Made by a program: the position numbers and the translations under genes. From Pseudomonas extremaustralis (lineage in GTDB: Bacteria > Pseudomonadota > Gammaproteobacteria > Pseudomonadales > Pseudomonadaceae): a stretch of 64,000 nt of DNA. The stretch lies in assembly GCF_900102035.1 (NCBI RefSeq), contig NZ_LT629689.1:5145001-5209000 (forward strand). The letters run 5' to 3'. The notes under the pieces are model-generated. The model was not told the origin of the DNA and ran no database searches. It was given only the letters and a program-made list of their open reading frames with translations. This document shows positions 1 through 64,000 of the stretch, piece after piece. Numbering within the stretch: position 1 is the first letter of the stretch; every line of letters begins with the position of its first letter.

Positions 1-351
1 AAACCAGCCGCCAAGCCAGCTGCCAAAACTGCTGCTGCGAAACCAGCCGCCAAGCCAGCTGCCAAAGCTGCTGCTGCGAAACCAGCCGCCAAGCCAGCTG
101 CCAAAGCTGCTGCTGCGAAACCAGCCGCCAAGCCAGTTGCCAAAGCTGCTGCTGCGAAACCAGCCGCCAAGCCAGCCGCCAAAACTGCTGCTGCGAAACC
201 AGCTGCTAAGCCAGTCGCCAAAGCTGCTGCCGCGAAACCAGCCGCCAAGCCAGTTGCTAAAGCTGCTGCTGCGAAACCAGCGGCCAAGCCAGTTGCCAAA
301 GCTGCTGCTGCGAAACCAGCCGCCAAGCCAGTTGCTAAAGCTGCTGCTGCA
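1..351 (+). repeat. 39-bp tandem repeats in algP
   Basis: Nine consecutive in-frame 39-bp copies begin at 1, 40, 79, 118, 157, 196, 235, 274 and 313, followed by a partial copy from 352. Each encodes 13 residues of the form KPAAKPxAKxAAA. Copies differ mostly at silent third positions and at an alternating Ala/Val and Ala/Thr site. The window edge cuts the array, so its true length is unknown. In-frame arrays like this are expected to vary in copy number between strains. Confidence 0.95.
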
Positions 352-471
352 AAACCAGCGGCCAAGCCAGCCGCTCCAGCAGCACCTGCTGCTACTCCTG
401 CGCCCACCGCGCCGGCGAGCAGCGCTCCTGCGGCGGTAGTGCCAAGCACCACCCCAACCAGCGCTTCCTAA
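1..471 (+). CDS. algP: AlgP histone-like alginate regulator (C-terminal part)
   Basis: The reading frame is open from base 1 and ends at TAA 469-471; the start lies outside the window. The visible part is almost only Lys, Pro and Ala: 13-residue KPAAKPxAKxAAA repeats to about residue 117, then a Pro/Ala/Ser/Thr tail. This matches AlgP (AlgR3) of Pseudomonas, a basic H1-like DNA-binding protein linked to transcription of the alginate gene algD. In PAO1 algP lies next to an ABC-F ATPase gene, as here. The stop codon overlaps the stop of the convergent TIGR02444 gene by a few bases. The globular N-terminal part of AlgP cannot be seen. Other frames across the repeats give long but meaningless ORFs. 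Confidence 0.88.
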   Translation, partial: KPAAKPAAKTAAAKPAAKPAAKAAAAKPAAKPAAKAAAAKPAAKPVAKAAAAKPAAKPAAKTAAAKPAAKPVAKAAAAKPAAKPVAKAAAAKPAAKPVAKAAAAKPAAKPVAKAAAAKPAAKPAAPAAPAATPAPTAPASSAPAAVVPSTTPTSAS

Positions 472-935
472 GTGCCGGTGACCATGGCGCGCAGCCGCAG
501 CAGCGCGTCATGGTCAAGGTTGGTGGCATTCTCAGCCGCCAGCCCTTCCAGCCATCGCGGGTAACCCATCGTCTCTGTGATCGGCCATGTTTGTGCCAAC
601 GCTTCCAGTCGCATCAGTAGCGTTCTTTCGGCGTCCAGCTCCAGGGCTTTGACCCGCTCCCGCAACACCGCCAATTGCTCATCCTGCTGCGCCATGGCGC
701 GCCATTGCCCGCGCATCTGTCGCAACGGCTCGACCACCTGCGCCTGCCACGGCCGGGCGAGCTGTTGCAGTGCCTGCGCGCGCCCCGGCTCAAACGCAAC
801 ACCGCGCTGTTCCAGCCACGCGCCGCACAGTAACAGGCACACATCCGCGCCTTGCGCCTGCAAGCGCAGGCAAGCGGCTTCGACGCCGGGGCGGGCGTAA
901 GTCGAGAGGGCAAAGCTCCACAGGTCAGCGCACAT
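468..935 (-). CDS. TIGR02444 family protein
   Basis: A 155-residue cytoplasmic protein starting MCADLWSFALSTYARPGVE. The open frame continues to an upstream ATG at 959, but the start at 935 fits the family N-terminus (short acidic/aromatic start, then LYARPGVE-like) better. The protein is Leu/Ala/Gln-rich and mostly helical, with no signal peptide or membrane segment. The family is conserved in Pseudomonas and has no established function. It converges on algP with overlapping stop codons and is divergent from the ABC-F gene, with only about 50 bp between the two starts. The family assignment is by recognition. Confidence 0.75.
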   Translation of the reverse strand: MCADLWSFALSTYARPGVEAACLRLQAQGADVCLLLCGAWLEQRGVAFEPGRAQALQQLARPWQAQVVEPLRQMRGQWRAMAQQDEQLAVLRERVKALELDAERTLLMRLEALAQTWPITETMGYPRWLEGLAAENATNLDHDALLRLRAMVTGT

Positions 936-985
936 ATTCACACCCAAGCCAGCGGCCAACGAAGCTGGTAGACTCCGCCGCCATT

Positions 986-2896
986 ATGATCCGACTTCAA
1001 AGCCTAACATTACAGCGTGGCCCGCAACGTCTTCTCGAAGACGCCGAGCTGACCCTGCACGCCGGTCACAAAGCCGGCCTGATCGGTGCCAACGGCGCCG
1101 GCAAATCCACATTGTTCGCCCTGTTGCTCGGTGAGCTGACCCCTGATTCCGGGGACTGCCTGCTGCCGGCCGACTGGCGCATCGCCCACATGCGCCAGGA
1201 GATCGATACCCTGGACCGCATCGCGATCGACTATGTGCTCGATGGCGACCTGCGTCTGCGCCAGGTGCAACACGACCTGGCCGAGGCCGAGAAAGCCCAG
1301 GACGGTGCCGCCCAGGCCCGCCTGCACGCTGAACTCGACAGCGCCGACGGCTACACCGCCGATGCCCGTGCGCGCAAGATGCTCGCCGGCCTGGGCTTTA
1401 CCAATGAACAGATGGACCGCCCGGTCGCTGACTTCTCCGGCGGCTGGCGCATGCGCCTGAACCTGGCCCAGGCGCTGATGTGTCCCTCGGACCTGCTGCT
1501 GCTCGACGAACCGACCAACCACTTGGACCTCGATGCGATCCTGTGGCTGGAAGACTTCCTCAAGAGCTACCAGGGCACCTTGCTGCTGATTTCCCACGAC
1601 CGGGATTTCCTCGACGCGGTGGTCGACAACATCGCCCATGTCGAACAGCAGAAAATCACCCTCTACCGTGGTGGCTACACCGCGTTCGAACGCGCCCGTG
1701 CCGAACGTCTGGCCCAGCAGCAACAGGCCTACGAGAAGCAGCAGGCGCAGCGTGCGCACATGGAAAGCTACATCGCCCGGTTCAAGGCCCAGGCCACCAA
1801 GGCCCGTCAGGCCCAGAGCCGGATCAAGGCGTTGGAGCGCATGGAGGAACTGTCGGCGGCCCACGTCGATTCGCCGTTCGATTTTGTGTTCCGCGAATCG
1901 GTGAAAATCTCCAGCCCCTTGCTCGATCTCTCGGATGCGCGCCTGGGTTACGGCGACAAAGTCATCCTGGAGAAGGTCAAGCTGCAGCTCACGCCGGGCG
2001 CACGCATCGGTTTGCTCGGGCCAAATGGCGCGGGTAAATCGACGCTGATCAAGAACCTGTCGGGCGAGTTGCAGCCGTTGGCCGGCCGCCTGACCCGAGG
2101 CGAGAACCTGGTGGTGGGCTACTTCGCCCAGCATCAGCTGGACTCCCTCGACGCCAAGGCCAGCCCGTTGTTGCACTTGCAGCGCCTGGCACCGACCGAA
2201 CGCGAACAGACCCTGCGCGACTTCCTCGGCGGTTTCGATTTCCGTGGCGCGCGCATCGATGAACCGGTGCTGAATTTCTCCGGTGGCGAAAAAGCCCGCC
2301 TGGCCCTGGCCTTGATCGCCTGGGACCGGCCGAACCTGCTGCTGCTCGACGAACCGACCAACCACCTGGACCTGGAAATGCGCCTGGCGCTGACCATGGC
2401 CTTGCAGGAATTCAGCGGCGCGGTACTGGTGGTGTCTCACGATCGCCACTTGCTCAAGAGCACCACCGACAACTTCCTGCTGGTGGCCGATGGCAAAGTC
2501 GAAGAGTTCGACGGCGACCTCGACGACTACGCGCGCTGGCTGACGGATTACCGCCTGCGCAACGCGCCGACCAGCAACACCCCGGTCAACCCGGACAAAA
2601 CCGACAAGAAGGCCCAACGCCAGGCCGCCGCCGCGCTGCGCCAACAACTGGCGCCGCACAAGCGCGAAGCCGACAAGCTGGAAGCCGAACTGGGCAAGGT
2701 GCACGAGCGCTTGGCCAAGATCGAAGCCAGCCTGGGCGACAGCGCCGTGTACGAGGCGGCACGCAAGGACGAACTGCGCGACCTGCTGGCCGAACAGGCC
2801 AAGCTCAAGGTGCGTGAAGGGCAATTGGAGGAGAGCTGGATGGAAGCCCTCGAACTGCTCGAAAGCCTGCAAGCGGAGCTGGAGGCGCTGTCCTGA
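986..2896 (+). CDS. yheS: ABC-F family ATPase (YheS type)
   Basis: A 636-residue protein with two ABC ATPase domains in one chain and no membrane segments. Domain 1 has Walker A GANGAGKST near residue 36, signature FSGGWRMRL and Walker B LLLLDEPTNHLDL. Domain 2 has Walker A GPNGAGKST near residue 345, signature FSGGEKARL and the same DEPTNHLDL. A charged linker (about 235-300) matches the ABC-F interdomain arm, and a Lys/Glu-rich coiled coil closes the protein. Length and ends fit E. coli YheS (637 aa). ABC-F proteins act on the ribosome as translation factors. The frame is open upstream to 770, but MIRLQSLTLQRG at 986 is the natural family start. The stop overlaps the next start (TGATG), so translational coupling is likely. 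Confidence 0.92.
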   Translation: MIRLQSLTLQRGPQRLLEDAELTLHAGHKAGLIGANGAGKSTLFALLLGELTPDSGDCLLPADWRIAHMRQEIDTLDRIAIDYVLDGDLRLRQVQHDLAEAEKAQDGAAQARLHAELDSADGYTADARARKMLAGLGFTNEQMDRPVADFSGGWRMRLNLAQALMCPSDLLLLDEPTNHLDLDAILWLEDFLKSYQGTLLLISHDRDFLDAVVDNIAHVEQQKITLYRGGYTAFERARAERLAQQQQAYEKQQAQRAHMESYIARFKAQATKARQAQSRIKALERMEELSAAHVDSPFDFVFRESVKISSPLLDLSDARLGYGDKVILEKVKLQLTPGARIGLLGPNGAGKSTLIKNLSGELQPLAGRLTRGENLVVGYFAQHQLDSLDAKASPLLHLQRLAPTEREQTLRDFLGGFDFRGARIDEPVLNFSGGEKARLALALIAWDRPNLLLLDEPTNHLDLEMRLALTMALQEFSGAVLVVSHDRHLLKSTTDNFLLVADGKVEEFDGDLDDYARWLTDYRLRNAPTSNTPVNPDKTDKKAQRQAAAALRQQLAPHKREADKLEAELGKVHERLAKIEASLGDSAVYEAARKDELRDLLAEQAKLKVREGQLEESWMEALELLESLQAELEALS

Positions 2897-3462
2897 TGGA
2901 AGCGTTGCATCTGCCGCCACAATGGGTCGAACCCGTGTGGATCGGCGTGCAAATCCTGCTGATCCTGCTGGCCGGTTACCTTGCTCAGCGGTTTGTCGCC
3001 AAGGGCCTGACTCGCCTGGGGGAGCGTTACCCGTTGCCGCCGCAACTGCTGATGCCGCTGCGCGGGGGCTTGCGCTGGTTGATCATGGGCAGTGCGCTGA
3101 TCTTTGTGCTGGGCCGCCTGGGTGTGTCCGCCACGGTGTTGTGGACGGCACTGTCAGGGTTTGTCGCGGTGGCGGCGGTGGCGTTTTTCGCCATGTGGTC
3201 GGTGCTGTCCAACCTGTTGTGCGCGATCCTGATTTTCACGGTCGGCCCGTTTCGCCTCGGTGACATCGTTGAGTTGGTCGACACCGTCGACAAACCTGGG
3301 GTGAAGGGGCGCGTGGTGGCGATCAATCTGCTCTACACCACGTTGATCGAAGTGGAAGACGCAGGCACCGGCAGCGCCATGGTGCAGGTACCTAACAGCC
3401 TGTTCTTCCAGCGCTCGGTGCGACGTTGGCCGGGTACCCATGTGTTTCCGGGCGACCGCTAG
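2896..3462 (+). CDS. Small MscS-like mechanosensitive channel protein
   Basis: A 188-residue membrane protein. Hydrophobic segments lie near residues 15-35, 55-75 and 80-115. They are followed by a beta-rich MscS-type domain containing GPFRLGDIVELVD, GVKGRVVAINLLYTTL and VQVPNSLFFQRSV, the typical middle-domain pattern of MscS channels. It is shorter than E. coli MscS (286 aa) and lacks most of the C-terminal cage domain. It starts inside the stop of the ABC-F gene, so the two are cotranscribed. A role in osmotic protection is inferred from the family only. Confidence 0.85.
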   Translation: MEALHLPPQWVEPVWIGVQILLILLAGYLAQRFVAKGLTRLGERYPLPPQLLMPLRGGLRWLIMGSALIFVLGRLGVSATVLWTALSGFVAVAAVAFFAMWSVLSNLLCAILIFTVGPFRLGDIVELVDTVDKPGVKGRVVAINLLYTTLIEVEDAGTGSAMVQVPNSLFFQRSVRRWPGTHVFPGDR

Positions 3463-3550
3463 CGTTTACATCCTGTAAAAATCTATAGCCAGCGTTTGCT
3501 CGGCGGAGTTAGCTTAAGGCCCATCAGCAAACGCGCTCCTGAGGTATGTC

Positions 3551-4183
3551 ATGGCACTCGATACGTGGCTGGCCTTTTTCCTGGCCAGTTGGATCATTTC
3601 CCTTTCCCCCGGCGCCGGCGCCATCGCCTCGATGTCCAGCGGCCTGCAATACGGTTTCCTACGCGGTTACTGGAATGCCATCGGCCTGCAAATCGGCCTG
3701 GCGATGCAGATTGCCGTGGTGGCGGGCGGTCTGGGGGCGATTCTGGCGGCGTCGTCTACCGCGTTTTATGCGATCAAATGGTTCGGTGTGGCGTACCTGG
3801 TGTACCTGGCCATCAAGCAATGGCGGGCCTTGCCCATGGATATGACCGATGACGCGGCCGTGCGCCCGGTCGGCAAGCCGATGGCAATGGTGTTCCGTGG
3901 CTTTCTGGTCAACGCCAGCAACCCCAAGGCCCTGGTGTTCATGCTGGCGGTGTTGCCGCAGTTCGTGAACCCGCAGGCGCCGCTGCTGATCCAGTACCTG
4001 ATCCTCGGCGCGACCATGATCAGCGTCGACATGATCGTGATGGCGGGCTACACGGGGCTGGCGTCGAAAGTGTTGCGCCTGTTGCGCACGCCTAAACAGC
4101 AGAAGCGCATGAACCGCACCTTTGCCGGGTTGTTCGTGGGGGCTGCAGGTTTCCTGGCCAGCCTGCATCGCGCAACGGCCTGA
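3551..4183 (+). CDS. LysE/RhtB family amino-acid exporter
   Basis: A 210-residue inner-membrane protein with about six hydrophobic segments. The N-terminus carries the hallmark SLSPGAGAIASMSSG (family pattern PGP near residue 20). The internal NASNPKALVFMLAVLPQF motif is typical of LysE/RhtB transporters, which export amino acids or homoserine lactones. The substrate cannot be told from sequence. A good ribosome binding site (TGAGG) precedes the ATG. It is followed by a REP palindrome that may end transcription. Confidence 0.9.
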   Translation: MALDTWLAFFLASWIISLSPGAGAIASMSSGLQYGFLRGYWNAIGLQIGLAMQIAVVAGGLGAILAASSTAFYAIKWFGVAYLVYLAIKQWRALPMDMTDDAAVRPVGKPMAMVFRGFLVNASNPKALVFMLAVLPQFVNPQAPLLIQYLILGATMISVDMIVMAGYTGLASKVLRLLRTPKQQKRMNRTFAGLFVGAAGFLASLHRATA

Positions 4184-4202
4184 TTGACGAAACCGGATCA
4201 AT

Positions 4203-4228
4203 ATGTGGGAGGGAGCTTGCTCCCACAT
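4203..4228. repeat. Single REP palindrome
   Basis: Perfect 9-bp arms ATGTGGGAG / CTCCCACAT around GGAGCTTG, matching the GTGGGAG-GCTTGCTCCC REP type of P. fluorescens-group genomes. It lies between the converging lysE-like gene and the 4258-4998 gene, where it may also act as a transcription barrier. Confidence 0.85.
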
Positions 4229-4257
4229 TGGTTTTGGGTTGTCCGCAGGATTGCGGC

Positions 4258-4998
4258 TCAGCGCAGAATCTTCGGCGCTTCATCCAGTGGCAGGTGGTTG
4301 CGCAGCGGCGGTTGGCCGGGGTCTTGATACCCGCCGCCCAATTGTTCCGCCAACTGCCGCGCCACATCCTCACCCAGCGCCTTCGACACTTCCTTCACCA
4401 CCCGCGGCCGGTTCAGGCTCACGCGCACGTCGCGGCTGCTCACCAGTTTGGTGTCCTGGCCTTCACCCATGGCGGTGAACGCCGAGGTGATCTCGTAGGT
4501 GCGCGTATTAATCAGGCTGAAATCCGCCACCAGCGTCAGGCCCAGCACCGCCGAGTAGCTGTTGGTGTGGTCCAGGGCGTTGATGTCCTGGGTGAAGTCG
4601 ATGTCTGACAGCGTGCCGAACAGCACGTAGTCCGCGCCCTTGAAATGACCGGCCTTGATGCGCTTGATCACGTCATACACGTCACCCTTGGCATCGGCGG
4701 TGTAGGGCGTGCCCTGCACCAGCTGGAACTGACGGGACTTGAGGATCTCGCCTTTGATGTCGCCGCTGAATTTACGCAGCTCGGTCTGTTCGATGTAGCT
4801 GGTACGGCTCTCGTACTCGCTGTAGTTCGACGCGCCGCTGGCGTGGTAGGCGCTGGCCTGAAAGTTGTTGCTGGCCGAAACCTGGTGGATGTACTCCTCG
4901 ACCCGAGCCTCGTAGGCCAGGTCGGTCACCGCGATCTTCGGGGCGGCCGAGGCGCCGAAGGCGCACAGCAGGCCGATGATGCCGATCCATGCACGCAT
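4258..4998 (-). CDS. CsgG/LpoB-like periplasmic protein
   Basis: A 246-residue protein with a signal peptide (MRAWIGIIGLLCAFGASA-AP) but no lipobox cysteine, so it is probably a soluble periplasmic protein cut by signal peptidase I. The mature part begins KIAVTDLAYE, like the first strand of CsgG/LpoB/TolB-N-type folds. It continues with helices and GADYVLFGTLSDID and VADFSLINTRTYEI, which resemble the core strands of LpoB and CsgG. It is the last gene of a four-gene minus-strand operon, 3 nt after the LpoB-like gene. It may work with LpoB at the envelope, but its function is unknown. Confidence 0.7.
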   Translation of the reverse strand: MRAWIGIIGLLCAFGASAAPKIAVTDLAYEARVEEYIHQVSASNNFQASAYHASGASNYSEYESRTSYIEQTELRKFSGDIKGEILKSRQFQLVQGTPYTADAKGDVYDVIKRIKAGHFKGADYVLFGTLSDIDFTQDINALDHTNSYSAVLGLTLVADFSLINTRTYEITSAFTAMGEGQDTKLVSSRDVRVSLNRPRVVKEVSKALGEDVARQLAEQLGGGYQDPGQPPLRNHLPLDEAPKILR

Positions 4999-5001
4999 TG
5001 C

Positions 5002-5589
5002 TTAACGCTCCGTGGTTTTGCGGATTTCTTTTTCGTCCATCCATTCGGCCAGGCCGCTCTCGACGTCGATCAGCTGCAGGCTGAACTTGTAGAACACGTC
5101 CTTGTAGTCGGAACTGCGCTTGACGATGGAGCTGATGGAGCCTTCGAGGCGGTACTTGGCGGCGACCATGTTGCCGGTCTTGTTCACCGTGGACTTCTTG
5201 TACAGGCCGCTCTGGTTCTGCAGCTTGAGCTGGTCGACCTGGCTCTGCATGTCGGTGTTGTCGCTGGCGAAGCGCGCGGTGCCGGTCTTCATCAGTTGGG
5301 TCTTGATCGACGTGGTGATCTCGCGGGTGTCGATGTACTCGCTGGTCTTGTTCTTCACGTCATACACCTGCACCACCGGGCGGCCCTGGAGGATGCCGGA
5401 CTGGGCCAGGGAGCGGGTCATGCTTTCGGCGATCATCTGCAGGTCGGTGGAGCCGAACTCGTTGGTCACCAGTTCCACGGCCTTGGTGTCGCCGTAGCCG
5501 ATGTTTTTACCGCCCAGTACCGGGGAGGTGTTGGCGCAGCCACTGGCCAGGACGGCGACGACGGCGAGGATCGAAAAGCGTGCAAACAT
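5002..5589 (-). CDS. lpoB: LpoB-like lipoprotein (PBP activator family)
   Basis: A 195-residue lipoprotein. The start MFARFSILAVVAVLASGC at 5589 gives a signal peptide with lipobox ASGC; an upstream ATG (5628) would only add a non-hydrophobic extension. After a short linker the domain reads KAVELVTNEFGSTDLQMIAESMTRSL, then RPVVQVYDVKNKTSEYIDTREI and AAKYRLEGSISSI, the LpoB pattern. In E. coli LpoB is an outer-membrane lipoprotein that activates the peptidoglycan synthase PBP1B, and its gene lies beside ycfL, as here. Pseudomonas is known to use a different activator (LpoP) for PBP1B, so the role of this homologue is open. Confidence 0.82.
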   Translation of the reverse strand: MFARFSILAVVAVLASGCANTSPVLGGKNIGYGDTKAVELVTNEFGSTDLQMIAESMTRSLAQSGILQGRPVVQVYDVKNKTSEYIDTREITTSIKTQLMKTGTARFASDNTDMQSQVDQLKLQNQSGLYKKSTVNKTGNMVAAKYRLEGSISSIVKRSSDYKDVFYKFSLQLIDVESGLAEWMDEKEIRKTTER

Positions 5590-5624
5590 GGGGACATCTC
5601 TCAGCAGCAAAAGGGGTGGACGGC

Positions 5625-5996
5625 TCAAGGGGTTTTCACTTCAAGACGGAAGTCCGCCGCCTGGGGCAGATTGGCGATGGCCGGCAGGAAGGTCGCCTGG
5701 TTGGCGTACAGGTTCAGCACTTTCCAGGTCTCTTCGTCGCCCACCGGAAAGCCGTCGGCGCCCAGCCAGGCGAAGCGGTAATACATCATCCGGTTGCTGC
5801 TGGTGGTGTTGCTCAACTGCACCTTGGCGGTGAGAAAACCGTTCTCGCGCGCGACGCGAATGGCACCGACGGCGATGCCCTTGAACGAGCCCATCACCAC
5901 GATTTTGCTGGCGGCGCTGCCGGGCGCCGGCGGCGGCGGGGTGGCGCAACCGGCGAGCAGGACCAGCGCCAGGACGCCGAGGATGAAATGACGCAT
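5625..5996 (-). CDS. YcfL-like lipoprotein (DUF1425)
   Basis: A 123-residue lipoprotein with signal peptide and lipobox (MRHFILGVLALVLLAGC), then a Pro/Ala linker. The globular domain contains LTAKVQLSNTTSSNRMMYYRF and ends in a helical/strand region typical of YcfL/DUF1425. I chose MRHF at 5996; the frame is open further upstream but that part is not signal-peptide-like. E. coli ycfL lies immediately upstream of lpoB, and the same order is kept here (YcfL then LpoB in the direction of transcription). The family's function is not established. Confidence 0.82.
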   Translation of the reverse strand: MRHFILGVLALVLLAGCATPPPPAPGSAASKIVVMGSFKGIAVGAIRVARENGFLTAKVQLSNTTSSNRMMYYRFAWLGADGFPVGDEETWKVLNLYANQATFLPAIANLPQAADFRLEVKTP

Positions 5997-6012
5997 AGCG
6001 CGCTCCTTAAGG

Positions 6013-7404
6013 TTATTTGAGAGTGGCGATAGCCTGGGGTTGAGTGCTCGGCACGACATGGGCCGCAAGGCCGCCGGTGAACACTTGGTTGCCGACCACG
6101 CGCAGCGTGATCACTTGGTAGCGCTGATCGGCCTTGACCGTCACCAGCGTGCCGCCCAGGGCATTGGGCAGGCTGACCTGGTGTTCGCCGTGCTTGAGGC
6201 GCAGGCGGGTCACTTGGGTCATGTCCGGCAAGGTGCGCCAGGTGCGGGTGTCGGCGCCTTCGGCCACCGCCGAGGCGACACCCAGGACCAGGCCCGCCAT
6301 GGGGTTGGTCTTGTTCAGGTTGTTTTGCGCCACGCCACGGCTGACGGCCCGCACGGTGGTACGCAGGATGATGCCGGGCATGTCATCGCGCAGGGCTCGG
6401 CGGGACATGGCGGTGGTGCTGTTGAGTGGCGTGAGGTTCTGCTGCTGGCCGTCGACACCGATCTGGGCGAACGACGCGGTCGATGTGTCGGCCTTGATCA
6501 CCGGGAACGACAACGGGGTGATCACCAGGTTGCCATTGATCGGGATCGGCAGCGGCAGGCGAATCGAGTCGCGGGCCGGTGCCAGGCCGCTCTGGACCAC
6601 GATCAGGACATCCGTTTCATCGGCGCCGACCTTGGATTTGTCCAGGTTCAGCAGGGCCTGCTCCAGCAGCGGCGTGTTGGGACGCAACTCGGCAGCCTTG
6701 CGGTAGCCGGGGGCGGCCAGGTCTTTTTCGCCCAGGGCTTCGTAGACGAAGCCCGCCAGGTAATGGCTGAACGCACTCTGGTAGCTGTTTTTCAGTCCGA
6801 CCACTTCCGGCGCGTCCAGGGCTTCCACCGGGTAGCCGCGCAGGTCTTTCATCTGGGTGGTCACGCCTTCGCGCTTGGCTTCATCCTCGCGCTTGAGGTA
6901 TTCCTTGTCCCGCAGGTCGGCGATCACTGCTTCGCGTTCGTGGGTCTTCTTGATTTCGGTGCGTGCGCCGTCGAAGTCATTCAGGGCCAGCAGGTTCAGG
7001 GCCATCTGCGTGGTCAGCATGACTTTTTCGTAGTCATAACCTTCGTAGCGACGCACTTTGTCGTTGACCAGGAAACTGCCGAACTGGGCGAGGTACTTTT
7101 CGCTGTCGAACTTGACCGACTCTTCCCACTTGTAGACTTGCAGATCGGCGCTGCGCCAGGCGGCCTGGCTGCCGGTCAGATCGCCCTTGGCCCGCAGCAA
7201 CTCGCCTTTTTCAAAGAAATAGAGCAGGTCTTTGTCTTTGCCGGTGTTGTTCTTTTCCAGCTGCGTCAGGGCGCCGTCGACATTGCCGGTGGCCAGTTGC
7301 TGGTTGGTGGCTTGCAGCTCGGTATCGTAGCTGCGGAACATCGAACAGCCGGACAGCAAGGTGACTGCCGCAAGCGCGAGCGGAGGTAAGGCGCGAAATG
7401 CCAT
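6013..7404 (-). CDS. COG3014 family TPR lipoprotein
   Basis: A 463-residue lipoprotein (signal peptide with lipobox LLSGC near residue 20) and the first gene of the operon with YcfL-, LpoB- and CsgG-like proteins. The N-terminal half looks like TPR helices (QATNQQLATGNVDGALTQLEK; YLAGFVYEALGEKDLAAPGYRKAAELRPN). The C-terminal half is beta-rich and glycine-containing. A strong ribosome binding site (GGGAAGAAG on the minus strand) precedes the start. COG3014 genes occur beside ycfL/lpoB in other gammaproteobacteria, to my knowledge, but the biochemical role is unknown. Envelope assembly or peptidoglycan control is an inference from context. Confidence 0.82.
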   Translation of the reverse strand: MAFRALPPLALAAVTLLSGCSMFRSYDTELQATNQQLATGNVDGALTQLEKNNTGKDKDLLYFFEKGELLRAKGDLTGSQAAWRSADLQVYKWEESVKFDSEKYLAQFGSFLVNDKVRRYEGYDYEKVMLTTQMALNLLALNDFDGARTEIKKTHEREAVIADLRDKEYLKREDEAKREGVTTQMKDLRGYPVEALDAPEVVGLKNSYQSAFSHYLAGFVYEALGEKDLAAPGYRKAAELRPNTPLLEQALLNLDKSKVGADETDVLIVVQSGLAPARDSIRLPLPIPINGNLVITPLSFPVIKADTSTASFAQIGVDGQQQNLTPLNSTTAMSRRALRDDMPGIILRTTVRAVSRGVAQNNLNKTNPMAGLVLGVASAVAEGADTRTWRTLPDMTQVTRLRLKHGEHQVSLPNALGGTLVTVKADQRYQVITLRVVGNQVFTGGLAAHVVPSTQPQAIATLK

Positions 7405-7669
7405 GCAACTTCTTCCCTGAAAGTATTCAACTTATATGGCAATTCCTCATAAAAATGAGGATTGAAATTCCCTTTAGCGCTAACAGGGGCGCGCATTATA
7501 AGCGCCATTACTGGCGAAACAATGGCTTTGTGCTTTTACGCGAGCGACTAAATGCCACTATCGTCGCTGGACTGCGACGTCTTTACACAGGCGAGACCAC
7601 GAACACCTTGAGTCAAACCCTTTAAAGTTAAACAATGTGTTACTTCGTATTTCCCTTTGAGATTCATTC
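7405..7669. promoter_or_regulatory. Divergent promoter region, COG3014 operon / FTR1 gene
   Basis: 265 bp without a credible gene, more AT-rich than its surroundings. An inverted repeat TCCTCAT-AAAA-ATGAGGA lies about 45-60 bp upstream of the COG3014 gene. It only weakly resembles a Fur box. No clear -35/-10 pair was settled for either side. Confidence 0.5.
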
Positions 7670-9565
7670 ATGATTGCGCCCCTCCGTTTGCTCGCCTGGC
7701 TGGTAGTGCCGGCGTTGATGTCGTGCAGCTTCAACCTGTTGGCCGCGAATGCCGAGGGCGCCCCGAAAGCCTTGCATTTACTCGATTACATCGGCGCGGA
7801 CTACCCGCCGACCGTGGCCGCTGGCAAGGTCATCGATGAGTCGGAATACCGCGAGCAGGTGGAGTTTCTCGGGGTGTTGCAGGGGCTGGTGGCAGATTTG
7901 CCCGTCAAGCCCGAGCGCGCCGAGTTGGTCAAAGGGGTCGATCAATTGAAGGCGGCAGTGACCGCTCGTCAGGACGGAGCCACCGTGGCCCGCCAGGCTC
8001 GGCAGTTGGGCGCCAAGCTGGCGGTCGCGTATGAAGTCAGCCAGGCCCCGGCGATTACCCCCGACCCAACGCGCGGCGCACCGCTCTATGCCCAGCATTG
8101 CTCGGTCTGCCACGGCACGGCGGGGGCCGGTGATGGCCCCGCGAGCGTTGGCATGACGCCACCACCGGCGAACCTCACAAGCGGTGCACGTCTGGACCGC
8201 CTGAGTCTCTACGCGATCTACAACACCCTGGGCCTGGGCGTTGAAGGCACCGATATGCCGTCCTTCGCCGACCAACTGGACGACCGTCAGCGCTGGGACC
8301 TGGCCACCTATATCGCCGGCTTCACCGCCGATCCGGCCGCCGCTAAGAGCGAACAACCCTTCAACCTCGCCGACCTGGCCCGCCAGACCCCCAATGAAGT
8401 GCTCGCCGCCAGTGGCCCGGATGTCACCGCGAACTTCCGCGCCCAGCGTGCGCAACCGCCCCAGGTCAAACGTGGCCCGGCGCAGTTGCTCGACTACACC
8501 GCCGCCACCCTGGACAAGAGCCTTGCCGCGTTCCGCAACGGCGATCGCGAACAGGCCTATGACCTGTCGGTAGCGGCTTACCTGGAGGGCTTCGAGCTGG
8601 TGGAAAGCTCCCTGGACAACGTCAACGCCAACGTACGCAAGGACACCGAGAAGGCCCTGATGGCCTACCGGCAGGCGTTGCAGGACGGGTTGTCGATCGA
8701 GCAGGTGCAGCAGCGCCTGGACGCTGCCAAGGGCAAGCTCACCGAATCCGCCGGCTTGCTCGGCGGCGACGGCCTGAGCTGGTCGCTGAGCTACATCTCC
8801 GGCTTGTTGATTCTGCTGCGAGAAGGCCTGGAAGCGATTCTGGTGCTGGCCGCGGTCCTCGCTTTCCTGCGTAACACCGGCCAGCAATCGGCGGTGCGCA
8901 GTGTCCACATGGGCTGGGGCCTGGCGCTGTTGGCCGGCTTGGCCACCTGGGGGCTGGCGGCGTATGTGATCGACGTCAGTGGCGCCCAACGCGAACTGCT
9001 TGAAGGTTGCACGGCACTGTTCGCCAGCGTGATGGTGCTGTGGCTCGGCGTGTGGATGCATGACCGACGCCACGCAGCCGCCTGGCAGGATTACATCAAG
9101 AGCAGCCTGGTGGGCGGCGGCGGGCGTTTCGGCTTTGCGATGCTGGCGTTCTTCTCGGTGTACCGCGAGCTGTTCGAAGTGATCCTGTTCTACGAAACCC
9201 TGTGGTTGCAAGCCGGCCCTGCCGGGCACAACGCGGTGCTGATGGGGGGCGCCACGGCGCTGGTGCTGTTGACGGGCCTGGCCTGGGTGATCCTGCGCGG
9301 TTCGGCGAAGCTGCCGCTGGCGTTGTTCTTCGGTATCAACGCGGCGCTGCTGTGTGCGTTGTCGGTGGTGTTCGCCGGGCATGGTGTGAAGGCGCTGCAG
9401 GAAGCGGGCATCTTTGGTACGCGGCCGGTGGCGTTCTTCGACTTCGACTGGCTGGGCATCCACGCCGACGCTTACTCATTGGGCGCGCAGGTGGTGGCGA
9501 TCCTGGCGATTGTGGTGCTGTATGGCCGCAGCCGCCTGGCCGACAAGCACCGCGTGGCGGCCTAG
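7670..9565 (+). CDS. Cytochrome c-FTR1 fusion iron permease
   Basis: A 631-residue protein. After a signal sequence (to about residue 25) there is a c-type cytochrome domain with haem motif CSVCH near residue 147 and a later methionine-rich segment (TDMPSFADQL). A helical periplasmic region follows (about 275-365). The C-terminal FTR1 membrane domain (about 370-625) has seven or so hydrophobic segments and two REXXE-type iron motifs, REGLEAILVL and RELFEVILF. EfeU/Ftr1 permeases take up iron oxidised from Fe(II). Here the oxidase/electron step may be built in through the cytochrome. yaiI follows after 2 nt. Confidence 0.9.
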   Translation: MIAPLRLLAWLVVPALMSCSFNLLAANAEGAPKALHLLDYIGADYPPTVAAGKVIDESEYREQVEFLGVLQGLVADLPVKPERAELVKGVDQLKAAVTARQDGATVARQARQLGAKLAVAYEVSQAPAITPDPTRGAPLYAQHCSVCHGTAGAGDGPASVGMTPPPANLTSGARLDRLSLYAIYNTLGLGVEGTDMPSFADQLDDRQRWDLATYIAGFTADPAAAKSEQPFNLADLARQTPNEVLAASGPDVTANFRAQRAQPPQVKRGPAQLLDYTAATLDKSLAAFRNGDREQAYDLSVAAYLEGFELVESSLDNVNANVRKDTEKALMAYRQALQDGLSIEQVQQRLDAAKGKLTESAGLLGGDGLSWSLSYISGLLILLREGLEAILVLAAVLAFLRNTGQQSAVRSVHMGWGLALLAGLATWGLAAYVIDVSGAQRELLEGCTALFASVMVLWLGVWMHDRRHAAAWQDYIKSSLVGGGGRFGFAMLAFFSVYRELFEVILFYETLWLQAGPAGHNAVLMGGATALVLLTGLAWVILRGSAKLPLALFFGINAALLCALSVVFAGHGVKALQEAGIFGTRPVAFFDFDWLGIHADAYSLGAQVVAILAIVVLYGRSRLADKHRVAA

Positions 9566-9567
9566 GC

Positions 9568-10017
9568 ATGCGGGTGTGGATCGACGCCGACGCCTGCCCG
9601 CGGGCGGCCAAGGACCAAGTGGTGAAGTTCGCCCTCAAGCGCCAGTTCGAAGTGGTGTTGGTGGCCGGACAGAGCCAGATCAAGCCGAGCTTCTCTTGTG
9701 TGAAGCTGATCGTGGTGCCCAGCGGCCCGGACGCGGCCGATGATTACCTGGTGGAGCACGCCGTGCCTGGCGAGCTGGTGATCTGCAGCGATGTGCCCCT
9801 GGCCGACCGGCTGGTGAAGAAGGGCGTCGCAGCCCTGGACCCGCGCGGCAAGGAGTTCAGCCCGGCGAACATGAGTGAGCGGCTGGCGGTGCGCAACCTG
9901 TTCACCGATCTGCGCGAGCAAGGCCAGATGGGCGGCGGTCCACCGCCCCATGGTGAAAAGGACAAACAGGCATTTGCCAACGCGCTTGACCGCATCCTCA
10001 CTCGGTTGATGCGGTAA
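9568..10017 (+). CDS. yaiI: YaiI/UPF0178 (DUF188) family protein
   Basis: A 149-residue cytoplasmic protein starting MRVWIDADACPRAAKD, the family signature (Asp-rich first strand like a PIN-type fold). Further motifs are ICSDVPLADRLVKKG, ALDPRGKEFSPANM and GGPPPHGEKDKQAFANALDR, matching YaiI. The ATG at 9568 lies 2 nt after the FTR1 stop, so the pair is cotranscribed. The fold suggests a nuclease-like metal site built from conserved acidic residues, but no activity is established. Confidence 0.9.
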   Translation: MRVWIDADACPRAAKDQVVKFALKRQFEVVLVAGQSQIKPSFSCVKLIVVPSGPDAADDYLVEHAVPGELVICSDVPLADRLVKKGVAALDPRGKEFSPANMSERLAVRNLFTDLREQGQMGGGPPPHGEKDKQAFANALDRILTRLMR

Positions 10018-10036
10018 GCCTGGAGGTGAGCAGGGC

Positions 10037-10702
10037 TCAGTCGTTCTCGTGGGTCAGCTCCAGCACCCGATCCACCAGCTTGTTGATGCCTGACGCCACC
10101 TCGCTGATGTTCTTGCCCAGCATGTAGGCTGGTGTACTCACCAGTTTGCGCGCCTTGTCCTCGACGATGTCCTCCACCGTGCATTCGTGGTGGGTGGCGC
10201 CCATTTTTTCGAGGGCGGCGGCGGTGCCGGCATCGTTGCCGATGGTGCAGATCACGCCCGGGCCATAGATTTTCGCGGCCAGGGCCGGCGAGATGCAGAT
10301 CAATCCCACCGGTTTACCCGCTTCGGCAAAGGCTTCGGCCAGCGCCAGCAGTTGCGGGTCGATACTGCAAGCGGCGCCCTCAACGGCAAAGTTCGACAGA
10401 TTCTTCGCCGCCCCGAACCCGCCGGGCACGATCAGCGCGTCAAAGTCTTCGACGTTGGCGTCGCGGATGTCTTTCACTTCACCCCGGGCGATGCGCGCCG
10501 ATTCCACCAGCACATTGCGCGATTCGGGCATTTCGACGCCGGTGAGGTGGTTGATCACATGCAACTGCGCGATGTCCGGGGCAAAGCATTGGACCTGAGC
10601 GCCGCGCTGGTCCAGGCGCAGCAAGGTGATCACGCTTTCATGGATCTCTGCGCCGTCGTACACGCCACAGCCGGAAAGGATCACTGCAATCTTTTTGCTC
10701 AT
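10037..10702 (-). CDS. elbB: ElbB-like glyoxalase/DJ-1 superfamily protein
   Basis: A 221-residue cytoplasmic protein, MSKKIAVILSGCGVYDGAEIHESV, with the class I glutamine-amidotransferase-like fold of ElbB (E. coli ElbB 217 aa). Key segments are ALIVPGGFGAAKNLSNFA and VGLICISPALAAKI, the latter carrying the nucleophile-elbow cysteine. E. coli ElbB shows weak glyoxalase activity and has been linked to isoprenoid synthesis. The AGGAG site is 8 nt from the ATG at 10702 but too close to the alternative ATG at 10708, so I chose 10702. Confidence 0.9.
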   Translation of the reverse strand: MSKKIAVILSGCGVYDGAEIHESVITLLRLDQRGAQVQCFAPDIAQLHVINHLTGVEMPESRNVLVESARIARGEVKDIRDANVEDFDALIVPGGFGAAKNLSNFAVEGAACSIDPQLLALAEAFAEAGKPVGLICISPALAAKIYGPGVICTIGNDAGTAAALEKMGATHHECTVEDIVEDKARKLVSTPAYMLGKNISEVASGINKLVDRVLELTHEND

Positions 10703-10818
10703 GGGCATTTCTCCTGGGTTCTTGGCGTTAAATGTCTACTAATTTGTAACCTGTTGCCAATGGGATCTCGTGCCACTGCACCTAATCTTGACCAAACAAA
10801 AACACACCGGACCAGCCC

Positions 10819-12054
10819 ATGGACTTCGTGCCTTATGCGGTACCGTTTTTCATCGCCTTGATTGTGGTAGAGCTGCTCGCCGACCTTTGGCGCGGCCAGC
10901 GCAACTACCGAGTGGCGGACGCCATCAACAGCCTCAGCACCGGGGTGCTATCCACCACCACGGGCCTGCTGACCAAGGGCGTGGGGCTTTTGACCTACGC
11001 GTTTGCCCTCCAGCACCTGGCACTGATCGAACTGTCGGCCCAGAACGTCTGGACCTGGGTGTTCGCCTTTGTCTTCTATGACTTCTGCTACTACTGGCTG
11101 CATCGCTGCGGCCATGAGCGCAACATCCTTTGGGCCGCGCATTCGGTGCATCACCAGAGCGAGGACTACAACCTCACCACCGCCCTGCGCCAGACCAGCA
11201 CCGGCTTCCTGCTGAGCTGGATCTTCTACCTGCCCCTGGCCGTGCTCGGCGTGCCGTTGGTGGTGTTCATCAGCGTGGCATCGCTCAACCTGCTGTACCA
11301 ATTCTGGGTGCACACCCGCCACGTGCCCAAGCTTGGCTGGTTCGAGTGGTGCTTCGTCACGCCATCTAATCATCGGGCCCACCATGCACAGAACGCTCTC
11401 TACATGGATCGCAACTACGGCGGGGTGTTCATTATTTGGGACCGGTTGTTCGGCAGTTTCCAGGAAGAAGACGATAACGAGCCGGTGATCTTTGGCGTGA
11501 CCACGCCCCTGGCCAGCTGGAACCCGCTATGGGCCAACCTGCAGTTTTATGTGCAGTTGTGGAACGATGCGCGGCGCACGCAGAGCTGGTGGGACAAGCT
11601 GCGCATCTGGTTCATGCGCACCGGTTGGCGGCCGGCCGATGTGAAGGCCAAATACCCGCTGGCCAAGCCGGACCTGAGCCAGTTCCGCAAATTCGAGGTG
11701 CCACTGGACACGCGCCAGCAGGTGTACGTCTCTGTGCAATTTGCGGCGTATGTGGGCTTTGGCAGCTATTTGATGAATGTCGGCGAGGGATTGCCCGCGG
11801 CGGCGCTGATCCTGGGCTGGAGTGCGATGGCGCTGGGGTTGTTCACGTTGGGGGTGGCCCTGGAGAATCGTCCGTGGGCGCTCAAGGCCGAGCTGGTGCG
11901 CCTGGCGCTGAATGTGCCATGGGTGTGGCTGGCGCCGGTGGTCGGGCTGTGGCCCGCCAGCGCTTTGGGCTGGCTGGGCCTGGTGAGTTACAGCTTGCTC
12001 AGCCTGATCGGCCTTTACTGCTGCAGAAGCCGCCTTACTCGACTGGCGTCTTAG
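10819..12054 (+). CDS. Sterol desaturase/fatty acid hydroxylase family protein
   Basis: A 411-residue integral membrane protein. The di-iron histidine clusters are complete: HRCGH near residue 95, HSVHH near 110 and HRAHH near 190, the order of the fatty acid hydroxylase superfamily. Hydrophobic helices flank the core, and the last 110 residues form an extra group of membrane segments (AAYVGFGSYLMNVG, ALILGWSAMALGLFTLG). The substrate is unknown: a lipid C-H hydroxylation or desaturation is expected from the family. The 3' end overlaps the convergent dedA gene by 20 bp. Confidence 0.88.
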   Translation: MDFVPYAVPFFIALIVVELLADLWRGQRNYRVADAINSLSTGVLSTTTGLLTKGVGLLTYAFALQHLALIELSAQNVWTWVFAFVFYDFCYYWLHRCGHERNILWAAHSVHHQSEDYNLTTALRQTSTGFLLSWIFYLPLAVLGVPLVVFISVASLNLLYQFWVHTRHVPKLGWFEWCFVTPSNHRAHHAQNALYMDRNYGGVFIIWDRLFGSFQEEDDNEPVIFGVTTPLASWNPLWANLQFYVQLWNDARRTQSWWDKLRIWFMRTGWRPADVKAKYPLAKPDLSQFRKFEVPLDTRQQVYVSVQFAAYVGFGSYLMNVGEGLPAAALILGWSAMALGLFTLGVALENRPWALKAELVRLALNVPWVWLAPVVGLWPASALGWLGLVSYSLLSLIGLYCCRSRLTRLAS

Positions 12055-12670
12055 GGGGCTCGACCGGAGCGGGCTCGACGGTCAGTCGGGCCTCGGCATC
12101 GGCGCAGGCTTGGCGGGCGATACGTGCGTTCTTGAAGCGCCGACGCAGCCACAGGGCAAAGCCCAGCACCAGCAAGGCGCCCAGTACCCACAGCTCGTAT
12201 TTCTTGACGCTGCCGAGCATGCCTTCGAGTACCGCGCCGAAGTGATAGGCCGCAGCGCCCAGGGCCGCAGCCCAGACCGCAGCGCCGATACCATTGAGGA
12301 TCAGGTAGCGCACCGGCGAGTAGCCGGAAAGACCGATCGCCACGGGCATCACCGTGCGCAAGCCGTAGACAAAGCGGAAACTCAGCACCCAGACATCCGG
12401 ATGCTTGCGGATATGTTCCAGGGCCTTGTCGCCCATCAATTGCCAGCGCGGCTTGCGCGCCAACAGTTTGCGGCCGTGCTTGCGCCCCATGTAATACCAG
12501 AGCTGGTCACCGGCGTAGCTGCCGAAGAAGGCAACGACCACTACCAGGTTGATATCCATATATCCACGGAACGCCAGGAAGCCTGCGAGAACCAAAATGG
12601 TCTCGCCTTCGAAGAACGTGCCTAGGAAGAGGGCGAAGTAGCCGAAGTCATGCAGAAATTGTTGAAGCAT
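12035..12670 (-). CDS. DedA family membrane protein
   Basis: A 211-residue inner-membrane protein starting MLQQFLHDFGYFALFLGTFFEGE. The frame is open far upstream, but this start gives the standard DedA N-terminus. Motifs FEGETILVLAGFLA, GDQLWYYMGRKHG and FRFVYGLRTVMPVAIG match DedA/VTT proteins, which are now seen as lipid scramblases or flippases (for example for undecaprenyl phosphate). The C-terminal tail is basic, then Pro/Glu-rich. It is divergent from hemB, sharing a 207-bp control region that contains a Pho box. Confidence 0.88.
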   Translation of the reverse strand: MLQQFLHDFGYFALFLGTFFEGETILVLAGFLAFRGYMDINLVVVVAFFGSYAGDQLWYYMGRKHGRKLLARKPRWQLMGDKALEHIRKHPDVWVLSFRFVYGLRTVMPVAIGLSGYSPVRYLILNGIGAAVWAAALGAAAYHFGAVLEGMLGSVKKYELWVLGALLVLGFALWLRRRFKNARIARQACADAEARLTVEPAPVEPPKTPVE

Positions 12671-12773
12671 GGTCTGGGTGCTGGCGAAATGAACGCGCAG
12701 CCTACGCCTTCGTGAACTTTGATGAAAGTATCGAGATGTGTCACGAAGTGAACAATTCCTACATAAACGACGA

Positions 12774-12792
12774 ATGCGACTACAGGTCGCAT
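12774..12792. repeat. Inverted repeat in dedA/hemB control region
   Basis: ATGCGAC-TACAG-GTCGCAT, perfect 7-bp arms with a 5-bp spacer, 13 bp upstream of the Pho box. It may be a protein binding site or a small hairpin; no family can be assigned. Confidence 0.5.
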
Positions 12793-12804
12793 GCTTAAGC
12801 ACAA

Positions 12805-12838
12805 CTGTCATACCTTCGTCATAATGGCCGCTTATAAC
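12805..12838 (+). promoter_or_regulatory. Pho box and -10 of hemB-ppk
   Basis: CTGTCAT-ACCT-TCGTCAT (12805-12822) matches the PhoB consensus CTGTCAT-N4-CTGTCAT with a perfect first half and five of seven in the second. Exactly 10 bp later lies a -10-like TATAAC (12833-12838), the spacing of PhoB-activated promoters in which the Pho box replaces the -35 element. hemB starts about 40 bp downstream. Phosphate-starvation control of hemB-ppk is therefore likely. Confidence 0.65.
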
Positions 12839-12856
12839 TGCAACGCTCGCCCGTAA

Positions 12857-13891
<1,035 letters not shown>

Positions 13892-13909
13892 CCCTCACAG
13901 GAACAGTCA

Positions 13910-16135
13910 ATGAATACCGAAGGACTCTCTGAAGTTGCCGTAAAAGACGCTCACCCGGTGGTTGAATCCGTCGCTGAGACCCCGCCGGAGCTGGAGCCGG
14001 TGCCGCCCGTGGTGGTCGCCGAAGCGCCGGCCCCGGCCCCGGCGCCCGCCGTGGTGACCAACCTGGATGACAGCAGCCTGTACATCCACCGCGAACTGTC
14101 GCAGCTGCAATTCAATATCCGCGTGCTGGAACAGGCGCTGGATGAGTCTTACCCACTGCTGGAGCGGCTGAAGTTCCTGCTGATCTTCTCCAGCAACCTG
14201 GACGAGTTCTTCGAAATCCGCGTCGCCGGTCTCAAGAAGCAGATCACCTTCGCCCGTGAGCAAGCCGGCGCCGACGGCCTGCAGCCGCACCAGGCCCTGG
14301 CACGTATCAGCGAGCTGGTGCACGGCCATGTGGACCGCCAATACGCGATCCTCAATGACATCCTGCTGCCGGAACTGGAAAAACATCAGGTCCGCTTCAT
14401 CCGTCGCCGTCACTGGACCACCAAGATCAAGACCTGGGTGCGTCGCTACTTCCGCGACGAAATCGCACCGATCATCACCCCTATCGGCCTCGACCCGACC
14501 CACCCGTTCCCATTGCTGGTGAACAAGAGCCTGAACTTCATCGTCGAGCTGGAAGGTATCGACGCCTTCGGTCGCGATTCCGGCCTGGCGATCATCCCGG
14601 CGCCGCGCTTGCTGCCACGGATCATCAAGGTACCGGAAGAAGTGGGGGGCGCTGGCGATAACTATGTATTCCTGTCGTCGATGATCCACGCTCACGCCGA
14701 TGACCTGTTCCAGGGCATGAAGGTCAAGGGCTGCTACCAATTCCGCCTGACCCGAAACGCCGACCTGGCGCTGGATTCCGAAGACGTCGAAGACTTGGCC
14801 CGTGCCCTGCGCGGCGAGCTGTTCTCGCGGCGCTACGGCGATGCGGTGCGCCTGGAAGTGGCCGACACCTGCCCCAAACACCTGTCGGACTACCTGCTCA
14901 AGCAGTTCAACTTGAGTGAGAGCGAGCTGTATCAGGTCAACGGCCCGGTGAACCTGACGCGTCTGTTCAGCATCACCAGCCTGGACAGCCATCCAGAGCT
15001 GCAATACACGCCGTTCACGCCGCAGATCCCGAAACTGCTGCAAAACAGCGAAAACATTTTCAGCGTGATCAGCAAGCAGGACATCCTGTTGCTGCACCCG
15101 TTCGAGTCCTTCACGCCGGTGGTCGACCTGCTGCGCCAGGCCGCCAAGGACCCCCATGTACTCGCCGTGCGTCAGACCCTGTACCGCAGCGGCGCCAACT
15201 CGGAAATCGTCGACGCCCTGGTGGACGCTGCGCGTAACGGCAAGGAAGTCACTGCGGTGATCGAACTGCGCGCGCGCTTCGACGAAGAGTCCAACCTGCA
15301 ACTGGCCAGCCGCCTGCAAGCAGCCGGCGCGGTGGTGATCTACGGCGTGGTCGGCTTCAAGACCCACGCCAAGATGATGCTGATCCTGCGCCGCGAAGCC
15401 GGTGAAATCGTGCGCTACGCCCACTTGGGCACCGGCAACTATCACGCCGGTAATGCCAAGCTCTACACCGACTACAGCCTGTTGACCTCCGACGACGCCT
15501 TGTGTGAAGACGTCGGCAAGTTGTTCAGCCAGCTGATCGGCATGGGCAAGACCTTGCGCATGAAGAAGCTGCTGCACGCGCCGTTCACCCTCAAGAAGGG
15601 CATGCTCGACATGATTGCCCGCGAGACCCAGTTCGCCCTCGACGGCAAACCGGCGCACATCATTGCCAAGTTCAACTCGCTGACCGATCCGAAGATCATC
15701 CGCGCGCTGTACAAGGCCAGTCAGTCCGGCGTGCGTATCGACCTGGTGGTGCGCGGCATGTGCTGCCTGCGTCCGGGCATCGCCGGCGTCTCGCATAACA
15801 TCTATGTGCGTTCGATCATCGGCCGCTTCCTGGAACACACGCGGGTGTTCTACTTCCTCAACGGCGGCGAAGAGCAGATGTTCCTCTCCAGTGCCGACTG
15901 GATGGAGCGCAACCTCGACAAGCGTGTCGAGACCTGCTTCCCGGTGGAGGGCAAGAAGCTGATCATGCGGGTCAAGAAGGAGCTGGAAAGCTACCTCACC
16001 GACAACACCCACAGCTGGAGCCTGCAGTCGGACGGCCGCTATGTGCGCAACACGCCGACCGGCAACCAGAACCCGCGCAGTGCGCAGGCGACGTTGCTGG
16101 AAAGGCTGGGTAGCCCGATTCTGGCCGTGAATTGA
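13910..16135 (+). CDS. ppk: Polyphosphate kinase 1
   Basis: A 741-residue enzyme that polymerises ATP gamma-phosphate into polyphosphate. The first 45 residues are a Pro/Ala/Val-rich extension not found in E. coli PPK. The core starts at [15 protein letters not shown] and has [41 protein letters not shown] (the likely autophosphorylated histidine) and [24 protein letters not shown]. It follows hemB closely and faces ppx (polyphosphatase), from which it is separated by a REPIN, as expected for this locus. Confidence 0.97.
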
Positions 16136-16146
16136 CGCGGACCTAA

Positions 16147-16235
16147 TGTGGGAGGGGGCTTGCTCCCGATAGCAGTGTGTCAGTCAACCCATCAGTGACT
16201 GACACTCCGCGATCGGGGGCAAGCCCCCTCCCACT
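16147..16235. repeat. REPIN (GTGGGAGG type)
   Basis: Two inverted REP units, GTGGGAGGGGGCTTGCTCCC at the left and its inverted copy ending CCCCCTCCCAC at the right. They enclose an inner palindrome TGTCAGTCA / TGACTGACA. This is the doublet form (REPIN) typical of fluorescent pseudomonads. It sits between the convergent ppk and ppx genes. No RAYT transposase is in the window. Confidence 0.9.
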
Positions 16236-16252
16236 TGTGTTTTCGGCGTTGT

Positions 16253-17755
16253 TTAGCGCAGGTTCAGGGTAAACCCCACCCGCGTCAGCCACTCCGCTTC
16301 CTGGGCGAAGTCCGCCTGGGTCAGTTGGTTCTCGTCCAGCCAGCCTTTCGGAAACACCACATCCAAGCTGTCGCCGCTGGCGCGCAGGGCCACCTGGGGC
16401 ATTTCCTGGGTGCCACGGATGTGGTGGAACAGGATCGCAAAGCGCAGCAGCACGCACAGGCGGATCAGCTTGATGCCGTCGTCGCCGAATTCGGCGAATT
16501 TGTCCTTGGGGATATTGCGGCGATGGCCGCGTACCAGCAGCGCGAGCATCTGCTGGTCTTCCCGGGAGAAACCGGCCAGGTCCGAGTGCTCGATCAGGTA
16601 GGCGCCGTGCTTGTGGTAGTGATAGTGGGCGATATCCAGGCCCACTTCATGCACCTTGGCCGCCCAGCCCAGCAGTTCGCGCCAGACACCGTCTTCCAGA
16701 TCCCAGTCCGCGGCCACCTGGTCGAAGGCATGCAGGGCTTTGCGTTCCACGCGGGCCGCTTGTTCCAGATCGGCGTGATAGCGCTCCATCAACGAACTGA
16801 GGGTGCGCTCACGCACGTCCTCGTGGTGATGGCGACCCAGCAGGTCGTAGAGCACGCCTTCGCGCAGGGCGCCGTCACAGTGGTCCATGCGTTGCAGCTC
16901 GAGGGCGTCGAAGATCGCTTCGAGGATCGCCAGGCCGGCCGGGAAGATAGTGCGCCGGTCGGGCTTGATGCCGTCGAAGTCGATCTTCTCGGCATCCCCC
17001 AGCTTGAACAGTTTGCGCTTGAGCCATGCCAGGCCTTCGGCATTGACTTCACCGGTGCCATGGCCGCCGGCCTTGAGGGCCAGGCCGATGGCGCGGATGG
17101 TGCCGGAGGAGCCGATGGCTTCATCCCAGGTCAGGCGGTGCAGGGCGTGCTCGATACTCATGATCTCCAGGCGCGCCGCCGTATAGGCCTGGGCGTAGCG
17201 TGCCGGGGTGATCTTGCCGTCCTTGAAATAGCGTTGGGTGTAGCTGACGCAGCCCATTTGCAGGCTTTCGCGCAGCAGCGGCTCGAAGCGCTGGCCGATG
17301 ATGAACTCGGTACTGCCGCCGCCGATGTCCGCCACCAGACGCTTGCCAGGGGTGTCGGCGAGAGTGTGGGACACACCGAGGTAGATCAGGCGCGCTTCTT
17401 CGCGGCCGGAAATGACTTCTACCGGGTGCCCGAGAATTTCCTCGGCGCGGCGGATGAACTCACCGCGGTTGCGGGCCTCGCGCAGGGCGTTGGTACCGAC
17501 GATTCGCACGGCACCAGTGGGCATGCCGTTGATCAACTGAGCAAAACGCTTGAGGCAATCGAGCCCGCGTTGCATGGATTCTTCATTGAGCTGGCGCTCG
17601 TCGTCGATCCCGGCAGCCAGTTGCACTTTCTCGCCGAGCCGTTCAAGGATGCGGATTTCGCCGTTCTGGGCCTTGGCCACGACCATGTGAAAGCTGTTGG
17701 AGCCCAGGTCGATGGCGGCGATCAGGGACAGATTCTTGGCTTGGGATTGCGGCAT
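16253..17755 (-). CDS. ppx: Exopolyphosphatase
   Basis: A 500-residue enzyme that removes terminal phosphates from polyphosphate (and may act on pppGpp). The start [25 protein letters not shown] at 17755 matches the family; the open frame beyond it is not conserved-looking. The ASKHA phosphate loops are [12 protein letters not shown] and [12 protein letters not shown], and the C-terminal HD-like half includes [19 protein letters not shown]. It converges on ppk. In PAO1 the next gene upstream is trxA; here about 8.8 kb separates them. Confidence 0.96.
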
Positions 17756-18202
17756 GGTTAGGGGGTCTCGGTCGATAACCTCGCCATCGTGCCACGATCG
17801 ACCGCTGCCGCCAACGCGTAGTGCCTCAGGAATTTCTCTTCGGCCGCTTGTAGGTGATTCTTGTAGGAAATGTAGGTTAGCTTTCCAAGCTTCTGTTGGC
17901 TTGAGCATATGGCACGTAGGAAGTATTAACTTTGATCGGTTGTAAGGTCACTAACGAATTGGCCTACACCCTGGTCGGAGGTGTTTTATTCGTGATTATG
18001 TTTGAGCCTACTGTTGGGTCAGGTTCTGGCGACAATTTATTTATATCGCTCTCACATTAATTGACGTGTTGTCTTATTCTTTAGCGCCGTACCAAAGCGA
18101 CAGACTGTCACTCGGCAATTTTGCCGTGGTGTTATTTATTTATGACTTGCCGTTTCAAGTTAAAAATAAATACGCCTGATAACTTTAAGTGACAGGTCGA
18201 AT
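17756..18202 (+). promoter_or_regulatory. AT-rich control region upstream of fimbrial operon
   Basis: 447 bp with no credible gene. From about 17930 the sequence becomes clearly AT-richer than its neighbours (TTTATTTATAT, TTATTTATTTATGAC, AAAAATAAATA), as is common before horizontally acquired surface-structure genes. A perfect inverted repeat CGGCAA-TT-TTGCCG lies at 18114-18127. No single promoter could be chosen. The ribosome binding site before 18203 (ACAGGT) is weak. Confidence 0.5.
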
Positions 18203-18859
18203 ATGAAAAAAATTGTTGGATTGACTCTTGGTCTCGCTTGCCTGGCCGCAGGCCTCAACGCTCAGGCATCCACCAGCGCCGAGCTGATCGTCAGGGGGAC
18301 GATCAAGCCCGTCGCCTGCAACCTCAGCATGACCGGTGGCGGCATTATCAATTACGGCGACATCCCCTCGGGTCAACTGCAGCAGGCGGCGTTCAACCCG
18401 CTTGCGGAAAGAACCACGCCGTTGACCGTCAACTGCGGTAACACACCTGCCAGGTTCGGCCTGAAGTTCGTCGACCTCCAGGCGGGTAGCAAGGTGCCAG
18501 GCATCCTCAATGCACTCGGGGCAGGCTACACCGAGGCGCACAACTATGGCCTGGGCACAGCGTCGGGCCGCAAGACCGGTGGCTTTGCGGTCACCCTCAA
18601 GGACCTCAGGGCGTCGACCACGCCGCTGTATCCCATCATGCGTTCCGGTGTGGGCGCCTGGCAGAGCAGCGACGGCAAGGTTGCCCAATCGCCCACTCAA
18701 TACTCATGGCGCAGCAGCACAGCGATCGTTCCAGCCGCGGTCTCTCAACTGGCCGGGACTATCGCGGTGCGGGCGGTTATCAACAGGGGCCAGGATCTGG
18801 ACCTGAGTCGTGACATTACCCTTGATGGGCGCGCGACACTTGAGTTGAGCTACATCTAA
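18203..18859 (+). CDS. DUF1120-type fimbrial subunit
   Basis: A 218-residue secreted protein, signal peptide MKKIVGLTLGLACLAAGLNAQA. The mature part follows the DUF1120 pattern: ELIVRGTIKPVACNLSMTGGGIINYGDIPSGQL, then LTVNCGNTPARFGLKFVD, with two cysteines spaced for one disulfide. The C-terminus is strand-rich and alternating hydrophobic (ATLELSYI), as in pilins that donate a strand. It is the first gene of a chaperone-usher operon and is followed by a stem-loop, so it is likely the main subunit. Family assignment is by recognition. Confidence 0.82.
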   Translation: MKKIVGLTLGLACLAAGLNAQASTSAELIVRGTIKPVACNLSMTGGGIINYGDIPSGQLQQAAFNPLAERTTPLTVNCGNTPARFGLKFVDLQAGSKVPGILNALGAGYTEAHNYGLGTASGRKTGGFAVTLKDLRASTTPLYPIMRSGVGAWQSSDGKVAQSPTQYSWRSSTAIVPAAVSQLAGTIAVRAVINRGQDLDLSRDITLDGRATLELSYI

Positions 18860-18870
18860 GCGACTGAAAT

Positions 18871-18912
18871 ACAGCCGACCAAGATACTCCGTGTTTCTTG
18901 TCGGCTGTTTTT
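18871..18912 (+). terminator. Stem-loop/terminator after major subunit
   Basis: ACAGCCGAC and GTCGGCTGT form a 9-bp perfect stem, extended by AAGA/TCTT past one bulged C, and are followed by TTTTTA. It lies between the first subunit and the chaperone gene of one operon. It probably acts as a partial terminator that keeps subunit mRNA in excess of chaperone and usher mRNA. Confidence 0.75.
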
Positions 18913-18964
18913 ACGTGGGCGTCTGGTTATCAATCGTCAACTTCAAGGTCGTGGGGAGCGCTGA

Positions 18965-19681
18965 GTGCTTAGTCTTTCAGTAATAAATAATCTGCGGTTG
19001 TTGTGTGCAAGTGTGTGTATCGGATTTGTCGGTATTACCGTGGCGGACGGTATGTTGCCGGAAACTACGGTAGTTGTGCTTTATGAGGAACAGGGCGAAG
19101 CCACGATAAACATCAAGAATACCGACGCGGCGCCGGCGCTGTTGCATTCGGTCGTGGAAAACGTGCCCGAAGACCTGGAGCCGTTATTGATTGTGACGCC
19201 ACCCATAACGCGTGTGGAAGCCGGTGAAACCCAGCTGGTGCGCTTCATCGGCACCTTGCAGGAACCCCTGAAGACCCAACGCCTGAAACGCGTGACTTTC
19301 GAGGGCATCCCCCAGGCGCGCGTCGGCGGCGGTGCGACCATTGGTATCACCCTGCGGCAGAATTTGCCGTTGATCCTGCACCCGCGAGGCCTGCCCGTGC
19401 ACCACAGCCCTTGGGAGCTGCTGAAGTGGCAGCGTGCAGGGGAGCGTCTCACGGTTCACAACGACAGCGCCTATGTGGTGCGCCTGGCGCCGGAGGTGCA
19501 GTTGCTTCCGCAAGGCGTGCTGGCAACGTTGCCGCGAACCTACGTGTTGCCGGGCGAAGCGCTGACGCTCAAGGTTGAAGGTTCGTTGGAGGGCGTGGCA
19601 GGCGTCGAAATCCATCCGGCGACGATCTACGGGTTTTCGGCAGACAGTCACCGAGCCTCGATCGATACCGATGGGAGTTGA
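18965..19681 (+). CDS. Periplasmic fimbrial chaperone
   Basis: A 238-residue protein with a GTG start (GGGGAG 6 nt upstream) and a signal sequence to about residue 28. The N-terminal Ig-like domain reads TTVVVLYEEQGEATINIKN, and PPITRVEAGETQLVRFI is the hallmark of PapD-type chaperones. The usual FWLNV motif before the G1 strand is replaced by RLKRVTFEGIPQ, so this is a divergent member. The C-terminal domain holds LTVHNDSAYVVRLAPEV. It should bind subunits in the periplasm and deliver them to the usher encoded 7 nt downstream. Confidence 0.85.
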   Translation: MLSLSVINNLRLLCASVCIGFVGITVADGMLPETTVVVLYEEQGEATINIKNTDAAPALLHSVVENVPEDLEPLLIVTPPITRVEAGETQLVRFIGTLQEPLKTQRLKRVTFEGIPQARVGGGATIGITLRQNLPLILHPRGLPVHHSPWELLKWQRAGERLTVHNDSAYVVRLAPEVQLLPQGVLATLPRTYVLPGEALTLKVEGSLEGVAGVEIHPATIYGFSADSHRASIDTDGS

Positions 19682-19688
19682 TCGGGCC

Positions 19689-22190
19689 ATGACCAACCTG
19701 TCGAGTCATCGATCTGCCGCTTCCTGCTGGCCGCGCCGACCCACCCTGCTCGTGGGGGTTGCCACGCTATGGAGCTTGCCGGGCCTCGTTCCTGCCCTGG
19801 AGCTGGGCGAGGGGTTCGATCTGGCGGCGCTCACCACCCACGGTATCGACCCGAAAGTCTCCGACTACTTCCGCAGTGCGGCGCGGTTTCGCGAGGGTGT
19901 CCATGTAGTGGGGCTGCGGGTCAATGGAGACCCCCTCGGCCTGGTGGATGCGCGGTTCGACGCCCAAGGGCAATTGTGTTTTACGCCGGGGTTGCTGGAA
20001 AAAGCGGGCCTGGTAAAGCCCGGTGATGTCGTTCGCGCCGCGGCTACTGCAGATCAGGCCTGTCACGACTTTCTCGGGGCCTTCCCCACAACGATGGTGC
20101 GGCTGCGGCCTGGCAGCGACGAAGTGGCGCTGGTGGTGCCGACCGGTTCACTGCGTGAGCCGCAATGGGATGCCGGGGAGTTTGCCCGGGGCGGTGCGGC
20201 AGCGATGTTCAACTATGACGTGCAGGGTTTAGACAGCCATTCGCGCAGCGGGCCCAGCCGCTTCGTTTCGGCCTATACCGAGGCAGGCTTCAACTTGGGC
20301 GATTGGCTCGTGCGTAGCCGCCAATTCTATGTGTCCGACAACGGTACAGCCCGTACCGAGCATCTGTATGCCTACGCCCAGCGGGATATCGCCGCGTTGC
20401 AATCGACCTTTCAGGTGGGGCAGCTTTCCAGCAACAACCCGTTGTTTGGCGGCATCCAGCTGTCCGGCGTGCAGTTTTCTCCCGATGGTCAATCGCGGGC
20501 GCCGGCGGGCAGCAACAATGCGGTGGTCGAAGGGCTGGCCCAGAGCCAGTCGCGGATTGAAGTGCGCCAGTCCGGTGTGTTGATTCACAGCACGCTGGTG
20601 CCGGAAGGTCCCTTCAGGTTGACGGGCCTGCCCCTGCTCAACGGCACCAGTGACCTGGAGGTCAGCGTCATCGATGTGCGCGGTGCCAAGCGCAGCTTCG
20701 TGGTGCCGGCGGCCTCTTTCGCGGGGGCTGTTCCGGCGGCCCCCGGTTATTACTTCGCCCTTGGCAAGGTGCGTGAAAATGCCCAGGAGGAGGCTCGGTC
20801 GCCGGTAGTTGCCATGGGCGGCGGCACCTGGGGCCTGGGGCGCGACACCTCGGCGGGCCTGGGCCTGTTGGGCACCGATGAGTACGGGGCGGCAGGGGGC
20901 ACCCTGAGCCATGTGTTTTTCCAGCGGGTTTCCGTGGGGGCGCGTCATAACCTGTCTCGGGACAGCCGTAATGCCGTATCCGGGTCACGCAGCAGCGTGT
21001 CCGTGAGCAGCCCGGTGTTCGCCAATATCGATGCCAACCTCAGCGCAACCACGCAGACCCGTGGTTACCGGGAAGTGCTTGAAGCGGGCCGCTCGCCCAA
21101 GGTCGACGAGCTGGATTCGCGCTTCAAGAACCAATATACGGCGGGCCTGAGCTGGGTCGATGACACCTTGGGTGCCTTCTCCCTGGGCTATACCCGTAGT
21201 GCGCAGGTGAATGGGCAAGCCACCGAACATGTGTTCGCCTCCTGGAACAAGTCGTTGCGCTACGCCGATATCGCGCTGGTCGCCGATTCCCAGGTGGGCG
21301 GCACTTCGCCGCGCCGCAACGTCAATGATCCGGATCGCCGGCGTGATACTGCGCGGGACAATGACCTGTCCGTGCGGTTGCAGGTCAGCGTGCCCTTGGG
21401 CGGGGATCGTCGCGTGAACAGCTACATCAGCCGTCGTGGGGATCAGTCCCGAGCGGGTACCGCACTCAGCGAGCGGGTCAATGAGTATGTGAATTACGAG
21501 GTGGGCGTCGAGCGCGACCTCAGTGCACGCGAGCAATCGATGCATGGCCGGGTGGACCTGATGCCTCGTTATACCCGCGTGGGCCTCGGGGTCAGTCGCG
21601 ACCCATCGGGTACCCGCTATTCAGGGCAATTGCAGGGCGGCGTAGTGGCTCATGGTGGCGGGGTGACTTTTTCGCCCTACGCGGTGCAGGACACATTCGG
21701 CATCGTCTCGGTAGGTGACATCGGCTCTGCCAGGATCGATACCCCGCAAGGTCCGGTCTGGACCGACTTCAGCGGGCAGGCCGTTCTCCCTGCCTTGCCG
21801 GCCTACACCAACAGTCGTATCGAGGTACAAACCCAATCCTTGCCAAAACGCGTGGACTTGAAGAACGGCACCCAGGTGCTCGCCGCGGGGCGAGGGTCTT
21901 TCAATAACGTGGCATTCGATGTGGTGAAAGTGCGTCGGGTCTTGATCTCCGCCAGCGATGCACAAGGTCGACCGTTGCCTCAGGGGGCTGCGGTGTTCGA
22001 CAAGGACAATCGCTTCCTCACCAGCGTGGTGGGTGAGGGCATGATTTTCCTGAACGACGCCAATGACGCGCCAAACCTGCGGGTGTCACTGTCGGACTCT
22101 TCCTCCTGCCTGCTGAACCTTGCCCCCGAGACCCAGGCCGACAATGACAAGTTCTACGAGACAACATCGGCGGTGTGCCATGGTCGCTAA
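19689..22190 (+). CDS. Fimbrial outer-membrane usher
   Basis: An 833-residue usher. I chose ATG 19689 (MTNLSSHRSAASCW) with GGGAG 11 nt upstream; ATG 19671 is an alternative and would overlap the chaperone. A signal-like segment is followed by an N-terminal chaperone-binding domain (VDARFDAQGQLCFTPGLLEKAGL), then the barrel with typical YAQRDIAALQSTFQVGQLSSNNPLF, SRIEVRQSGVLIHSTLVPEGPFRLTGLP and NGTSDLEVSVIDVRG, and a C-terminal domain with KNGTQVLAAGRG and FLNDANDAPNLRV. Ushers form the pore through which pilus subunits are secreted and assembled. It overlaps the next gene by 11 bp. Confidence 0.92.
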   Translation: MTNLSSHRSAASCWPRRPTLLVGVATLWSLPGLVPALELGEGFDLAALTTHGIDPKVSDYFRSAARFREGVHVVGLRVNGDPLGLVDARFDAQGQLCFTPGLLEKAGLVKPGDVVRAAATADQACHDFLGAFPTTMVRLRPGSDEVALVVPTGSLREPQWDAGEFARGGAAAMFNYDVQGLDSHSRSGPSRFVSAYTEAGFNLGDWLVRSRQFYVSDNGTARTEHLYAYAQRDIAALQSTFQVGQLSSNNPLFGGIQLSGVQFSPDGQSRAPAGSNNAVVEGLAQSQSRIEVRQSGVLIHSTLVPEGPFRLTGLPLLNGTSDLEVSVIDVRGAKRSFVVPAASFAGAVPAAPGYYFALGKVRENAQEEARSPVVAMGGGTWGLGRDTSAGLGLLGTDEYGAAGGTLSHVFFQRVSVGARHNLSRDSRNAVSGSRSSVSVSSPVFANIDANLSATTQTRGYREVLEAGRSPKVDELDSRFKNQYTAGLSWVDDTLGAFSLGYTRSAQVNGQATEHVFASWNKSLRYADIALVADSQVGGTSPRRNVNDPDRRRDTARDNDLSVRLQVSVPLGGDRRVNSYISRRGDQSRAGTALSERVNEYVNYEVGVERDLSAREQSMHGRVDLMPRYTRVGLGVSRDPSGTRYSGQLQGGVVAHGGGVTFSPYAVQDTFGIVSVGDIGSARIDTPQGPVWTDFSGQAVLPALPAYTNSRIEVQTQSLPKRVDLKNGTQVLAAGRGSFNNVAFDVVKVRRVLISASDAQGRPLPQGAAVFDKDNRFLTSVVGEGMIFLNDANDAPNLRVSLSDSSSCLLNLAPETQADNDKFYETTSAVCHGR

Positions 22191-22713
22191 GTTCAAAGGC
22201 ATCGGCGGGGTAATGCTGTGCATGCTGCTGATGGTCCAGGGGGCGCGGGCGGACGACTGTCGGTTGTCCATCAGCCAGTCCCGTGTCGATTACGGCGTCA
22301 TTCACAGGGAGGCCCTGGTCGAGAGACCTTCGGTTGCGCTGGGTACGCGTACGCTGCACTTGAACGTACTCTGCACGGAGCCTTCGGCAATGGCATTGCG
22401 GTTTACCGGAGCAGCAGAAGGGCAGGGTTTTCGCTTTGGTCGTGAGGGACGCATGCGTCTGACGCTCAGGCACGCCCAGGTGGATGGGCGTGCCATCGAT
22501 TGGAGGATGGCCCACCTTCCCGGCGAGACCGCCAGCGGCCAGTTGCTACCGGGGCAGGTTCTGGTGGCCGGCTCGCCGGGAAAGCGGCTGACGGCCCAGG
22601 TCGATATCGACACCGACCTGCCCTCGGACGCCTTGCAGGTGCGCAGTGAGACGATCCTGGAGGGGCTGGGCCGCTTCGAGCTGGTCAGTCCGGCTGTTCC
22701 GTTGAGCCGATGA
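22180..22713 (+). CDS. Second fimbrial subunit (DUF1120-like)
   Basis: A 177-residue secreted protein, MVAKFKGIGGVMLCMLLMVQGARA signal. The mature start DDCRLSISQSRVDYGVIHREAL has the same Cys-x-Leu-Ser and DYG pattern as the first subunit, and LHLNVLCTE supplies the second cysteine of a disulfide. It is a smaller, diverged subunit, perhaps a tip or adaptor. The start overlaps the usher's end, so translation is coupled. The 3' end overlaps the convergent ABC transporter gene by 29 bp, with no terminator between. Confidence 0.75.
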   Translation: MVAKFKGIGGVMLCMLLMVQGARADDCRLSISQSRVDYGVIHREALVERPSVALGTRTLHLNVLCTEPSAMALRFTGAAEGQGFRFGREGRMRLTLRHAQVDGRAIDWRMAHLPGETASGQLLPGQVLVAGSPGKRLTAQVDIDTDLPSDALQVRSETILEGLGRFELVSPAVPLSR

Positions 22714-23422
22714 AGTTGGCGAGCTCGGGGGTTCGCGGGTTGGCGAACAATACCTTGGGGTCACCCACTTCGTGCACCTTGCCCTGGTGCATGAACACCA
22801 GCTTGTCGCCGACTTCGCGGGCAAAGCGCATTTCGTGGGTGACCATGATCAAGGTCATACCGTCCTTGGCCAGTTGGCGCACCACGCTGAGCACTTCGTT
22901 GACCAGTTCCGGGTCCAGGGCAGAGGTGATTTCGTCACACAGCAGCACCTTGGGCGACATCGCCAGGGCGCGGGCAATGGCGACCCGCTGTTGCTGGCCG
23001 CCGGACAAACGATCGGGAAACGCGTCGAACTTTTCTCCCAGGCCGACGCGTTCCAGCATCTGTCTGGCCAGTTTCGCCGCCTTGGCCTTGGGCACTTTCT
23101 GCACCACTTGCGGCGCGAGCATGACGTTTTCGCCCACCGTCAGGTGCGGAAACAGGTTGAACTGCTGGAACACCATGCCGACTTTCTGTCGCAGGCTGCG
23201 CAGGTCGGCGCGGGCGGCGTCGAGGTATTCGCCGTCGACCTCGATCACGCCATCGTTGATCGACTCCAGGCCATTGAGGGTCCGCAGCAAGGTGGACTTG
23301 CCCGAGCCGCTGCGGCCGATGATCGCCACCACCTGGCCTTCTTCGACCGTCAGGTCGATGCCCTTGAGGACGTGGTGATCGCCGTAATACTTATGCAGGG
23401 CGGAAATTCTAAGCAGAGGCAT
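22685..23422 (-). CDS. Polar amino-acid ABC transporter ATPase
   Basis: A 245-residue ABC ATPase starting MPLLRISALHKYYGDHHVLKGIDL. Walker A is GRSGSGKST near residue 38, signature LSGGQQQRVAIARAL and Walker B VLLCDEITSALDPE. The pattern is that of the GlnQ/HisP polar amino-acid group. It is the last gene of a four-gene import operon (binding protein, two permeases, ATPase) and overlaps the upstream permease by 14 bp. In the signature neighbourhood the usual DEPTSALD is DEITSALD, a common variant in this group. Confidence 0.92.
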   Translation of the reverse strand: MPLLRISALHKYYGDHHVLKGIDLTVEEGQVVAIIGRSGSGKSTLLRTLNGLESINDGVIEVDGEYLDAARADLRSLRQKVGMVFQQFNLFPHLTVGENVMLAPQVVQKVPKAKAAKLARQMLERVGLGEKFDAFPDRLSGGQQQRVAIARALAMSPKVLLCDEITSALDPELVNEVLSVVRQLAKDGMTLIMVTHEMRFAREVGDKLVFMHQGKVHEVGDPKVLFANPRTPELANFIGSTEQPD

Positions 23423-24059
23423 GCAGTCTCCTTTCCAGGTAGCGCGCACTGAGGGACAAGGGGTAGCAGAGCAGGAAGTAACCAAGGGCCACGAGGCCGT
23501 AGACCATGAAGGGTTCGAAGGTGGCGTTGGCGAGCATGCCGCCGGTCTTGGTCAGTTCGGTGAAGCCGATGATCGATGTCACGGCAGTGCCCTTGACCAC
23601 CTGCACCGAGAAACCCACGGTGGGCGCCACGGCAATCCGCAGGGCTTGAGGCAGGATCACATAGCGCAATTGTTCAAGAGGGTTCAACGCCAGGCTGGCC
23701 GATGCCTCCCACTGTCCGTGGGCGATGGAGTCGACGCAACCGCGCCAGATTTCGGCGAGGTAGGCGCTGGTGAAGAGGGTCAGGGCAATCGCGGCTGCCA
23801 GCCAGGGCGAAATATCCACCCCGAGCAGGGCGACGCCGAAAAACACCAGGAACAGCTGCATCAGCAGCGGCGTGCCCTGGAACAGTTCGATATAGGTACG
23901 GGCGACGTTGCGCGGGAAGGCTTTTTGGCTGATGCGCATCGTCATCACCAGCAAGCCGATCAGCCCGCCACCGATAAACGCCACCAGCGACAGCAGCACG
24001 GTCCACTGCAGGCCGGTGAGCAGATTGCGCACGATGTCCCAGAAGGAAAAATCACTCAT
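23409..24059 (-). CDS. Amino-acid ABC transporter permease 2
   Basis: A 216-residue inner-membrane protein, MSDFSFWDIVRNLLTGLQWTVLLS, of the HisM/GlnP type. The five hydrophobic segments and the permease loop around SAYLAEIWRGCVDSIAHGQWEAS (EAA motif, 120-145) are visible, as is the PQALRIAVAP motif. The start overlaps the preceding permease by 4 bp (ATGA). It pairs with the other permease to form the membrane channel. Confidence 0.9.
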   Translation of the reverse strand: MSDFSFWDIVRNLLTGLQWTVLLSLVAFIGGGLIGLLVMTMRISQKAFPRNVARTYIELFQGTPLLMQLFLVFFGVALLGVDISPWLAAAIALTLFTSAYLAEIWRGCVDSIAHGQWEASASLALNPLEQLRYVILPQALRIAVAPTVGFSVQVVKGTAVTSIIGFTELTKTGGMLANATFEPFMVYGLVALGYFLLCYPLSLSARYLERRLHASA

Positions 24060-24724
24060 CGGCTGTTCCTCATCACAAACCGCCGACCGATCCAGTTGAG
24101 CAACTGGCGAATCATCAACGCCATGCACAGGTACACCAGGGTGGTCAGGGCATAGGTTTCAAACGCACGGAAGTTGCGCGACTGGATAAAGTTGGCGGCA
24201 AAACTCAGTTCCTCGGTGGCGATCTGCGAGCACACCGCCGAACCGAGCATCACGATGATGATCTGGCTGCTCAGGGCCGGCCAGACTTTGCCCAGCGCCG
24301 GCAGCAGCACCACATAGCGGAACGCTTCGAAGCGCGTCATCGCCAGCGCGGCGGCGGCTTCCAGTTGCCCGCGAGGGATGGCCTGGATGCCGGCGCGGAT
24401 AATCTCGGTGGAATAGGCGCCCAGGTTGATCACCATCGCCAGCACGGCGGCTTGCCACTCGGTGATTTTCAGCCCCAGGGAGGGCAGGCCGAAGAAGATA
24501 AAGAACAACTGCACCAAAAATGGTGTGTTGCGGATCAACTCGACATACACCCCGAAAAACCACGCGAACGGTTGGATCTTCCACGCCCGTACCACTGCGC
24601 CCACAGTACCCAGGGCGATCCCCAGGATCGCGCCGATAGCGGTCAGTTCAAGGGTGAACAGGGCGCCGCGCAACAGCAGGTCGGTATTGGCCAGCACCGG
24701 CACAAAGTCGAATTGATAGGCCAT
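24056..24724 (-). CDS. Amino-acid ABC transporter permease 1
   Basis: A 222-residue inner-membrane protein, MAYQFDFVPVLANTDLLLRGALFTLELTAIG, of the polar amino-acid permease family. The EAA loop is GAYSTEIIRAGIQAIPRGQLEAA, followed by LPALGKVWPALSSQ. It lies between the binding-protein gene (14 nt away) and the second permease (4-bp overlap). Both permeases differ enough to form a heterodimer. Confidence 0.9.
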   Translation of the reverse strand: MAYQFDFVPVLANTDLLLRGALFTLELTAIGAILGIALGTVGAVVRAWKIQPFAWFFGVYVELIRNTPFLVQLFFIFFGLPSLGLKITEWQAAVLAMVINLGAYSTEIIRAGIQAIPRGQLEAAAALAMTRFEAFRYVVLLPALGKVWPALSSQIIIVMLGSAVCSQIATEELSFAANFIQSRNFRAFETYALTTLVYLCMALMIRQLLNWIGRRFVMRNSR

Positions 24725-24738
24725 GGGTCAGCTCCGCT

Positions 24739-25524
24739 TCAGAGATCGGCAGGCAATGGTTCTTTCAGCCATTGCATTGCGTTCTTTTCCAGGCTGCCGT
24801 CAGCCTTGGCCGCCACCAGGATCTGGTTGACCTTCTCCAGCAGCGCCGGCTCGTTCTTGTTCACGCCTACGTAGACCGGCGAATCCTTGAGCTTCACTTT
24901 CAGTGCCGGGACCCGTTTCGGGTTGCGCTCGCTGATGGCCACCATCACCACGTTGCCGCTGGCGATCAGGTCGACCTGGCCGGCCAGGTAGGCGGCGATG
25001 GTCGAGTTGTTGTCTTCGAAGCGCTTGATCGTGGCTTCCTTGGGGGCTACGGCGGTCAGCTCGATGTCTTCGATCGCGCCACGGGTCACGCTGATGGTCT
25101 TGCCCTTGAGGTCGTCAGTGGTGCTGATCGCGGCGTCAGGCGGGCCGAACACGGCCAGGTAGAACGGTGCGTAGGCCTTGGAGAAATCGATGACCTTCTC
25201 GCGTTCTGGGTTCTTGCCCAGGCTGGAAATCACCAGGTCGACCTTGCCGGTGGTGAGGAACGGAATGCGGTTGGTGCTGTTGACCGGGGTCAGCTCCAGC
25301 TTGACCTTGAGCTGGTCCGCCAGCAGCTTGGCGGTATCGATGTCCAGGCCACGTGGCTTCATGTCGGGGCCGACCGAGCCGAACGGTGGGAAGTCCTGAG
25401 GCACGGCGACCTTCAGGGTGCCGCGGGCGACGATGTCGTCCAGACCATTGGCCTGGGCGGGTGCCTGGCTCAGCATCAGGCTGGCAAACAGGGCAGTGAA
25501 CAGGGCGCTGCAGCGCTTGGTCAT
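24739..25524 (-). CDS. Amino-acid ABC transporter substrate-binding protein
   Basis: A 261-residue periplasmic protein. The start MTKRCSALFTALFASLMLSQAPAQA at 25524 has a GGAGAG site upstream and gives a clean signal peptide; the longer open frame is not used. The mature part has the family-3 binding protein pattern: GLDIDTAKLLADQLKVKLEL, PVNSTNRIPFLTTGKVDLVIS and REKVIDFSKAYAPF. The STNRIPFL segment resembles acidic/polar amino-acid binders, but I do not name the substrate. It is the first gene of the operon and probably controlled by the divergent FadR-type regulator. Confidence 0.9.
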   Translation of the reverse strand: MTKRCSALFTALFASLMLSQAPAQANGLDDIVARGTLKVAVPQDFPPFGSVGPDMKPRGLDIDTAKLLADQLKVKLELTPVNSTNRIPFLTTGKVDLVISSLGKNPEREKVIDFSKAYAPFYLAVFGPPDAAISTTDDLKGKTISVTRGAIEDIELTAVAPKEATIKRFEDNNSTIAAYLAGQVDLIASGNVVMVAISERNPKRVPALKVKLKDSPVYVGVNKNEPALLEKVNQILVAAKADGSLEKNAMQWLKEPLPADL

Positions 25525-25636
25525 GGCAACTCTCCGAGAAGGGCGAAGGATTTTTCTGGATTTGCTCAGTGCACAGCCCATGCCAGCCGCGCTCGGATCG
25601 TCTGCAGGGCTGGAGTTCATTGAGCTGAGGTGGTCT

Positions 25637-25653
25637 TACTGGTCTGAACAGTA
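25637..25653. promoter_or_regulatory. Palindromic FadR-type operator
   Basis: TACTGGTCTGAACAGTA, a 17-bp palindrome with only the centre and one symmetric pair mismatched. It resembles the E. coli FadR site AACTGGTCNGACCTGTT. It sits in the middle of the 255-bp region between the binding-protein gene and the FadR-family regulator gene, as expected for a site controlling one or both. Confidence 0.6.
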
Positions 25654-25779
25654 GGCAGGCTTTTCGCACCCTTTTCGAGCGCCGGTAAAATTGCGCGAGC
25701 CCCTTTGGGGCGTGGCTTGCCGCCAGCCGCGAATAGCTTTACAACTAGCCGCACAGCTGACCGAAAACTTGAGTTTTTT

Positions 25780-26475
25780 ATGACTTCCATCGCCCAAGCC
25801 GTACCCGAAGCGGCCCTGCAGGCCATCCGCAAACTGATCAAGCAGCACGGCTTCGGACCGGGCGATGCGTTGCCGTCCCAGCGCGACCTGGCGGTGCAGT
25901 TGGGGGTGAGTCGGGCGTCGTTGCGCGAGGCGTTGTCGTCCCTGAGTGCCTTGGGCGTCGTCAGTGTGCAGCCGGGCAAGGGGGTGTTCGTGCAGGCGAT
26001 CGATGAGACGCCGTCGTTCGCCTGGCCTTTTACGGCGCAGGCCACGCCGCTGGATATCTTCCAGTTGCGCTATGCCCTTGAGGGGTTCGCGGCGGGGTTG
26101 GCGGCGGTGACGTTGACGATCGACGAGCTGGACAGCCTGGAGGACAACGTCGAGGCGATGCGCAAGGTGCTCAAGGCCGGTGACTTCGATGCAGCCAACC
26201 GGCTGGACTTCGAATTCCACCAACGCATCCTGCTCGCCAGCGGCAACCAGGCGATGGTGAGCATTCTCAGCACCAGCGCCGAGGTGTTCCTGGAGAGCCA
26301 GAAGCTACCGTTCATCCGACCGGAACGGGCCATGGAGACCTGGCAGGAGCATCGCAAGATCCTGCGTGCATTGGCCCGTCGCGCCAGCGCGGCGGCGCAG
26401 AAAACCATGCAGGAACATGTACGTAACGCGGCGTTGCGTACCGGCATTGCCTTCGTTACCCCTGTAACTCCGTGA
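25780..26475 (+). CDS. FadR-family (GntR/FCD) transcriptional regulator
   Basis: A 231-residue DNA-binding protein, MTSIAQAVPEAALQAIRKLI. The GntR winged helix is at about 10-75 with GDALPSQRDLAVQLGVSRASLREALSSLSALGVVSVQPGKGVFV. The C-terminal FCD domain follows, with helices FQLRYALEGFAAGLAA, FDAANRLDFEFHQRIL and EHRKILRALARRA, including the histidines that usually bind a metal and ligand. It is divergent from the amino-acid ABC operon, with a FadR-like palindrome between them. A repressor of that operon released by the transported compound or a product is inferred. Confidence 0.88.
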   Translation: MTSIAQAVPEAALQAIRKLIKQHGFGPGDALPSQRDLAVQLGVSRASLREALSSLSALGVVSVQPGKGVFVQAIDETPSFAWPFTAQATPLDIFQLRYALEGFAAGLAAVTLTIDELDSLEDNVEAMRKVLKAGDFDAANRLDFEFHQRILLASGNQAMVSILSTSAEVFLESQKLPFIRPERAMETWQEHRKILRALARRASAAAQKTMQEHVRNAALRTGIAFVTPVTP

Positions 26476-26596
26476 GTCGGGCCATACCCAAACTCATGGC
26501 CCATCATAGGAAGACTCAATCAGAGGCAGCTTCCTGAACGAGGGAAGGGCAGCTATGATGGGCAACGTTTTTTTTGCTTACAATCCGGAGACATCC

Positions 26597-26926
26597 ATGA
26601 GCAACGATCTTATCAAGCACGTCACCGACGCGACCTTTGAGGCCGAAGTACTCAAGGCTGCTGGCCCGGTGCTGGTTGACTACTGGGCTGAGTGGTGCGG
26701 CCCTTGCAAAATGGTCGCTCCTGTCCTGGACGACATTGCAACCACCTACGAAGGCAAACTGACCATTGCCAAGCTGAACATCGACGACAACCAGGATACC
26801 CCGACCAAACACGGCGTGCGCGGTATTCCTACACTGATGCTGTTCAAGAACGGCAACGTCGAAGCGACTAAAGTAGGCGCGCTGTCGAAGTCTCAGTTGC
26901 AAGCATTCCTCGACGCACATCTCTAA
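26597..26926 (+). CDS. trxA: Thioredoxin 1
   Basis: A 109-residue cytoplasmic redox protein (the E. coli length), [19 protein letters not shown]. The active site WCGPCK lies near residue 33 and the cis-proline loop is RGIPTLMLF near 75. The upstream ATG (26555) would add a non-conserved extension; a CGGAG site lies just before 26597. A strong terminator follows and then rho, the usual trxA-rho order. Confidence 0.97.
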
Positions 26927-26934
26927 GCGTCGTC

Positions 26935-26964
26935 AAAAAAGCCCCGCAAATTGCGGGGCTTTTT
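26935..26964 (+). terminator. Rho-independent terminator of trxA
   Basis: GCCCCGCAA / TTGCGGGGC stem at 26941-26959, flanked by A6 upstream and T5 downstream: a strong, potentially bidirectional terminator. Confidence 0.93.
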
Positions 26965-27161
26965 CGTGAAACAGGGCTAGACGCTCCGAAACTCAGGTGG
27001 TACATTCGGCCCCGCACTGGTTTCTCCACTGCCCCCTGCAAGCCGTCGCCGACGCATTCCTTTTCGATTAGTACGCGATCCTGTCGCCTTCTCTGCGGCG
27101 CGGCCTCATTAAGCCAAAAGCTTAATTTCCCCCCCTCCATAAATGATTACGTCATTCCTAT

Positions 27162-28421
<1,260 letters not shown>

Positions 28422-28445
28422 TACGACGTTTCAGGTCCGAAAGAA

Positions 28446-28473
28446 TGGCGCCCCCAGGGGCGCCATTTTTTTG
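28446..28473 (+). terminator. Rho-independent terminator of rho
   Basis: ATGGCGCCCC / GGGGCGCCAT, a 10-bp perfect stem with a 2-nt centre, followed by T7. Confidence 0.93.
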
Positions 28474-28577
28474 TGTGCGCTTTTTAAGGGCCTTCGACAG
28501 CCAAATGCACCGCGATAAGCTGCCAGCCGCCCTCAGAGCAGGTAGGATGTACGCCTATTTTACGGGTGGCATGGTTA

Positions 28578-30044
28578 ATGAAATTCAAGGATCTTCGGGA
28601 TTTCGTGCAGCAACTTGAGCAGCGCGGAGAGTTGAAACGTATCCAGGTGCCGGTGTCCCCGGTGCTGGAAATGACTGAGATTTGCGATCGTACCCTGCGC
28701 GCCAAGGGCCCGGCGCTGCTGTTCGAGAACCCGACCGGTTTTGATATCCCGGTGCTCGGCAACCTGTTCGGCACCCCCGATCGCGTGGCCTTTGGCATGG
28801 GCGCCGAGTCGGTCAGCGAATTGCGCGAGATCGGCAAGTTGCTGGCATTCCTCAAGGAGCCAGAGCCACCCAAGGGCTTGAAGGACGCCTGGTCGAAGCT
28901 GCCGATCTTCCGCAAGATCATTGCCATGGCGCCCAAGGTGGTCAAGGACGCGGTATGCCAGAAAGTGGTCATCGAAGGCGATGACGTCGACCTGGGCATG
29001 CTTCCGGTGCAGACCTGCTGGCCCGGCGATGTCGGCCCGCTGATTACTTGGGGCCTGACCGTCACCAAGGGCCCGAACAAGGAGCGCCAGAACCTCGGCA
29101 TCTACCGTCAGCAAGTGATCGGCCGCAACAAGGTGATCATGCGTTGGCTGAGCCACCGTGGCGGCGCCCTGGACTTCCGTGAGTGGTGCGAGAAGCATCC
29201 CGGCAAGCCATTCCCGGTCTCCGTGGCCCTGGGCGCCGATCCGGCCACCATCCTTGGCGCCGTGACCCCAGTGCCTGACAGCCTGTCCGAATATGCCTTC
29301 GCCGGTCTGTTGCGCGGCAATCGCACCGAACTGGTGAAGTGCCGTGGCAACGACCTGCAGGTGCCGGCCACCGCCGAAATTATCCTCGAAGGCGTGATTC
29401 ACCCCGGTGAAATGGCCGACGAAGGCCCATACGGCGACCACACCGGCTACTACAACGAAGTCGACAGCTTCCCGGTGTTCACCGTCGAACGCATCACCCA
29501 TCGGATCAAGCCGATCTATCACAGCACCTACACCGGCCGTCCGCCGGATGAGCCAGCGATTCTCGGCGTGGCGCTCAACGAAGTGTTCGTGCCGATCCTG
29601 CAGAAGCAATTCCCGGAAATCACCGACTTCTACCTGCCGCCCGAAGGCTGCTCGTACCGCATGGCCATCGTGACCATGAAGAAGTCGTACCCAGGCCATG
29701 CCAAGCGGGTCATGCTCGGCGTGTGGTCGTTTTTGCGACAGTTCATGTACACCAAGTTCGTTATTGTCACCGACGATGACATCAATGCCCGCGACTGGAA
29801 CGACGTGATCTGGGCCATCACCACGCGCATGGACCCCAAGCGCGATACGGTGATGATCGACAATACGCCGATCGACTACCTCGACTTCGCTTCGCCGGTG
29901 TCGGGCCTGGGTTCGAAGATGGGCCTGGATGCCACCCACAAATGGCCGGGTGAAACCACCCGCGAGTGGGGTCGGGTGATCGTCAAGGACGAAGCCGTGA
30001 CGGCACGTGTCGATGCGATGTGGAAAGAATTGGGAATAGATTGA
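28578..30044 (+). CDS. ubiD: UbiD prenylated-FMN decarboxylase
   Basis: A 488-residue enzyme that removes the carboxyl group of polyprenyl-4-hydroxybenzoate in ubiquinone synthesis, using the prenylated flavin made by UbiX (not in this window). Start [22 protein letters not shown]. Conserved regions are [40 protein letters not shown] (with the catalytic acidic residues) and [17 protein letters not shown]. The ATG at 28578 fits the family N-terminus better than that at 28566. The stop overlaps the next gene's start (TGATG). Confidence 0.96.
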
Positions 30045-31012
30045 TGCGTTTAACCCTGCAACCTTCCGGCGCCGTACTGGAGCTGGTCCCCGGCGAGCGA
30101 ATCCTCGAAGGCGCGCGGCGCCTGGGCTACGACTGCCCTCAGGCGTGCCGCAATGGCGTGTGTCATGTGTGTGCGGCTTTGCTGGTGGAAGGCCGGGTGC
30201 AGCAAGCCGGCGAAGTGCGCGATCACGGTGAGTTCTACACCTGTATCGCCGAACCGCTGGAAGATTGTGTGGTGTTGTGGGATGGCGTGCTGGCGCCGGG
30301 AGAGTTGCCGTTGCGCAAGTTGTCGTGCCAAGTGAGTGAATGCGTGGAAGTCGGTGGCGATGTCTGGCGTGTGCGCCTGCTCGCCCCGGCCGGCAAGGCA
30401 GTGCGTTACCACGCCGGGCAATACCTGATGATCGAGCGGGAGAACGGCGAGAAGTCGGCGTTTTCCCTGGCGTCGGCGCCCCATTGCGGGCGTGAATTGG
30501 AGCTGCATGTGCTGGTCCGCGAGGACAGCGCGCGCACCCTGCTGGAGCAATTGCAGCGCAACCGCATGGCGCGCATCGAGCTGCCGTTTGGTGACACCCA
30601 CCTGGCCGAGCTGCCGGACGGGCCGCTGGTGCTGATCGCCGCCGGCACCGGCATGGCGCAGATGCACAGCCTGATCGAGCATTGCCGTGCCTCCGGCTTC
30701 AAACACCCGGTGCACTTGTATTGGGGCGTGCGTCGTCCTGAGGATTTCTACGAGATCCAAGAGTGGGATCAATGGTTGAAACTGCCCAACCTGTTCTTGC
30801 ACAAAGTCGTCAGCGACCTGTGCGGTTGGGATGGGCGTTGCGGGTTACTGCATGAAGCCGTGTGCGAAGACATTGCCGATCTCAAGGGCGTGCACGTCTA
30901 CGCCAGCGGCTCGCCGGCGATGATCTACGGCACGCTGGATGCGCTGGTCGACGCCGGCATGGATGCGCACCAGATGCGTGCCGACGTGTTTGCCTATGCA
31001 CCGCGCCCTTAA
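30044..31012 (+). CDS. Ferredoxin-FAD/NAD reductase (glucoseen-reductase-like)
   Basis: A 322-residue three-domain electron-transfer protein. The N-terminal plant-type 2Fe-2S ferredoxin domain (about 1-90) has CPQACRNGVCHVC and the fourth cysteine in FYTCIAEP. The FAD domain (about 95-195) has YHAGQYLMIE and SAFSLASAP. The NAD domain has LVLIAAGTGMAQMHSLIEHC and a C-terminal YASGSPAMIYGTLD. Homologues are labelled CDP-6-deoxy-delta-3,4-glucoseen reductase, but no such pathway is nearby. It starts inside the ubiD stop codon, so translation is coupled; the physiological electron acceptor is unknown. Confidence 0.88.
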   Translation: MRLTLQPSGAVLELVPGERILEGARRLGYDCPQACRNGVCHVCAALLVEGRVQQAGEVRDHGEFYTCIAEPLEDCVVLWDGVLAPGELPLRKLSCQVSECVEVGGDVWRVRLLAPAGKAVRYHAGQYLMIERENGEKSAFSLASAPHCGRELELHVLVREDSARTLLEQLQRNRMARIELPFGDTHLAELPDGPLVLIAAGTGMAQMHSLIEHCRASGFKHPVHLYWGVRRPEDFYEIQEWDQWLKLPNLFLHKVVSDLCGWDGRCGLLHEAVCEDIADLKGVHVYASGSPAMIYGTLDALVDAGMDAHQMRADVFAYAPRP

Positions 31013-31491
31013 AAACGCACGCCGGTCGTCACCATTGCCGCATTGAACCCCAGCAGCACCAGTTCCGCCGCGACCGGCCCGTAATGGGTGCCCACTGACG
31101 GAATGATCACCGGCGCCACGCCGAAACGGTTCAAGGGGATCTTGTCGCGGTACTTGCCGCGATACCCCTGGATCGCCCCGCCTGTCAGTTTCAAATACAC
31201 CGGATAGTCGCGCATGTCATAGCGTTTGCCTGCATAGACGTAGTAGGCGCGCTGGCTGAACGAGTTGCGAAACGTCGCCCCGCCATACACCAGGCCTGAC
31301 GCCTCATTGCGCTCCAGGCCGAGTAAATCCTGATGATTGTTGTGCTCGGGGTCTGGTGAGAAGTGCCGGGTGTAGACGCTGGTCTGCGCATACCAGAAGC
31401 CTTTGTCATCGTCGGCAGGCAGCGCTTCGGCCGCCAGAGCAGTGGTGGCCTGTACCAGTAGCAGCAGGCCAGTCAGTCGAATTTTTTTCAT
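31009..31491 (-). CDS. Putative outer-membrane beta-barrel protein
   Basis: A 160-residue exported protein, signal peptide MKKIRLTGLLLLVQATTALA. The mature part alternates aromatic and polar residues (GFWYAQTSVYTRHFSP, RAYYVYAGKRYDM, PVYLKLTGGAIQGYRGKY) and ends in the C-terminal phenylalanine TGVRF. Both features are those of a small outer-membrane beta-barrel, and its size recalls PagP. The HFSPDPEHNNHQDLLGLE segment also resembles PagP-type enzymes. I recall homologues being labelled sn-glycerol-3-phosphate transporter; nothing here supports that. Its 3' end overlaps the convergent reductase gene by 4 bp. Confidence 0.7.
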   Translation of the reverse strand: MKKIRLTGLLLLVQATTALAAEALPADDDKGFWYAQTSVYTRHFSPDPEHNNHQDLLGLERNEASGLVYGGATFRNSFSQRAYYVYAGKRYDMRDYPVYLKLTGGAIQGYRGKYRDKIPLNRFGVAPVIIPSVGTHYGPVAAELVLLGFNAAMVTTGVRF

Positions 31492-31736
31492 GGAGGTGAC
31501 CTCGATTAGTCGGTTTGAGGGGCGGCTAGGTGGGTCGTGATAGGGGAACTATTTTGAAGAGTTGGTGTGCACCCAGTCTGAACCGGGGCTGAAAGTAACG
31601 GGATTGCTGTCTCGGATCCTGACGATCGGGTGTACCGTTCAGGGGAGCTTTTTCGCCGTACGGTAACAGCCGCGCGTTTTATTACGGTAAAGTTGCTTAC
31701 AACTGGTAACACAAAGGGGGCACTCCGCTTTTCGCC

Positions 31737-32387
31737 ATGACCGCCATTGAATCCGATCTTTTGCAGTTGGCTTACCCTCCGCGGCTCGATCTGGGGCCGC
31801 AACTCACTCACGAACAGTTGATGAGCTCGATGCAGGCCACCATGGCGCGGCATAAGGGTGGGCCAGTGTGGCTATTTGCATATGGTTCGTTGATCTGGCG
31901 CCCTGAATGTTCGTCGACCGAGCGGGTGCGGGCCCGGGTTCATGGTTATCACCGTGGCTTGTACCTGTGGTCCCATGAACACCGAGGCACGCCGGAATTG
32001 CCGGGGCTGGTCTTTGGCTTGGATCGCGGCGGATCCTGCAGCGGGTTTGCCTACCGCTTGCCGGAAGATCAACTGGAGGCCTCGCTTTATGCCCTGTGGC
32101 AGCGCGAGATGCCTTACCCCTCCTACCGGCCGCACTGGCTCAGCTGTCGTCTTGAAGATGGCAGCCAGGTGCAGGCTTTAGGGTTTGTCCTGGAGCGGCA
32201 CTTGCCCAGCTACGCGGGCAACTTGCCTGACATCGTGCTTAACCATGTACTGCAAAGTGCGTGCGGGCGTTATGGCACCACGCGTGATTATGTCGAGCAG
32301 ACCGTCAAGGCCCTGCGCAGCCACGCCATGCCAGATAAAAACCTGGAGGCGCGGCTCAAGCGTTGTGCCAAGGATTGCTCAGCATGA
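31737..32387 (+). CDS. ChaC-like gamma-glutamylcyclotransferase
   Basis: A 216-residue cytoplasmic enzyme. The fold signature is WLFAYGSLIWRPE near residue 42, with VHGYHRGLYLWSHEHRG, GSCSGFAYRLPE and the catalytic acid region ALWQREMPYPSYRPHW. ChaC enzymes split glutathione into 5-oxoproline and Cys-Gly. The N-terminal 35 residues precede the core and the start is the first ATG; a shorter start at the internal MSSM is possible. A 245-bp upstream gap holds nothing I recognise. Confidence 0.88.
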   Translation: MTAIESDLLQLAYPPRLDLGPQLTHEQLMSSMQATMARHKGGPVWLFAYGSLIWRPECSSTERVRARVHGYHRGLYLWSHEHRGTPELPGLVFGLDRGGSCSGFAYRLPEDQLEASLYALWQREMPYPSYRPHWLSCRLEDGSQVQALGFVLERHLPSYAGNLPDIVLNHVLQSACGRYGTTRDYVEQTVKALRSHAMPDKNLEARLKRCAKDCSA

Positions 32388-32392
32388 TGGCG

Positions 32393-33370
32393 TTAGCGGG
32401 TCTGGACGACGACTTTGCCAACCGCCTTGCGCTGGCCCAGGTCATTAATCGCCTGGGCGGCCTGATCGAGTGGGTATACCTGCGACACTAACGGCTTGAG
32501 CTTGCCCTCGGCGTACCACGTGAACAGTTGTTGGAAATTCGCCCCATTATCCTGCGGCTGGCGCTGGGCAAACGAGCCCCAGAACACCCCGACCACCGCC
32601 GCGCCCTTGAGCAGCGCCAGGTTCACCGGCAGCTCGGGAATGCGTCCGCTGGCAAAGCCCACCACCAGCAGGCGGCCGTTCCAGGCGATGGCGCGGATGG
32701 CCTGGTCGAACAGGTCGCCGCCCACCGGGTCGTAGATCACGTCGGCGCCGTTGCCGTCGGTCAGGCGTTTGATCTCGTCCTTCAGGCTGGTTTCGCTGTA
32801 GTTGATCAACTCATCGGCACCGGCCGCCTTGGCCACCGCCAGTTTCTCGGTACTGCTGGCGGCGGCGATCACCCGCGCGCCCATGGCCTTGCCGATTTCC
32901 ACGGCAGCCAGGCCCACCCCCCCGGAAGCGCCGAGCACCAGCAGGGTTTCACCGGGTTGCAGGTTGGCCCGTTGTTTCAGCGCATGCATGGACGTGCCGT
33001 AGGTCATGCTGAACGCGGCGGCGGTGTTGAAGTCCATGCTCGGCGGGATCGGCAGCACGTTATAGCCCGGCACGGCGACCTGTTCGGCAAAGCTGCCCCA
33101 GCCGGTGAGCGCCATGACCCGGTCGCCGACTTTCAAGTGACTGACCTTTTCCCCTACTTCGCTGACCACGCCCGCCGCTTCGCCGCCCGGCGAGAACGGG
33201 AAGGGCGGCTTGAACTGGTATTTGCCCTCGATGATCAGCGTGTCCGGGAAGTTCACCCCGGCGGCATGCACGTCCAGCAGGATTTCGTTTTTCTTGATCG
33301 CCGGGCTGGCGATTTCTTCCAGCACCAGGGTTTCGGCAGGGCCGAAGGCTTTGCACAGCACAGCTTTCAT
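32393..33370 (-). CDS. Quinone oxidoreductase (zinc-free MDR family)
   Basis: A 325-residue NADPH-dependent oxidoreductase, MKAVLCKAFGPAETLVLEE. It has the MDR fold with GVNFPDTLIIEGKYQFKPPFPFSPGGEAAGVV, nucleotide site VLGASGGVGLAAVEIGKAMGARV near residue 145 and ADVIYDPVGGDLF. The structural-zinc cysteines of alcohol dehydrogenases are absent, as in quinone oxidoreductases (QOR) and related enoyl reductases. The gene converges on the ChaC-like gene with 5 bp between them. The exact substrate is unknown. Confidence 0.9.
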   Translation of the reverse strand: MKAVLCKAFGPAETLVLEEIASPAIKKNEILLDVHAAGVNFPDTLIIEGKYQFKPPFPFSPGGEAAGVVSEVGEKVSHLKVGDRVMALTGWGSFAEQVAVPGYNVLPIPPSMDFNTAAAFSMTYGTSMHALKQRANLQPGETLLVLGASGGVGLAAVEIGKAMGARVIAAASSTEKLAVAKAAGADELINYSETSLKDEIKRLTDGNGADVIYDPVGGDLFDQAIRAIAWNGRLLVVGFASGRIPELPVNLALLKGAAVVGVFWGSFAQRQPQDNGANFQQLFTWYAEGKLKPLVSQVYPLDQAAQAINDLGQRKAVGKVVVQTR

Positions 33371-33520
33371 CGGACTATTCCTTTGGGCGTCGTGGCCGAT
33401 AAGTGTAGGAGGGTATGTCCGAGGGTCAATGAGCATGTCCCGGCCTGATAAGTCGCCATAAGCTTGTGCTCTGCGTTGCTAGCGTTATGCTACCGGGCAA
33501 CCGAATGTGAGGAATGAACT

Positions 33521-33937
33521 GTGAAAGCGTGGATTCTGTTGATGCTGGCCCTGACCTTGCCGATGGCGGCCCAGGCCCAAGAGGCGAAAGAAGCGAAAGA
33601 AGGCGAGGCGCCGAAGGTCAGCTATATCAGCCTGAGCCCGCCGTTCGTGGGCAACTATGGCCTGGATGGCACGGCGAAACTCAAGGTATACAAGGCCGAC
33701 ATCGCCCTGCGCGTGACCGGCACCGAAGCGGCCGCAGCAGTCAAAGCCAATGACGCGCTGATTCGTAACCAGTTGGTGGCGTTGTTCAACCAGCAGACCA
33801 GCGAGACCATGAGCACCGTCGAAGGCAAGGAAAAGCTGCGCCAGGAAGCCCTGAAGCAAACCCAGCAAGTGATGAGCGACGAGACGGGCAAGCCGATGGT
33901 GGAAGATCTGTTGTTCAACAACCTGATTGTCCAGTAG
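33521..33937 (+). CDS. Stand-alone FliL-domain protein
   Basis: A 138-residue exported protein with a GTG start (GAGGA 8 nt upstream). Signal peptide MKAWILLMLALTLPMAAQAQ, then a Lys/Glu-rich linker and a FliL-like domain: VSYISLSPPFVGNYGLDG, KLKVYKADIALRV, DALIRNQLVALFNQQ and a C-terminal helix. FliL normally helps the flagellar stator, but this gene is far from flagellar genes and its N-terminus is a cleavable signal rather than a membrane anchor. The stop codon TAG (33935-33937) lies inside the first bases of a REPIN. Confidence 0.8.
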   Translation: MKAWILLMLALTLPMAAQAQEAKEAKEGEAPKVSYISLSPPFVGNYGLDGTAKLKVYKADIALRVTGTEAAAAVKANDALIRNQLVALFNQQTSETMSTVEGKEKLRQEALKQTQQVMSDETGKPMVEDLLFNNLIVQ

Positions 33938-34031
33938 GAGCAAGCTTGCTCGCGAAAATCGTCAACGATAACGCGTACTTTCTGATTTGACGCGGTGTCC
34001 TTGAGTGCTTCGCAAGCAAGCTCGTTCCTAC
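33934..34031. repeat. REPIN (GTAGGAGC type)
   Basis: Inverted REP units GTAGGAGCAAGCTTGCTCGCG at the left and CGCAAGCAAGCTCGTTCCTAC at the right. The inner part (GTCAACGATAACGCG ... ACGCGGTGTCCTTGAG) is the reverse orientation of the inner part of the copies at 46099 and 55874. Confidence 0.9.
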
Positions 34032-34049
34032 CGTCGGCGGCACGCGGTT

Positions 34050-35168
34050 TCAGGAAGCCAGGCTCTTCCTGAACCGCGCCAGCGCCACCGCAAAGAACAG
34101 CAAACCAATCCCCGCCAGCGCCAGCATGTCCGGCCACACCACGCTGACTCCCGCATCCCGGAACAGAATCGCCGCGCTCAGGCTTACAAAGTGTGTCGAC
34201 GGCGAGACCTGCATCACCCACTGCAACCATTCGGGCATGCTGTCCAACGGCGTACTGCCGCCTGAAAGCAGCAGCATCGGGATGATCACCGGGATCGCCA
34301 GCAAGCCGAACTGCGGCGTCGAGCGCGCGAGGGTGGCGAGGAAGATGCCCAGCGCGGTGCTGGCAAACAGGTACAGCGCCGTCACAAACAGGAACAAGAC
34401 CAGCGACCCGGCCAACGGCACGCCGAGCATCCACTTGACCACCACCTCCAGCGACAGCCAGGTACACAGCACCACCACCAGCATGTTGCTCCAGATTTTC
34501 GCCAGCATGATTTCCAGCGCGGTCAGCGGCAGTACCAGCAGGTGGTCGAGGGTGCCGTGTTCGCGCTCGCGCAGCAACGCGGTGCCGGTGAGTACGATGG
34601 CGAGGATGGTGATGTTGTTGACGATCTGGATCACCGCCAGGAACCAGCCGCCCTCCAGGTTACTGTTGAACAGCGCCCTGGACGTGAGCAGGGCGGGCGC
34701 CTGACTGGCGGCATTGGCTTGCCCGCTGTAGGTCAGCAGTTCCTGCTGGAAAATCCGCCCGATGTAGCCCGCGCCCATGAACGCCTGGCTCATTGCCGTG
34801 GCATCGACATTCACCTGCACGCCCGGCTGACGCCCTGCCAGCAGGTCGGCCTGGAAGTTCGCCGGCACGTTGATCACGAACGTGTACTCGCCGCTGTCCA
34901 TGACCTTGTCCAACTGATCGTAGGCCAACGGCACTGGCGTCTGAAACTCGGGGGGCAGCAGCGCTTCGGCCATCTGCCGCGAGAGCGCGCTGTGATCTTC
35001 ATCGACAAACGCCACGCTGGCATTGTGCACGCCGATCACCGAACCGGCGGCAGGCATATAGATCGCCACGGTGAAGGCGTAGAACAGGAACAGCAGCAAC
35101 ACGCTGTCGTGGCGCAGGCTGGTGAGTTCCTTGAGGCCCAGGCGCAGGATATGAGCGAACTTGTGCAT
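34050..35168 (-). CDS. ABC-2 type permease (YhhJ-like)
   Basis: A 372-residue membrane protein, MHKFAHILRLGLKELTSLRHDSVLLL. One N-terminal membrane helix is followed by a large periplasmic loop (about 40-175) and five further helices with LLREREHGTLDHLLVLPLTALEIMLAKI, the ABC-2 permease signature. Length and position match E. coli YhhJ, encoded after rbbA. The start codon overlaps the stop of the upstream rbbA gene at base 35168. Confidence 0.9.
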   Translation of the reverse strand: MHKFAHILRLGLKELTSLRHDSVLLLFLFYAFTVAIYMPAAGSVIGVHNASVAFVDEDHSALSRQMAEALLPPEFQTPVPLAYDQLDKVMDSGEYTFVINVPANFQADLLAGRQPGVQVNVDATAMSQAFMGAGYIGRIFQQELLTYSGQANAASQAPALLTSRALFNSNLEGGWFLAVIQIVNNITILAIVLTGTALLREREHGTLDHLLVLPLTALEIMLAKIWSNMLVVVLCTWLSLEVVVKWMLGVPLAGSLVLFLFVTALYLFASTALGIFLATLARSTPQFGLLAIPVIIPMLLLSGGSTPLDSMPEWLQWVMQVSPSTHFVSLSAAILFRDAGVSVVWPDMLALAGIGLLFFAVALARFRKSLAS

Positions 35169-37885
35169 CAGACCTCCTGTTTCTTGAGCATGATCAGACT
35201 GAGCCCGGTGAACCCGACGAAAAATCCGAACAGCGCCAGGCATTGCGGCCACAGCTGGCGCAGGTCCAGGGCCTTGGTGAAGGTGCCCACGGCAATATCC
35301 AGGAAGTGCCCGGCGGGAAACAGCGTGCCCATTACTGCAGCAGCGCCTTCCAGGGACGAGCGCGGCACGATCAGCCCGGAGAACTGGATGGTCGGCAGGC
35401 TGGTGATGATCATGGTGCCGAGGATCGCCGCGATCTGGGTGCGGGTGAACGCGGAAATCAGCAGGCCCATGCTGGTGGTCGCCAGCACGTACAACAGGCC
35501 GCCGAACGCCAGGGTCAGGGCGCTGCCCTTGAACGGGACGCCGAACAGCCAGCGGTTCATGGCCACCAGTACGGCCAGGTTGATCAGGCTCACTGCCAGG
35601 TACGGCGCCTGTTTGCCCAGCAGGAACTCCAGGCGGGTCAGGGGGGTGGCGTAGAAGTTGGTGATCGACCCCAGCTCTTTTTCGCGCACGATGCCCAAGG
35701 CGGTGAGCATCGCCGGGATAAAGGCGAGGATCAGCGCCATCACGCCCGGGCCGATGGCATTTACGCTGACCACATCCTGGTTATAGCGAAAGCGTGTTTC
35801 CAGCTTGGCCGCAGCCTGGTTGTTCGCGGGCGCGCTGCTCAGCTCGGCCAGTTGCTCAAGGTTGGCCTGGTGTACGGCTTCCACATAGTTGCGGCTGGTT
35901 TCTGCGCGAAACGGCATGCCGCCGTCGAGCCAAGCGGCCACCGTGGGTTGACGGCCGGCATACAGGTCGCGGCCGAAACCGGGCGGGATTTCCAGGGCCA
36001 GTTTGATTTCCGAGCGTTGCAGGCGCCGGTGCAGTTCGCTGGCATCCTGGATCGGGGCTTGTTCGGCGAAGTAACGCGAACTGCGAAAGGCTTCCAGGTA
36101 GGCGCGGCTTTGTGGGGTCTGGTCCTGGTCGTAGACGGCGAAGGCGAGGTTTTCCACGTCCAGGGAAATGCCGTAGCCGAAGATCACCATCATGAACATC
36201 GCCCCGAGCAGGGCAAAGGCCATGCGCACCTTGTCGCGCAGCAATTCCTTGCCTTCACGGCTGGCCACGGCCATCAGGCGCGGCAGACTGAACCCGCGCC
36301 TGCTCGCGGGCGGTGCGGCGGTTTCGCTGACGGTTTGGGCCGGCGCGCTGGGTTCGGGTTCGCCCTGGGCCTGTTCCAGGCAGGTGACGAACGCGGCTTC
36401 CAGGGTGTCGCCGTGGAACTGCTGTTGCAGCGCGTCGGGTGTATCGCAGGCCAGTACCTTGCCGGCGTGCATCAGGGAAATGCGGTCGCAGCGCTGGGCT
36501 TCGTTCATGAAGTGGGTGGACAGGAAGATCGTCACCCCTTGTTCGCGGGACAACTCGATCAGCAGCCGCCAGAAATCATCCCGCGCCGCCGGGTCGACGC
36601 CCGAGGTTGGCTCATCGAGGATCAACACTTCCGGGCGATGCAGCACCGCCACGGCCAAGGACAGGCGCTGGCGCAGGCCAAGGGGCAGTTCGCCGGACGG
36701 CTGCTCGGCCACATGGTCGAGGTCGAAGCGTTGGATCAGCTCATCGATGCGCTTAGCGCTGTCGTCCTTGGGCAAGTCGAACAGTTGCGCGTGCAGCACC
36801 AGGTTCTGGCGCACGCTGAGTTCGCCATACAGCGAGAAGCTTTGCGACATGAAGCCCACCCGCTTGCGGGTGGCGAGGTCCTTGGCGTCCACCGGGTTGC
36901 CCAGCAGCGTGGCGCTGCCTTCGGTGGCGGGCATCAGTCCGGTGAGGACTTTCATGGTGGTGGTCTTGCCGCAGCCGTTGGAGCCGAGGAAGCCGAAAAT
37001 CTCGCCGCGACCGATGGCAAAGCTGACCTTGTTCACCGCGGTGAAATCGCCGAAGCGCAGGGTCAGGTCGTGGGCTTCGATGGCGATATCGTTGTTGGCG
37101 TTTGTCCTGGGTGGAATCACCAGCGGCTGGTTGTCATGGCCGCTGTCGCCCTGGAAGTGGGTGAACGCTTCATCCAGTTTGCCGCTGGGGGTGGCGGCGG
37201 CCAGTTCGTGGCTGAGGCCATCGGCGATCAGCTTGCCACGGTCGAGCATCAGGCAATGTTCGAATTGCTCGGCTTCTTCCATGTAGGCCGTGGCCACCAG
37301 CAGCGTCAGTTGCGGGCGCTCGCTGCGCACGGTTTCGACCAGTTCCCAGAAGCGCCGGCGCGACAGCGGGTCGACGCCGGTGGTGGGTTCGTCGAGGATC
37401 AGCAGGTCCGGTTCGTGGATCAGCGCGCAGCACAGGCCGAGCTTCTGTTTCATCCCGCCAGAGAGTTTGCCGGCCGGGCGGTCGGCGAAGCGTTCGAGGT
37501 CGGTGGCCAGCAGCAGGTTGTGCATGCGCTGGTCGCAATCGGCTTTGGACAGGCCGAACAGCGTCGCGAAGAAGCGGATGTTTTCGCTGATGGACAGCTC
37601 GGGGTACAGGTTGCCGCCTAGGCCTTGGGGCATGAAGGCGATGCGCGGGTACAGGCTGTTGCGGTGGTGGCGGTCGGCGATGGAGCCGCCGAGCACCTCC
37701 AGCTGGCCGTCCTGCAGTTTTTTGACCCCGGCGATCAGTCCCAGCAGGCTCGACTTGCCGGCGCCATCCGGGCCGATCAGCCCGCAGCGCGTGCCGGCGG
37801 GCAGGCTGAAGGCGATGTCGATCAGTGCCTGTTGCTTGCCGTAGCGGTGCTGGATGCCCGTGGCGTGCAGCGCCAGGCCGCTCAT
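35168..37885 (-). CDS. rbbA: RbbA-like fused ABC ATPase-ATPase-permease
   Basis: A 905-residue fusion (E. coli RbbA 911 aa). ABC domain 1 (about 5-235) has Walker A GPDGAGKSS, signature LSGGMKQKL and Walker B LLILDEPTTGVDPLS. Domain 2 (about 270-500) has GSNGCGKTT, a degenerate signature LPLGLRQRL and LILDEPTSGVDPAA. The last third is an ABC-2 permease with a periplasmic loop and VREKELGSITNFYATPLTRLEFLLGK. E. coli RbbA binds ribosomes, but the adjoining HlyD and permease genes point to an exporter. It overlaps yhiI-like and yhhJ-like genes by 4 and 1 bp. Confidence 0.93.
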   Translation of the reverse strand: MSGLALHATGIQHRYGKQQALIDIAFSLPAGTRCGLIGPDGAGKSSLLGLIAGVKKLQDGQLEVLGGSIADRHHRNSLYPRIAFMPQGLGGNLYPELSISENIRFFATLFGLSKADCDQRMHNLLLATDLERFADRPAGKLSGGMKQKLGLCCALIHEPDLLILDEPTTGVDPLSRRRFWELVETVRSERPQLTLLVATAYMEEAEQFEHCLMLDRGKLIADGLSHELAAATPSGKLDEAFTHFQGDSGHDNQPLVIPPRTNANNDIAIEAHDLTLRFGDFTAVNKVSFAIGRGEIFGFLGSNGCGKTTTMKVLTGLMPATEGSATLLGNPVDAKDLATRKRVGFMSQSFSLYGELSVRQNLVLHAQLFDLPKDDSAKRIDELIQRFDLDHVAEQPSGELPLGLRQRLSLAVAVLHRPEVLILDEPTSGVDPAARDDFWRLLIELSREQGVTIFLSTHFMNEAQRCDRISLMHAGKVLACDTPDALQQQFHGDTLEAAFVTCLEQAQGEPEPSAPAQTVSETAAPPASRRGFSLPRLMAVASREGKELLRDKVRMAFALLGAMFMMVIFGYGISLDVENLAFAVYDQDQTPQSRAYLEAFRSSRYFAEQAPIQDASELHRRLQRSEIKLALEIPPGFGRDLYAGRQPTVAAWLDGGMPFRAETSRNYVEAVHQANLEQLAELSSAPANNQAAAKLETRFRYNQDVVSVNAIGPGVMALILAFIPAMLTALGIVREKELGSITNFYATPLTRLEFLLGKQAPYLAVSLINLAVLVAMNRWLFGVPFKGSALTLAFGGLLYVLATTSMGLLISAFTRTQIAAILGTMIITSLPTIQFSGLIVPRSSLEGAAAVMGTLFPAGHFLDIAVGTFTKALDLRQLWPQCLALFGFFVGFTGLSLIMLKKQEV

Positions 37886-38847
37886 TGCAGGTTGGCCGGC
37901 CAGTCGATGTCAGCCGTGCGCACATAGCCGGCGCCGGGCATGCCCGGTTTGGCCTGGGGCACGGCGCTGGGTTGGGTCAGGCGCAGCTTGACGCGGAATA
38001 CCAGCTTCTGGCGTTCATCGCGGGTTTCCACTTCCTTGGGGGTGAACTGGGATTTGGCCGCGACAAAGCTGATTTTGGCCGGCAGCGATTGGCCGGGGAG
38101 CGCGTCGAGGAGGATGCGCGCATCGCTGCCGACGGTCAGGGCGCCGGTCACCGAGGCGGGCAGGTAGAGGTTCATGTATTGATCCTCGGGGTCGATCAGC
38201 AGCAGCACGCGACCGCCAGCGCCGAGCACTTCGCCGGGCTCGGCCAGGCGCAGCTGGATGATGCCGTCGATCGGCGCGCGCAGGCTGCTGTCGTCGATTT
38301 CGCTGGTGAGCTGGGCCACCTGGGCCTGGGCCGCGCCGATGGCAGCCTTCACCGAATTGACCTGGGCCTGGGCCGCGACCACCGCCGCATTGCCGGTGCT
38401 CTGGCGGGACTGCTGCTGGTCGATCAATTGGCTGCTGGCAAAGCCGCGCTTGTACAACTCCTGGGTGCGCTTGAGTTCTTGATTGGCCAGCAATTGTTCG
38501 CTCTGGCGCAGTTGCACGGTGGCCTCGGCGGCGGCGAGGTTTTCCCTGGCGCGCAGCACTTCGGCTTCGGCCTGGGCACGCTGGGCTTCCAGGGTGCGGG
38601 TGTCCATGCGCGCCAGCAGTTGGCCTTTAAGCACCTTGTCGCCTTCATCTACCCGCACTTCGGCCAGGCGGCCAGGGATCTTGGCGGCGATCTGCACTTC
38701 AGTGGACTCCAGTCGGCCGTTGCCCATGCTCAAGCCTTCGGGCAGACGGTCCTGGGTGGAGCGCCAGTAACCGAAGGCGCCAGCCCCCAGCAATAGGGCG
38801 AGCAGTGCGATGGCAAAAAAGCGGGACAGATGGCGGTTCGTGGACAT
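37882..38847 (-). CDS. HlyD-family membrane fusion protein (YhiI-like)
   Basis: A 321-residue protein with one N-terminal membrane anchor (FFAIALLALLLGAGAFGYW). The periplasmic part has a lipoyl-like hairpin: GRLESTEVQIAAKIPGRLAEVRVDEGDKVLKGQLLARMD, an alpha-helical coiled coil (about 75-180) and DSSLRAPIDGIIQLRLAEPGEVLGAGGRVL. It is the first gene of the operon with rbbA and the permease gene, as in E. coli yhiI-rbbA-yhhJ. It should link the inner-membrane pump to an outer-membrane channel such as TolC, which is not encoded here. Confidence 0.92.
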   Translation of the reverse strand: MSTNRHLSRFFAIALLALLLGAGAFGYWRSTQDRLPEGLSMGNGRLESTEVQIAAKIPGRLAEVRVDEGDKVLKGQLLARMDTRTLEAQRAQAEAEVLRARENLAAAEATVQLRQSEQLLANQELKRTQELYKRGFASSQLIDQQQSRQSTGNAAVVAAQAQVNSVKAAIGAAQAQVAQLTSEIDDSSLRAPIDGIIQLRLAEPGEVLGAGGRVLLLIDPEDQYMNLYLPASVTGALTVGSDARILLDALPGQSLPAKISFVAAKSQFTPKEVETRDERQKLVFRVKLRLTQPSAVPQAKPGMPGAGYVRTADIDWPANLQ

Positions 38848-38916
38848 GACTGCTTCCTGCGGCATTAGCGGATGAGTGTGATCTGTTTCCCCGGAGAGGG
38901 CTTTGATACCGGTCAG

Positions 38917-39366
38917 TTAAAGCAAATGAAGGATGGCGGCCCATTGCTGCGGCGTGACGGCCATCACGGAAAGGCGGCTGCCTTTTTGCACCAGCGGCAA
39001 CTCGGCGAGGGCGGCTTGCTGTTTCAGATAGCCCAGACCCAGCACCTTGGGGAAGGTCTGGACGTGCGCCACATTGATGGCACTCCACGGGTTCTTCTCC
39101 GGGCTGGCCTTGGCGTCGAAATAGTGGCTGTCCGGTTCCAGTGCGGTGGGGTCCGGGTAGGCGGCCTCGACGATTTTGCCGATGCCGGCAATGCCCGGCT
39201 CGGGGCAACTGGAGTGATAGAAGAAGAACTCATCGCCGACGGCCATGGCGCGCAGGAAATTGCGCGCCTGGTAGTTGCGCACCCCGTCCCAGCGGGCTTC
39301 ACCGAGCTTTTCCAGACCTTTGATCGAGAGTTCGTCCGGTTCGGATTTCATCAGCCAGTAGGCCAT
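38917..39366 (-). CDS. EVE domain-containing protein
   Basis: A 149-residue cytoplasmic protein, MAYWLMKSEPDELSIKGLEKLGEARWDGVRNYQARNFLR, the standard EVE start. Further motifs are VGDEFFFYHSSCPEPGIAGIGKIVEAAYPD and YFDAKASPEKNPW. EVE domains are PUA-like and recognise modified bases in DNA or RNA. In gammaproteobacteria this gene often lies near ygfA/zapA as here, so it is a core gene, not part of a defence cluster. Confidence 0.93.
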   Translation of the reverse strand: MAYWLMKSEPDELSIKGLEKLGEARWDGVRNYQARNFLRAMAVGDEFFFYHSSCPEPGIAGIGKIVEAAYPDPTALEPDSHYFDAKASPEKNPWSAINVAHVQTFPKVLGLGYLKQQAALAELPLVQKGSRLSVMAVTPQQWAAILHLL

Positions 39367-39561
39367 TGTCGGGCTCCTGAAAATGGGGTTTGGCAAGTTG
39401 TGCGGCAATTGGATGACAAACCGACAGTCGGTTGGCGCCAAGGTTTGCGTGTTGGTTCACGTTAACGCAGAATGCCGGGATTTTAAGCTTGACGCAGCTG
39501 CAACGGACTACTTTGGAACGTTGTTGTCATCGTGTACGAGGTGCCTGAAGGGGGGCAATCG

Positions 39562-39711
39562 ATGCAACGTAAACCGGATTTACTATGGATTCTGGTGATT
39601 TTGTTTGGTCTGGGTGTGGTCACCACCGGGTATGCGCAAAGCCTGTGGTCGAACAAGACAGATGCCCCGGTGGAGCTGGCCCAGAAGCCGCCACAACCGT
39701 TCAAGCGTTGA
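39562..39711 (+). CDS. Small single-span membrane protein (49 aa)
   Basis: ATG at 39562 with GGGGGG 7 nt upstream (39550-39555), stop TGA at 39709-39711. The product is MQRKPDLLWILVILFGLGVV followed by TTGYAQSLWSNKTDAPVELAQKPPQPFKR. It has a short basic start, one hydrophobic helix (about 7-25), then a polar Pro/Lys-rich tail, so an inner-membrane protein with its tail outside is likely. It is too short for usual ORF cut-offs. The good ribosome binding site, the clean coding-like codons and the tight 8-bp spacing to the convergent ygfA gene support it. Function unknown. Confidence 0.78.
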   Translation: MQRKPDLLWILVILFGLGVVTTGYAQSLWSNKTDAPVELAQKPPQPFKR

Positions 39712-39718
39712 CCCTTCT

Positions 39719-40348
39719 TCAAGGCGCCGCTGATTCCAGTGGCGTCTGTGCGGTATACCATCTCTTGTCAGTAACGGTGCCCGCCAACGGCACATCCCAG
39801 CTCGCCTGTACCAGCCGTTCGACTTTCTGACACTCATGGGCCAGGCCCAATAGCGTCGGCTTGCGCCAGCGTTGGCGGCGCGCCAGGTACGCCAGGCTGC
39901 GGTCGTAGAAGCCACCGCCCATGCCCAGGCGACCACCCGCCTCATCGAACCCCACCAATGGCAGCAATACCAGGTCCAGTGCCCATACCTTGCGTTGCCG
40001 GCTGACGGTCACGCGTGGCTCCAGAATGCGAAAACGGTTGGGCCGCAGCTTTTCTGCGGGCAGCACGCGCTGGAACACCATCTTGGTCCGCGGCCAGGCG
40101 CTGAGCACCGGCAGGTAAGTGGCCTTGCCCCGGCGCTGCGCTGCGCGCAGCAGCAGGCGCGGATCGATTTCACCGTCCGTCGGTAGATACAAAGCGATAT
40201 GTTTGGCCCGGCGAAACAGCGGATGCTGTGCCAGTTGTCGATACAGGCCAAGGGCGGCCTGGCGCTGCTCACTCGGCGTGAGGGCGCGTCGAGCGTTGCG
40301 CAACATGCGTCGAAGTTGCGGACGGGAAAGCGGCGCAGGTTCGGTCAT
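39719..40348 (-). CDS. ygfA: 5-formyltetrahydrofolate cyclo-ligase
   Basis: A 209-residue enzyme that converts 5-formyl-THF to 5,10-methenyl-THF with ATP. I chose MTEPAPLSRPQLRRMLRNARRAL at 40348; another ATG at 40363 directly follows the 6S RNA terminator. Motifs are HIALYLPTDGEIDPRLLLRAA, LDLVLLPLVGFDEAGGRLGMGGGFYDRSLA (ATP/phosphate loop) and LGLAHECQKVERL. It lies downstream of 6S RNA and zapA, the conserved gammaproteobacterial arrangement. Confidence 0.95.
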   Translation of the reverse strand: MTEPAPLSRPQLRRMLRNARRALTPSEQRQAALGLYRQLAQHPLFRRAKHIALYLPTDGEIDPRLLLRAAQRRGKATYLPVLSAWPRTKMVFQRVLPAEKLRPNRFRILEPRVTVSRQRKVWALDLVLLPLVGFDEAGGRLGMGGGFYDRSLAYLARRQRWRKPTLLGLAHECQKVERLVQASWDVPLAGTVTDKRWYTAQTPLESAAP

Positions 40349-40363
40349 GGCTTTTCGGCTCAT

Positions 40364-40393
40364 AAAACAATGCCAGTCCTTGAGACTGGCATT
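40364..40393 (-). terminator. Terminator downstream of 6S RNA
   Basis: On the minus strand TGCCAGTC-TCAAG-GACTGGCA is an 8-bp perfect hairpin followed by TTGTTTTA. It lies about 15 nt past the mature 6S end and just before the ygfA start, so it probably ends most 6S precursor transcripts. Confidence 0.8.
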
Positions 40394-40404
40394 GAGTTTG
40401 GAAT

Positions 40405-40584
40405 TCAGGCTCCCCGACAGAGCCGCTGTCGACTCAGCCCTTGAACCCGAAAGTTCAAGGTGGAAGATGCAGTAGGCTTTAAGGCTTTCCGTCTAGCGGA
40501 CATGCACACCAGCCCAACGTGCAACTTCCAGGGTAGTGCGAATCGGCTCCGGGACATCGCCGACTGGCAAGCACGCCAGGGAGT
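40405..40584 (-). ncRNA. ssrS: 6S RNA
   Basis: About 180 nt between zapA and ygfA, the position of ssrS in gammaproteobacteria. Reading the minus strand, it shares with E. coli 6S RNA the segments GAGCCGAT, GGTGTGCATG (E. coli GGTGAGCATG), GAAAGCCTTAAA and CACCTTGAAC...GGGTTCAAGGG in the same order and spacing. The closing stem can form between CTCCC at the 5' end (40583-40579) and GGGGAG at the 3' end (40415-40410). 6S RNA mimics an open promoter and binds sigma70 RNA polymerase in stationary phase. The ends are estimates (within about 5 nt) from the -10 box and the closing stem. Confidence 0.92.
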
Positions 40585-40590
40585 GCGGCG

Positions 40591-40596
40591 AGTATA
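40591..40596 (-). promoter_or_regulatory. -10 box of 6S RNA promoter
   Basis: TATACT on the minus strand, 6-7 nt before the estimated 6S start at 40584 and just after the zapA stop codon. A -35-like CTGATT lies 17 bp further upstream, inside the end of zapA. Confidence 0.65.
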
Positions 40597-40615
40597 CCTT
40601 AAACCTTGGCGGCAA

Positions 40616-40933
40616 TCAGCCTTTGGGTGTGTCTGAATCGCTGGAGAGAACCAGGTCGACGCGTTCCAGCAGGTCGCGCACTTGCTCGCGCGTCGAGCCG
40701 CTGGCCTGCACGTCAGGGCGTTCCTGCTTATGCAGCAGATCGTGGGTGATATTCAGGGCGGCCATCACGGCGATGCGATCGGCGCCGATCACTTTGCCGC
40801 TGCTGCGGATTTCACGCATCTTGCCATCGAGGTAGCGGGCGGCGCTCACCAGGTTGTTGCGCTCTTCCGGGGGGCAGATGATCGAATATTCTTTGTCGAG
40901 GATCTGCACGGTGACGCTATTGCTTGAACTCAT
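40616..40933 (-). CDS. zapA: Cell division protein ZapA
   Basis: A 105-residue cytoplasmic protein, MSSSNSVTVQILDKEYSIICPPEERNNLVSAARYLDGKM, the family N-terminus. It continues with RIAVMAALNITHDLL and a C-terminal coiled coil. ZapA binds and bundles FtsZ filaments at midcell. Its start overlaps the stop of the upstream ZapB-like gene (ATGA, 4 bp). The 6S RNA gene follows immediately. Confidence 0.95.
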   Translation of the reverse strand: MSSSNSVTVQILDKEYSIICPPEERNNLVSAARYLDGKMREIRSSGKVIGADRIAVMAALNITHDLLHKQERPDVQASGSTREQVRDLLERVDLVLSSDSDTPKG

Positions 40934-41139
40934 GAGTCTTGCTCCAGGGCCTTCAGGCGCGAAATCATCGATTCGACCTTACGCCGGGCGATTTCGTTTT
41001 TTTCAATGAGGTGAGCGCGTTCCTCGCGCCAGGTCTTTTCCTGAGCTAATAGGAGTCCGTTTTGACTCTTAAGTTGCTCGACCCGAGTAATTAGCAATTC
41101 GAGTCTGGCCATCAGCGCTTGCAGGTCGGTGTCTTCCAT
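40930..41139 (-). CDS. ZapB-like coiled-coil protein (TIGR02449)
   Basis: A 69-residue protein, MEDTDLQALMARLELLITRVEQLKSQNGLLLAQ, a nearly continuous heptad coiled coil. I chose the ATG at 41139, which fits the TIGR02449 family start; the frame is open to 41172. It overlaps zapA by 4 bp. ZapB-like coiled coils link ZapA to the division machinery, so a division role is inferred from context and shape. Confidence 0.85.
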   Translation of the reverse strand: MEDTDLQALMARLELLITRVEQLKSQNGLLLAQEKTWREERAHLIEKNEIARRKVESMISRLKALEQDS

Positions 41140-41277
41140 TGGGTTCCACTGGATTTGTCTGATGAATGGCAACTGCAGGATAAACGATCTGACGCCCTTG
41201 ATAGTCTTGGTACGTCTGCCGGTGCTAGGATACAGCGCTCCATTCTAGACATTGCGCCGTCTGGCGCCTAGCTCACC

Positions 41278-41835
41278 ATGCCCAATCCAAATTCCCCGTA
41301 CGATGCTTTTTCCACACTGCTGAGCACCAGCGGTCATCCTTGCTCACCTGCCGAACTGCACGGCGTGCTTTTGGGCCGCAGTTGCACCGGCGTTGGTTTC
41401 GATGCCGACAACTGGCTGGCCGATGTGGCTGAGCTGCTGGAAAAAGAGCCAGAAGACAGCGTGCGTAATGCACTGATCGGCCTGCAGGAAATGGTCAAGG
41501 GCGAGCTGACCGGTGATGACGTCACCGTGGTCCTGCTGCTGCCGACCGATGATGCGCCGCTCGCCGAGCGTGCCGCTGCGCTGGGTCAATGGTGCCAGGG
41601 CTTCCTCCATGGCTTTGGCGTGAATGCCGGCGGCCTGGAACTGAGTGACGACGCCAAGGAAGTACTGCAGGACCTCGCGGCCATCTCCCAGGTGCAAGAT
41701 GCCCTGGAAGAATCCGAAGACGGCGAAGGCGACTACATGGAAGTCATGGAATACCTGCGCGTCGCGCCGCTGCTGCTGTTCACCGAGACCAAGAAGTCTG
41801 CTGAGCCGGTCGCGGCCAAGCCGTCGTTGCACTAA
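41278..41835 (+). CDS. ygfB: YgfB/UPF0149 family protein
   Basis: A 185-residue acidic cytoplasmic protein, [36 protein letters not shown]. Conserved parts are [13 protein letters not shown] and an all-helical body ending [15 protein letters not shown]. It heads the ygfB-pepP-ubiH-ubiI run, divergent from zapA as in E. coli. In P. aeruginosa a YgfB protein has been reported to influence beta-lactam resistance by damping an ampDh3-linked regulator; whether this homologue does so is untested here. Confidence 0.92.
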
Positions 41836-41872
41836 GGCCGTCACTGCACCCAGAAAGGAAGCCCATCTGCCC

Positions 41873-43195
41873 ATGATCCATATCCCGAAAGCGGAATACA
41901 TCCGGCGCCGCAAGGCGCTCATGGCGCAGATGGTCCCCAACAGCATCGCCATTCTGCCGGCCGCCGCCGTGGCGATCCGCAATCGCGATGTCGAGCATGT
42001 CTACCGCCAGGACAGCGACTTCCAGTACCTGAGCGGCTTCCCCGAGCCCGAAGCGGTGATCGTGCTGATGCCCGGTCGCCAGCACGGCGAATACGTGCTG
42101 TTCTGCCGCGAGCGCAATGCCGAGCGCGAACTGTGGGACGGCCTGCGCGCCGGTACCGAAGGCGCCGTGCGTGACTTTGGCGCCGACGATGCCTTTCCCA
42201 TCACCGATATCGACGACATCCTGCCCGGCCTGATCGAAGGCCGCGACCGGGTGTATTCGGCCATGGGCAGCAATGCCGAATTCGACCGGCACTTGATGGA
42301 GTGGATCAACGTCATCCGTTCCAAAGCGCACCTGGGCGCCCAGCCACCGAACGAATTCGTTGCCCTGGATCATCTGCTCCACGACATGCGCCTGTATAAA
42401 TCGGCGGCGGAAGTGAAGGTGATGCGCGAGGCTGCGCGCATTTCCTGCGCGGCTCATGTCCGCGCGATGCAGGCCAGTCGCGCCGGTTTGCATGAGTTCA
42501 GCCTGGAAGCCGAGCTGGATTACGAGTTTCGCAAGGGCGGCGCGAAGATGCCGGCCTATGGCTCAATCGTCGCGGCCGGACGCAACAGCTGCATCCTGCA
42601 TTACCAGCAGAATGACGCGTTGCTCAAGGACGGCGACCTGGTGCTGATCGACGCCGGTTGCGAGATCGACTGCTATGCCAGCGATATCACTCGCACCTGG
42701 CCGGTCAACGGCAAGTTTTCGCCGGAACAGAAGGCGATCTACGAAATCGTACTGGCCTCCCAGGAAGCCGCGTTTGCCCAGATCGCGCCGAACAAGCATT
42801 GGAACCAGGCCCACGAGGCGACCGTCCAGGTGATCACCGCCGGGCTGGTCAGGCTGGGGTTGTTGCAGGGCGACGTTGACGAGTTGATCGCCAGCGAAGC
42901 CTACAAGCCTTTCTATATGCACCGCGCCGGCCATTGGCTGGGGATGGATGTGCATGATGTGGGCGAGTACAAAGTGGGCGGTGAATGGCGCGTGCTGGAA
43001 GTCGGCATGGCGTTGACCGTGGAACCGGGGATTTATATTTCGCCGGATAACCAGAACGTGGCAAAGAAATGGCGTGGCATTGGCGTACGCATCGAGGACG
43101 ACGTGGTGGTGACCAAGCAAGGCTGTGAAATCCTGACCGGCGGCGTGCCCAAGGCGGTCGCCGAGATTGAAGCGTTGATGGCGGCAGCCCGATGA
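41873..43195 (+). CDS. pepP: Xaa-Pro aminopeptidase
   Basis: A 440-residue metallopeptidase (E. coli PepP 441) that removes an N-terminal residue preceding proline. Start MIHIPKAEYIRRRKALMAQM at 41873. The two-metal site is complete: LIDAGCEIDCYASDITRTWP (two Asp), HRAGHWLGMDVHDVGEY (His), LTVEPGIYI (Glu) and GVRIEDDVVVT (Glu). Its stop overlaps the ubiH start (ATGA, 4 bp). Confidence 0.96.
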   Translation: MIHIPKAEYIRRRKALMAQMVPNSIAILPAAAVAIRNRDVEHVYRQDSDFQYLSGFPEPEAVIVLMPGRQHGEYVLFCRERNAERELWDGLRAGTEGAVRDFGADDAFPITDIDDILPGLIEGRDRVYSAMGSNAEFDRHLMEWINVIRSKAHLGAQPPNEFVALDHLLHDMRLYKSAAEVKVMREAARISCAAHVRAMQASRAGLHEFSLEAELDYEFRKGGAKMPAYGSIVAAGRNSCILHYQQNDALLKDGDLVLIDAGCEIDCYASDITRTWPVNGKFSPEQKAIYEIVLASQEAAFAQIAPNKHWNQAHEATVQVITAGLVRLGLLQGDVDELIASEAYKPFYMHRAGHWLGMDVHDVGEYKVGGEWRVLEVGMALTVEPGIYISPDNQNVAKKWRGIGVRIEDDVVVTKQGCEILTGGVPKAVAEIEALMAAAR

Positions 43196-44379
43196 GCCGG
43201 GTCAACCTGGCGATTATCGGCGGCGGCCTGGTGGGTGCCAGCCTCGCGTTGGCGTTGCAGGCCGGCGCCAAGGCGCGGGGCTGGAAGATTGTCCTGATCG
43301 AACCGTTCGCTCCGGGCGACAGCTACCAGCCGAGCTACGATGCGCGGTCGTCTGCGTTGTCCTATGGGGCTCGTCAGATTTATCAGCGGCTGGGCATCTG
43401 GCAGGACATTTCCCGCCGTGCCGAGCCGATCAAGCAGATCCATGTGTCGGACCGTGGGCGTTTCTCCACCGCACGTCTTTCGGCCATGGAAGAAGGCGTG
43501 CCGGCCCTCGGTTATGTGGTCGAAAACGCCTGGCTCGGCCAATGTCTGTGGCAGGGTTTGGATCGCGACGTGGTCAGTTGGCGTTGCCCGGCGGAAGTCA
43601 CGCGCATGGAACCGCTGCCGGATGGTTATCGCCTGACCCTCAACGACGAAACCGTGCTGGAGTGTGACCTCGCGGTGCTGGCCGATGGCGGCCGTTCCGG
43701 TTTGCGCGAGCAACTGGGCATCGGCGTGAAAACCCGGCCCTACAACCAGAGCGCGCTGATCGCCAACATCACCCCCAGCGAAGCCCACAATGGCGAAGCC
43801 TTCGAGCGCTTCACCGACGACGGGCCGATGGCCTTGCTGCCGCTGCCGGACAACCGCTGCGCGCTGGTCTGGACCCGCGCCGGCATGGACGCCCAGCGCC
43901 TGGCCGCACTCGACGAGCGCAGCTTCTTGAGTGAATTGCAGGGCGTGTTCGGCTATCGCCTGGGCACCTTGAAGCAAGTGGGCGCCCGTCATCTGTATCC
44001 GTTGAATCTGGTGGAAGCCGAAGAGCAAGTGCGCTCGCACCTGGTGATCCTCGGCAACGCCGCCCACAGCCTGCACCCGATTGCCGGGCAGGGCTTCAAC
44101 CTGTCCCTGCGCGATGCGAGTGCCTTGGCCGAGGCCTTGTTGGCCGGGCCTGCGGTACCCGGTGACCTGGCGACCCTGCAAGACTATCGCGAGCGTCAGC
44201 GGATGGATCAGAAGCTGACCGTGGGTTTTTCCGACCAGGTCACGCGGCTGTTCGGCAGTGCCCAACCGCTGGTGGCGTTGGGCCGCAACATGGGCTTGCT
44301 GGGCCTGGACCTGTTACCGCCGGCCAAGCGCTGGTTCGCCCGTCAGGCCATGGGCCTGGGCACGCGTCCCGATGCGTAA
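43192..44379 (+). CDS. ubiH: 2-octaprenyl-6-methoxyphenol hydroxylase UbiH
   Basis: A 395-residue FAD monooxygenase of ubiquinone synthesis. Dinucleotide site IIGGGLVGASLALAL near residue 6, DG motif CDLAVLADGGRSGLREQLGI and second FAD site LVILGNAAHSLHPIAGQGFNLSLRD (GNAAH as in E. coli UbiH, not GDAAH). It overlaps pepP by 4 bp and the next gene by 8 bp, so the operon is tightly coupled. Confidence 0.93.
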   Translation: MSRVNLAIIGGGLVGASLALALQAGAKARGWKIVLIEPFAPGDSYQPSYDARSSALSYGARQIYQRLGIWQDISRRAEPIKQIHVSDRGRFSTARLSAMEEGVPALGYVVENAWLGQCLWQGLDRDVVSWRCPAEVTRMEPLPDGYRLTLNDETVLECDLAVLADGGRSGLREQLGIGVKTRPYNQSALIANITPSEAHNGEAFERFTDDGPMALLPLPDNRCALVWTRAGMDAQRLAALDERSFLSELQGVFGYRLGTLKQVGARHLYPLNLVEAEEQVRSHLVILGNAAHSLHPIAGQGFNLSLRDASALAEALLAGPAVPGDLATLQDYRERQRMDQKLTVGFSDQVTRLFGSAQPLVALGRNMGLLGLDLLPPAKRWFARQAMGLGTRPDA

Positions 44380-44857
44380 AGGGTTGATCGAGCGTCTGGG
44401 CAAGGCGCGGTTGTTGCGTTGGATCATGACCCTGTACCCGCCGTATCTGGGCGCGGGCATCCGCGTACAGCACATGAGCGCTGATTTTCGCCATGTCAAA
44501 GTGCGCATGGGCCTGGGCTGGTACAACCGCAATTACGTCGGCACGCAATTCGGCGGTAGCCTGTATTCGATGGTCGACCCGTTCTACATGTTGATGCTGA
44601 TGGAGAACCTGGGCCGCGACTACATCGTCTGGGACAAGGCCGCCAGCATCGATTTCGTCTCGCCGGGCAAGGGCCCGGTGTACGCCGAATTTTCCATCGA
44701 CGACGCCTTGCTCGATGAGGTACGTCGCCAGACCGCAGGCGGCGAGAAGTATTTGCCCCACCTCGAGGTCCAGATTCATGACGGCTCCGGCACCTTGGTG
44801 GCGCGCGTCGACAAAACCCTTTACGTGCGGCGCAAGCCGCCAGCGAGACAGGCTTAA
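44372..44857 (+). CDS. DUF4442 hotdog-fold protein
   Basis: A 161-residue protein, MRKGLIERLGKARLLRWIMTLYPPYLGAGIRVQHMSADF, then the hotdog core VKVRMGLGWYNRNYVGTQFGGSLYSMVDPFYMLMLMENLG and AASIDFVSPGKGPVYAEFSID. DUF4442 proteins resemble thioesterases (PaaI-like), but a canonical catalytic residue cannot be assigned. It starts within the end of ubiH and is followed 3 nt later by ubiI, so it belongs to the ubiquinone operon. A role in polyprenyl or acyl-CoA handling is inference. Confidence 0.85.
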   Translation: MRKGLIERLGKARLLRWIMTLYPPYLGAGIRVQHMSADFRHVKVRMGLGWYNRNYVGTQFGGSLYSMVDPFYMLMLMENLGRDYIVWDKAASIDFVSPGKGPVYAEFSIDDALLDEVRRQTAGGEKYLPHLEVQIHDGSGTLVARVDKTLYVRRKPPARQA

Positions 44858-44860
44858 AGC

Positions 44861-46084
44861 ATGGACATGCGCGCAGATGTGCTGATTGTCGGGGCCGGAA
44901 TGGTCGGAAGCGCCCTGGCGCTGGCGTTGCAGGGCAGTGGCCTGCAGGTGCTGCTGCTCGACGGCAGCGCGCTCAGCGTCAAGCCGTTCGACCCCGAGGC
45001 CGCCTTCGAGCCACGGGTGAGCGCCTTGTCGGCCGCCAGCCAGCGCATCCTGGAGCGCCTGGGTGTGTGGGACGGCATCGTCGCACGGCGCGCCAGCCCT
45101 TACGGCGAAATGCAAGTGTGGGATGGCAGCGGCACCGGGCAGATCCACTTTTCGGCGGCCAGCGTGCATGCCGAGGTGCTGGGGCATATCGTCGAGAACC
45201 GCGTGGTCCAGGATGCCTTGCTCGACCGCCTGCACGACTGCGACCTGGGCCTTTTGGCCAATGCGCGCCTGGAGCAGATGCGCCGCTCCGGCGATGACTG
45301 GCTGCTGACCCTGGCCGATGGCCGCACGCTGCGCGCGCCGCTGGTGGTCGCCGCCGATGGCGCCAACTCCGCTGTGCGCCGCCTGACCGGCACCGCAACG
45401 CGTGAATGGGATTATCTGCATAACGCCATCGTCACCAGCGTGCGCAGCAGCCAGCCGCACCAGCGTACTGCGTGGCAACGCTTTACCGACACCGGCCCGC
45501 TGGCGTTTTTGCCGCTGGTGCGCGATGGCCAGGAGGATTGGTGTTCGATCGTCTGGTCGACCACGCCGGCTGAATCCGCACGCCTGATGGCGCTGGACGA
45601 TGAGCGCTTCTGCCGTGAGCTGGAGCGTGCGTTCGAGGGGCGCCTGGGCACCGTGGTCAGCGCTGACCCGCGCGTTTGCGTGCCCTTGCGCCAGCGCCAC
45701 GCCAAGCGCTATGTGGCCGAGGGGCTGGCACTGATCGGCGATGCCGCCCACGTGATCCATCCATTGGCGGGGCAGGGCGTGAACCTGGGCTTTCTCGACG
45801 CTGCGGTGCTGGCCGAGGTGCTGTTGTCGGCGACCGAGCGTGGCGAGCGCCTGGCGGACTTGAAAGTGCTGAGCCGTTACGAGCGCCGGCGCATGCCGCA
45901 TAACCTGGCGCTGATGGCGGCGATGGAGGGCTTCGAGCGCTTGTTCCAGGCCGATCAACTGCCATTGCGCTGGTTGCGCAATGCGGGCTTGAAGCTGGTC
46001 GACCAGATGCCCGAAGCGAAGGCCGTCTTCGTTCGCCAGGCCCTCGGCCTGACGGGCGACTTGCCGGAACTGGCCAAACTCTGA
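44861..46084 (+). CDS. ubiI: FAD-dependent ubiquinone hydroxylase UbiI-like
   Basis: A 407-residue FAD monooxygenase with dinucleotide site VLIVGAGMVGSALALALQGSG, DG motif LVVAADGANSAVRRLTGT and LALIGDAAHVIHPLAGQGVNLGFLDAAVL. It belongs to the UbiH/F/I family; position after ubiH matches E. coli ubiI (visC), which hydroxylates C5 of the ring. A REPIN follows its stop by 14 bp. Confidence 0.9.
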   Translation: MDMRADVLIVGAGMVGSALALALQGSGLQVLLLDGSALSVKPFDPEAAFEPRVSALSAASQRILERLGVWDGIVARRASPYGEMQVWDGSGTGQIHFSAASVHAEVLGHIVENRVVQDALLDRLHDCDLGLLANARLEQMRRSGDDWLLTLADGRTLRAPLVVAADGANSAVRRLTGTATREWDYLHNAIVTSVRSSQPHQRTAWQRFTDTGPLAFLPLVRDGQEDWCSIVWSTTPAESARLMALDDERFCRELERAFEGRLGTVVSADPRVCVPLRQRHAKRYVAEGLALIGDAAHVIHPLAGQGVNLGFLDAAVLAEVLLSATERGERLADLKVLSRYERRRMPHNLALMAAMEGFERLFQADQLPLRWLRNAGLKLVDQMPEAKAVFVRQALGLTGDLPELAKL

Positions 46085-46098
46085 AACACAACCCTCCT

Positions 46099-46197
46099 GT
46101 AGGAGCGAGCTTGCTCGCGAAAAACGCAATGACACCGCGTTTATCCAGTCGGACAAGCGTTATCGTTGACGGTCTTCGCGAGCAAGCTCGCTCCTAC
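46099..46197. repeat. REPIN (GTAGGAGC type)
   Basis: Inverted REP units GTAGGAGCGAGCTTGCTCGCG and CGCGAGCAAGCTCGCTCCTAC, nearly perfect, about 57 bp apart. Inner sequence ACACCGCGTTTA...GTTATCGTTGACG is shared with the copy at 55874 and, inverted, with 33934. Confidence 0.92.
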
Positions 46198-46307
46198 CGG
46201 GAGGGCGGTTTGCAACATCTGGTAACGCCTCTGCTGAGTGTTTGATTGAGATGCTAAATGTGAGTCCCTATCATTTGCCTTCAATTTGCATCTGAGAGAC
46301 CGCACCC

Positions 46308-47312
46308 ATGTCGGCATCCAAACGCCTTCTGACTGCCCTGGCACTCACCCTGATCGGCACCACCACCGTGCAGGCGGCCGACGAAGTCGTGGTCTACTCC
46401 TCGCGCATCGATGAACTGATCAAGCCGGTGTTCGACGCCTACACCCAGAAGACCGGCGTACAGGTGAAGTTCATCACCGACAAGGAAGCCCCGCTGATGC
46501 AGCGCATCAAGGCCGAGGGCGAAAACGCTACCGCCGACCTGCTGCTCACCGTGGATGCCGGCAATCTCTGGCAGGCCGAGCAGATGGGCATCCTGCAACC
46601 GTTCACCTCTGACGTGATCGACAAGAACATCCCTCTGCAATACCGCTCTTCCAAGCACGCCTGGACCGGCTTGAGCCTGCGTGCGCGGACCATCGCCTAT
46701 TCCACCGACCGGGTAAAACCGGGTGAGCTGACCACCTACGAAGCCCTGGCCGACAAACAATGGGAAGGCCGTCTGTGCCTGCGCACAGCGAAAAAGGTCT
46801 ACAACCAGTCGCTGACCGCCACCCTGATCGAGACCCATGGCGAGGCCAAGACCGAAGCCATCGTCAAGGGCTGGGTCAGCAACCTGTCCACCGATGTGTT
46901 CTCCGACGACATTGCTGTCCTGGAAGCGATCAACGCCGGGCAATGCGACGTGGGTATCGTCAACACGTACTACTACGGCCGCCTGCACAAGCAGAAGCCG
47001 GACCTGGCGGTGAAGCTGTTCTGGCCGAACCAGGGCGACCGTGGCGTGCATGTGAACCTGTCGGGTATCGGCCTGACCCAACACGCACCGCACCCGCAAG
47101 CCGCCAAGGCACTGGTGGAATGGATGACCACGCCCGAGGCGCAGAAGATCTTTGCCGATGTGAACCAGGAATTCCCGGCCAACCCGGCGGTACCGCCATC
47201 GGCTGAAGTGGCGAGCTGGGGCAAGTTCGTAGCCGATACCTTGCCGGTGGAAGTGGCGGGCAAGCGCCAGGCCGAGGCAATCCGCTTGATGGATCGGGCC
47301 GGCTGGAACTGA
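46308..47312 (+). CDS. fbpA: Iron(III) ABC transporter substrate-binding protein
   Basis: A 334-residue periplasmic protein, signal peptide [23 protein letters not shown]. The mature start [29 protein letters not shown] and the paired tyrosines in [12 protein letters not shown] match FbpA/FutA ferric-ion binders, in which tyrosines hold iron. The permease gene follows, with a REPIN in between. The ATPase gene is absent here. A weak Fur-like sequence lies about 35-55 bp upstream of the start. Confidence 0.9.
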
Positions 47313-47318
47313 ATGTAA

Positions 47319-47410
47319 ATGTGGGAGGGGGCTTGCTCCCGATGGCGGTCGGTCAGTCACTGATGGGGTGACTGGCACGGTTCCATCGGGAGCAAGCCCT
47401 CTCCCACATT
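47319..47410. repeat. REPIN (GTGGGAGG type) inside iron operon
   Basis: Inverted REP units ATGTGGGAGGGGGCTTGCTC and GAGCAAGCCCTCTCCCACAT around inner GGTCAGTCAC / GTGACTGGC. It separates fbpA (stop 47312) from fbpB (start 47456) in what should be one operon. Confidence 0.92.
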
Positions 47411-47455
47411 GTTTTGTGTCTGTCTGTAGATCATCCACTCCCTGGGAACTTGCTC

Positions 47456-49072
47456 TTGGCCCACCCCGCGCAACGTCGTTGGTACCTGCCGGTCTTCACC
47501 GTCGCCGCCCTGGTTTTGCTGCCGCTGAGCGTGCTGGTGCTGTCCTGGCAAAGCATCGACGTGCAAATCTGGTCCCACCTCTGGGACACCCAGATGCCGC
47601 GCCTGCTGGGTAACACCCTGACCCTGGTGCTGGGCGTCGGTATCGGCGTCACGCTGCTGGGCGTGAGCCTGGCCTGGCTGACCAGCCTCTGTGAGTTCCC
47701 CGGACGGCGCTGGCTCGACTGGGCGCTGATGCTGCCCTTCGCGATCCCTGCCTATGTGCTGGCCTTTGTATTCGTGGGGCTGCTGGATTTCGCCGGCCCG
47801 GTGCAAACCCTGCTACGGGACGGGTTCGGCTCAGGGCTGCGCTTGCCACGGGTGCGCTCCACTGGCGGCGTGATCATCGTGTTGGTGCTGGTGTTCTATC
47901 CCTATGTCTACCTGCTGGCACGCGCCGCGTTCCTGTCCCAGGGCAAAGGCTTGATGGAAGCCGCGCGGGTGCTGGGACAGTCGCCCTGGCAAGCATTCTG
48001 GCGCGTGGCGTTGCCCATGGCGCGACCGGCGATTGGCGCGGGCGTGGCCCTGGCGTTGATGGAAACCCTGGCGGATTTCGGCGCCGTATCGGTGTTCAAT
48101 TTCGATACTTTCACCACCGCCATCTACAAGACCTGGTATGGCTTCTTCAGCCTGTCCAGCGCGGCGCAGTTGGCCAGCCTGTTGCTGCTGGTGGTGATGC
48201 TGGTGCTGTACGGCGAACGGCGCGCCCGGGGCGCCAGCCGACCCAGCAACGAACGACCGCGAGGCAAGGCCCTGTATCACCTGCGCGGCTTCAAGGCCGC
48301 GGCGGCCAGCGGTTGGTGTGGATTGGTATTTGCCTGTGCCTTTGTCATTCCGATGCTGCAACTGCTCGCCTGGTTCTGGCAGCGCGGGCGGTTCGACCTG
48401 GATGAGCGCTATTCGGGCCTGATCGTCCACACCCTCTACCTGGGCGGCATCGCGGCCCTGATCACCGTCAGCGTGGCGCTGCTGCTGGCCTTCGCCAACC
48501 GCCTGGCACCTACCCGGACGATTCGCTCCGGCATCAGCCTGGCCAACGTCGGGTACGCCTTGCCGGGCTCGGTGCTGGCGGTGTCGATCATGTTGGCATT
48601 CAGCTATCTCGACCGGGAACTGGTGGTGCCGCTGTCCGGCTGGCTCGGCGGTGCGGGCAAACCCTTGCTGTTGGGCAGCCTGTCGGCGCTGGTGCTGGCG
48701 TACCTGGTGCGTTTCCTGGCCGTGGCCTATGGGCCGCTGGAAAACAGCCTGGCGCGCATCCGCCCCTCCTTGCCGGAAGCGGCACGCAGTCTTGGAGTGA
48801 GTGGTCCACGACTGTTTTGCAAAGTGTATCTGCCGTTATTACTGCCCGGGACGTTGAGCGCTGCGCTGCTGGTGTTCGTCGATGTGCTCAAGGAAATGCC
48901 CGCGACCTTGCTGATGCGCCCGTTTGGCTGGGACACCCTGGCGGTGCGGATTTTTGAAATGACCAGCGAGGGGGAATGGGCACGAGCATCATTACCGGCC
49001 TTGACCCTGGTGTTGGTGGGCCTGCTGCCGGTCGTCGGGCTGATCCGACGCTCTGCCCGTCAAATCGGCTAG
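47456..49072 (+). CDS. fbpB: Iron(III) ABC transporter permease (fused double)
   Basis: A 538-residue membrane protein with about 12 helices, consisting of two permease halves fused. EAA-type loops occur near KGLMEAARVLGQSPWQAFWRVALPMARPA and RPSLPEAARSLGVSGPRLFCKVYLPLLLPG. The start is uncertain: TTG at 47456 (MAHPAQRRWYLPVF) has GGGAA 7 nt upstream, whereas 47414 or 47450 are alternatives. It pairs with the binding protein upstream to import ferric iron; the partner ATPase must come from elsewhere. Confidence 0.88.
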   Translation: MAHPAQRRWYLPVFTVAALVLLPLSVLVLSWQSIDVQIWSHLWDTQMPRLLGNTLTLVLGVGIGVTLLGVSLAWLTSLCEFPGRRWLDWALMLPFAIPAYVLAFVFVGLLDFAGPVQTLLRDGFGSGLRLPRVRSTGGVIIVLVLVFYPYVYLLARAAFLSQGKGLMEAARVLGQSPWQAFWRVALPMARPAIGAGVALALMETLADFGAVSVFNFDTFTTAIYKTWYGFFSLSSAAQLASLLLLVVMLVLYGERRARGASRPSNERPRGKALYHLRGFKAAAASGWCGLVFACAFVIPMLQLLAWFWQRGRFDLDERYSGLIVHTLYLGGIAALITVSVALLLAFANRLAPTRTIRSGISLANVGYALPGSVLAVSIMLAFSYLDRELVVPLSGWLGGAGKPLLLGSLSALVLAYLVRFLAVAYGPLENSLARIRPSLPEAARSLGVSGPRLFCKVYLPLLLPGTLSAALLVFVDVLKEMPATLLMRPFGWDTLAVRIFEMTSEGEWARASLPALTLVLVGLLPVVGLIRRSARQIG

Positions 49073-49228
49073 GTGCCAGTCCTACAGCTTGAGGCTACAA
49101 TGCGCGGCATTCGGTGCGGTCCGTCTTTCGGATCGAGTCGCTGTGCGTCGCTGCAGGCCTTGTAATTCAAGGTATTCAGTACGACCGGCAACCCTGCGCA
49201 CCTTCGCCAAGCCCGGAAGGAGAAACCC

Positions 49229-50311
49229 ATGGGACAGCGTACGCCTCTGTATGACCTGCATCTCGCCCTCGGCGCGAAAATGGTCGATTTTGGCGGTTGG
49301 GATATGCCTCTGCACTACGGCTCGCAAGTTGAAGAGCACCATCAGGTGCGACGCGACTGCGGGGTGTTCGATGTATCTCATATGACCGTGATCGATATCT
49401 CAGGCCCCCAGGCCAAGGAATGGCTCCAGCACCTGCTGGCCAATGACGTCGACCGTTTGGATGGCTGCGGCCGTGCGTTATACAGCGCCATGCTCAACGA
49501 GCAGGGCGGCGTGGTGGACGACATGATCGTCTACCGTACCGAAACCGGTTACCGGCTGGTGGTCAATGCCGCCACCCGTGACCAGGACATGGCCTGGATG
49601 CAGGCGCAACTGGGTGACTATCAGGTGCAACTGCTTGAACGGCCCGAGCTGGCCATGTTGGCGATTCAAGGCCCTCACGCGCGGCAGAAAATTGCCGAGC
49701 TGGTCACCCAGTCTCGTGCCACGCTTATTCACCAGCTCAAGCCTTTTGAAGGCCAGGCCGACGGCGACTGGTTCATTGCCCGGACCGGCTACACCGGTGA
49801 AGATGGCCTGGAAATTATCCTGCCTGCCGACCAGGCTCCGGGTTTTTTCAACGACCTGGTGGGCGCGGGTATTTCACCCATCGGCCTCGGCGCCCGCGAT
49901 ACCTTGCGCCTGGAGGCCGGCATGAACCTGTACGGCCAGGATATCCGCGAGGATGTCTCGCCGCTGGCAGCCAACATGGCCTGGAGCATTGCCTGGGAGC
50001 CTGCCGGACGCAACTTCATCGGCCGTGCGGCGCTGGAAGCCGAGTTGGCGGCGGGCGTGCAGTCCAAACTGGTGGGGTTGGTGCTGGAAGAACGCGGGGT
50101 TTTACGCGCGCATCAGGTGGTTCGTATCGCCAATGTTGGCGAAGGGGAGATCACCAGTGGTAGTTTCTCTCCTACGCTGAGCAAATCCATTGCCTTGGCG
50201 CGTGTACCGTCGGCGACTGCCGACCGGGCCGAAGTGGAAATCCGCGGCAAGTGGTACCCGGTTCGAGTGGTCAAACCGACCTTCGTGCGCCATGGCAAAA
50301 CCTTGATCTAA
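49229..50311 (+). CDS. gcvT: Glycine cleavage T-protein (aminomethyltransferase)
   Basis: A 360-residue folate enzyme, [37 protein letters not shown]. It transfers the methylene group from H-protein lipoyl-aminomethyl to tetrahydrofolate. Conserved parts are [44 protein letters not shown] and a C-terminal [20 protein letters not shown] strong GGAAGGAG site precedes the start. I saw no glycine riboswitch in the 156-bp leader. gcvH follows. Confidence 0.96.
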
Positions 50312-50363
50312 CTATTTATGGCAGGCCAAAGGCCGCTGACATTTCTTCTTGAGGACACAGACT

Positions 50364-50747
50364 ATGAGCAATATCCCGGCCGACCTGCGTTTTGCCGTAA
50401 GTCATGAATGGGCCCGCCTGGAAGCAGACGGCACCGTGACCGTCGGTATCTCCGATCATGCCCAGGAAGCCTTGGGTGATGTGGTGTTTGTTGAGTTGGC
50501 CGAAGTGGGGGCTGAATTTGCCGCCGAAGGCCAGGCTGGCGTAGTCGAATCGGTGAAAGCCGCTTCGGATATCTACGCCCCGGTGGCTGGTGAGGTCATT
50601 GCAGTCAACGAGGAACTGAGCGCAAGCCCTGAGCTGTTGAACTCCGACCCTTATGGCGCCTGGATCTTCAAGCTCAAGCCGGCTAACCCGGCTGACCTGG
50701 ACAAGCTGTTGGATGCTGCCGGCTACAAAGCCGCCATCGGCGAGTGA
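50364..50747 (+). CDS. gcvH: Glycine cleavage H-protein
   Basis: A 127-residue lipoyl carrier, [23 protein letters not shown]. The lipoylated lysine is in [20 protein letters not shown] near residue 62. It shuttles the aminomethyl group between P-, T- and L-proteins. It follows gcvT by 52 bp, but no gcvP lies downstream: a strong hairpin and a convergent aminotransferase gene come next. Confidence 0.96.
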
Positions 50748-50753
50748 TCCTGC

Positions 50754-50781
50754 TGCAGGAGCCGGGCATCCGGCTCCTGCA
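50754..50781. terminator. Bidirectional hairpin between gcvH and degT
   Basis: TGCAGGAGCCGG-GCAT-CCGGCTCCTGCA: 12-bp perfect stem with a 4-nt loop, between two converging genes. No long T-run follows on either side, so efficiency is uncertain. Confidence 0.75.
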
Positions 50782-50789
50782 ATACGCTT

Positions 50790-51929
50790 TCAGCGTTGCA
50801 ACACTGCTTTTACCGCTGCGACCGACCGTTCGACATCCGCTAGCGTCATCGCCGTAAACATCGGCAACGACACGATCAAGCGCCCCACCTTCTCCGCTAC
50901 CGGGAACATGCCTTCCTTGAACCCCTGCGCCCGATACAGGCTCAGCAGGTGGATCGGTGGGTAGTGGTAGCCAATGCCTACGCCGCGGGCCTGCATCTGC
51001 TCCATGAAGGTGGCGCGGGCGGGCAGGCCGTCCTGACGCTCCGGCAGTACCAGCTGGAACAGGTGCCAGTTGCTGTTTTCGAAATCCGCCGGCGGCAGTT
51101 GCGCACCGTACTTCTCTTCGAAATCGCTGCCGAAGCACTTGAAGTAGTGCTGTGCCAGGCTGCGGCGGTGGGCAGTGATTTGCTCGATGTGGGCAAACTG
51201 CCCCAGGCCGATGGCGGCGGCAATATCGGTCATGTTGAACTTGCCGCCCAGTACATCCACGTCCAGGCCGTCGAAGCCGGTACGGGTCACGCCCTGCAGG
51301 CGGTATTTTTCCGCCAGGCGCGCCTCTTCGGCATCGTTCAGCACCAGGCAACCGCCTTCGGATGAGGTGATGTTCTTGTTGGCCTGAAAGCTGAACGACA
51401 CAAAATCACCGGTGGAGCCGATGCGTTCACCGTCCCAGCTGGAACCCAACGCTTGTGCGGCGTCTTCGACGATGCGCAGGTTGTACTTGTTGGCCAGCGC
51501 ATACAGCATCGGCATATCCACGGGCAGGCCCGCCAGGTAGACCGGAATGATTGCCTTGGTGCGTGGAGTGATCGCGGCCTCCACTTGGGCCAGATCGATA
51601 TTGCGGGTGACCGGATCGATATCGGCGAACACCGGCGTGGCACCCACTTCCAGGATCACGTTGGCCGTGGCGACCCAGGAGATCGGCGTGGTGATGACTT
51701 CATCGCCCGGCCCGATACCGGCAATGCGCAAGGCAATCTCCATGGTGCAGGTGCCCGAGTTGAAAGTCCGCACCGGTCGGCCGCCGAAATATTCCGACAA
51801 CTGCGCCTCGAATGCCTGCACTTTGGGCCCGCTGGTGATCCAGCCCGAGCGCAGTACATCGCCGACCGCCGCAATGGTGGCTTCGTCGATGGTAGGTTTG
51901 GAAAACGGCAGAAAGGGCTGTTGGCTCAT
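50790..51929 (-). CDS. DegT/DnrJ/EryC1/StrS family aminotransferase
   Basis: A 379-residue PLP enzyme, MSQQPFLPFSKPTIDEATIAAVGDVLRSGWITSGPKVQAFE, like ArnB-type sugar aminotransferases. Motifs: FNSGTCTMEIALRIAGIGPGDEVITTPISWVATAN, IVEDAAQALGSSWDG and SFSFQANKNITSSEGGCLV with the PLP lysine. Such enzymes transfer an amino group to keto-sugars for surface glycans or antibiotics. No other sugar gene is nearby, so the substrate is unknown. The frame stays open upstream, but the part beyond 51929 is not homologous-looking. Confidence 0.9.
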   Translation of the reverse strand: MSQQPFLPFSKPTIDEATIAAVGDVLRSGWITSGPKVQAFEAQLSEYFGGRPVRTFNSGTCTMEIALRIAGIGPGDEVITTPISWVATANVILEVGATPVFADIDPVTRNIDLAQVEAAITPRTKAIIPVYLAGLPVDMPMLYALANKYNLRIVEDAAQALGSSWDGERIGSTGDFVSFSFQANKNITSSEGGCLVLNDAEEARLAEKYRLQGVTRTGFDGLDVDVLGGKFNMTDIAAAIGLGQFAHIEQITAHRRSLAQHYFKCFGSDFEEKYGAQLPPADFENSNWHLFQLVLPERQDGLPARATFMEQMQARGVGIGYHYPPIHLLSLYRAQGFKEGMFPVAEKVGRLIVSLPMFTAMTLADVERSVAAVKAVLQR

Positions 51930-52048
51930 AACGACGAAGGCATCCGTTTCAGATTGGCGATGAGTAAGCAAGGTATCAGTACCGGCATGGTTGCACGGTT
52001 CTACTGAATATAGCCTGTCGCCTGTGAATGAATCGTCAGCATGCAGAC

Positions 52049-52076
52049 AAAAAAATGCCGCTTCGAGAGCGGCATT
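52049..52076 (-). terminator. Terminator of DUF2388 gene
   Basis: On the minus strand ATGCCGCTCTCGAAGCGGCAT forms an 8-bp stem and is followed by T7, 17 bp after the DUF2388 stop. Confidence 0.88.
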
Positions 52077-52092
52077 CTTCAGAGTGGGCGTA

Positions 52093-52407
52093 TCACTCGG
52101 TGACAGCGTTTTTCGCAAGGATGGCGTTGGCCAGTTCCATATCCGTGGCTTGCAGGCCAGGATTGTCGGCGCGGACTTTCTGCATGGCCGCTTCCAGGTA
52201 CGGGCCGCGGATGCCGCCGTCGCTGGCGACAAAGCTGCCGGCGTCGTCTTGAGCGGCGACTACCAGCTTGTGGTCCTTGAAGGTCAGGTACGTCGAGCCG
52301 GTAGTGGCACCCGACGAAATGACATTGCGCCAGAAGCTGTCGGCCATGGCTGAGCCGACAGGGAGAGAAAGCACGGCGAGGGTTACGACAGCATATTTGA
52401 GACGCAT
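52093..52407 (-). CDS. DUF2388 family exported protein
   Basis: A 104-residue protein, MRLKYAVVTLAVLSLPVGSAMADSFWRNVISSGATTGSTY, with a signal peptide cut after AMA. The mature domain has the DUF2388 pattern SSGATTGSTYLTFKDHKLVVAAQDDAGSFVASDG and a short helical end. The frame is open further upstream, but the start at 52407 gives the signal peptide and has a GGAGTC site. The family is common in Pseudomonas, often several copies per genome; function unknown. Confidence 0.85.
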   Translation of the reverse strand: MRLKYAVVTLAVLSLPVGSAMADSFWRNVISSGATTGSTYLTFKDHKLVVAAQDDAGSFVASDGGIRGPYLEAAMQKVRADNPGLQATDMELANAILAKNAVTE

Positions 52408-52476
52408 GATGGGTGACTCCGGGTGGGGTATCTGTTCATTATGATTGTCGTTAGCCCAGCCGAGTTCCATCGCTGA

Positions 52477-52923
52477 CTAAACAGTTTCAACCTTCAGCAC
52501 GGCACCTTCCTGAGCAACCACCCTTACATGAGCGCCTACAGGGCTGTCCGGACCGGTTACCATCCATACGCCATCCCCGACTTTTACCTTCCCTCGGCCA
52601 TCGACAATCGCCTGATGGACCACAAACGTGCGGCCGATCAGCTCCGAGCCCCGTTCGTTCAGCCCCGGTTGGTCACTGGTTTTGGCACTGCTGCGTTGGC
52701 GCTTCCACCAATACACCGCGGTCAGTATCGACAGCACGGCAAACAGCAGCAGCTGCCATTCCATTCCCAGGTGCGGGACCAGAAACTTGATCACGCCTAC
52801 GGCGGCCGCTGCGATACCCATCCACAGCAGGTAACCACCGGCGCCGAAGACCTCAAGTATCAACAGCACCGTGCCCAGTGCCAGCCAATCCCAGAATGAC
52901 AAGTGCTGCAGGAAATCCCACAT
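52477..52923 (-). CDS. NfeD family protein
   Basis: A 148-residue membrane protein with about three N-terminal helices (LALGTVLLILEVFGAGGYLLWMGIAAAAVGVIKFLV) and a C-terminal OB-fold domain (GSELIGRTFVVHQAIVDGRGKVKVGDGVWMVTGPDSPVGAHVRVVAQEG). It lacks the protease domain of long NfeD proteins. It lies 10 bp after the SPFH gene, the usual partner. The pair is thought to organise membrane microdomains. Confidence 0.92.
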   Translation of the reverse strand: MWDFLQHLSFWDWLALGTVLLILEVFGAGGYLLWMGIAAAAVGVIKFLVPHLGMEWQLLLFAVLSILTAVYWWKRQRSSAKTSDQPGLNERGSELIGRTFVVHQAIVDGRGKVKVGDGVWMVTGPDSPVGAHVRVVAQEGAVLKVETV

Positions 52924-52933
52924 GATGGTGGCC

Positions 52934-53854
52934 TCAGCCTTTCTTGCTATCGAACGTGGCCTTGACGATCTCGCCGATACCGCCGACGGCGCCGATCACC
53001 TGGCTGGCTTCCAGCGGCATCAGGATGACCTTGCTGTTGTTGGCCGAAGCCAGCTTGCCCAGGGCGTCGATGTATTTTTGGGCGACGAAATAGTTGACCG
53101 CCTGCACGTTGCCCGACGCGATCGCTTCCGACACCACCTGAGTGGCGCGGGCTTCGGCTTCGGCCTGACGCTCGCGGGCCTCGGACTCCAGGAAAGCCGC
53201 CTGACGGCTACCTTCGGCTTCAAGGATCTGCGCCTGCTTCTTGCCTTCGGCAGTCAGGATTGCCGAGGCGCGCAGACCTTCGGCTTCGAGGATTTGCGCT
53301 CGCTTGATCCGCTCGGCTTTCATCTGGCCGGACATGGCGGCCATCAAATCGGCGGGCGGGCTGATGTCCTTGATTTCGATACGGGTGATCTTGATGCCCC
53401 AGGGTGCGGTGGCTTCGTCGACGGTTTTCAGCAGTTTTTCGTTGATGCCGTCGCGTTGGCTGAGCATGGCGTCCAGCTCCATGGAGCCGAGCACGGTACG
53501 GATATTGGTTTGCAGCAGGTTGCGGATGGCGTGCTCGAGGTTGTTGACCTCATAGGCGGCTTGCGCGGTATTGACCACCTGGAAGAAACACACTGCGTCG
53601 ATCTGCACGGTGGCGTTGTCGGCGGTGATCACTTCCTGCGGCGGGATATCCAGCACGCTTTCCATCACGTTGATCTTGCGACCGATCCGGTCCATGACGG
53701 GGATGATGATGTTCAGGCCTGGCTTGAGGGTGTTGGTGTAGCGGCCGAAGCGCTCGACCGTCCATTGGTAACCCTGGGGCACGACCTTGAAACCCATGAA
53801 GAGGATGGCGATGGCCAAGCCCACGAAAAGAAGCAGTACGGTTCCGATCTGCAT
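52934..53854 (-). CDS. SPFH/band-7 stomatin-like protein (QmcA type)
   Basis: A 306-residue protein with one N-terminal membrane helix ([20 protein letters not shown]), then the band-7 domain [34 protein letters not shown] and a long Ala/Glu-rich coiled coil (about 205-260). It ends in the typical [28 protein letters not shown] proteins form large membrane rings and often control FtsH-type proteolysis. It heads a two-gene operon with nfeD. Confidence 0.93.
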
Positions 53855-53924
53855 AGCGATTCCCTATCTGAAGGTCTAAGTAAAACGACATTTGGCCGAT
53901 TGTAGCGGTGTTGTCTCCGATGTT

Positions 53925-55604
53925 TCACCGCCCAACTGACAAAGGATTTGTATCTGAATCCCCAGGCGTGACCCGTAATACTTCTGCCACCGTGGTCAAC
54001 CCCGCCTTGACCTTTTGCAGGCCTGCCATGCGCAGGCTGCACATGCCACGGGCAATGGCCGTGCGGCGCAGGGCCTGTACGTCGGCGCCAGGCGTGATCA
54101 GCGCCTTGAGGTCCTCGTCCACTGTCATGATCTCGTAGACCCCGGCACGGCCCTGGTAGCCACTGTGTCGGCACTGCGCGCACCCGATGGCTTCGTGGGC
54201 ATCCCCCGCCACGCGTTTGCAGTCAGGGCAAAGCAGCCTGACCAGGCGCTGCGCCATCACGCCTAGCAGGGTGGCTTTGATCAAATAATGAGCGATGCCC
54301 AGTTCTTGCAGGCGACTGATGGCGCCGGGGGCATCGTTGGTATGCAGGGTCGACAGCACCAGGTGCCCCGTCAGTGCGGCCTGGATCGCCATTTCGGCGG
54401 TTTCCTGGTCGCGGATTTCGCCGATCATGATGATGTCCGGGTCCTGGCGCAGCAGGGCACGGATGCCTCTGGCAAAGGTCAGGTCGATAGAGTGTTGCAC
54501 CTGCATCTGGTTGAAGGCCGGCTCGACCATCTCGATCGGGTCTTCCACGGTGCACAGGTTGACCTCCCTGGACGCCAGTTGCTTGAGTGTGGTGTAGAGA
54601 GTGCTGGTCTTGCCTGAACCGGTCGGACCGGTGACCAGAATGATGCCACTGGTTTGGCGAGTCATGGCGCGCCAGCGTTGTTGGTCCCCGTCGGACAGAC
54701 CCAGTTGGTCGAAGTCCTTGAGCAGTACCTGCGGGTCGAAAATCCGCATCACCAGCTTTTCGCCAAAGGCGGTGGGCAAGGTTGAAAGGCGCAGCTCGAC
54801 TTCCACCCCCGCGGGGCTTTTGGTCTTGACCCGGCCGTCCTGGGGTTTGCGTTTCTCCGCGACGTTCATGCGGCCCAGGCTTTTCAGGCGGCTGACCACC
54901 GCCATCGTGACCTGGGGTGGAAACTGATAGACGTCGTGCAGCAGCCCGTCAATGCGAAAGCGTACACGGCCCTGTTCGCGGCACGGTTCGACGTGAATAT
55001 CACTGGCCCGCTGGCCGAAGGCGTACTGCAATAGCCAGTCGACGATATTGACGATATGCGCGTCGTTGGCATCCGGCTCTTGATCGCCGGCACCGAGGTT
55101 GAGCAGGTCGGATTGGCCGGGCGCCACGGCCTTTTGCTCTGCGCCGTTGACCGACTTCGCCAGCCGGTAGAACTCGCCGATACAGCGTGCAATGTCCTGG
55201 GGGTTGGCCACCACGCGTTTGATCGAGCGCTTGAGCACTTGGGCAAGCCCGGCTTCCCAGCGAGTGACGTAAGGCTGGGCGCTGGCGACGGTGACGGTCT
55301 GCGCGTCCACGGCGACCGCAAGGATGGCGTGGCGTTGGGCGAACGCATAGGACATCAGCGGCACAATCTTCGCCACCTCGATCTTCAGCGGGTCGATGCG
55401 CAGGTAAGGTTGCCCGGCGTGCCGGGCAAGCCATTGGGTCAGGGTTTCCAGGCAAGGGCCTTCGGCGGCGATGCATTCCAACGGATGCCGGTCTGGGTCG
55501 GTCGGTAGGTTCGCCAAACGCTGGGCGATGTCGCCATTGATCAGCCCGGCCTCGATCAAGGGCGGTAACAGCGGACGTAGTTCTAATCGTCGGTCAACGG
55601 GCAT
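53925..55604 (-). CDS. GspE/PilB-type secretion ATPase (orphan)
   Basis: A 559-residue protein, MPVDRRLELRPLLPPLIEAGLINGDIAQRLANLP. The N-terminal half carries the GspE/XpsE N-domain; the ATPase half has Walker A GPTGSGKTSTLY near residue 325, Asp box CTVEDPIEMVEPAFNQMQVQ, Walker B IIMIGEIRDQETAEMAIQAALTGHL and a CPDC...CAQC zinc motif. It energises type II secretion or type IV pili. No other secretion gene is in the neighbourhood. The frame continues to 55784, but this extension looks non-coding. Confidence 0.9.
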   Translation of the reverse strand: MPVDRRLELRPLLPPLIEAGLINGDIAQRLANLPTDPDRHPLECIAAEGPCLETLTQWLARHAGQPYLRIDPLKIEVAKIVPLMSYAFAQRHAILAVAVDAQTVTVASAQPYVTRWEAGLAQVLKRSIKRVVANPQDIARCIGEFYRLAKSVNGAEQKAVAPGQSDLLNLGAGDQEPDANDAHIVNIVDWLLQYAFGQRASDIHVEPCREQGRVRFRIDGLLHDVYQFPPQVTMAVVSRLKSLGRMNVAEKRKPQDGRVKTKSPAGVEVELRLSTLPTAFGEKLVMRIFDPQVLLKDFDQLGLSDGDQQRWRAMTRQTSGIILVTGPTGSGKTSTLYTTLKQLASREVNLCTVEDPIEMVEPAFNQMQVQHSIDLTFARGIRALLRQDPDIIMIGEIRDQETAEMAIQAALTGHLVLSTLHTNDAPGAISRLQELGIAHYLIKATLLGVMAQRLVRLLCPDCKRVAGDAHEAIGCAQCRHSGYQGRAGVYEIMTVDEDLKALITPGADVQALRRTAIARGMCSLRMAGLQKVKAGLTTVAEVLRVTPGDSDTNPLSVGR

Positions 55605-55873
55605 GAAAAAATCCTGGGTGGCATCGGTGGTAAATCCCAGGCTAGCCAGCCCCTGAATATCTTCCTCTCCGCGTGTATTGCAGGCTTTTACCGGACGGCG
55701 GCCCGCCCATCGATGCGGGCGCCATTTCGACGTAGCGCTGTCGCGCAGCAAACGGCACCTCTGTAGCAAGCCCGCCGGCCACAAAAAAGCGCTCGACTGA
55801 AATGGCTATGCAAGACTCAAAACTTCAGGCTGAAATTTTAATCCTTTGAAATCAACAAGTTACTTTAATTTTG
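55605..55873. other. Gene-free stretch upstream of gspE-like gene
   Basis: No credible gene. The first part (to about 55800) is GC-rich with a GCCCGC/GCGGGC stem; the rest (55800-55873) is AT-rich and could hold the promoter of the minus-strand gspE-like gene. The next 100 bp is a decayed REPIN. Confidence 0.5.
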
Positions 55874-55971
55874 ATAAGGGCGGGCTCTCTCGCGAAAAAC
55901 TCCAAGACACCGCGTTTACCCAGGAAACCCGCGTGATCGTTGACGCTTTTCGCGAGCAAGCTCGCCCCTAC
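55874..55971. repeat. Decayed REPIN (GTAGGAGC type)
   Basis: The right unit CGCGAGCAAGCTCGCCCCTAC is intact. The left unit is degraded (ATAAGGGCGGGCTCTCTCGCG). Inner ACACCGCGTTTACCCAGG...GTGATCGTTGACG matches the copy at 46099. Confidence 0.85.
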
Positions 55972-55983
55972 AGGCAGATGGAT

Positions 55984-57351
55984 TTACAGGCGCAACAGGG
56001 TCTTCCAGGCGCGGTTCTGATACACCGCAATCGCTTGATGCATACGTGCATCCAACGATTCGTCGGTGATCGGCTGGTTGGCCAGCAGCGCCAGCTTGTT
56101 CAGCTCGCCATACAGACGGTCCAGTTCTGGAATGTCCACCACCTGACGCGCATGGTGCAGCCACGCCTGGATGCGTTCGATACGCGGCAGTTGCTCGGCC
56201 AAGTCTTCCGGTTGCTGCTGGTAACGCTGCAGCTGCAGGGCGACGGCATCGTCGGCCAACAGGCGTGGCAGCCAGTTGGTGATTTGCGCAGCACCCTGGC
56301 GGTTGCCACGCACATTGCGGTCGGCGGTCCAAGTGCGGTTCAGCAACCAGCGGGAGGTGTTCAGTGAGAACAGGCCCCAGCGCACGTCGGCCAATTCGTC
56401 GGCGAATTGCTCCGGCGCGGCTTTGCGGATGTCTTCATCGTCGTCACCGGCCTGGACCAGCGGGCGCCAGTCTTCCAGCAGGGCATCGAGTGCGCTGCGC
56501 AGTTCGCTGGTGGATTGACGCGGTGCGGCCTGGCCGAGGCTGCCGAGCAGGGCGCGCAATTCGCCGAGGTTTTCGACCCAGTCCTGCAACAGGCGCCAGT
56601 GGCCATTGAAACGGTATTGCTCGGCCAGGCGCTGGCTGCTGCCCAGCAGGTGCCACATGATCGCGGCGAAGGCGTCGTCCAGCGGCATTTCGGCGTGCAG
56701 CTGCGGTGCCGGCAGGCTCAGGGAGTAGCTGCTGGCGTCATACAGGCGGTAGCCGCGCTCAGCCTTGCTGATGTCACAGGGCATCAGTGCCAAGGTCGCC
56801 GCCAGCTCGGCGGCCAGCTCCAGCAGGGCAGCGGGTTCGCCTTCGCGCAGTTCCAGTTCCAGCTCGCAGATTTCTTCTTTCTGCTTGCCGGCGACCACAT
56901 GGCCCAGGTCCAGGGCGGCTTCGATCACCACCTTGGCCTTGCCGCGGCCCCAGGCGATTTCGGCGCGTTCGCGCACGAAGTCGGTGGTGAAGATCGGCTT
57001 GAGGGTCTTTTTGTCCAGCTCGGCGAGTTCCTCGGGCCAGCACTCGCCGTCGAGTTTCTTCACGTCGAGCTTGGCTTTGGGCAATTCCCAGTTGTATTCG
57101 TTACGTTCCGACAAGCCGGCGACGCTTTGGCCGCGGGTCTTGAGGGTCTGGATAATGTCGTCACCGTCCTTGCGCAAGCGCAGGGCGACTTTGGCGCGGG
57201 CCAGGTCGCGTTCAGGGGTGTCGAAGTACTGGTTCATCAACTCACGGCGTTCCCAGCCACTTTTGTTGCGTTTTTTCAGTAGCGGGTGCTCACGCAGCGC
57301 GGCGAGCGTTTCGCGGCTGACACGGAGCTTGATTTCGGTTTCTTTCTGCAT
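55984..57351 (-). CDS. CYTH-CHAD domain protein (YgiF-like triphosphatase)
   Basis: A 455-residue protein. The N-terminal CYTH domain (about 1-200) begins MQKETEIKLRVSRETLAAL with the ExExK metal/phosphate motif and has DDIIQTLKTRGQSVAGLSERNEYNWEL. The C-terminal CHAD domain (about 220-450) has helices with conserved basic residues (VRWGLFSLNTSRWLLNR, IQAWLHHARQVVD). E. coli YgiF has the same architecture and hydrolyses inorganic triphosphate; CHAD domains bind polyphosphate. It is divergent from argE. Confidence 0.92.
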   Translation of the reverse strand: MQKETEIKLRVSRETLAALREHPLLKKRNKSGWERRELMNQYFDTPERDLARAKVALRLRKDGDDIIQTLKTRGQSVAGLSERNEYNWELPKAKLDVKKLDGECWPEELAELDKKTLKPIFTTDFVRERAEIAWGRGKAKVVIEAALDLGHVVAGKQKEEICELELELREGEPAALLELAAELAATLALMPCDISKAERGYRLYDASSYSLSLPAPQLHAEMPLDDAFAAIMWHLLGSSQRLAEQYRFNGHWRLLQDWVENLGELRALLGSLGQAAPRQSTSELRSALDALLEDWRPLVQAGDDDEDIRKAAPEQFADELADVRWGLFSLNTSRWLLNRTWTADRNVRGNRQGAAQITNWLPRLLADDAVALQLQRYQQQPEDLAEQLPRIERIQAWLHHARQVVDIPELDRLYGELNKLALLANQPITDESLDARMHQAIAVYQNRAWKTLLRL

Positions 57352-57449
57352 GGCCGGAAAATCCAGGATCGGGAGCGCAGCCGGGGAAAAGAGAGGCTGC
57401 CAAGGTCGTGCAGTGTACAGGACTGCGCCCGGCAACGCGCCGCAACGGT

Positions 57450-57478
57450 TTATTGTGTCGCACCGATGCCTTTATAGT
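57450..57478 (+). promoter_or_regulatory. Likely argE promoter
   Basis: -10 TATAGT (57473-57478) with -35-like TTATTG (57450-57455) and 17-bp spacing, about 30 bp upstream of the argE start. The -35 is poor; no ArgR box was resolved. Confidence 0.5.
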
Positions 57479-57509
57479 GAGGTTCATCCGGGAAGTAGGG
57501 AGACCGCGC

Positions 57510-58658
57510 ATGCCGTTACCGTCCATGAAAGAGCAATTCGCCGCCTTGATTGCCACGCCGTCGGTCAGTTGCACCCAAGCGTCTCTCGACCAGAGCAACC
57601 GTCCGGTGATCGACCTGCTCGCCAGTTGGCTGGGCGATCTGGGCTTCGCCATCGACATCCAGCCCGTCAGCCCCGGCAAGTTCAATCTGCTTGCCAGCTT
57701 CGGCACAGGCCCTGGTGGCCTGGTGCTGGCCGGTCATAGCGATACCGTCCCGTATGACGCCGCATTGTGGAAGACCGATCCGCTCAAGCTGACGGAAGTC
57801 GACGGCCGCTGGGTAGGACTGGGCAGCTGCGATATGAAGGGCTTTTTCGCACTGGCCATCGAAGCGGTGTTGCCGCTGCTGGATCAACCGTTCAAGCAGC
57901 CGTTGCTGATCCTCGCCACTTGCGATGAAGAAAGCTCGATGTCCGGGGCCCGTGCGCTGGCCGCCGCCGGCCGTCCGTTGGGCCGCGCGGCGGTGATTGG
58001 TGAGCCGACCGGCCTCAAGCCGATCCGCTTGCACAAAGGCGTGATGATGGAACGCATCGACATCCTCGGTCGCAGCGGCCATTCGTCGGACCCGAGCCTG
58101 GGCCACAGCGCCCTGGAAGCCATGCACGACGCCATCGGCGAACTGCGTGGCCTGCGTCTGGCCTGGCAGCGCGAGTACCGCAACCCACAGTTCAGCGTGC
58201 CGCAACCGACCCTGAATTTCGGCTGCATCCATGGTGGCGATAACCCCAACCGCATCTGTGGCCAGTGTTCCCTGGAGTTCGACCTGCGGCCCTTGCCTGG
58301 CATGGACCCGCAGGTGCTGCGCGCGGCGATCCGGCAGAAGCTCGAACCCGTGGCCGAGCGCCATAAGGTGAAGATCGACTATGCGCCGCTGTTCGCCGAA
58401 GTGCCGCCGTTCGAGCAGGCCGAAGACGCAGAGCTGGTACGGGTCGCTGAGCGATTGACCGGTCATCGTGCCGAAGCAGTAGCGTTTGGCACCGAAGCGC
58501 CTTATCTTCAGCGCCTTGGTTGTGAAACCCTGGTGCTTGGCCCCGGCGATATCGCCTGCGCCCACCAGCCGGGCGAGTACCTCGAAATGTCACGCTTGAC
58601 GCCTACAGTGCGTCTATTGCGGGAACTGATCGAGCATTACTGCCTGACACCTGCCTAA
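57510..58658 (+). CDS. argE: Acetylornithine deacetylase
   Basis: A 382-residue M20-family zinc enzyme that frees ornithine from N-acetylornithine. Start MPLPSMKEQFAALIATPSVSCTQ with GTAGGGAGA upstream. The metal site is visible as LVLAGHSDTVPYD (His, Asp), GLGSCDMKGFFAL, ILATCDEESSMSGARAL (Glu-Glu) and VIGEPTGLKPI, with ARMK-type LHKGVMMERIDILGRSGHSS. argA follows in the same direction after 133 bp. Pseudomonas mostly recycles the acetyl group by ArgJ, so argE may serve another flux. Confidence 0.93.
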   Translation: MPLPSMKEQFAALIATPSVSCTQASLDQSNRPVIDLLASWLGDLGFAIDIQPVSPGKFNLLASFGTGPGGLVLAGHSDTVPYDAALWKTDPLKLTEVDGRWVGLGSCDMKGFFALAIEAVLPLLDQPFKQPLLILATCDEESSMSGARALAAAGRPLGRAAVIGEPTGLKPIRLHKGVMMERIDILGRSGHSSDPSLGHSALEAMHDAIGELRGLRLAWQREYRNPQFSVPQPTLNFGCIHGGDNPNRICGQCSLEFDLRPLPGMDPQVLRAAIRQKLEPVAERHKVKIDYAPLFAEVPPFEQAEDAELVRVAERLTGHRAEAVAFGTEAPYLQRLGCETLVLGPGDIACAHQPGEYLEMSRLTPTVRLLRELIEHYCLTPA

Positions 58659-58695
58659 TTTGATCCCCACCCATTCGTACATAAGGAGAGCGAGC

Positions 58696-58722
58696 GTGTC
58701 GCCAAGCCTGTTCCGACGATAA
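58696..58722 (+). CDS. Candidate 8-codon arginine leader peptide upstream of argA
   Basis: A GTG start with AAGGAGAG (58683-58690) 5 nt upstream, the strongest ribosome binding site in this region, opens a frame GTG TCG CCA AGC CTG TTC CGA CGA TAA. It encodes MSPSLFRR and ends with two CGA arginine codons directly before the stop. The argA start, 69 bp later, has only a weak site (CAGG). CAGGC at 58778-58782, which overlaps that weak site, can pair with GCCTG inside the leader (58706-58710) or just after it (58729-58733). Arginine-dependent translation control of argA is inferred. Confidence 0.5.
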   Translation: MSPSLFRR

Positions 58723-58791
58723 CCATCAGCCTGCTGTGCGTTTTCACGACTCATCCTTTTTCGGCTGCTTTTTATTACAGGCCCAGGTTCC

Positions 58792-60090
58792 ATGCCCGAT
58801 TACGTCAATTGGCTTCGTCACGCTTCGCCCTACATCAACGCTCACCGGGACTGCACCTTTGTGGTCATGCTGCCCGGCGATGGTGTGGATCATCCGAACT
58901 TCGGCAATATCGTCCACGACCTGGTGCTGCTCCACAGCCTGGGCGTGCGGCTGGTGCTGGTCCACGGTTCGCGCCCACAGATCGAAGCGCGCCTTGACGC
59001 GCGCGGCCTCACCCCGGTTTACCACAAGGGCCTGCGCATCACCGATGCCGCAACCCTGGAGTGCGTGATCGACGCGGTCGGCCAACTGCGTATTGCCATT
59101 GAAGCGCGCCTGTCGATGGACATGGCGTCGTCGCCGATGCAGGGCTCGCGCCTGCGCGTGGCCAGCGGCAATCTGGTGACGGCCCGCCCGATCGGTGTGC
59201 TGGAAGGCGTGGATTACCACCACACCGGCGAAGTGCGCCGCGTCGACCGCAAGGGTATCAATCGCCTGCTGGACGAGCGCTCCATCGTGCTGCTGTCGCC
59301 CCTGGGTTATTCGCCCACTGGCGAGATTTTCAACCTGGCCTGCGAAGACGTCGCCACCCGCGCCGCCATCGATCTGGCGGCCGACAAGCTCCTGCTGTTC
59401 GGCGCCGATCCCGGTCTGATCGACGAAAATGGCCGTCTGGTGCGCGAGTTGCGTCCGCAGCAAGTGCCAGCGCATTTGCTGCGCCTGGGCAGCAACTACC
59501 AGGCTGAATTGCTCGATGCGGCCGCCGAAGCTTGCCGTGGCGGGGTAGGGCGCAGCCATATCGTCAGTTATGTCGAAGACGGTGCCTTGCTCACCGAACT
59601 GTTCACCCGGGACGGCGGCGGTACGCTGGTGGCCCAGGAGCAATTCGAGCTGGTGCGCGAGGCGGCGATCGAAGACGTCGGCGGCTTGCTCGACCTTATC
59701 AGTCCGCTGGAAGAACAGGGCATCCTGGTACGCCGTTCGCGGGAAGTGCTGGAGCGCGAGATCGAGCAGTTCAGCGTCGTCGAACGCGAAGGCATGATCA
59801 TCGCCTGCGCGGCGCTGTATCAAATTGCCGATTCGGATGCGGGGGAGCTGGCGTGCCTGGCGGTCAACCCGGAGTACCGCCACGGCAGGCGCGGCGATGA
59901 GCTGCTGGAGCGCATCGAGGCCCGTGCGCGGGCACAGGGTTTGAAGACGCTGTTCGTACTCACCACACGCACAGCGCACTGGTTCCGCGAGCGCGGCTTT
60001 GTGCCTAGCAGCGTGGAGCGCCTGCCTTCGGCGCGGGCATCGCTGTACAACTATCAGCGTAACTCGAAGATTTTCGAGAAAGCCCTGTAA
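58792..60090 (+). CDS. argA: N-acetylglutamate synthase
   Basis: A 432-residue enzyme, first step of arginine synthesis. The amino-acid kinase-like domain (about 1-290) has NIVHDLVLLHSLGVRLVLVHGSRPQIEARL and ADKLLLFGADPGLIDENGRLVREL and normally binds arginine as feedback inhibitor. The GNAT acetyltransferase domain (about 295-432) has LACLAVNPEYRHGRRGDELLERIEARARAQG for acetyl-CoA and ends FRERGFVPSSVERLPSARASLYNYQRNSK. Start MPDYVNWLRHASPYINAHRDCTF. A possible leader peptide lies upstream; a hairpin follows the stop. Confidence 0.95.
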   Translation: MPDYVNWLRHASPYINAHRDCTFVVMLPGDGVDHPNFGNIVHDLVLLHSLGVRLVLVHGSRPQIEARLDARGLTPVYHKGLRITDAATLECVIDAVGQLRIAIEARLSMDMASSPMQGSRLRVASGNLVTARPIGVLEGVDYHHTGEVRRVDRKGINRLLDERSIVLLSPLGYSPTGEIFNLACEDVATRAAIDLAADKLLLFGADPGLIDENGRLVRELRPQQVPAHLLRLGSNYQAELLDAAAEACRGGVGRSHIVSYVEDGALLTELFTRDGGGTLVAQEQFELVREAAIEDVGGLLDLISPLEEQGILVRRSREVLEREIEQFSVVEREGMIIACAALYQIADSDAGELACLAVNPEYRHGRRGDELLERIEARARAQGLKTLFVLTTRTAHWFRERGFVPSSVERLPSARASLYNYQRNSKIFEKAL

Positions 60091-60111
60091 ACACCTGCCC
60101 CGCCGCTATTG

Positions 60112-60135
60112 AGCCAGCGCCTGTGGGCGCTGGCT
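60112..60135 (+). terminator. Hairpin after argA
   Basis: AGCCAGCGCC-TGTG-GGCGCTGGCT, a 10-bp perfect stem with 4-nt loop, 22 bp after the argA stop, followed by TGTCTGTC (not a full T-run). Confidence 0.7.
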
Positions 60136-60738
60136 TGTCTGTCGATGACTTGGTCGCTCAAGCTTTTGGGGCGCGTCTGTGTGTTTCCCCATTCACTGCT
60201 ACAGTTTCAGAATTCTTGACTTTGAGCCGGATCGATCAGGGCCCAGAGGGGTAAATTGCGCGAAGTTTTCGTGGGCAGACGGTTGCACCGGCGGCGTCGA
60301 TACCACCTTGAAATATTAGTGATACAAAAACTGTAACAAATTGACTGGAAAATCGGCGTTTGGCCATGATGGCCTCGTTTTTTCTGATCCTGGTTGACGT
60401 ATGTAATGCCGCGTTCAAGCCTAAAAGATCTAAAAGGCTCATAAAAAATACCCTTTAGGAATTAGCTTATGCGACGACTCGTCTACTCTGACGTGCCCGA
60501 CTCATGCCAAGGCTTATTCCGAAATTGTATGAAAAAGGATGAAATAATTCTTTTTGGGTGTATGAAAAACTCATTACCCTGCAAGGACCAAATCAACTGC
60601 GATTAGACGAAGGTAGTAGACACATAAGGTTACGATTGACTTGTTGGTCACTATGCGGTGCTAATCGCGCATCTGTGGATCGCGGGCGTCAGACCCGGGA
60701 CCAAAGAAATACAAAAATTAGAAAAAGAGGAGCGGTAC
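60136..60738 (+). promoter_or_regulatory. Long AT-rich leader/control region of porin gene
   Basis: About 600 bp without a confident gene; AT-rich from about 60310. The best ORF is a 45-codon plus-strand frame at 60469-60606 (ATG with AGGA 8 nt upstream), whose product starts MRRLVYSDVPDSCQGLFRNC and holds five cysteines. It is unsupported otherwise. Just before the porin start the RNA is purine-rich with A-R-N triplets (ACAAAAATTAGAAAAAGAGG, 60711-60730), the type of sequence bound by Hfq/Crc in pseudomonads. Confidence 0.45.
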
Positions 60739-62097
60739 ATGAAGAAGTCCAATTTGGCACTGGCTGTAGCTTTGGGCGCAATCGCCCAGCATGCAGGCGC
60801 TGCTGGTTTCATCGAAGACAGCCACGCCACACTGAGTGCGCGTAACTTTTACATCAACACCGATAACCGTGATGGTGCTCCAACGGCGAGCAGTCGTAGT
60901 AAAAACGCCGAGTGGGGCCAAGGCTTCGATCTGCGTTTCATCTCGGGTTACACCCAAGGTACCGTTCAGTTCGGCGTTGATGCGATCGGCCTGTATGGCG
61001 TGCGTCTGGACTCCAGCCGCGAAAACCACGGTAACTACAGTGGCACTGCTTCCGGCGGTACCATCTTCCCAAGCGATGGCAACAAGGCCGTCAACGATTT
61101 CGCCAGCCTGGGCGTGACCGGCAAGGTCAAGATCTCCCAAACCGAATTGAAACTGGGCACCCTGCAGCCTAAGTTGCCCGTTATCGTGACCAACGATGGT
61201 CGTATGCTGCCGCAAACGTTCCAAGGTGGTCAGATCACCTCTAACGAGATCAAGGATTTGACTCTGGTTGGTGGTCAGATTGAAAAGGCTAAGGGGCGTA
61301 ACTCCAGCAATAACGAAAACCTGTCGATTGCCGGTGCCAACGCTAGTTCTAACTACAACACCGGCAAATTTAGCAATAAGTTCTACTACGCTGGTGGTGA
61401 CTACAAGCTCACCAAAGATCTGACTGCCCAGTACTACTACGGCAACCTGGAAGACTTCTACAAGCAGCACTTCCTGGGGCTGACTCACAACTGGGCCATC
61501 GGTCCGGGCGTGTTGAAGTCTGACCTGCGTTATTTCAACAGCTCTGACGATGGTAAGAACGGCAACACCGCCGCTTACTACACCAGCGGTAACTACAATG
61601 GTTTCGCCAGCGGTAAGGGCAAGGTCGACAACAACCTGTACAGCGGCCTGTTCCTGTACACCGTTGCCGGTCACACCTTCGGTGGTGGTTATCAGGTCAG
61701 CAACGGCAGCAGCGACTTCCCTTGGTTGAACCAGGGCGACGGTTCGTCGGCTTACCTGACAACTGACATGCAGATCCAGAAGTTCGCCCGTGCCGGCGAG
61801 CGTACCTGGCAAGCTCGCTACGCTTATGACTTCGCTACAGTCGGCGTACCTGGCCTGACTGCCGGTGTTATCTACCTCAAGGGTAGCGATATCGACACCG
61901 TTACTGCTTCGCGCACTGAAATTACCGGCCAATCCGAGTGGGAACGTGACATCACGCTCGCCTACGTAATTCCAGAAGGCCCGCTGAAAAACCTCGGCTT
62001 TGCCTGGAAAAACGCAATGTGGCGTACCGACCTGGCGAATACCCGTTCCCAGGACGAAAACCGTCTGATCGTCAGCTACACCCTGCCACTGTTCTAG
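60739..62097 (+). CDS. OprD-family outer-membrane porin (OprE/OprQ-like)
   Basis: A 452-residue porin, signal peptide MKKSNLALAVALGAIAQHAGA (cut before AGF). The mature start FIEDSHATLSARNFYINTDNRDG is the OprD-family pattern, closest in my memory to OprE/OprQ. It continues with WGQGFDLRFISGYTQGTVQFGVDAIGLYGVRLDS and ends with strand LIVSYTLPLF and terminal Phe. GAGGAG precedes the start. These porins pass small nutrients; the substrate is unknown. It sits between argA and the sulfonate genes without obvious functional link. Confidence 0.92.
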   Translation: MKKSNLALAVALGAIAQHAGAAGFIEDSHATLSARNFYINTDNRDGAPTASSRSKNAEWGQGFDLRFISGYTQGTVQFGVDAIGLYGVRLDSSRENHGNYSGTASGGTIFPSDGNKAVNDFASLGVTGKVKISQTELKLGTLQPKLPVIVTNDGRMLPQTFQGGQITSNEIKDLTLVGGQIEKAKGRNSSNNENLSIAGANASSNYNTGKFSNKFYYAGGDYKLTKDLTAQYYYGNLEDFYKQHFLGLTHNWAIGPGVLKSDLRYFNSSDDGKNGNTAAYYTSGNYNGFASGKGKVDNNLYSGLFLYTVAGHTFGGGYQVSNGSSDFPWLNQGDGSSAYLTTDMQIQKFARAGERTWQARYAYDFATVGVPGLTAGVIYLKGSDIDTVTASRTEITGQSEWERDITLAYVIPEGPLKNLGFAWKNAMWRTDLANTRSQDENRLIVSYTLPLF

Positions 62098-62129
62098 TAG
62101 CGTGAAGCTGTTGTAAGACTGTAAACCCT

Positions 62130-62148
62130 GCCCGGCGCAACGCCGGGC
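62130..62148 (+). terminator. Hairpin after porin gene
   Basis: GCCCGGCG-CAA-CGCCGGGC, an 8-bp perfect stem, 32 bp after the porin stop. No T-run follows, so it may stabilise the mRNA end rather than terminate. Confidence 0.55.
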
Positions 62149-62288
62149 AAGGTGTCTTGCTTTTCAAGTCGGGCTCAACCCCCGCAAGCCCTTCCTGAAC
62201 CCCTCTTTTGCAGCGTCTCAAGGCCTTCTCGAACCTTGGAGCGAATGTTGGCCCTCGCCTGTTTCCCGGTCCAGTGAACACATTTTTA

Positions 62289-62299
62289 ATATTCCTTTA
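62289..62299 (+). promoter_or_regulatory. Shared motif upstream of lsfA
   Basis: ATATTCCTTTA, 88 bp before the lsfA start, in an AT-rich stretch. A near copy (ATATTCTTTTA) lies upstream of ssuE at 63152-63162. A common activator site for sulfate-starvation control is inferred. Confidence 0.4.
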
Positions 62300-62387
62300 T
62301 CGTCTAGATAAATCGATATTTATTCTTTTTAAAATATCCACAACCGATGCACAGTGAGCTCCATAAGCACTCATCAGGAGCCACACC

Positions 62388-63026
62388 ATGAGCCTAAGAC
62401 TGGGCGATATCGCCCCCGACTTCGAACAGGATTCCAGCGCCGGCAAGATCCGTTTCCACGAATGGCTGGGCGACAGCTGGGGTGTGTTGTTTTCCCACCC
62501 GGCGGACTTCACTCCGGTCTGCACCACCGAGTTGGGGTTCACCGCCAAGCTCAAGGACGAATTCGCCAAGCGCGGCGTCAAGGCCATTGCCCTGTCGGTG
62601 GACCCGGTGGACTCGCACCACAAGTGGATCGAAGACATCAACGAAACCCAGCACACCGTCGTCAATTTCCCGATCCTGGCCGATGCCGACCGCAAGGTCT
62701 CGGACCTCTACGACCTGATCCACCCGAACGCCAGCGACACCCTGACCGTGCGTTCCTTGTTCGTGATCGACCCGAACAAGAAGATCCGCCTGACCATCAC
62801 CTACCCGGCCAGCACCGGACGCAACTTCCACGAAATCCTGCGGGTGATCGACTCGCTGCAACTGACCGACCACTACAAAGTCGCCACGCCCGCCAACTGG
62901 CAGGACGGTGATGAAGTGGTGATCGTGCCGTCGCTCAAGGACGAGGAAGAAATCAAGAAACGTTTTCCCAAGGGGTATCGGGCGGTGAAGCCATATCTGC
63001 GGCTGACACCGCAACCCAATCGCTGA
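62388..63026 (+). CDS. lsfA: 1-Cys peroxiredoxin LsfA
   Basis: A 212-residue Prx6-type peroxiredoxin, MSLRLGDIAPDFEQDSSAGKIRFHEWLGD. The peroxidatic cysteine is in SHPADFTPVCTTELGFTAK near residue 45. Only one conserved catalytic cysteine is present, and DGDEVVIVPS with a C-terminal PYLRLTPQPNR tail fits the 1-Cys group. LsfA is made in Pseudomonas during sulfur limitation and detoxifies peroxides, which fits its place before ssuE-ssuA. Confidence 0.92.
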   Translation: MSLRLGDIAPDFEQDSSAGKIRFHEWLGDSWGVLFSHPADFTPVCTTELGFTAKLKDEFAKRGVKAIALSVDPVDSHHKWIEDINETQHTVVNFPILADADRKVSDLYDLIHPNASDTLTVRSLFVIDPNKKIRLTITYPASTGRNFHEILRVIDSLQLTDHYKVATPANWQDGDEVVIVPSLKDEEEIKKRFPKGYRAVKPYLRLTPQPNR

Positions 63027-63038
63027 AACAGGACCGAT

Positions 63039-63064
63039 GTGGGAGGGGGCTTGCTCCCTCCCAC
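63039..63064. repeat. Single REP palindrome
   Basis: GTGGGAGGG-GGCTTGCT-CCCTCCCAC with perfect 9-bp arms, 12 bp after the lsfA stop. Confidence 0.88.
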
Positions 63065-63104
63065 CCGTTGATCGCATTTCAAAGTACACATAACAGGGGT
63101 TTTG

Positions 63105-63129
63105 AGGCCGTTTCGACGGCCTTTTTTTT
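63105..63129 (+). terminator. Rho-independent terminator of lsfA
   Basis: AGGCCGT-TTCG-ACGGCCT hairpin (7-bp stem, stable UUCG tetraloop) followed by T8. It separates lsfA from ssuE, which must therefore have its own promoter. Confidence 0.93.
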
Positions 63130-63151
63130 CGCCTGGCGATTCATGATCCTT

Positions 63152-63162
63152 ATATTCTTTTA
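63152..63162 (+). promoter_or_regulatory. Shared motif upstream of ssuE
   Basis: ATATTCTTTTA, near copy of the motif upstream of lsfA, 119 bp before ssuE. It is part of a dyad TATTC-TTTTAAG-GAATA. Confidence 0.4.
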
Positions 63163-63185
63163 AGGAATAAACAAATGAAAAAATA

Positions 63186-63207
63186 AGATTTATAGATATA
63201 TAAATCT
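63186..63207. promoter_or_regulatory. AT-rich palindrome upstream of ssuE
   Basis: GATTTATA-GATA-TATAAATC at 63187-63206, extended to 9-bp perfect arms by the flanking A and T. It lies 75-96 bp upstream of the ssuE start, in a position fit for an operator or activator site of the sulfonate operon. Confidence 0.5.
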
Positions 63208-63281
63208 GCTGATAAGGTCTGTTCCATCTTGGCGCTATCGCCACACAGCGAACCGCCGACACTTGCTCAAGGAATACCTGC

Positions 63282-63875
63282 ATGCTGGTCGTAACACTTG
63301 GAGGCAGTCCCAGCCAACGTTCCCGCTCCGGGGTCTTGCTGGATAAAACCCGTCAGTGGTTGCAAGACAAAGGTGTGGAAGTGGTGAGTTACCAGATACG
63401 GGACTTCCCGGCCGAAGACTTGCTGCACGCGCGCTTCGACAGCCCCAAGGTCATCGACCTGCTGCAACAGGTGGCCAACGCCGATGGCCTGGTCATCGCC
63501 ACCCCGGTGTACAAGGCTTCGTTTTCCGGCGCGCTGAAAACCGTACTCGACCTGCTGCCCGAACGCGCCCTGGCCCACAAGATTGTGTTGCCCATAGCCA
63601 CCGGCGGCAGCATCGCCCACATGCTGGCGGTGGACTACGCCTTGAAGCCGGTGCTGTCGGCGCTCAAGGCCCAGGAATTGCTCCACGGGATTTTTGCCGA
63701 AGACAGCCAGATCGCCTATGGCGAAGGCAGTGCCCAGGCGCAACTGGTGCCGGTACTCGAACACCGTTTGCACGAGGCCCTGGAGACGCTCTACAGCGCC
63801 ATGGCCCGACGCCCGAAACCTTTGGACCCTCATGTGTTGAATGAGCGTCTGTTGAGTGCTCGCTGGAGCATCTGA
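63282..63875 (+). CDS. ssuE: NADPH-dependent FMN reductase SsuE
   Basis: A 197-residue flavodoxin-like reductase, [27 protein letters not shown]. It supplies reduced FMN to the alkanesulfonate monooxygenase SsuD. Flavin/phosphate loop is [33 protein letters not shown] and [23 protein letters not shown] match SsuE. It is the first gene of the ssu operon; ssuA begins 95 bp downstream. Confidence 0.95.
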
Positions 63876-63970
63876 GCCTTACCGATACAACGAAGTACTC
63901 ACCTTACTCAGCCGCCAACGGCCAAGCAGGTGCAGCCAACCCCCTCATCGCACTATTTGGAGAGAGCGCC

Positions 63971-64000
63971 ATGCGCACTGTCATCTTGCGTCGTGGTCTG
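63971..64000 (+). CDS. ssuA: Start of ssuA (sulfonate-binding protein), partial
   Basis: ATG at 63971 with GGAGAGAG just upstream, coding MRTVILRRGL to the window edge. The identity rests only on position after ssuE and on the basic signal-peptide-like start. Confidence 0.6.
   Translation, partial: MRTVILRRGL

Follow-up and report, generated by a model that had tools for sequence, protein, structure and literature searches.

The 133 nt that separate argE from argA in Pseudomonas extremaustralis hold an open reading frame of eight codons ending in two arginine codons, and the question raised by this locus is whether so small an ORF could report the supply of arginine to argA and, if so, which part of it does the reporting. 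Within the window, by which we mean the whole 64,000-nucleotide stretch of DNA analysed, both genes run in the same direction and the features concerned are as follows.

57510..58658, + strand: argE, acetylornithine deacetylase, the gene 5' of the leader (NF003474, 594 bits against a cut-off of 460)
58683..58690, + strand: Shine-Dalgarno (SD) sequence of the leader, AAGGAGAG (read from the sequence)
58696..58722, + strand: leader ORF, GTG to TAA, MSPSLFRR-stop (sequence and comparative conservation)
58714..58719, + strand: tandem CGA CGA arginine codons abutting the leader stop, the presumed sensor (codon conservation)
58723..58776, + strand: pyrimidine-rich spacer from the leader stop to the argA start site, a candidate Rho-loading or standby stretch (base composition)
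58777..58787, + strand: weak argA SD region, ACAGGCCCAGG (sequence; CAGG in 51 of 65 SD regions)
58792..60090, + strand: argA, N-acetylglutamate synthase, the presumed target (TIGR01890, 719 bits against a cut-off of 203)

The preliminary description of this locus spoke of a strong SD, a 5-nt gap, an eight-codon GTG frame ending CGA CGA TAA and a distance of 69 nt to argA, with all of which the sequence agrees: the codons run GTG (58696) TCG CCA AGC CTG TTC CGA CGA TAA (58720-58722), 5 nt lie between AAGGAGAG and the GTG, and 69 nt between the leader stop and the argA ATG (58792). No sigma-70-like promoter was found in 58400-58900, which suggests that argE and argA are co-transcribed as a presumed operon; a terminator-like site was not found in the argE-argA spacer of the window either, and Rfam returned no family matching 58500-59000 up to E = 5, and none at the gathering score in four relatives. 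The neighbourhood also includes two ORFs without an NCBIfam match at 1e-20, one of 483 aa on the minus strand (55984-57435) that is presumably CYTH/CHAD-like by its look, and one of 479 aa on the plus strand (60658-62097) which by its look we take to be outer-membrane-porin-like.

Within its own genome, and so far as the tests reach, the device belongs to argA alone. There are 21 matches to AGGA-N5-35-CGACGATRA in that genome, among which only the argA leader has an in-frame start at the usual SD distance, and no short ORF ending RR-stop was found there upstream of carA, of two ornithine-carbamoyltransferase-like genes, of argG or of argB, on which grounds a leader general to the arg regulon was rejected. 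An ArgR-controlled promoter was rejected as well: the ArgR consensus, given as TGTCGC-N8-AA (PMC4997734), occurs on neither strand in the 200 nt upstream of argA at any of the 234 loci described below, nor, with up to one mismatch allowed, at 57300-58800 of the window, and its absence from these upstream stretches leaves room for another arginine control.

Distribution of the leader in the Pseudomonadaceae

The 234 argA loci compared comprise the window, the best 80 of 563 confirmed candidates (the nearest relatives, with 94-97% ArgA identity, by which the nearest of those with names are Pseudomonas species), 78 and a further 2 loci from 80 genomes picked out of 298 as divergent or for odd leaders, 63 of 103 matches from other genera, and a few picked from matches to the pattern PSLFRR-stop. 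A few genomes are counted twice (L126 and L279, for example) and the distinct leader regions number 197; six close loci (L150-L155) and L278, whose argA start falls outside its stretch, were excluded. L278 (G293:C210:1-500) holds the leader pattern of G293 a second time, letter for letter, close to the end of a contig, and is probably an assembly overlap.

An SD-led ORF of 3-10 codons ending Arg-Arg-stop is present in the 200 nt upstream of argA at 205 of the 234 loci, and in 196 of these 205 the ending is exactly CGA CGA stop. Dinucleotide-shuffled controls gave an Arg-Arg-stop leader in 10/4680 cases and the exact CGA CGA stop in 1/4680, and the same test found no leader on the antisense strand (0/234) or in argA upstream regions of other families (0/40, drawn from 130 other-family matches, one of them short at 237 bases). 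Among loci from the genus of the window or from named Pseudomonas 169 of 170 have the leader, the sole exception being L221, and in other genera of the family it is found at 36 of 64 loci. By a hand tally it occurs in 10 of the 19 sampled genera (g1, g2, g4, g6, g8, g9, g12, g13, g14 and one of the two g16 genomes) and was not found in nine (g3, g5, g7, g10, g11, g15, g17, g18 and g19). These nine genera and the other g16 genome account for the 27 of 234 loci at which there is no such ORF, and the leader is therefore dispensable. At L221 (MLRRS-stop) and at L271 (g13, where the frame reads on past the pair) CGA CGA is kept with no stop directly after it.

The leader is real and under selection, family-wide yet not universal, and it is more widespread than the preliminary description had claimed. 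What is shared is a design rather than a fixed peptide, since PSLFRR-stop itself occurs in only 52 of 298 family genomes and 2 of 19 genera, and far relatives have leaders such as MTASLFRR, MLPSMFRR, MTPSLFRR, MKLPQLRR, MYMRRR, MLRRR, MLRR, MQRR and MKRR. In L169, L171, L175 and related loci inverted repeat-like insertions stretch the spacer between leader and argA to about 120-131 nt, with the leader kept.

What selection keeps in the leader

In the 80 nearest loci (the best 80 of 563) hardly a letter changes between the SD and a point about 20 nt beyond the stop, and the sequence before the SD and just 5' of the argA start site drifts; such conservation taken alone could reflect a constraint on DNA or on RNA. 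It is in the wider set, 65 distinct leader DNAs encoding 50 distinct peptides, that the leaders come apart. Their lengths, by the start choice made, are 8 codons in 38, 6 in 11, 4 in 7, 7 in 7 and 5 in 2, the codon preceding the Arg pair takes 14 forms, one peptide position carries up to 13 different amino acids, and the stop is TAA in 47, TGA in 15 and TAG in 3 (one near relative, L063, has TAG in place of TAA). The penultimate codon is nevertheless CGA in all 65 leaders, with CGA (60), CGC (4) or AGA (1) as the last codon, Arg-Arg being retained in G273/L120 as CGA AGA. The search required Arg-Arg-stop, which makes the constancy of the amino acids partly one of construction; all six Arg codons were allowed in it, which leaves the choice of codon unbiased. 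In the argA genes of the 80 relatives CGA accounts for 1.7% of 3354 Arg codons, so that a requirement for arginine alone does not explain the CGA pair.

A FastTree tree of 135 argA sequences, all of 600 nt or more and all from loci with the leader, places the changes in the same way. The minimum numbers are 34 for the peptide body, 13 for the codon before the pair, 7 for the stop, 7 for length, 6 for the start, 2 for the last Arg codon (both still Arg) and 0 for the penultimate Arg codon, a pattern that reads as the signature of a codon-reading device rather than of a peptide. The preliminary description had proposed that a comparison of spacers would tell whether the Arg codons and stop drift freely, and had named LFRR-stop among the parts to be conserved; the body does vary and the CGA CGA pair does not, and whilst R-R-stop written as CGA CGA is kept, LFRR proved too specific. 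Its idea of a tiny tandem-Arg leader peptide tied to argA is, as far as comparison of sequences can tell, strongly supported.

In one group of loci the leader has become part of another gene. Among 203 distinct upstream regions with a readable argE end there are seven (L157, L159, L161, L202, L205, L206 and L208) in which the leader is in frame with argE, such that ArgE ends ...VQRR, encoded with the stop by CGA CGA TGA. Being the in-frame end of argE, this CGA CGA TGA is surely translated if argE is, and in these seven loci the sensor would be the last two codons of argE. GGAG and GTG remain just before the fused CGA CGA TGA in all seven.

As to why the codon should be CGA, the regions covering all 67 tRNA matches in the genome of the window contain tRNA-Arg genes with the anticodons ACG (2), CCG, CCT and TCT and none with TCG. 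CGA must hence be read by the ACG tRNA, a decoding that depends on inosine wobble. In a Salmonella his-leader assay CGA is reported as the poorly read, slow member of the CGU/CGC/CGA set and CGA-containing Arg-Arg pairs as de-attenuating most with any partner except AGG (PMC4046918), and in theory an attenuator must use particular ones of the synonymous codons in order to be sensitive (PMC1183508). Such systems do not all depend on rare codons, since in the Salmonella speF leader arginine control is reported to survive a swap of rare for frequent Arg codons, and to survive both CGACGA and CGCCGC in place of the native pair (PMC6386406).

How the leader might control argA

The reading that we prefer, to which we give a probability of roughly 0.7, is that the leader is a sensor of charged tRNA-Arg in which pausing at CGA-CGA-stop at low arginyl-tRNA switches argA on; that the ORF at 58696-58722 is translated, and that CGA-CGA-stop is its sole selected part, belong to this best explanation and are held at the same strength. 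When arginyl-tRNA is short a ribosome would pause on the two CGA codons and remain parked where the leader ends, with ample arginine it would complete the leader and depart, and the parked ribosome would allow expression of argA, the start of which lies 52-131 nt (median 68) beyond the leader stop. What the comparison shows is the ORF in front of argA, how widely it is conserved, and a selection that holds its CGA codons and leaves the other residues free; it is the pausing, the response to arginine and its sign (low arginine, argA on) that we infer here.

For the final step we favour a shielding of the RNA after the leader stop from Rho-dependent termination over an opening of the argA start, and the two can coexist. 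Whatever the length of the ORF, the Arg pair strictly occupies its very end, and this suggests a ribosome with two states, parked or gone, which would fit protection of the RNA immediately beyond, most simply against Rho. The part given to Rho is a guess, as the spacers are no richer in C than those of leaderless relatives. The spacers of 65 representatives are 36% C, 30% T, 22% G and 12% A (pyrimidine 66%), and C exceeds G in 63 of the 65; the 27 leaderless relatives match them (C 36-37%, G 22%), and C-richness was accordingly discarded as proof of Rho.

A further proposal, tentative and in our view slightly less probable than its opposite, is that this is the smallest amino-acid attenuator so far: M-x-R-R-stop, a sensor of four codons for which the one slow codon is CGA, read via wobble by tRNA-Arg(ACG), would work by the presence or absence of one parked ribosome instead of by a peptide or a terminator, all else drifting freely, and in one clade it would have become the final two codons of argE itself, where the end of a gene senses the product of its pathway.

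The stalled ribosome might instead act through a translational switch, freeing the argA start site (ACAGGC) from pairing with GCCTGT of the leader, which we consider doubtful. The preliminary description had pointed to such a GCCTG/CAGGC pairing, and in the window the six bases of GCCTGT (58707-58712) and ACAGGC (58777-58782) are indeed complementary and pair in a single-sequence fold; CCTG and CAGG occur together in 31 of 65 distinct leaders, L015 has a double change (AACCTGT with ACAGGT), and the complementarity of leader to argA SD is 12.6 against 11.4 (sd 0.3) for shuffled leaders. Leader and SD region do not co-vary, however, since 66 of 200 permutations of one against the other reach the real pairing value, and the pairing is lost in a sub-clade (e.g. 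L125, L141, L142 and L144) and in RRR-type genera, both of which retain RR-stop. In a fold model, opening the argA start costs on average 1.3 kcal/mol less with a ribosome parked on the leader, against 0.36 in shuffles, and 45 of 65 leaders gain more than the shuffle mean, but the gain in the window is only 0.3 kcal/mol and in several loci the cost is raised. The consensus fold is weak at -7.7 kcal/mol (RNAalifold, 82 distinct fluorescens-type sequences) and the single-sequence z-score of the whole spacer is 0.19, values that show no convincing switch and no uniform structure and led us to reject a conserved RNA fold. Pairing with the argA SD was itself rejected as the switch element for want of co-variation, and a role limited to some lineages is possible. 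Of the arginine switch first envisaged it is the conserved tandem-Arg leader tied to argA that stands and the pairing that goes unsupported. An intrinsic terminator was rejected too, terminator-like hairpins being found in just 11 of 197 distinct leader regions.

Ordinary coupling, in which the leader merely feeds ribosomes to argA by reinitiation and senses no arginine, seems improbable. A role for leader genes in raising the translation of what lies downstream has been proposed before, in a paper that names neither Pseudomonas nor argA nor arginine (PMC4833913). The leader SD is strong (AGGAG or AAGGAG in 47 of 65 distinct leaders) and that of argA, as the preliminary description had it, is weak (AGG in 44, AAGG in 8 and AGGT in 7 of the same 65), though weak argA SDs are found in leaderless members of the family as well. 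A gap of the length given above is far for reinitiation, and coupling of this kind would leave CGA CGA unexplained.

We give still less credence to arrest by the nascent peptide, whereby a short peptide with arginine or another ligand would stall the ribosome at the stop, as with TnaC, SpeFL and the fungal arginine attenuator peptide. The Arg pair does lie directly before the stop, a position where arrest peptides often act, but these peptides of 4-8 residues keep nothing except R-R, there being no conserved residues besides those of the last codons, and selection acts on CGA and not on arginine. That CGACGATAA is instead a protein-binding motif in DNA or RNA, with the ORF incidental, is very improbable: the spacer of the fluorescens group is conserved well beyond the Arg codons and GYTGTG follows within 40 nt of the stop in 117 of 162 distinct leader regions of the genus, but the motif comes with an SD and with an in-frame start whose distance varies, its stop exchanges among TAA, TGA and TAG, and the ArgR consensus is absent from the 234 stretches upstream of argA. 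In the same region (58723-58745 of the window, and its counterpart in relatives) CAGCCCGCTGTGCG is nearly invariant in the fluorescens group.

Known leaders and the meaning of the argA leader

The sensor of charged tRNA-Arg that we prefer has counterparts among known leaders. Salmonella speF orf34/SpeFL shares with the argA leader two consecutive Arg codons and a reading of arginine supply as pausing, and the two might also share a part for Rho and for RNA structure downstream; it differs in having 34 codons, a conserved core (DUF2618) and AGG CGG at positions 12-13, and in controlling ornithine decarboxylase (PMC6386406). The argA leader, in contrast, has 4-8 codons, no conserved peptide and a CGA CGA that abuts the stop, and it precedes an arginine-synthesis gene. 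Membership of the speF orf34/SpeFL family was rejected as there is no core of some 30 residues, RR alone is common to the peptides of 4-8 codons and the downstream gene is argA.

With the trp, his and leu attenuators (PMC1183508) the argA leader shares end-product codons in an ORF before a synthesis gene and a biased regulatory codon, having as it does a translated-looking leader ORF rich in such codons. Unlike them it sits between two genes instead of heading an operon, its minimal ORF has just two or three control codons, and an intrinsic terminator is absent from most spacers; an intrinsic terminator with a competing antiterminator was not found between leader and argA, given the few hairpins, their absence in the window and the want of a stable consensus fold. 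The likeness to tnaC of E. coli would be that a ribosome kept where the leader ends shields the adjoining RNA from Rho. TnaC depends on its own peptide and on free tryptophan, whereas the peptide of the argA leader is not conserved. The candidate cysS uORF uORFC-8-2 of the Rhodobacterales (PMC8632094) was likewise recognised by comparative genomics, as a short ORF with tandem codons for the amino acid that it senses, though its Cys codons occupy positions 14-15, with a terminator stem after them. A carA leader reported from Pseudomonas aeruginosa (PMC4997734) also places a leader peptide before a gene serving arginine synthesis; that one is tied to pyrimidine control, and carA in the genome of the window has no RR-stop ORF upstream of it.

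We found no report of an argA leader in Pseudomonas in the open PMC library (subscription journals and preprints lay outside the scope of the search), and its novelty is provisional. ArgA catalyses the first, committed step of arginine synthesis, and a leader sensor would supplement the known feedback control with one based on translation, in a large and much-used bacterial family, standing in a spacer where no ArgR site is seen. Since everything except CGA-CGA-stop drifts, the leader would be a clean natural case of a conserved sensor made of one codon pair rather than of a peptide or RNA fold, and the choice of codon is testable at argA by synonymous changes alone. More generally, ORFs of 4-8 codons, which lie below the cut-offs of gene finders, can be strongly selected.
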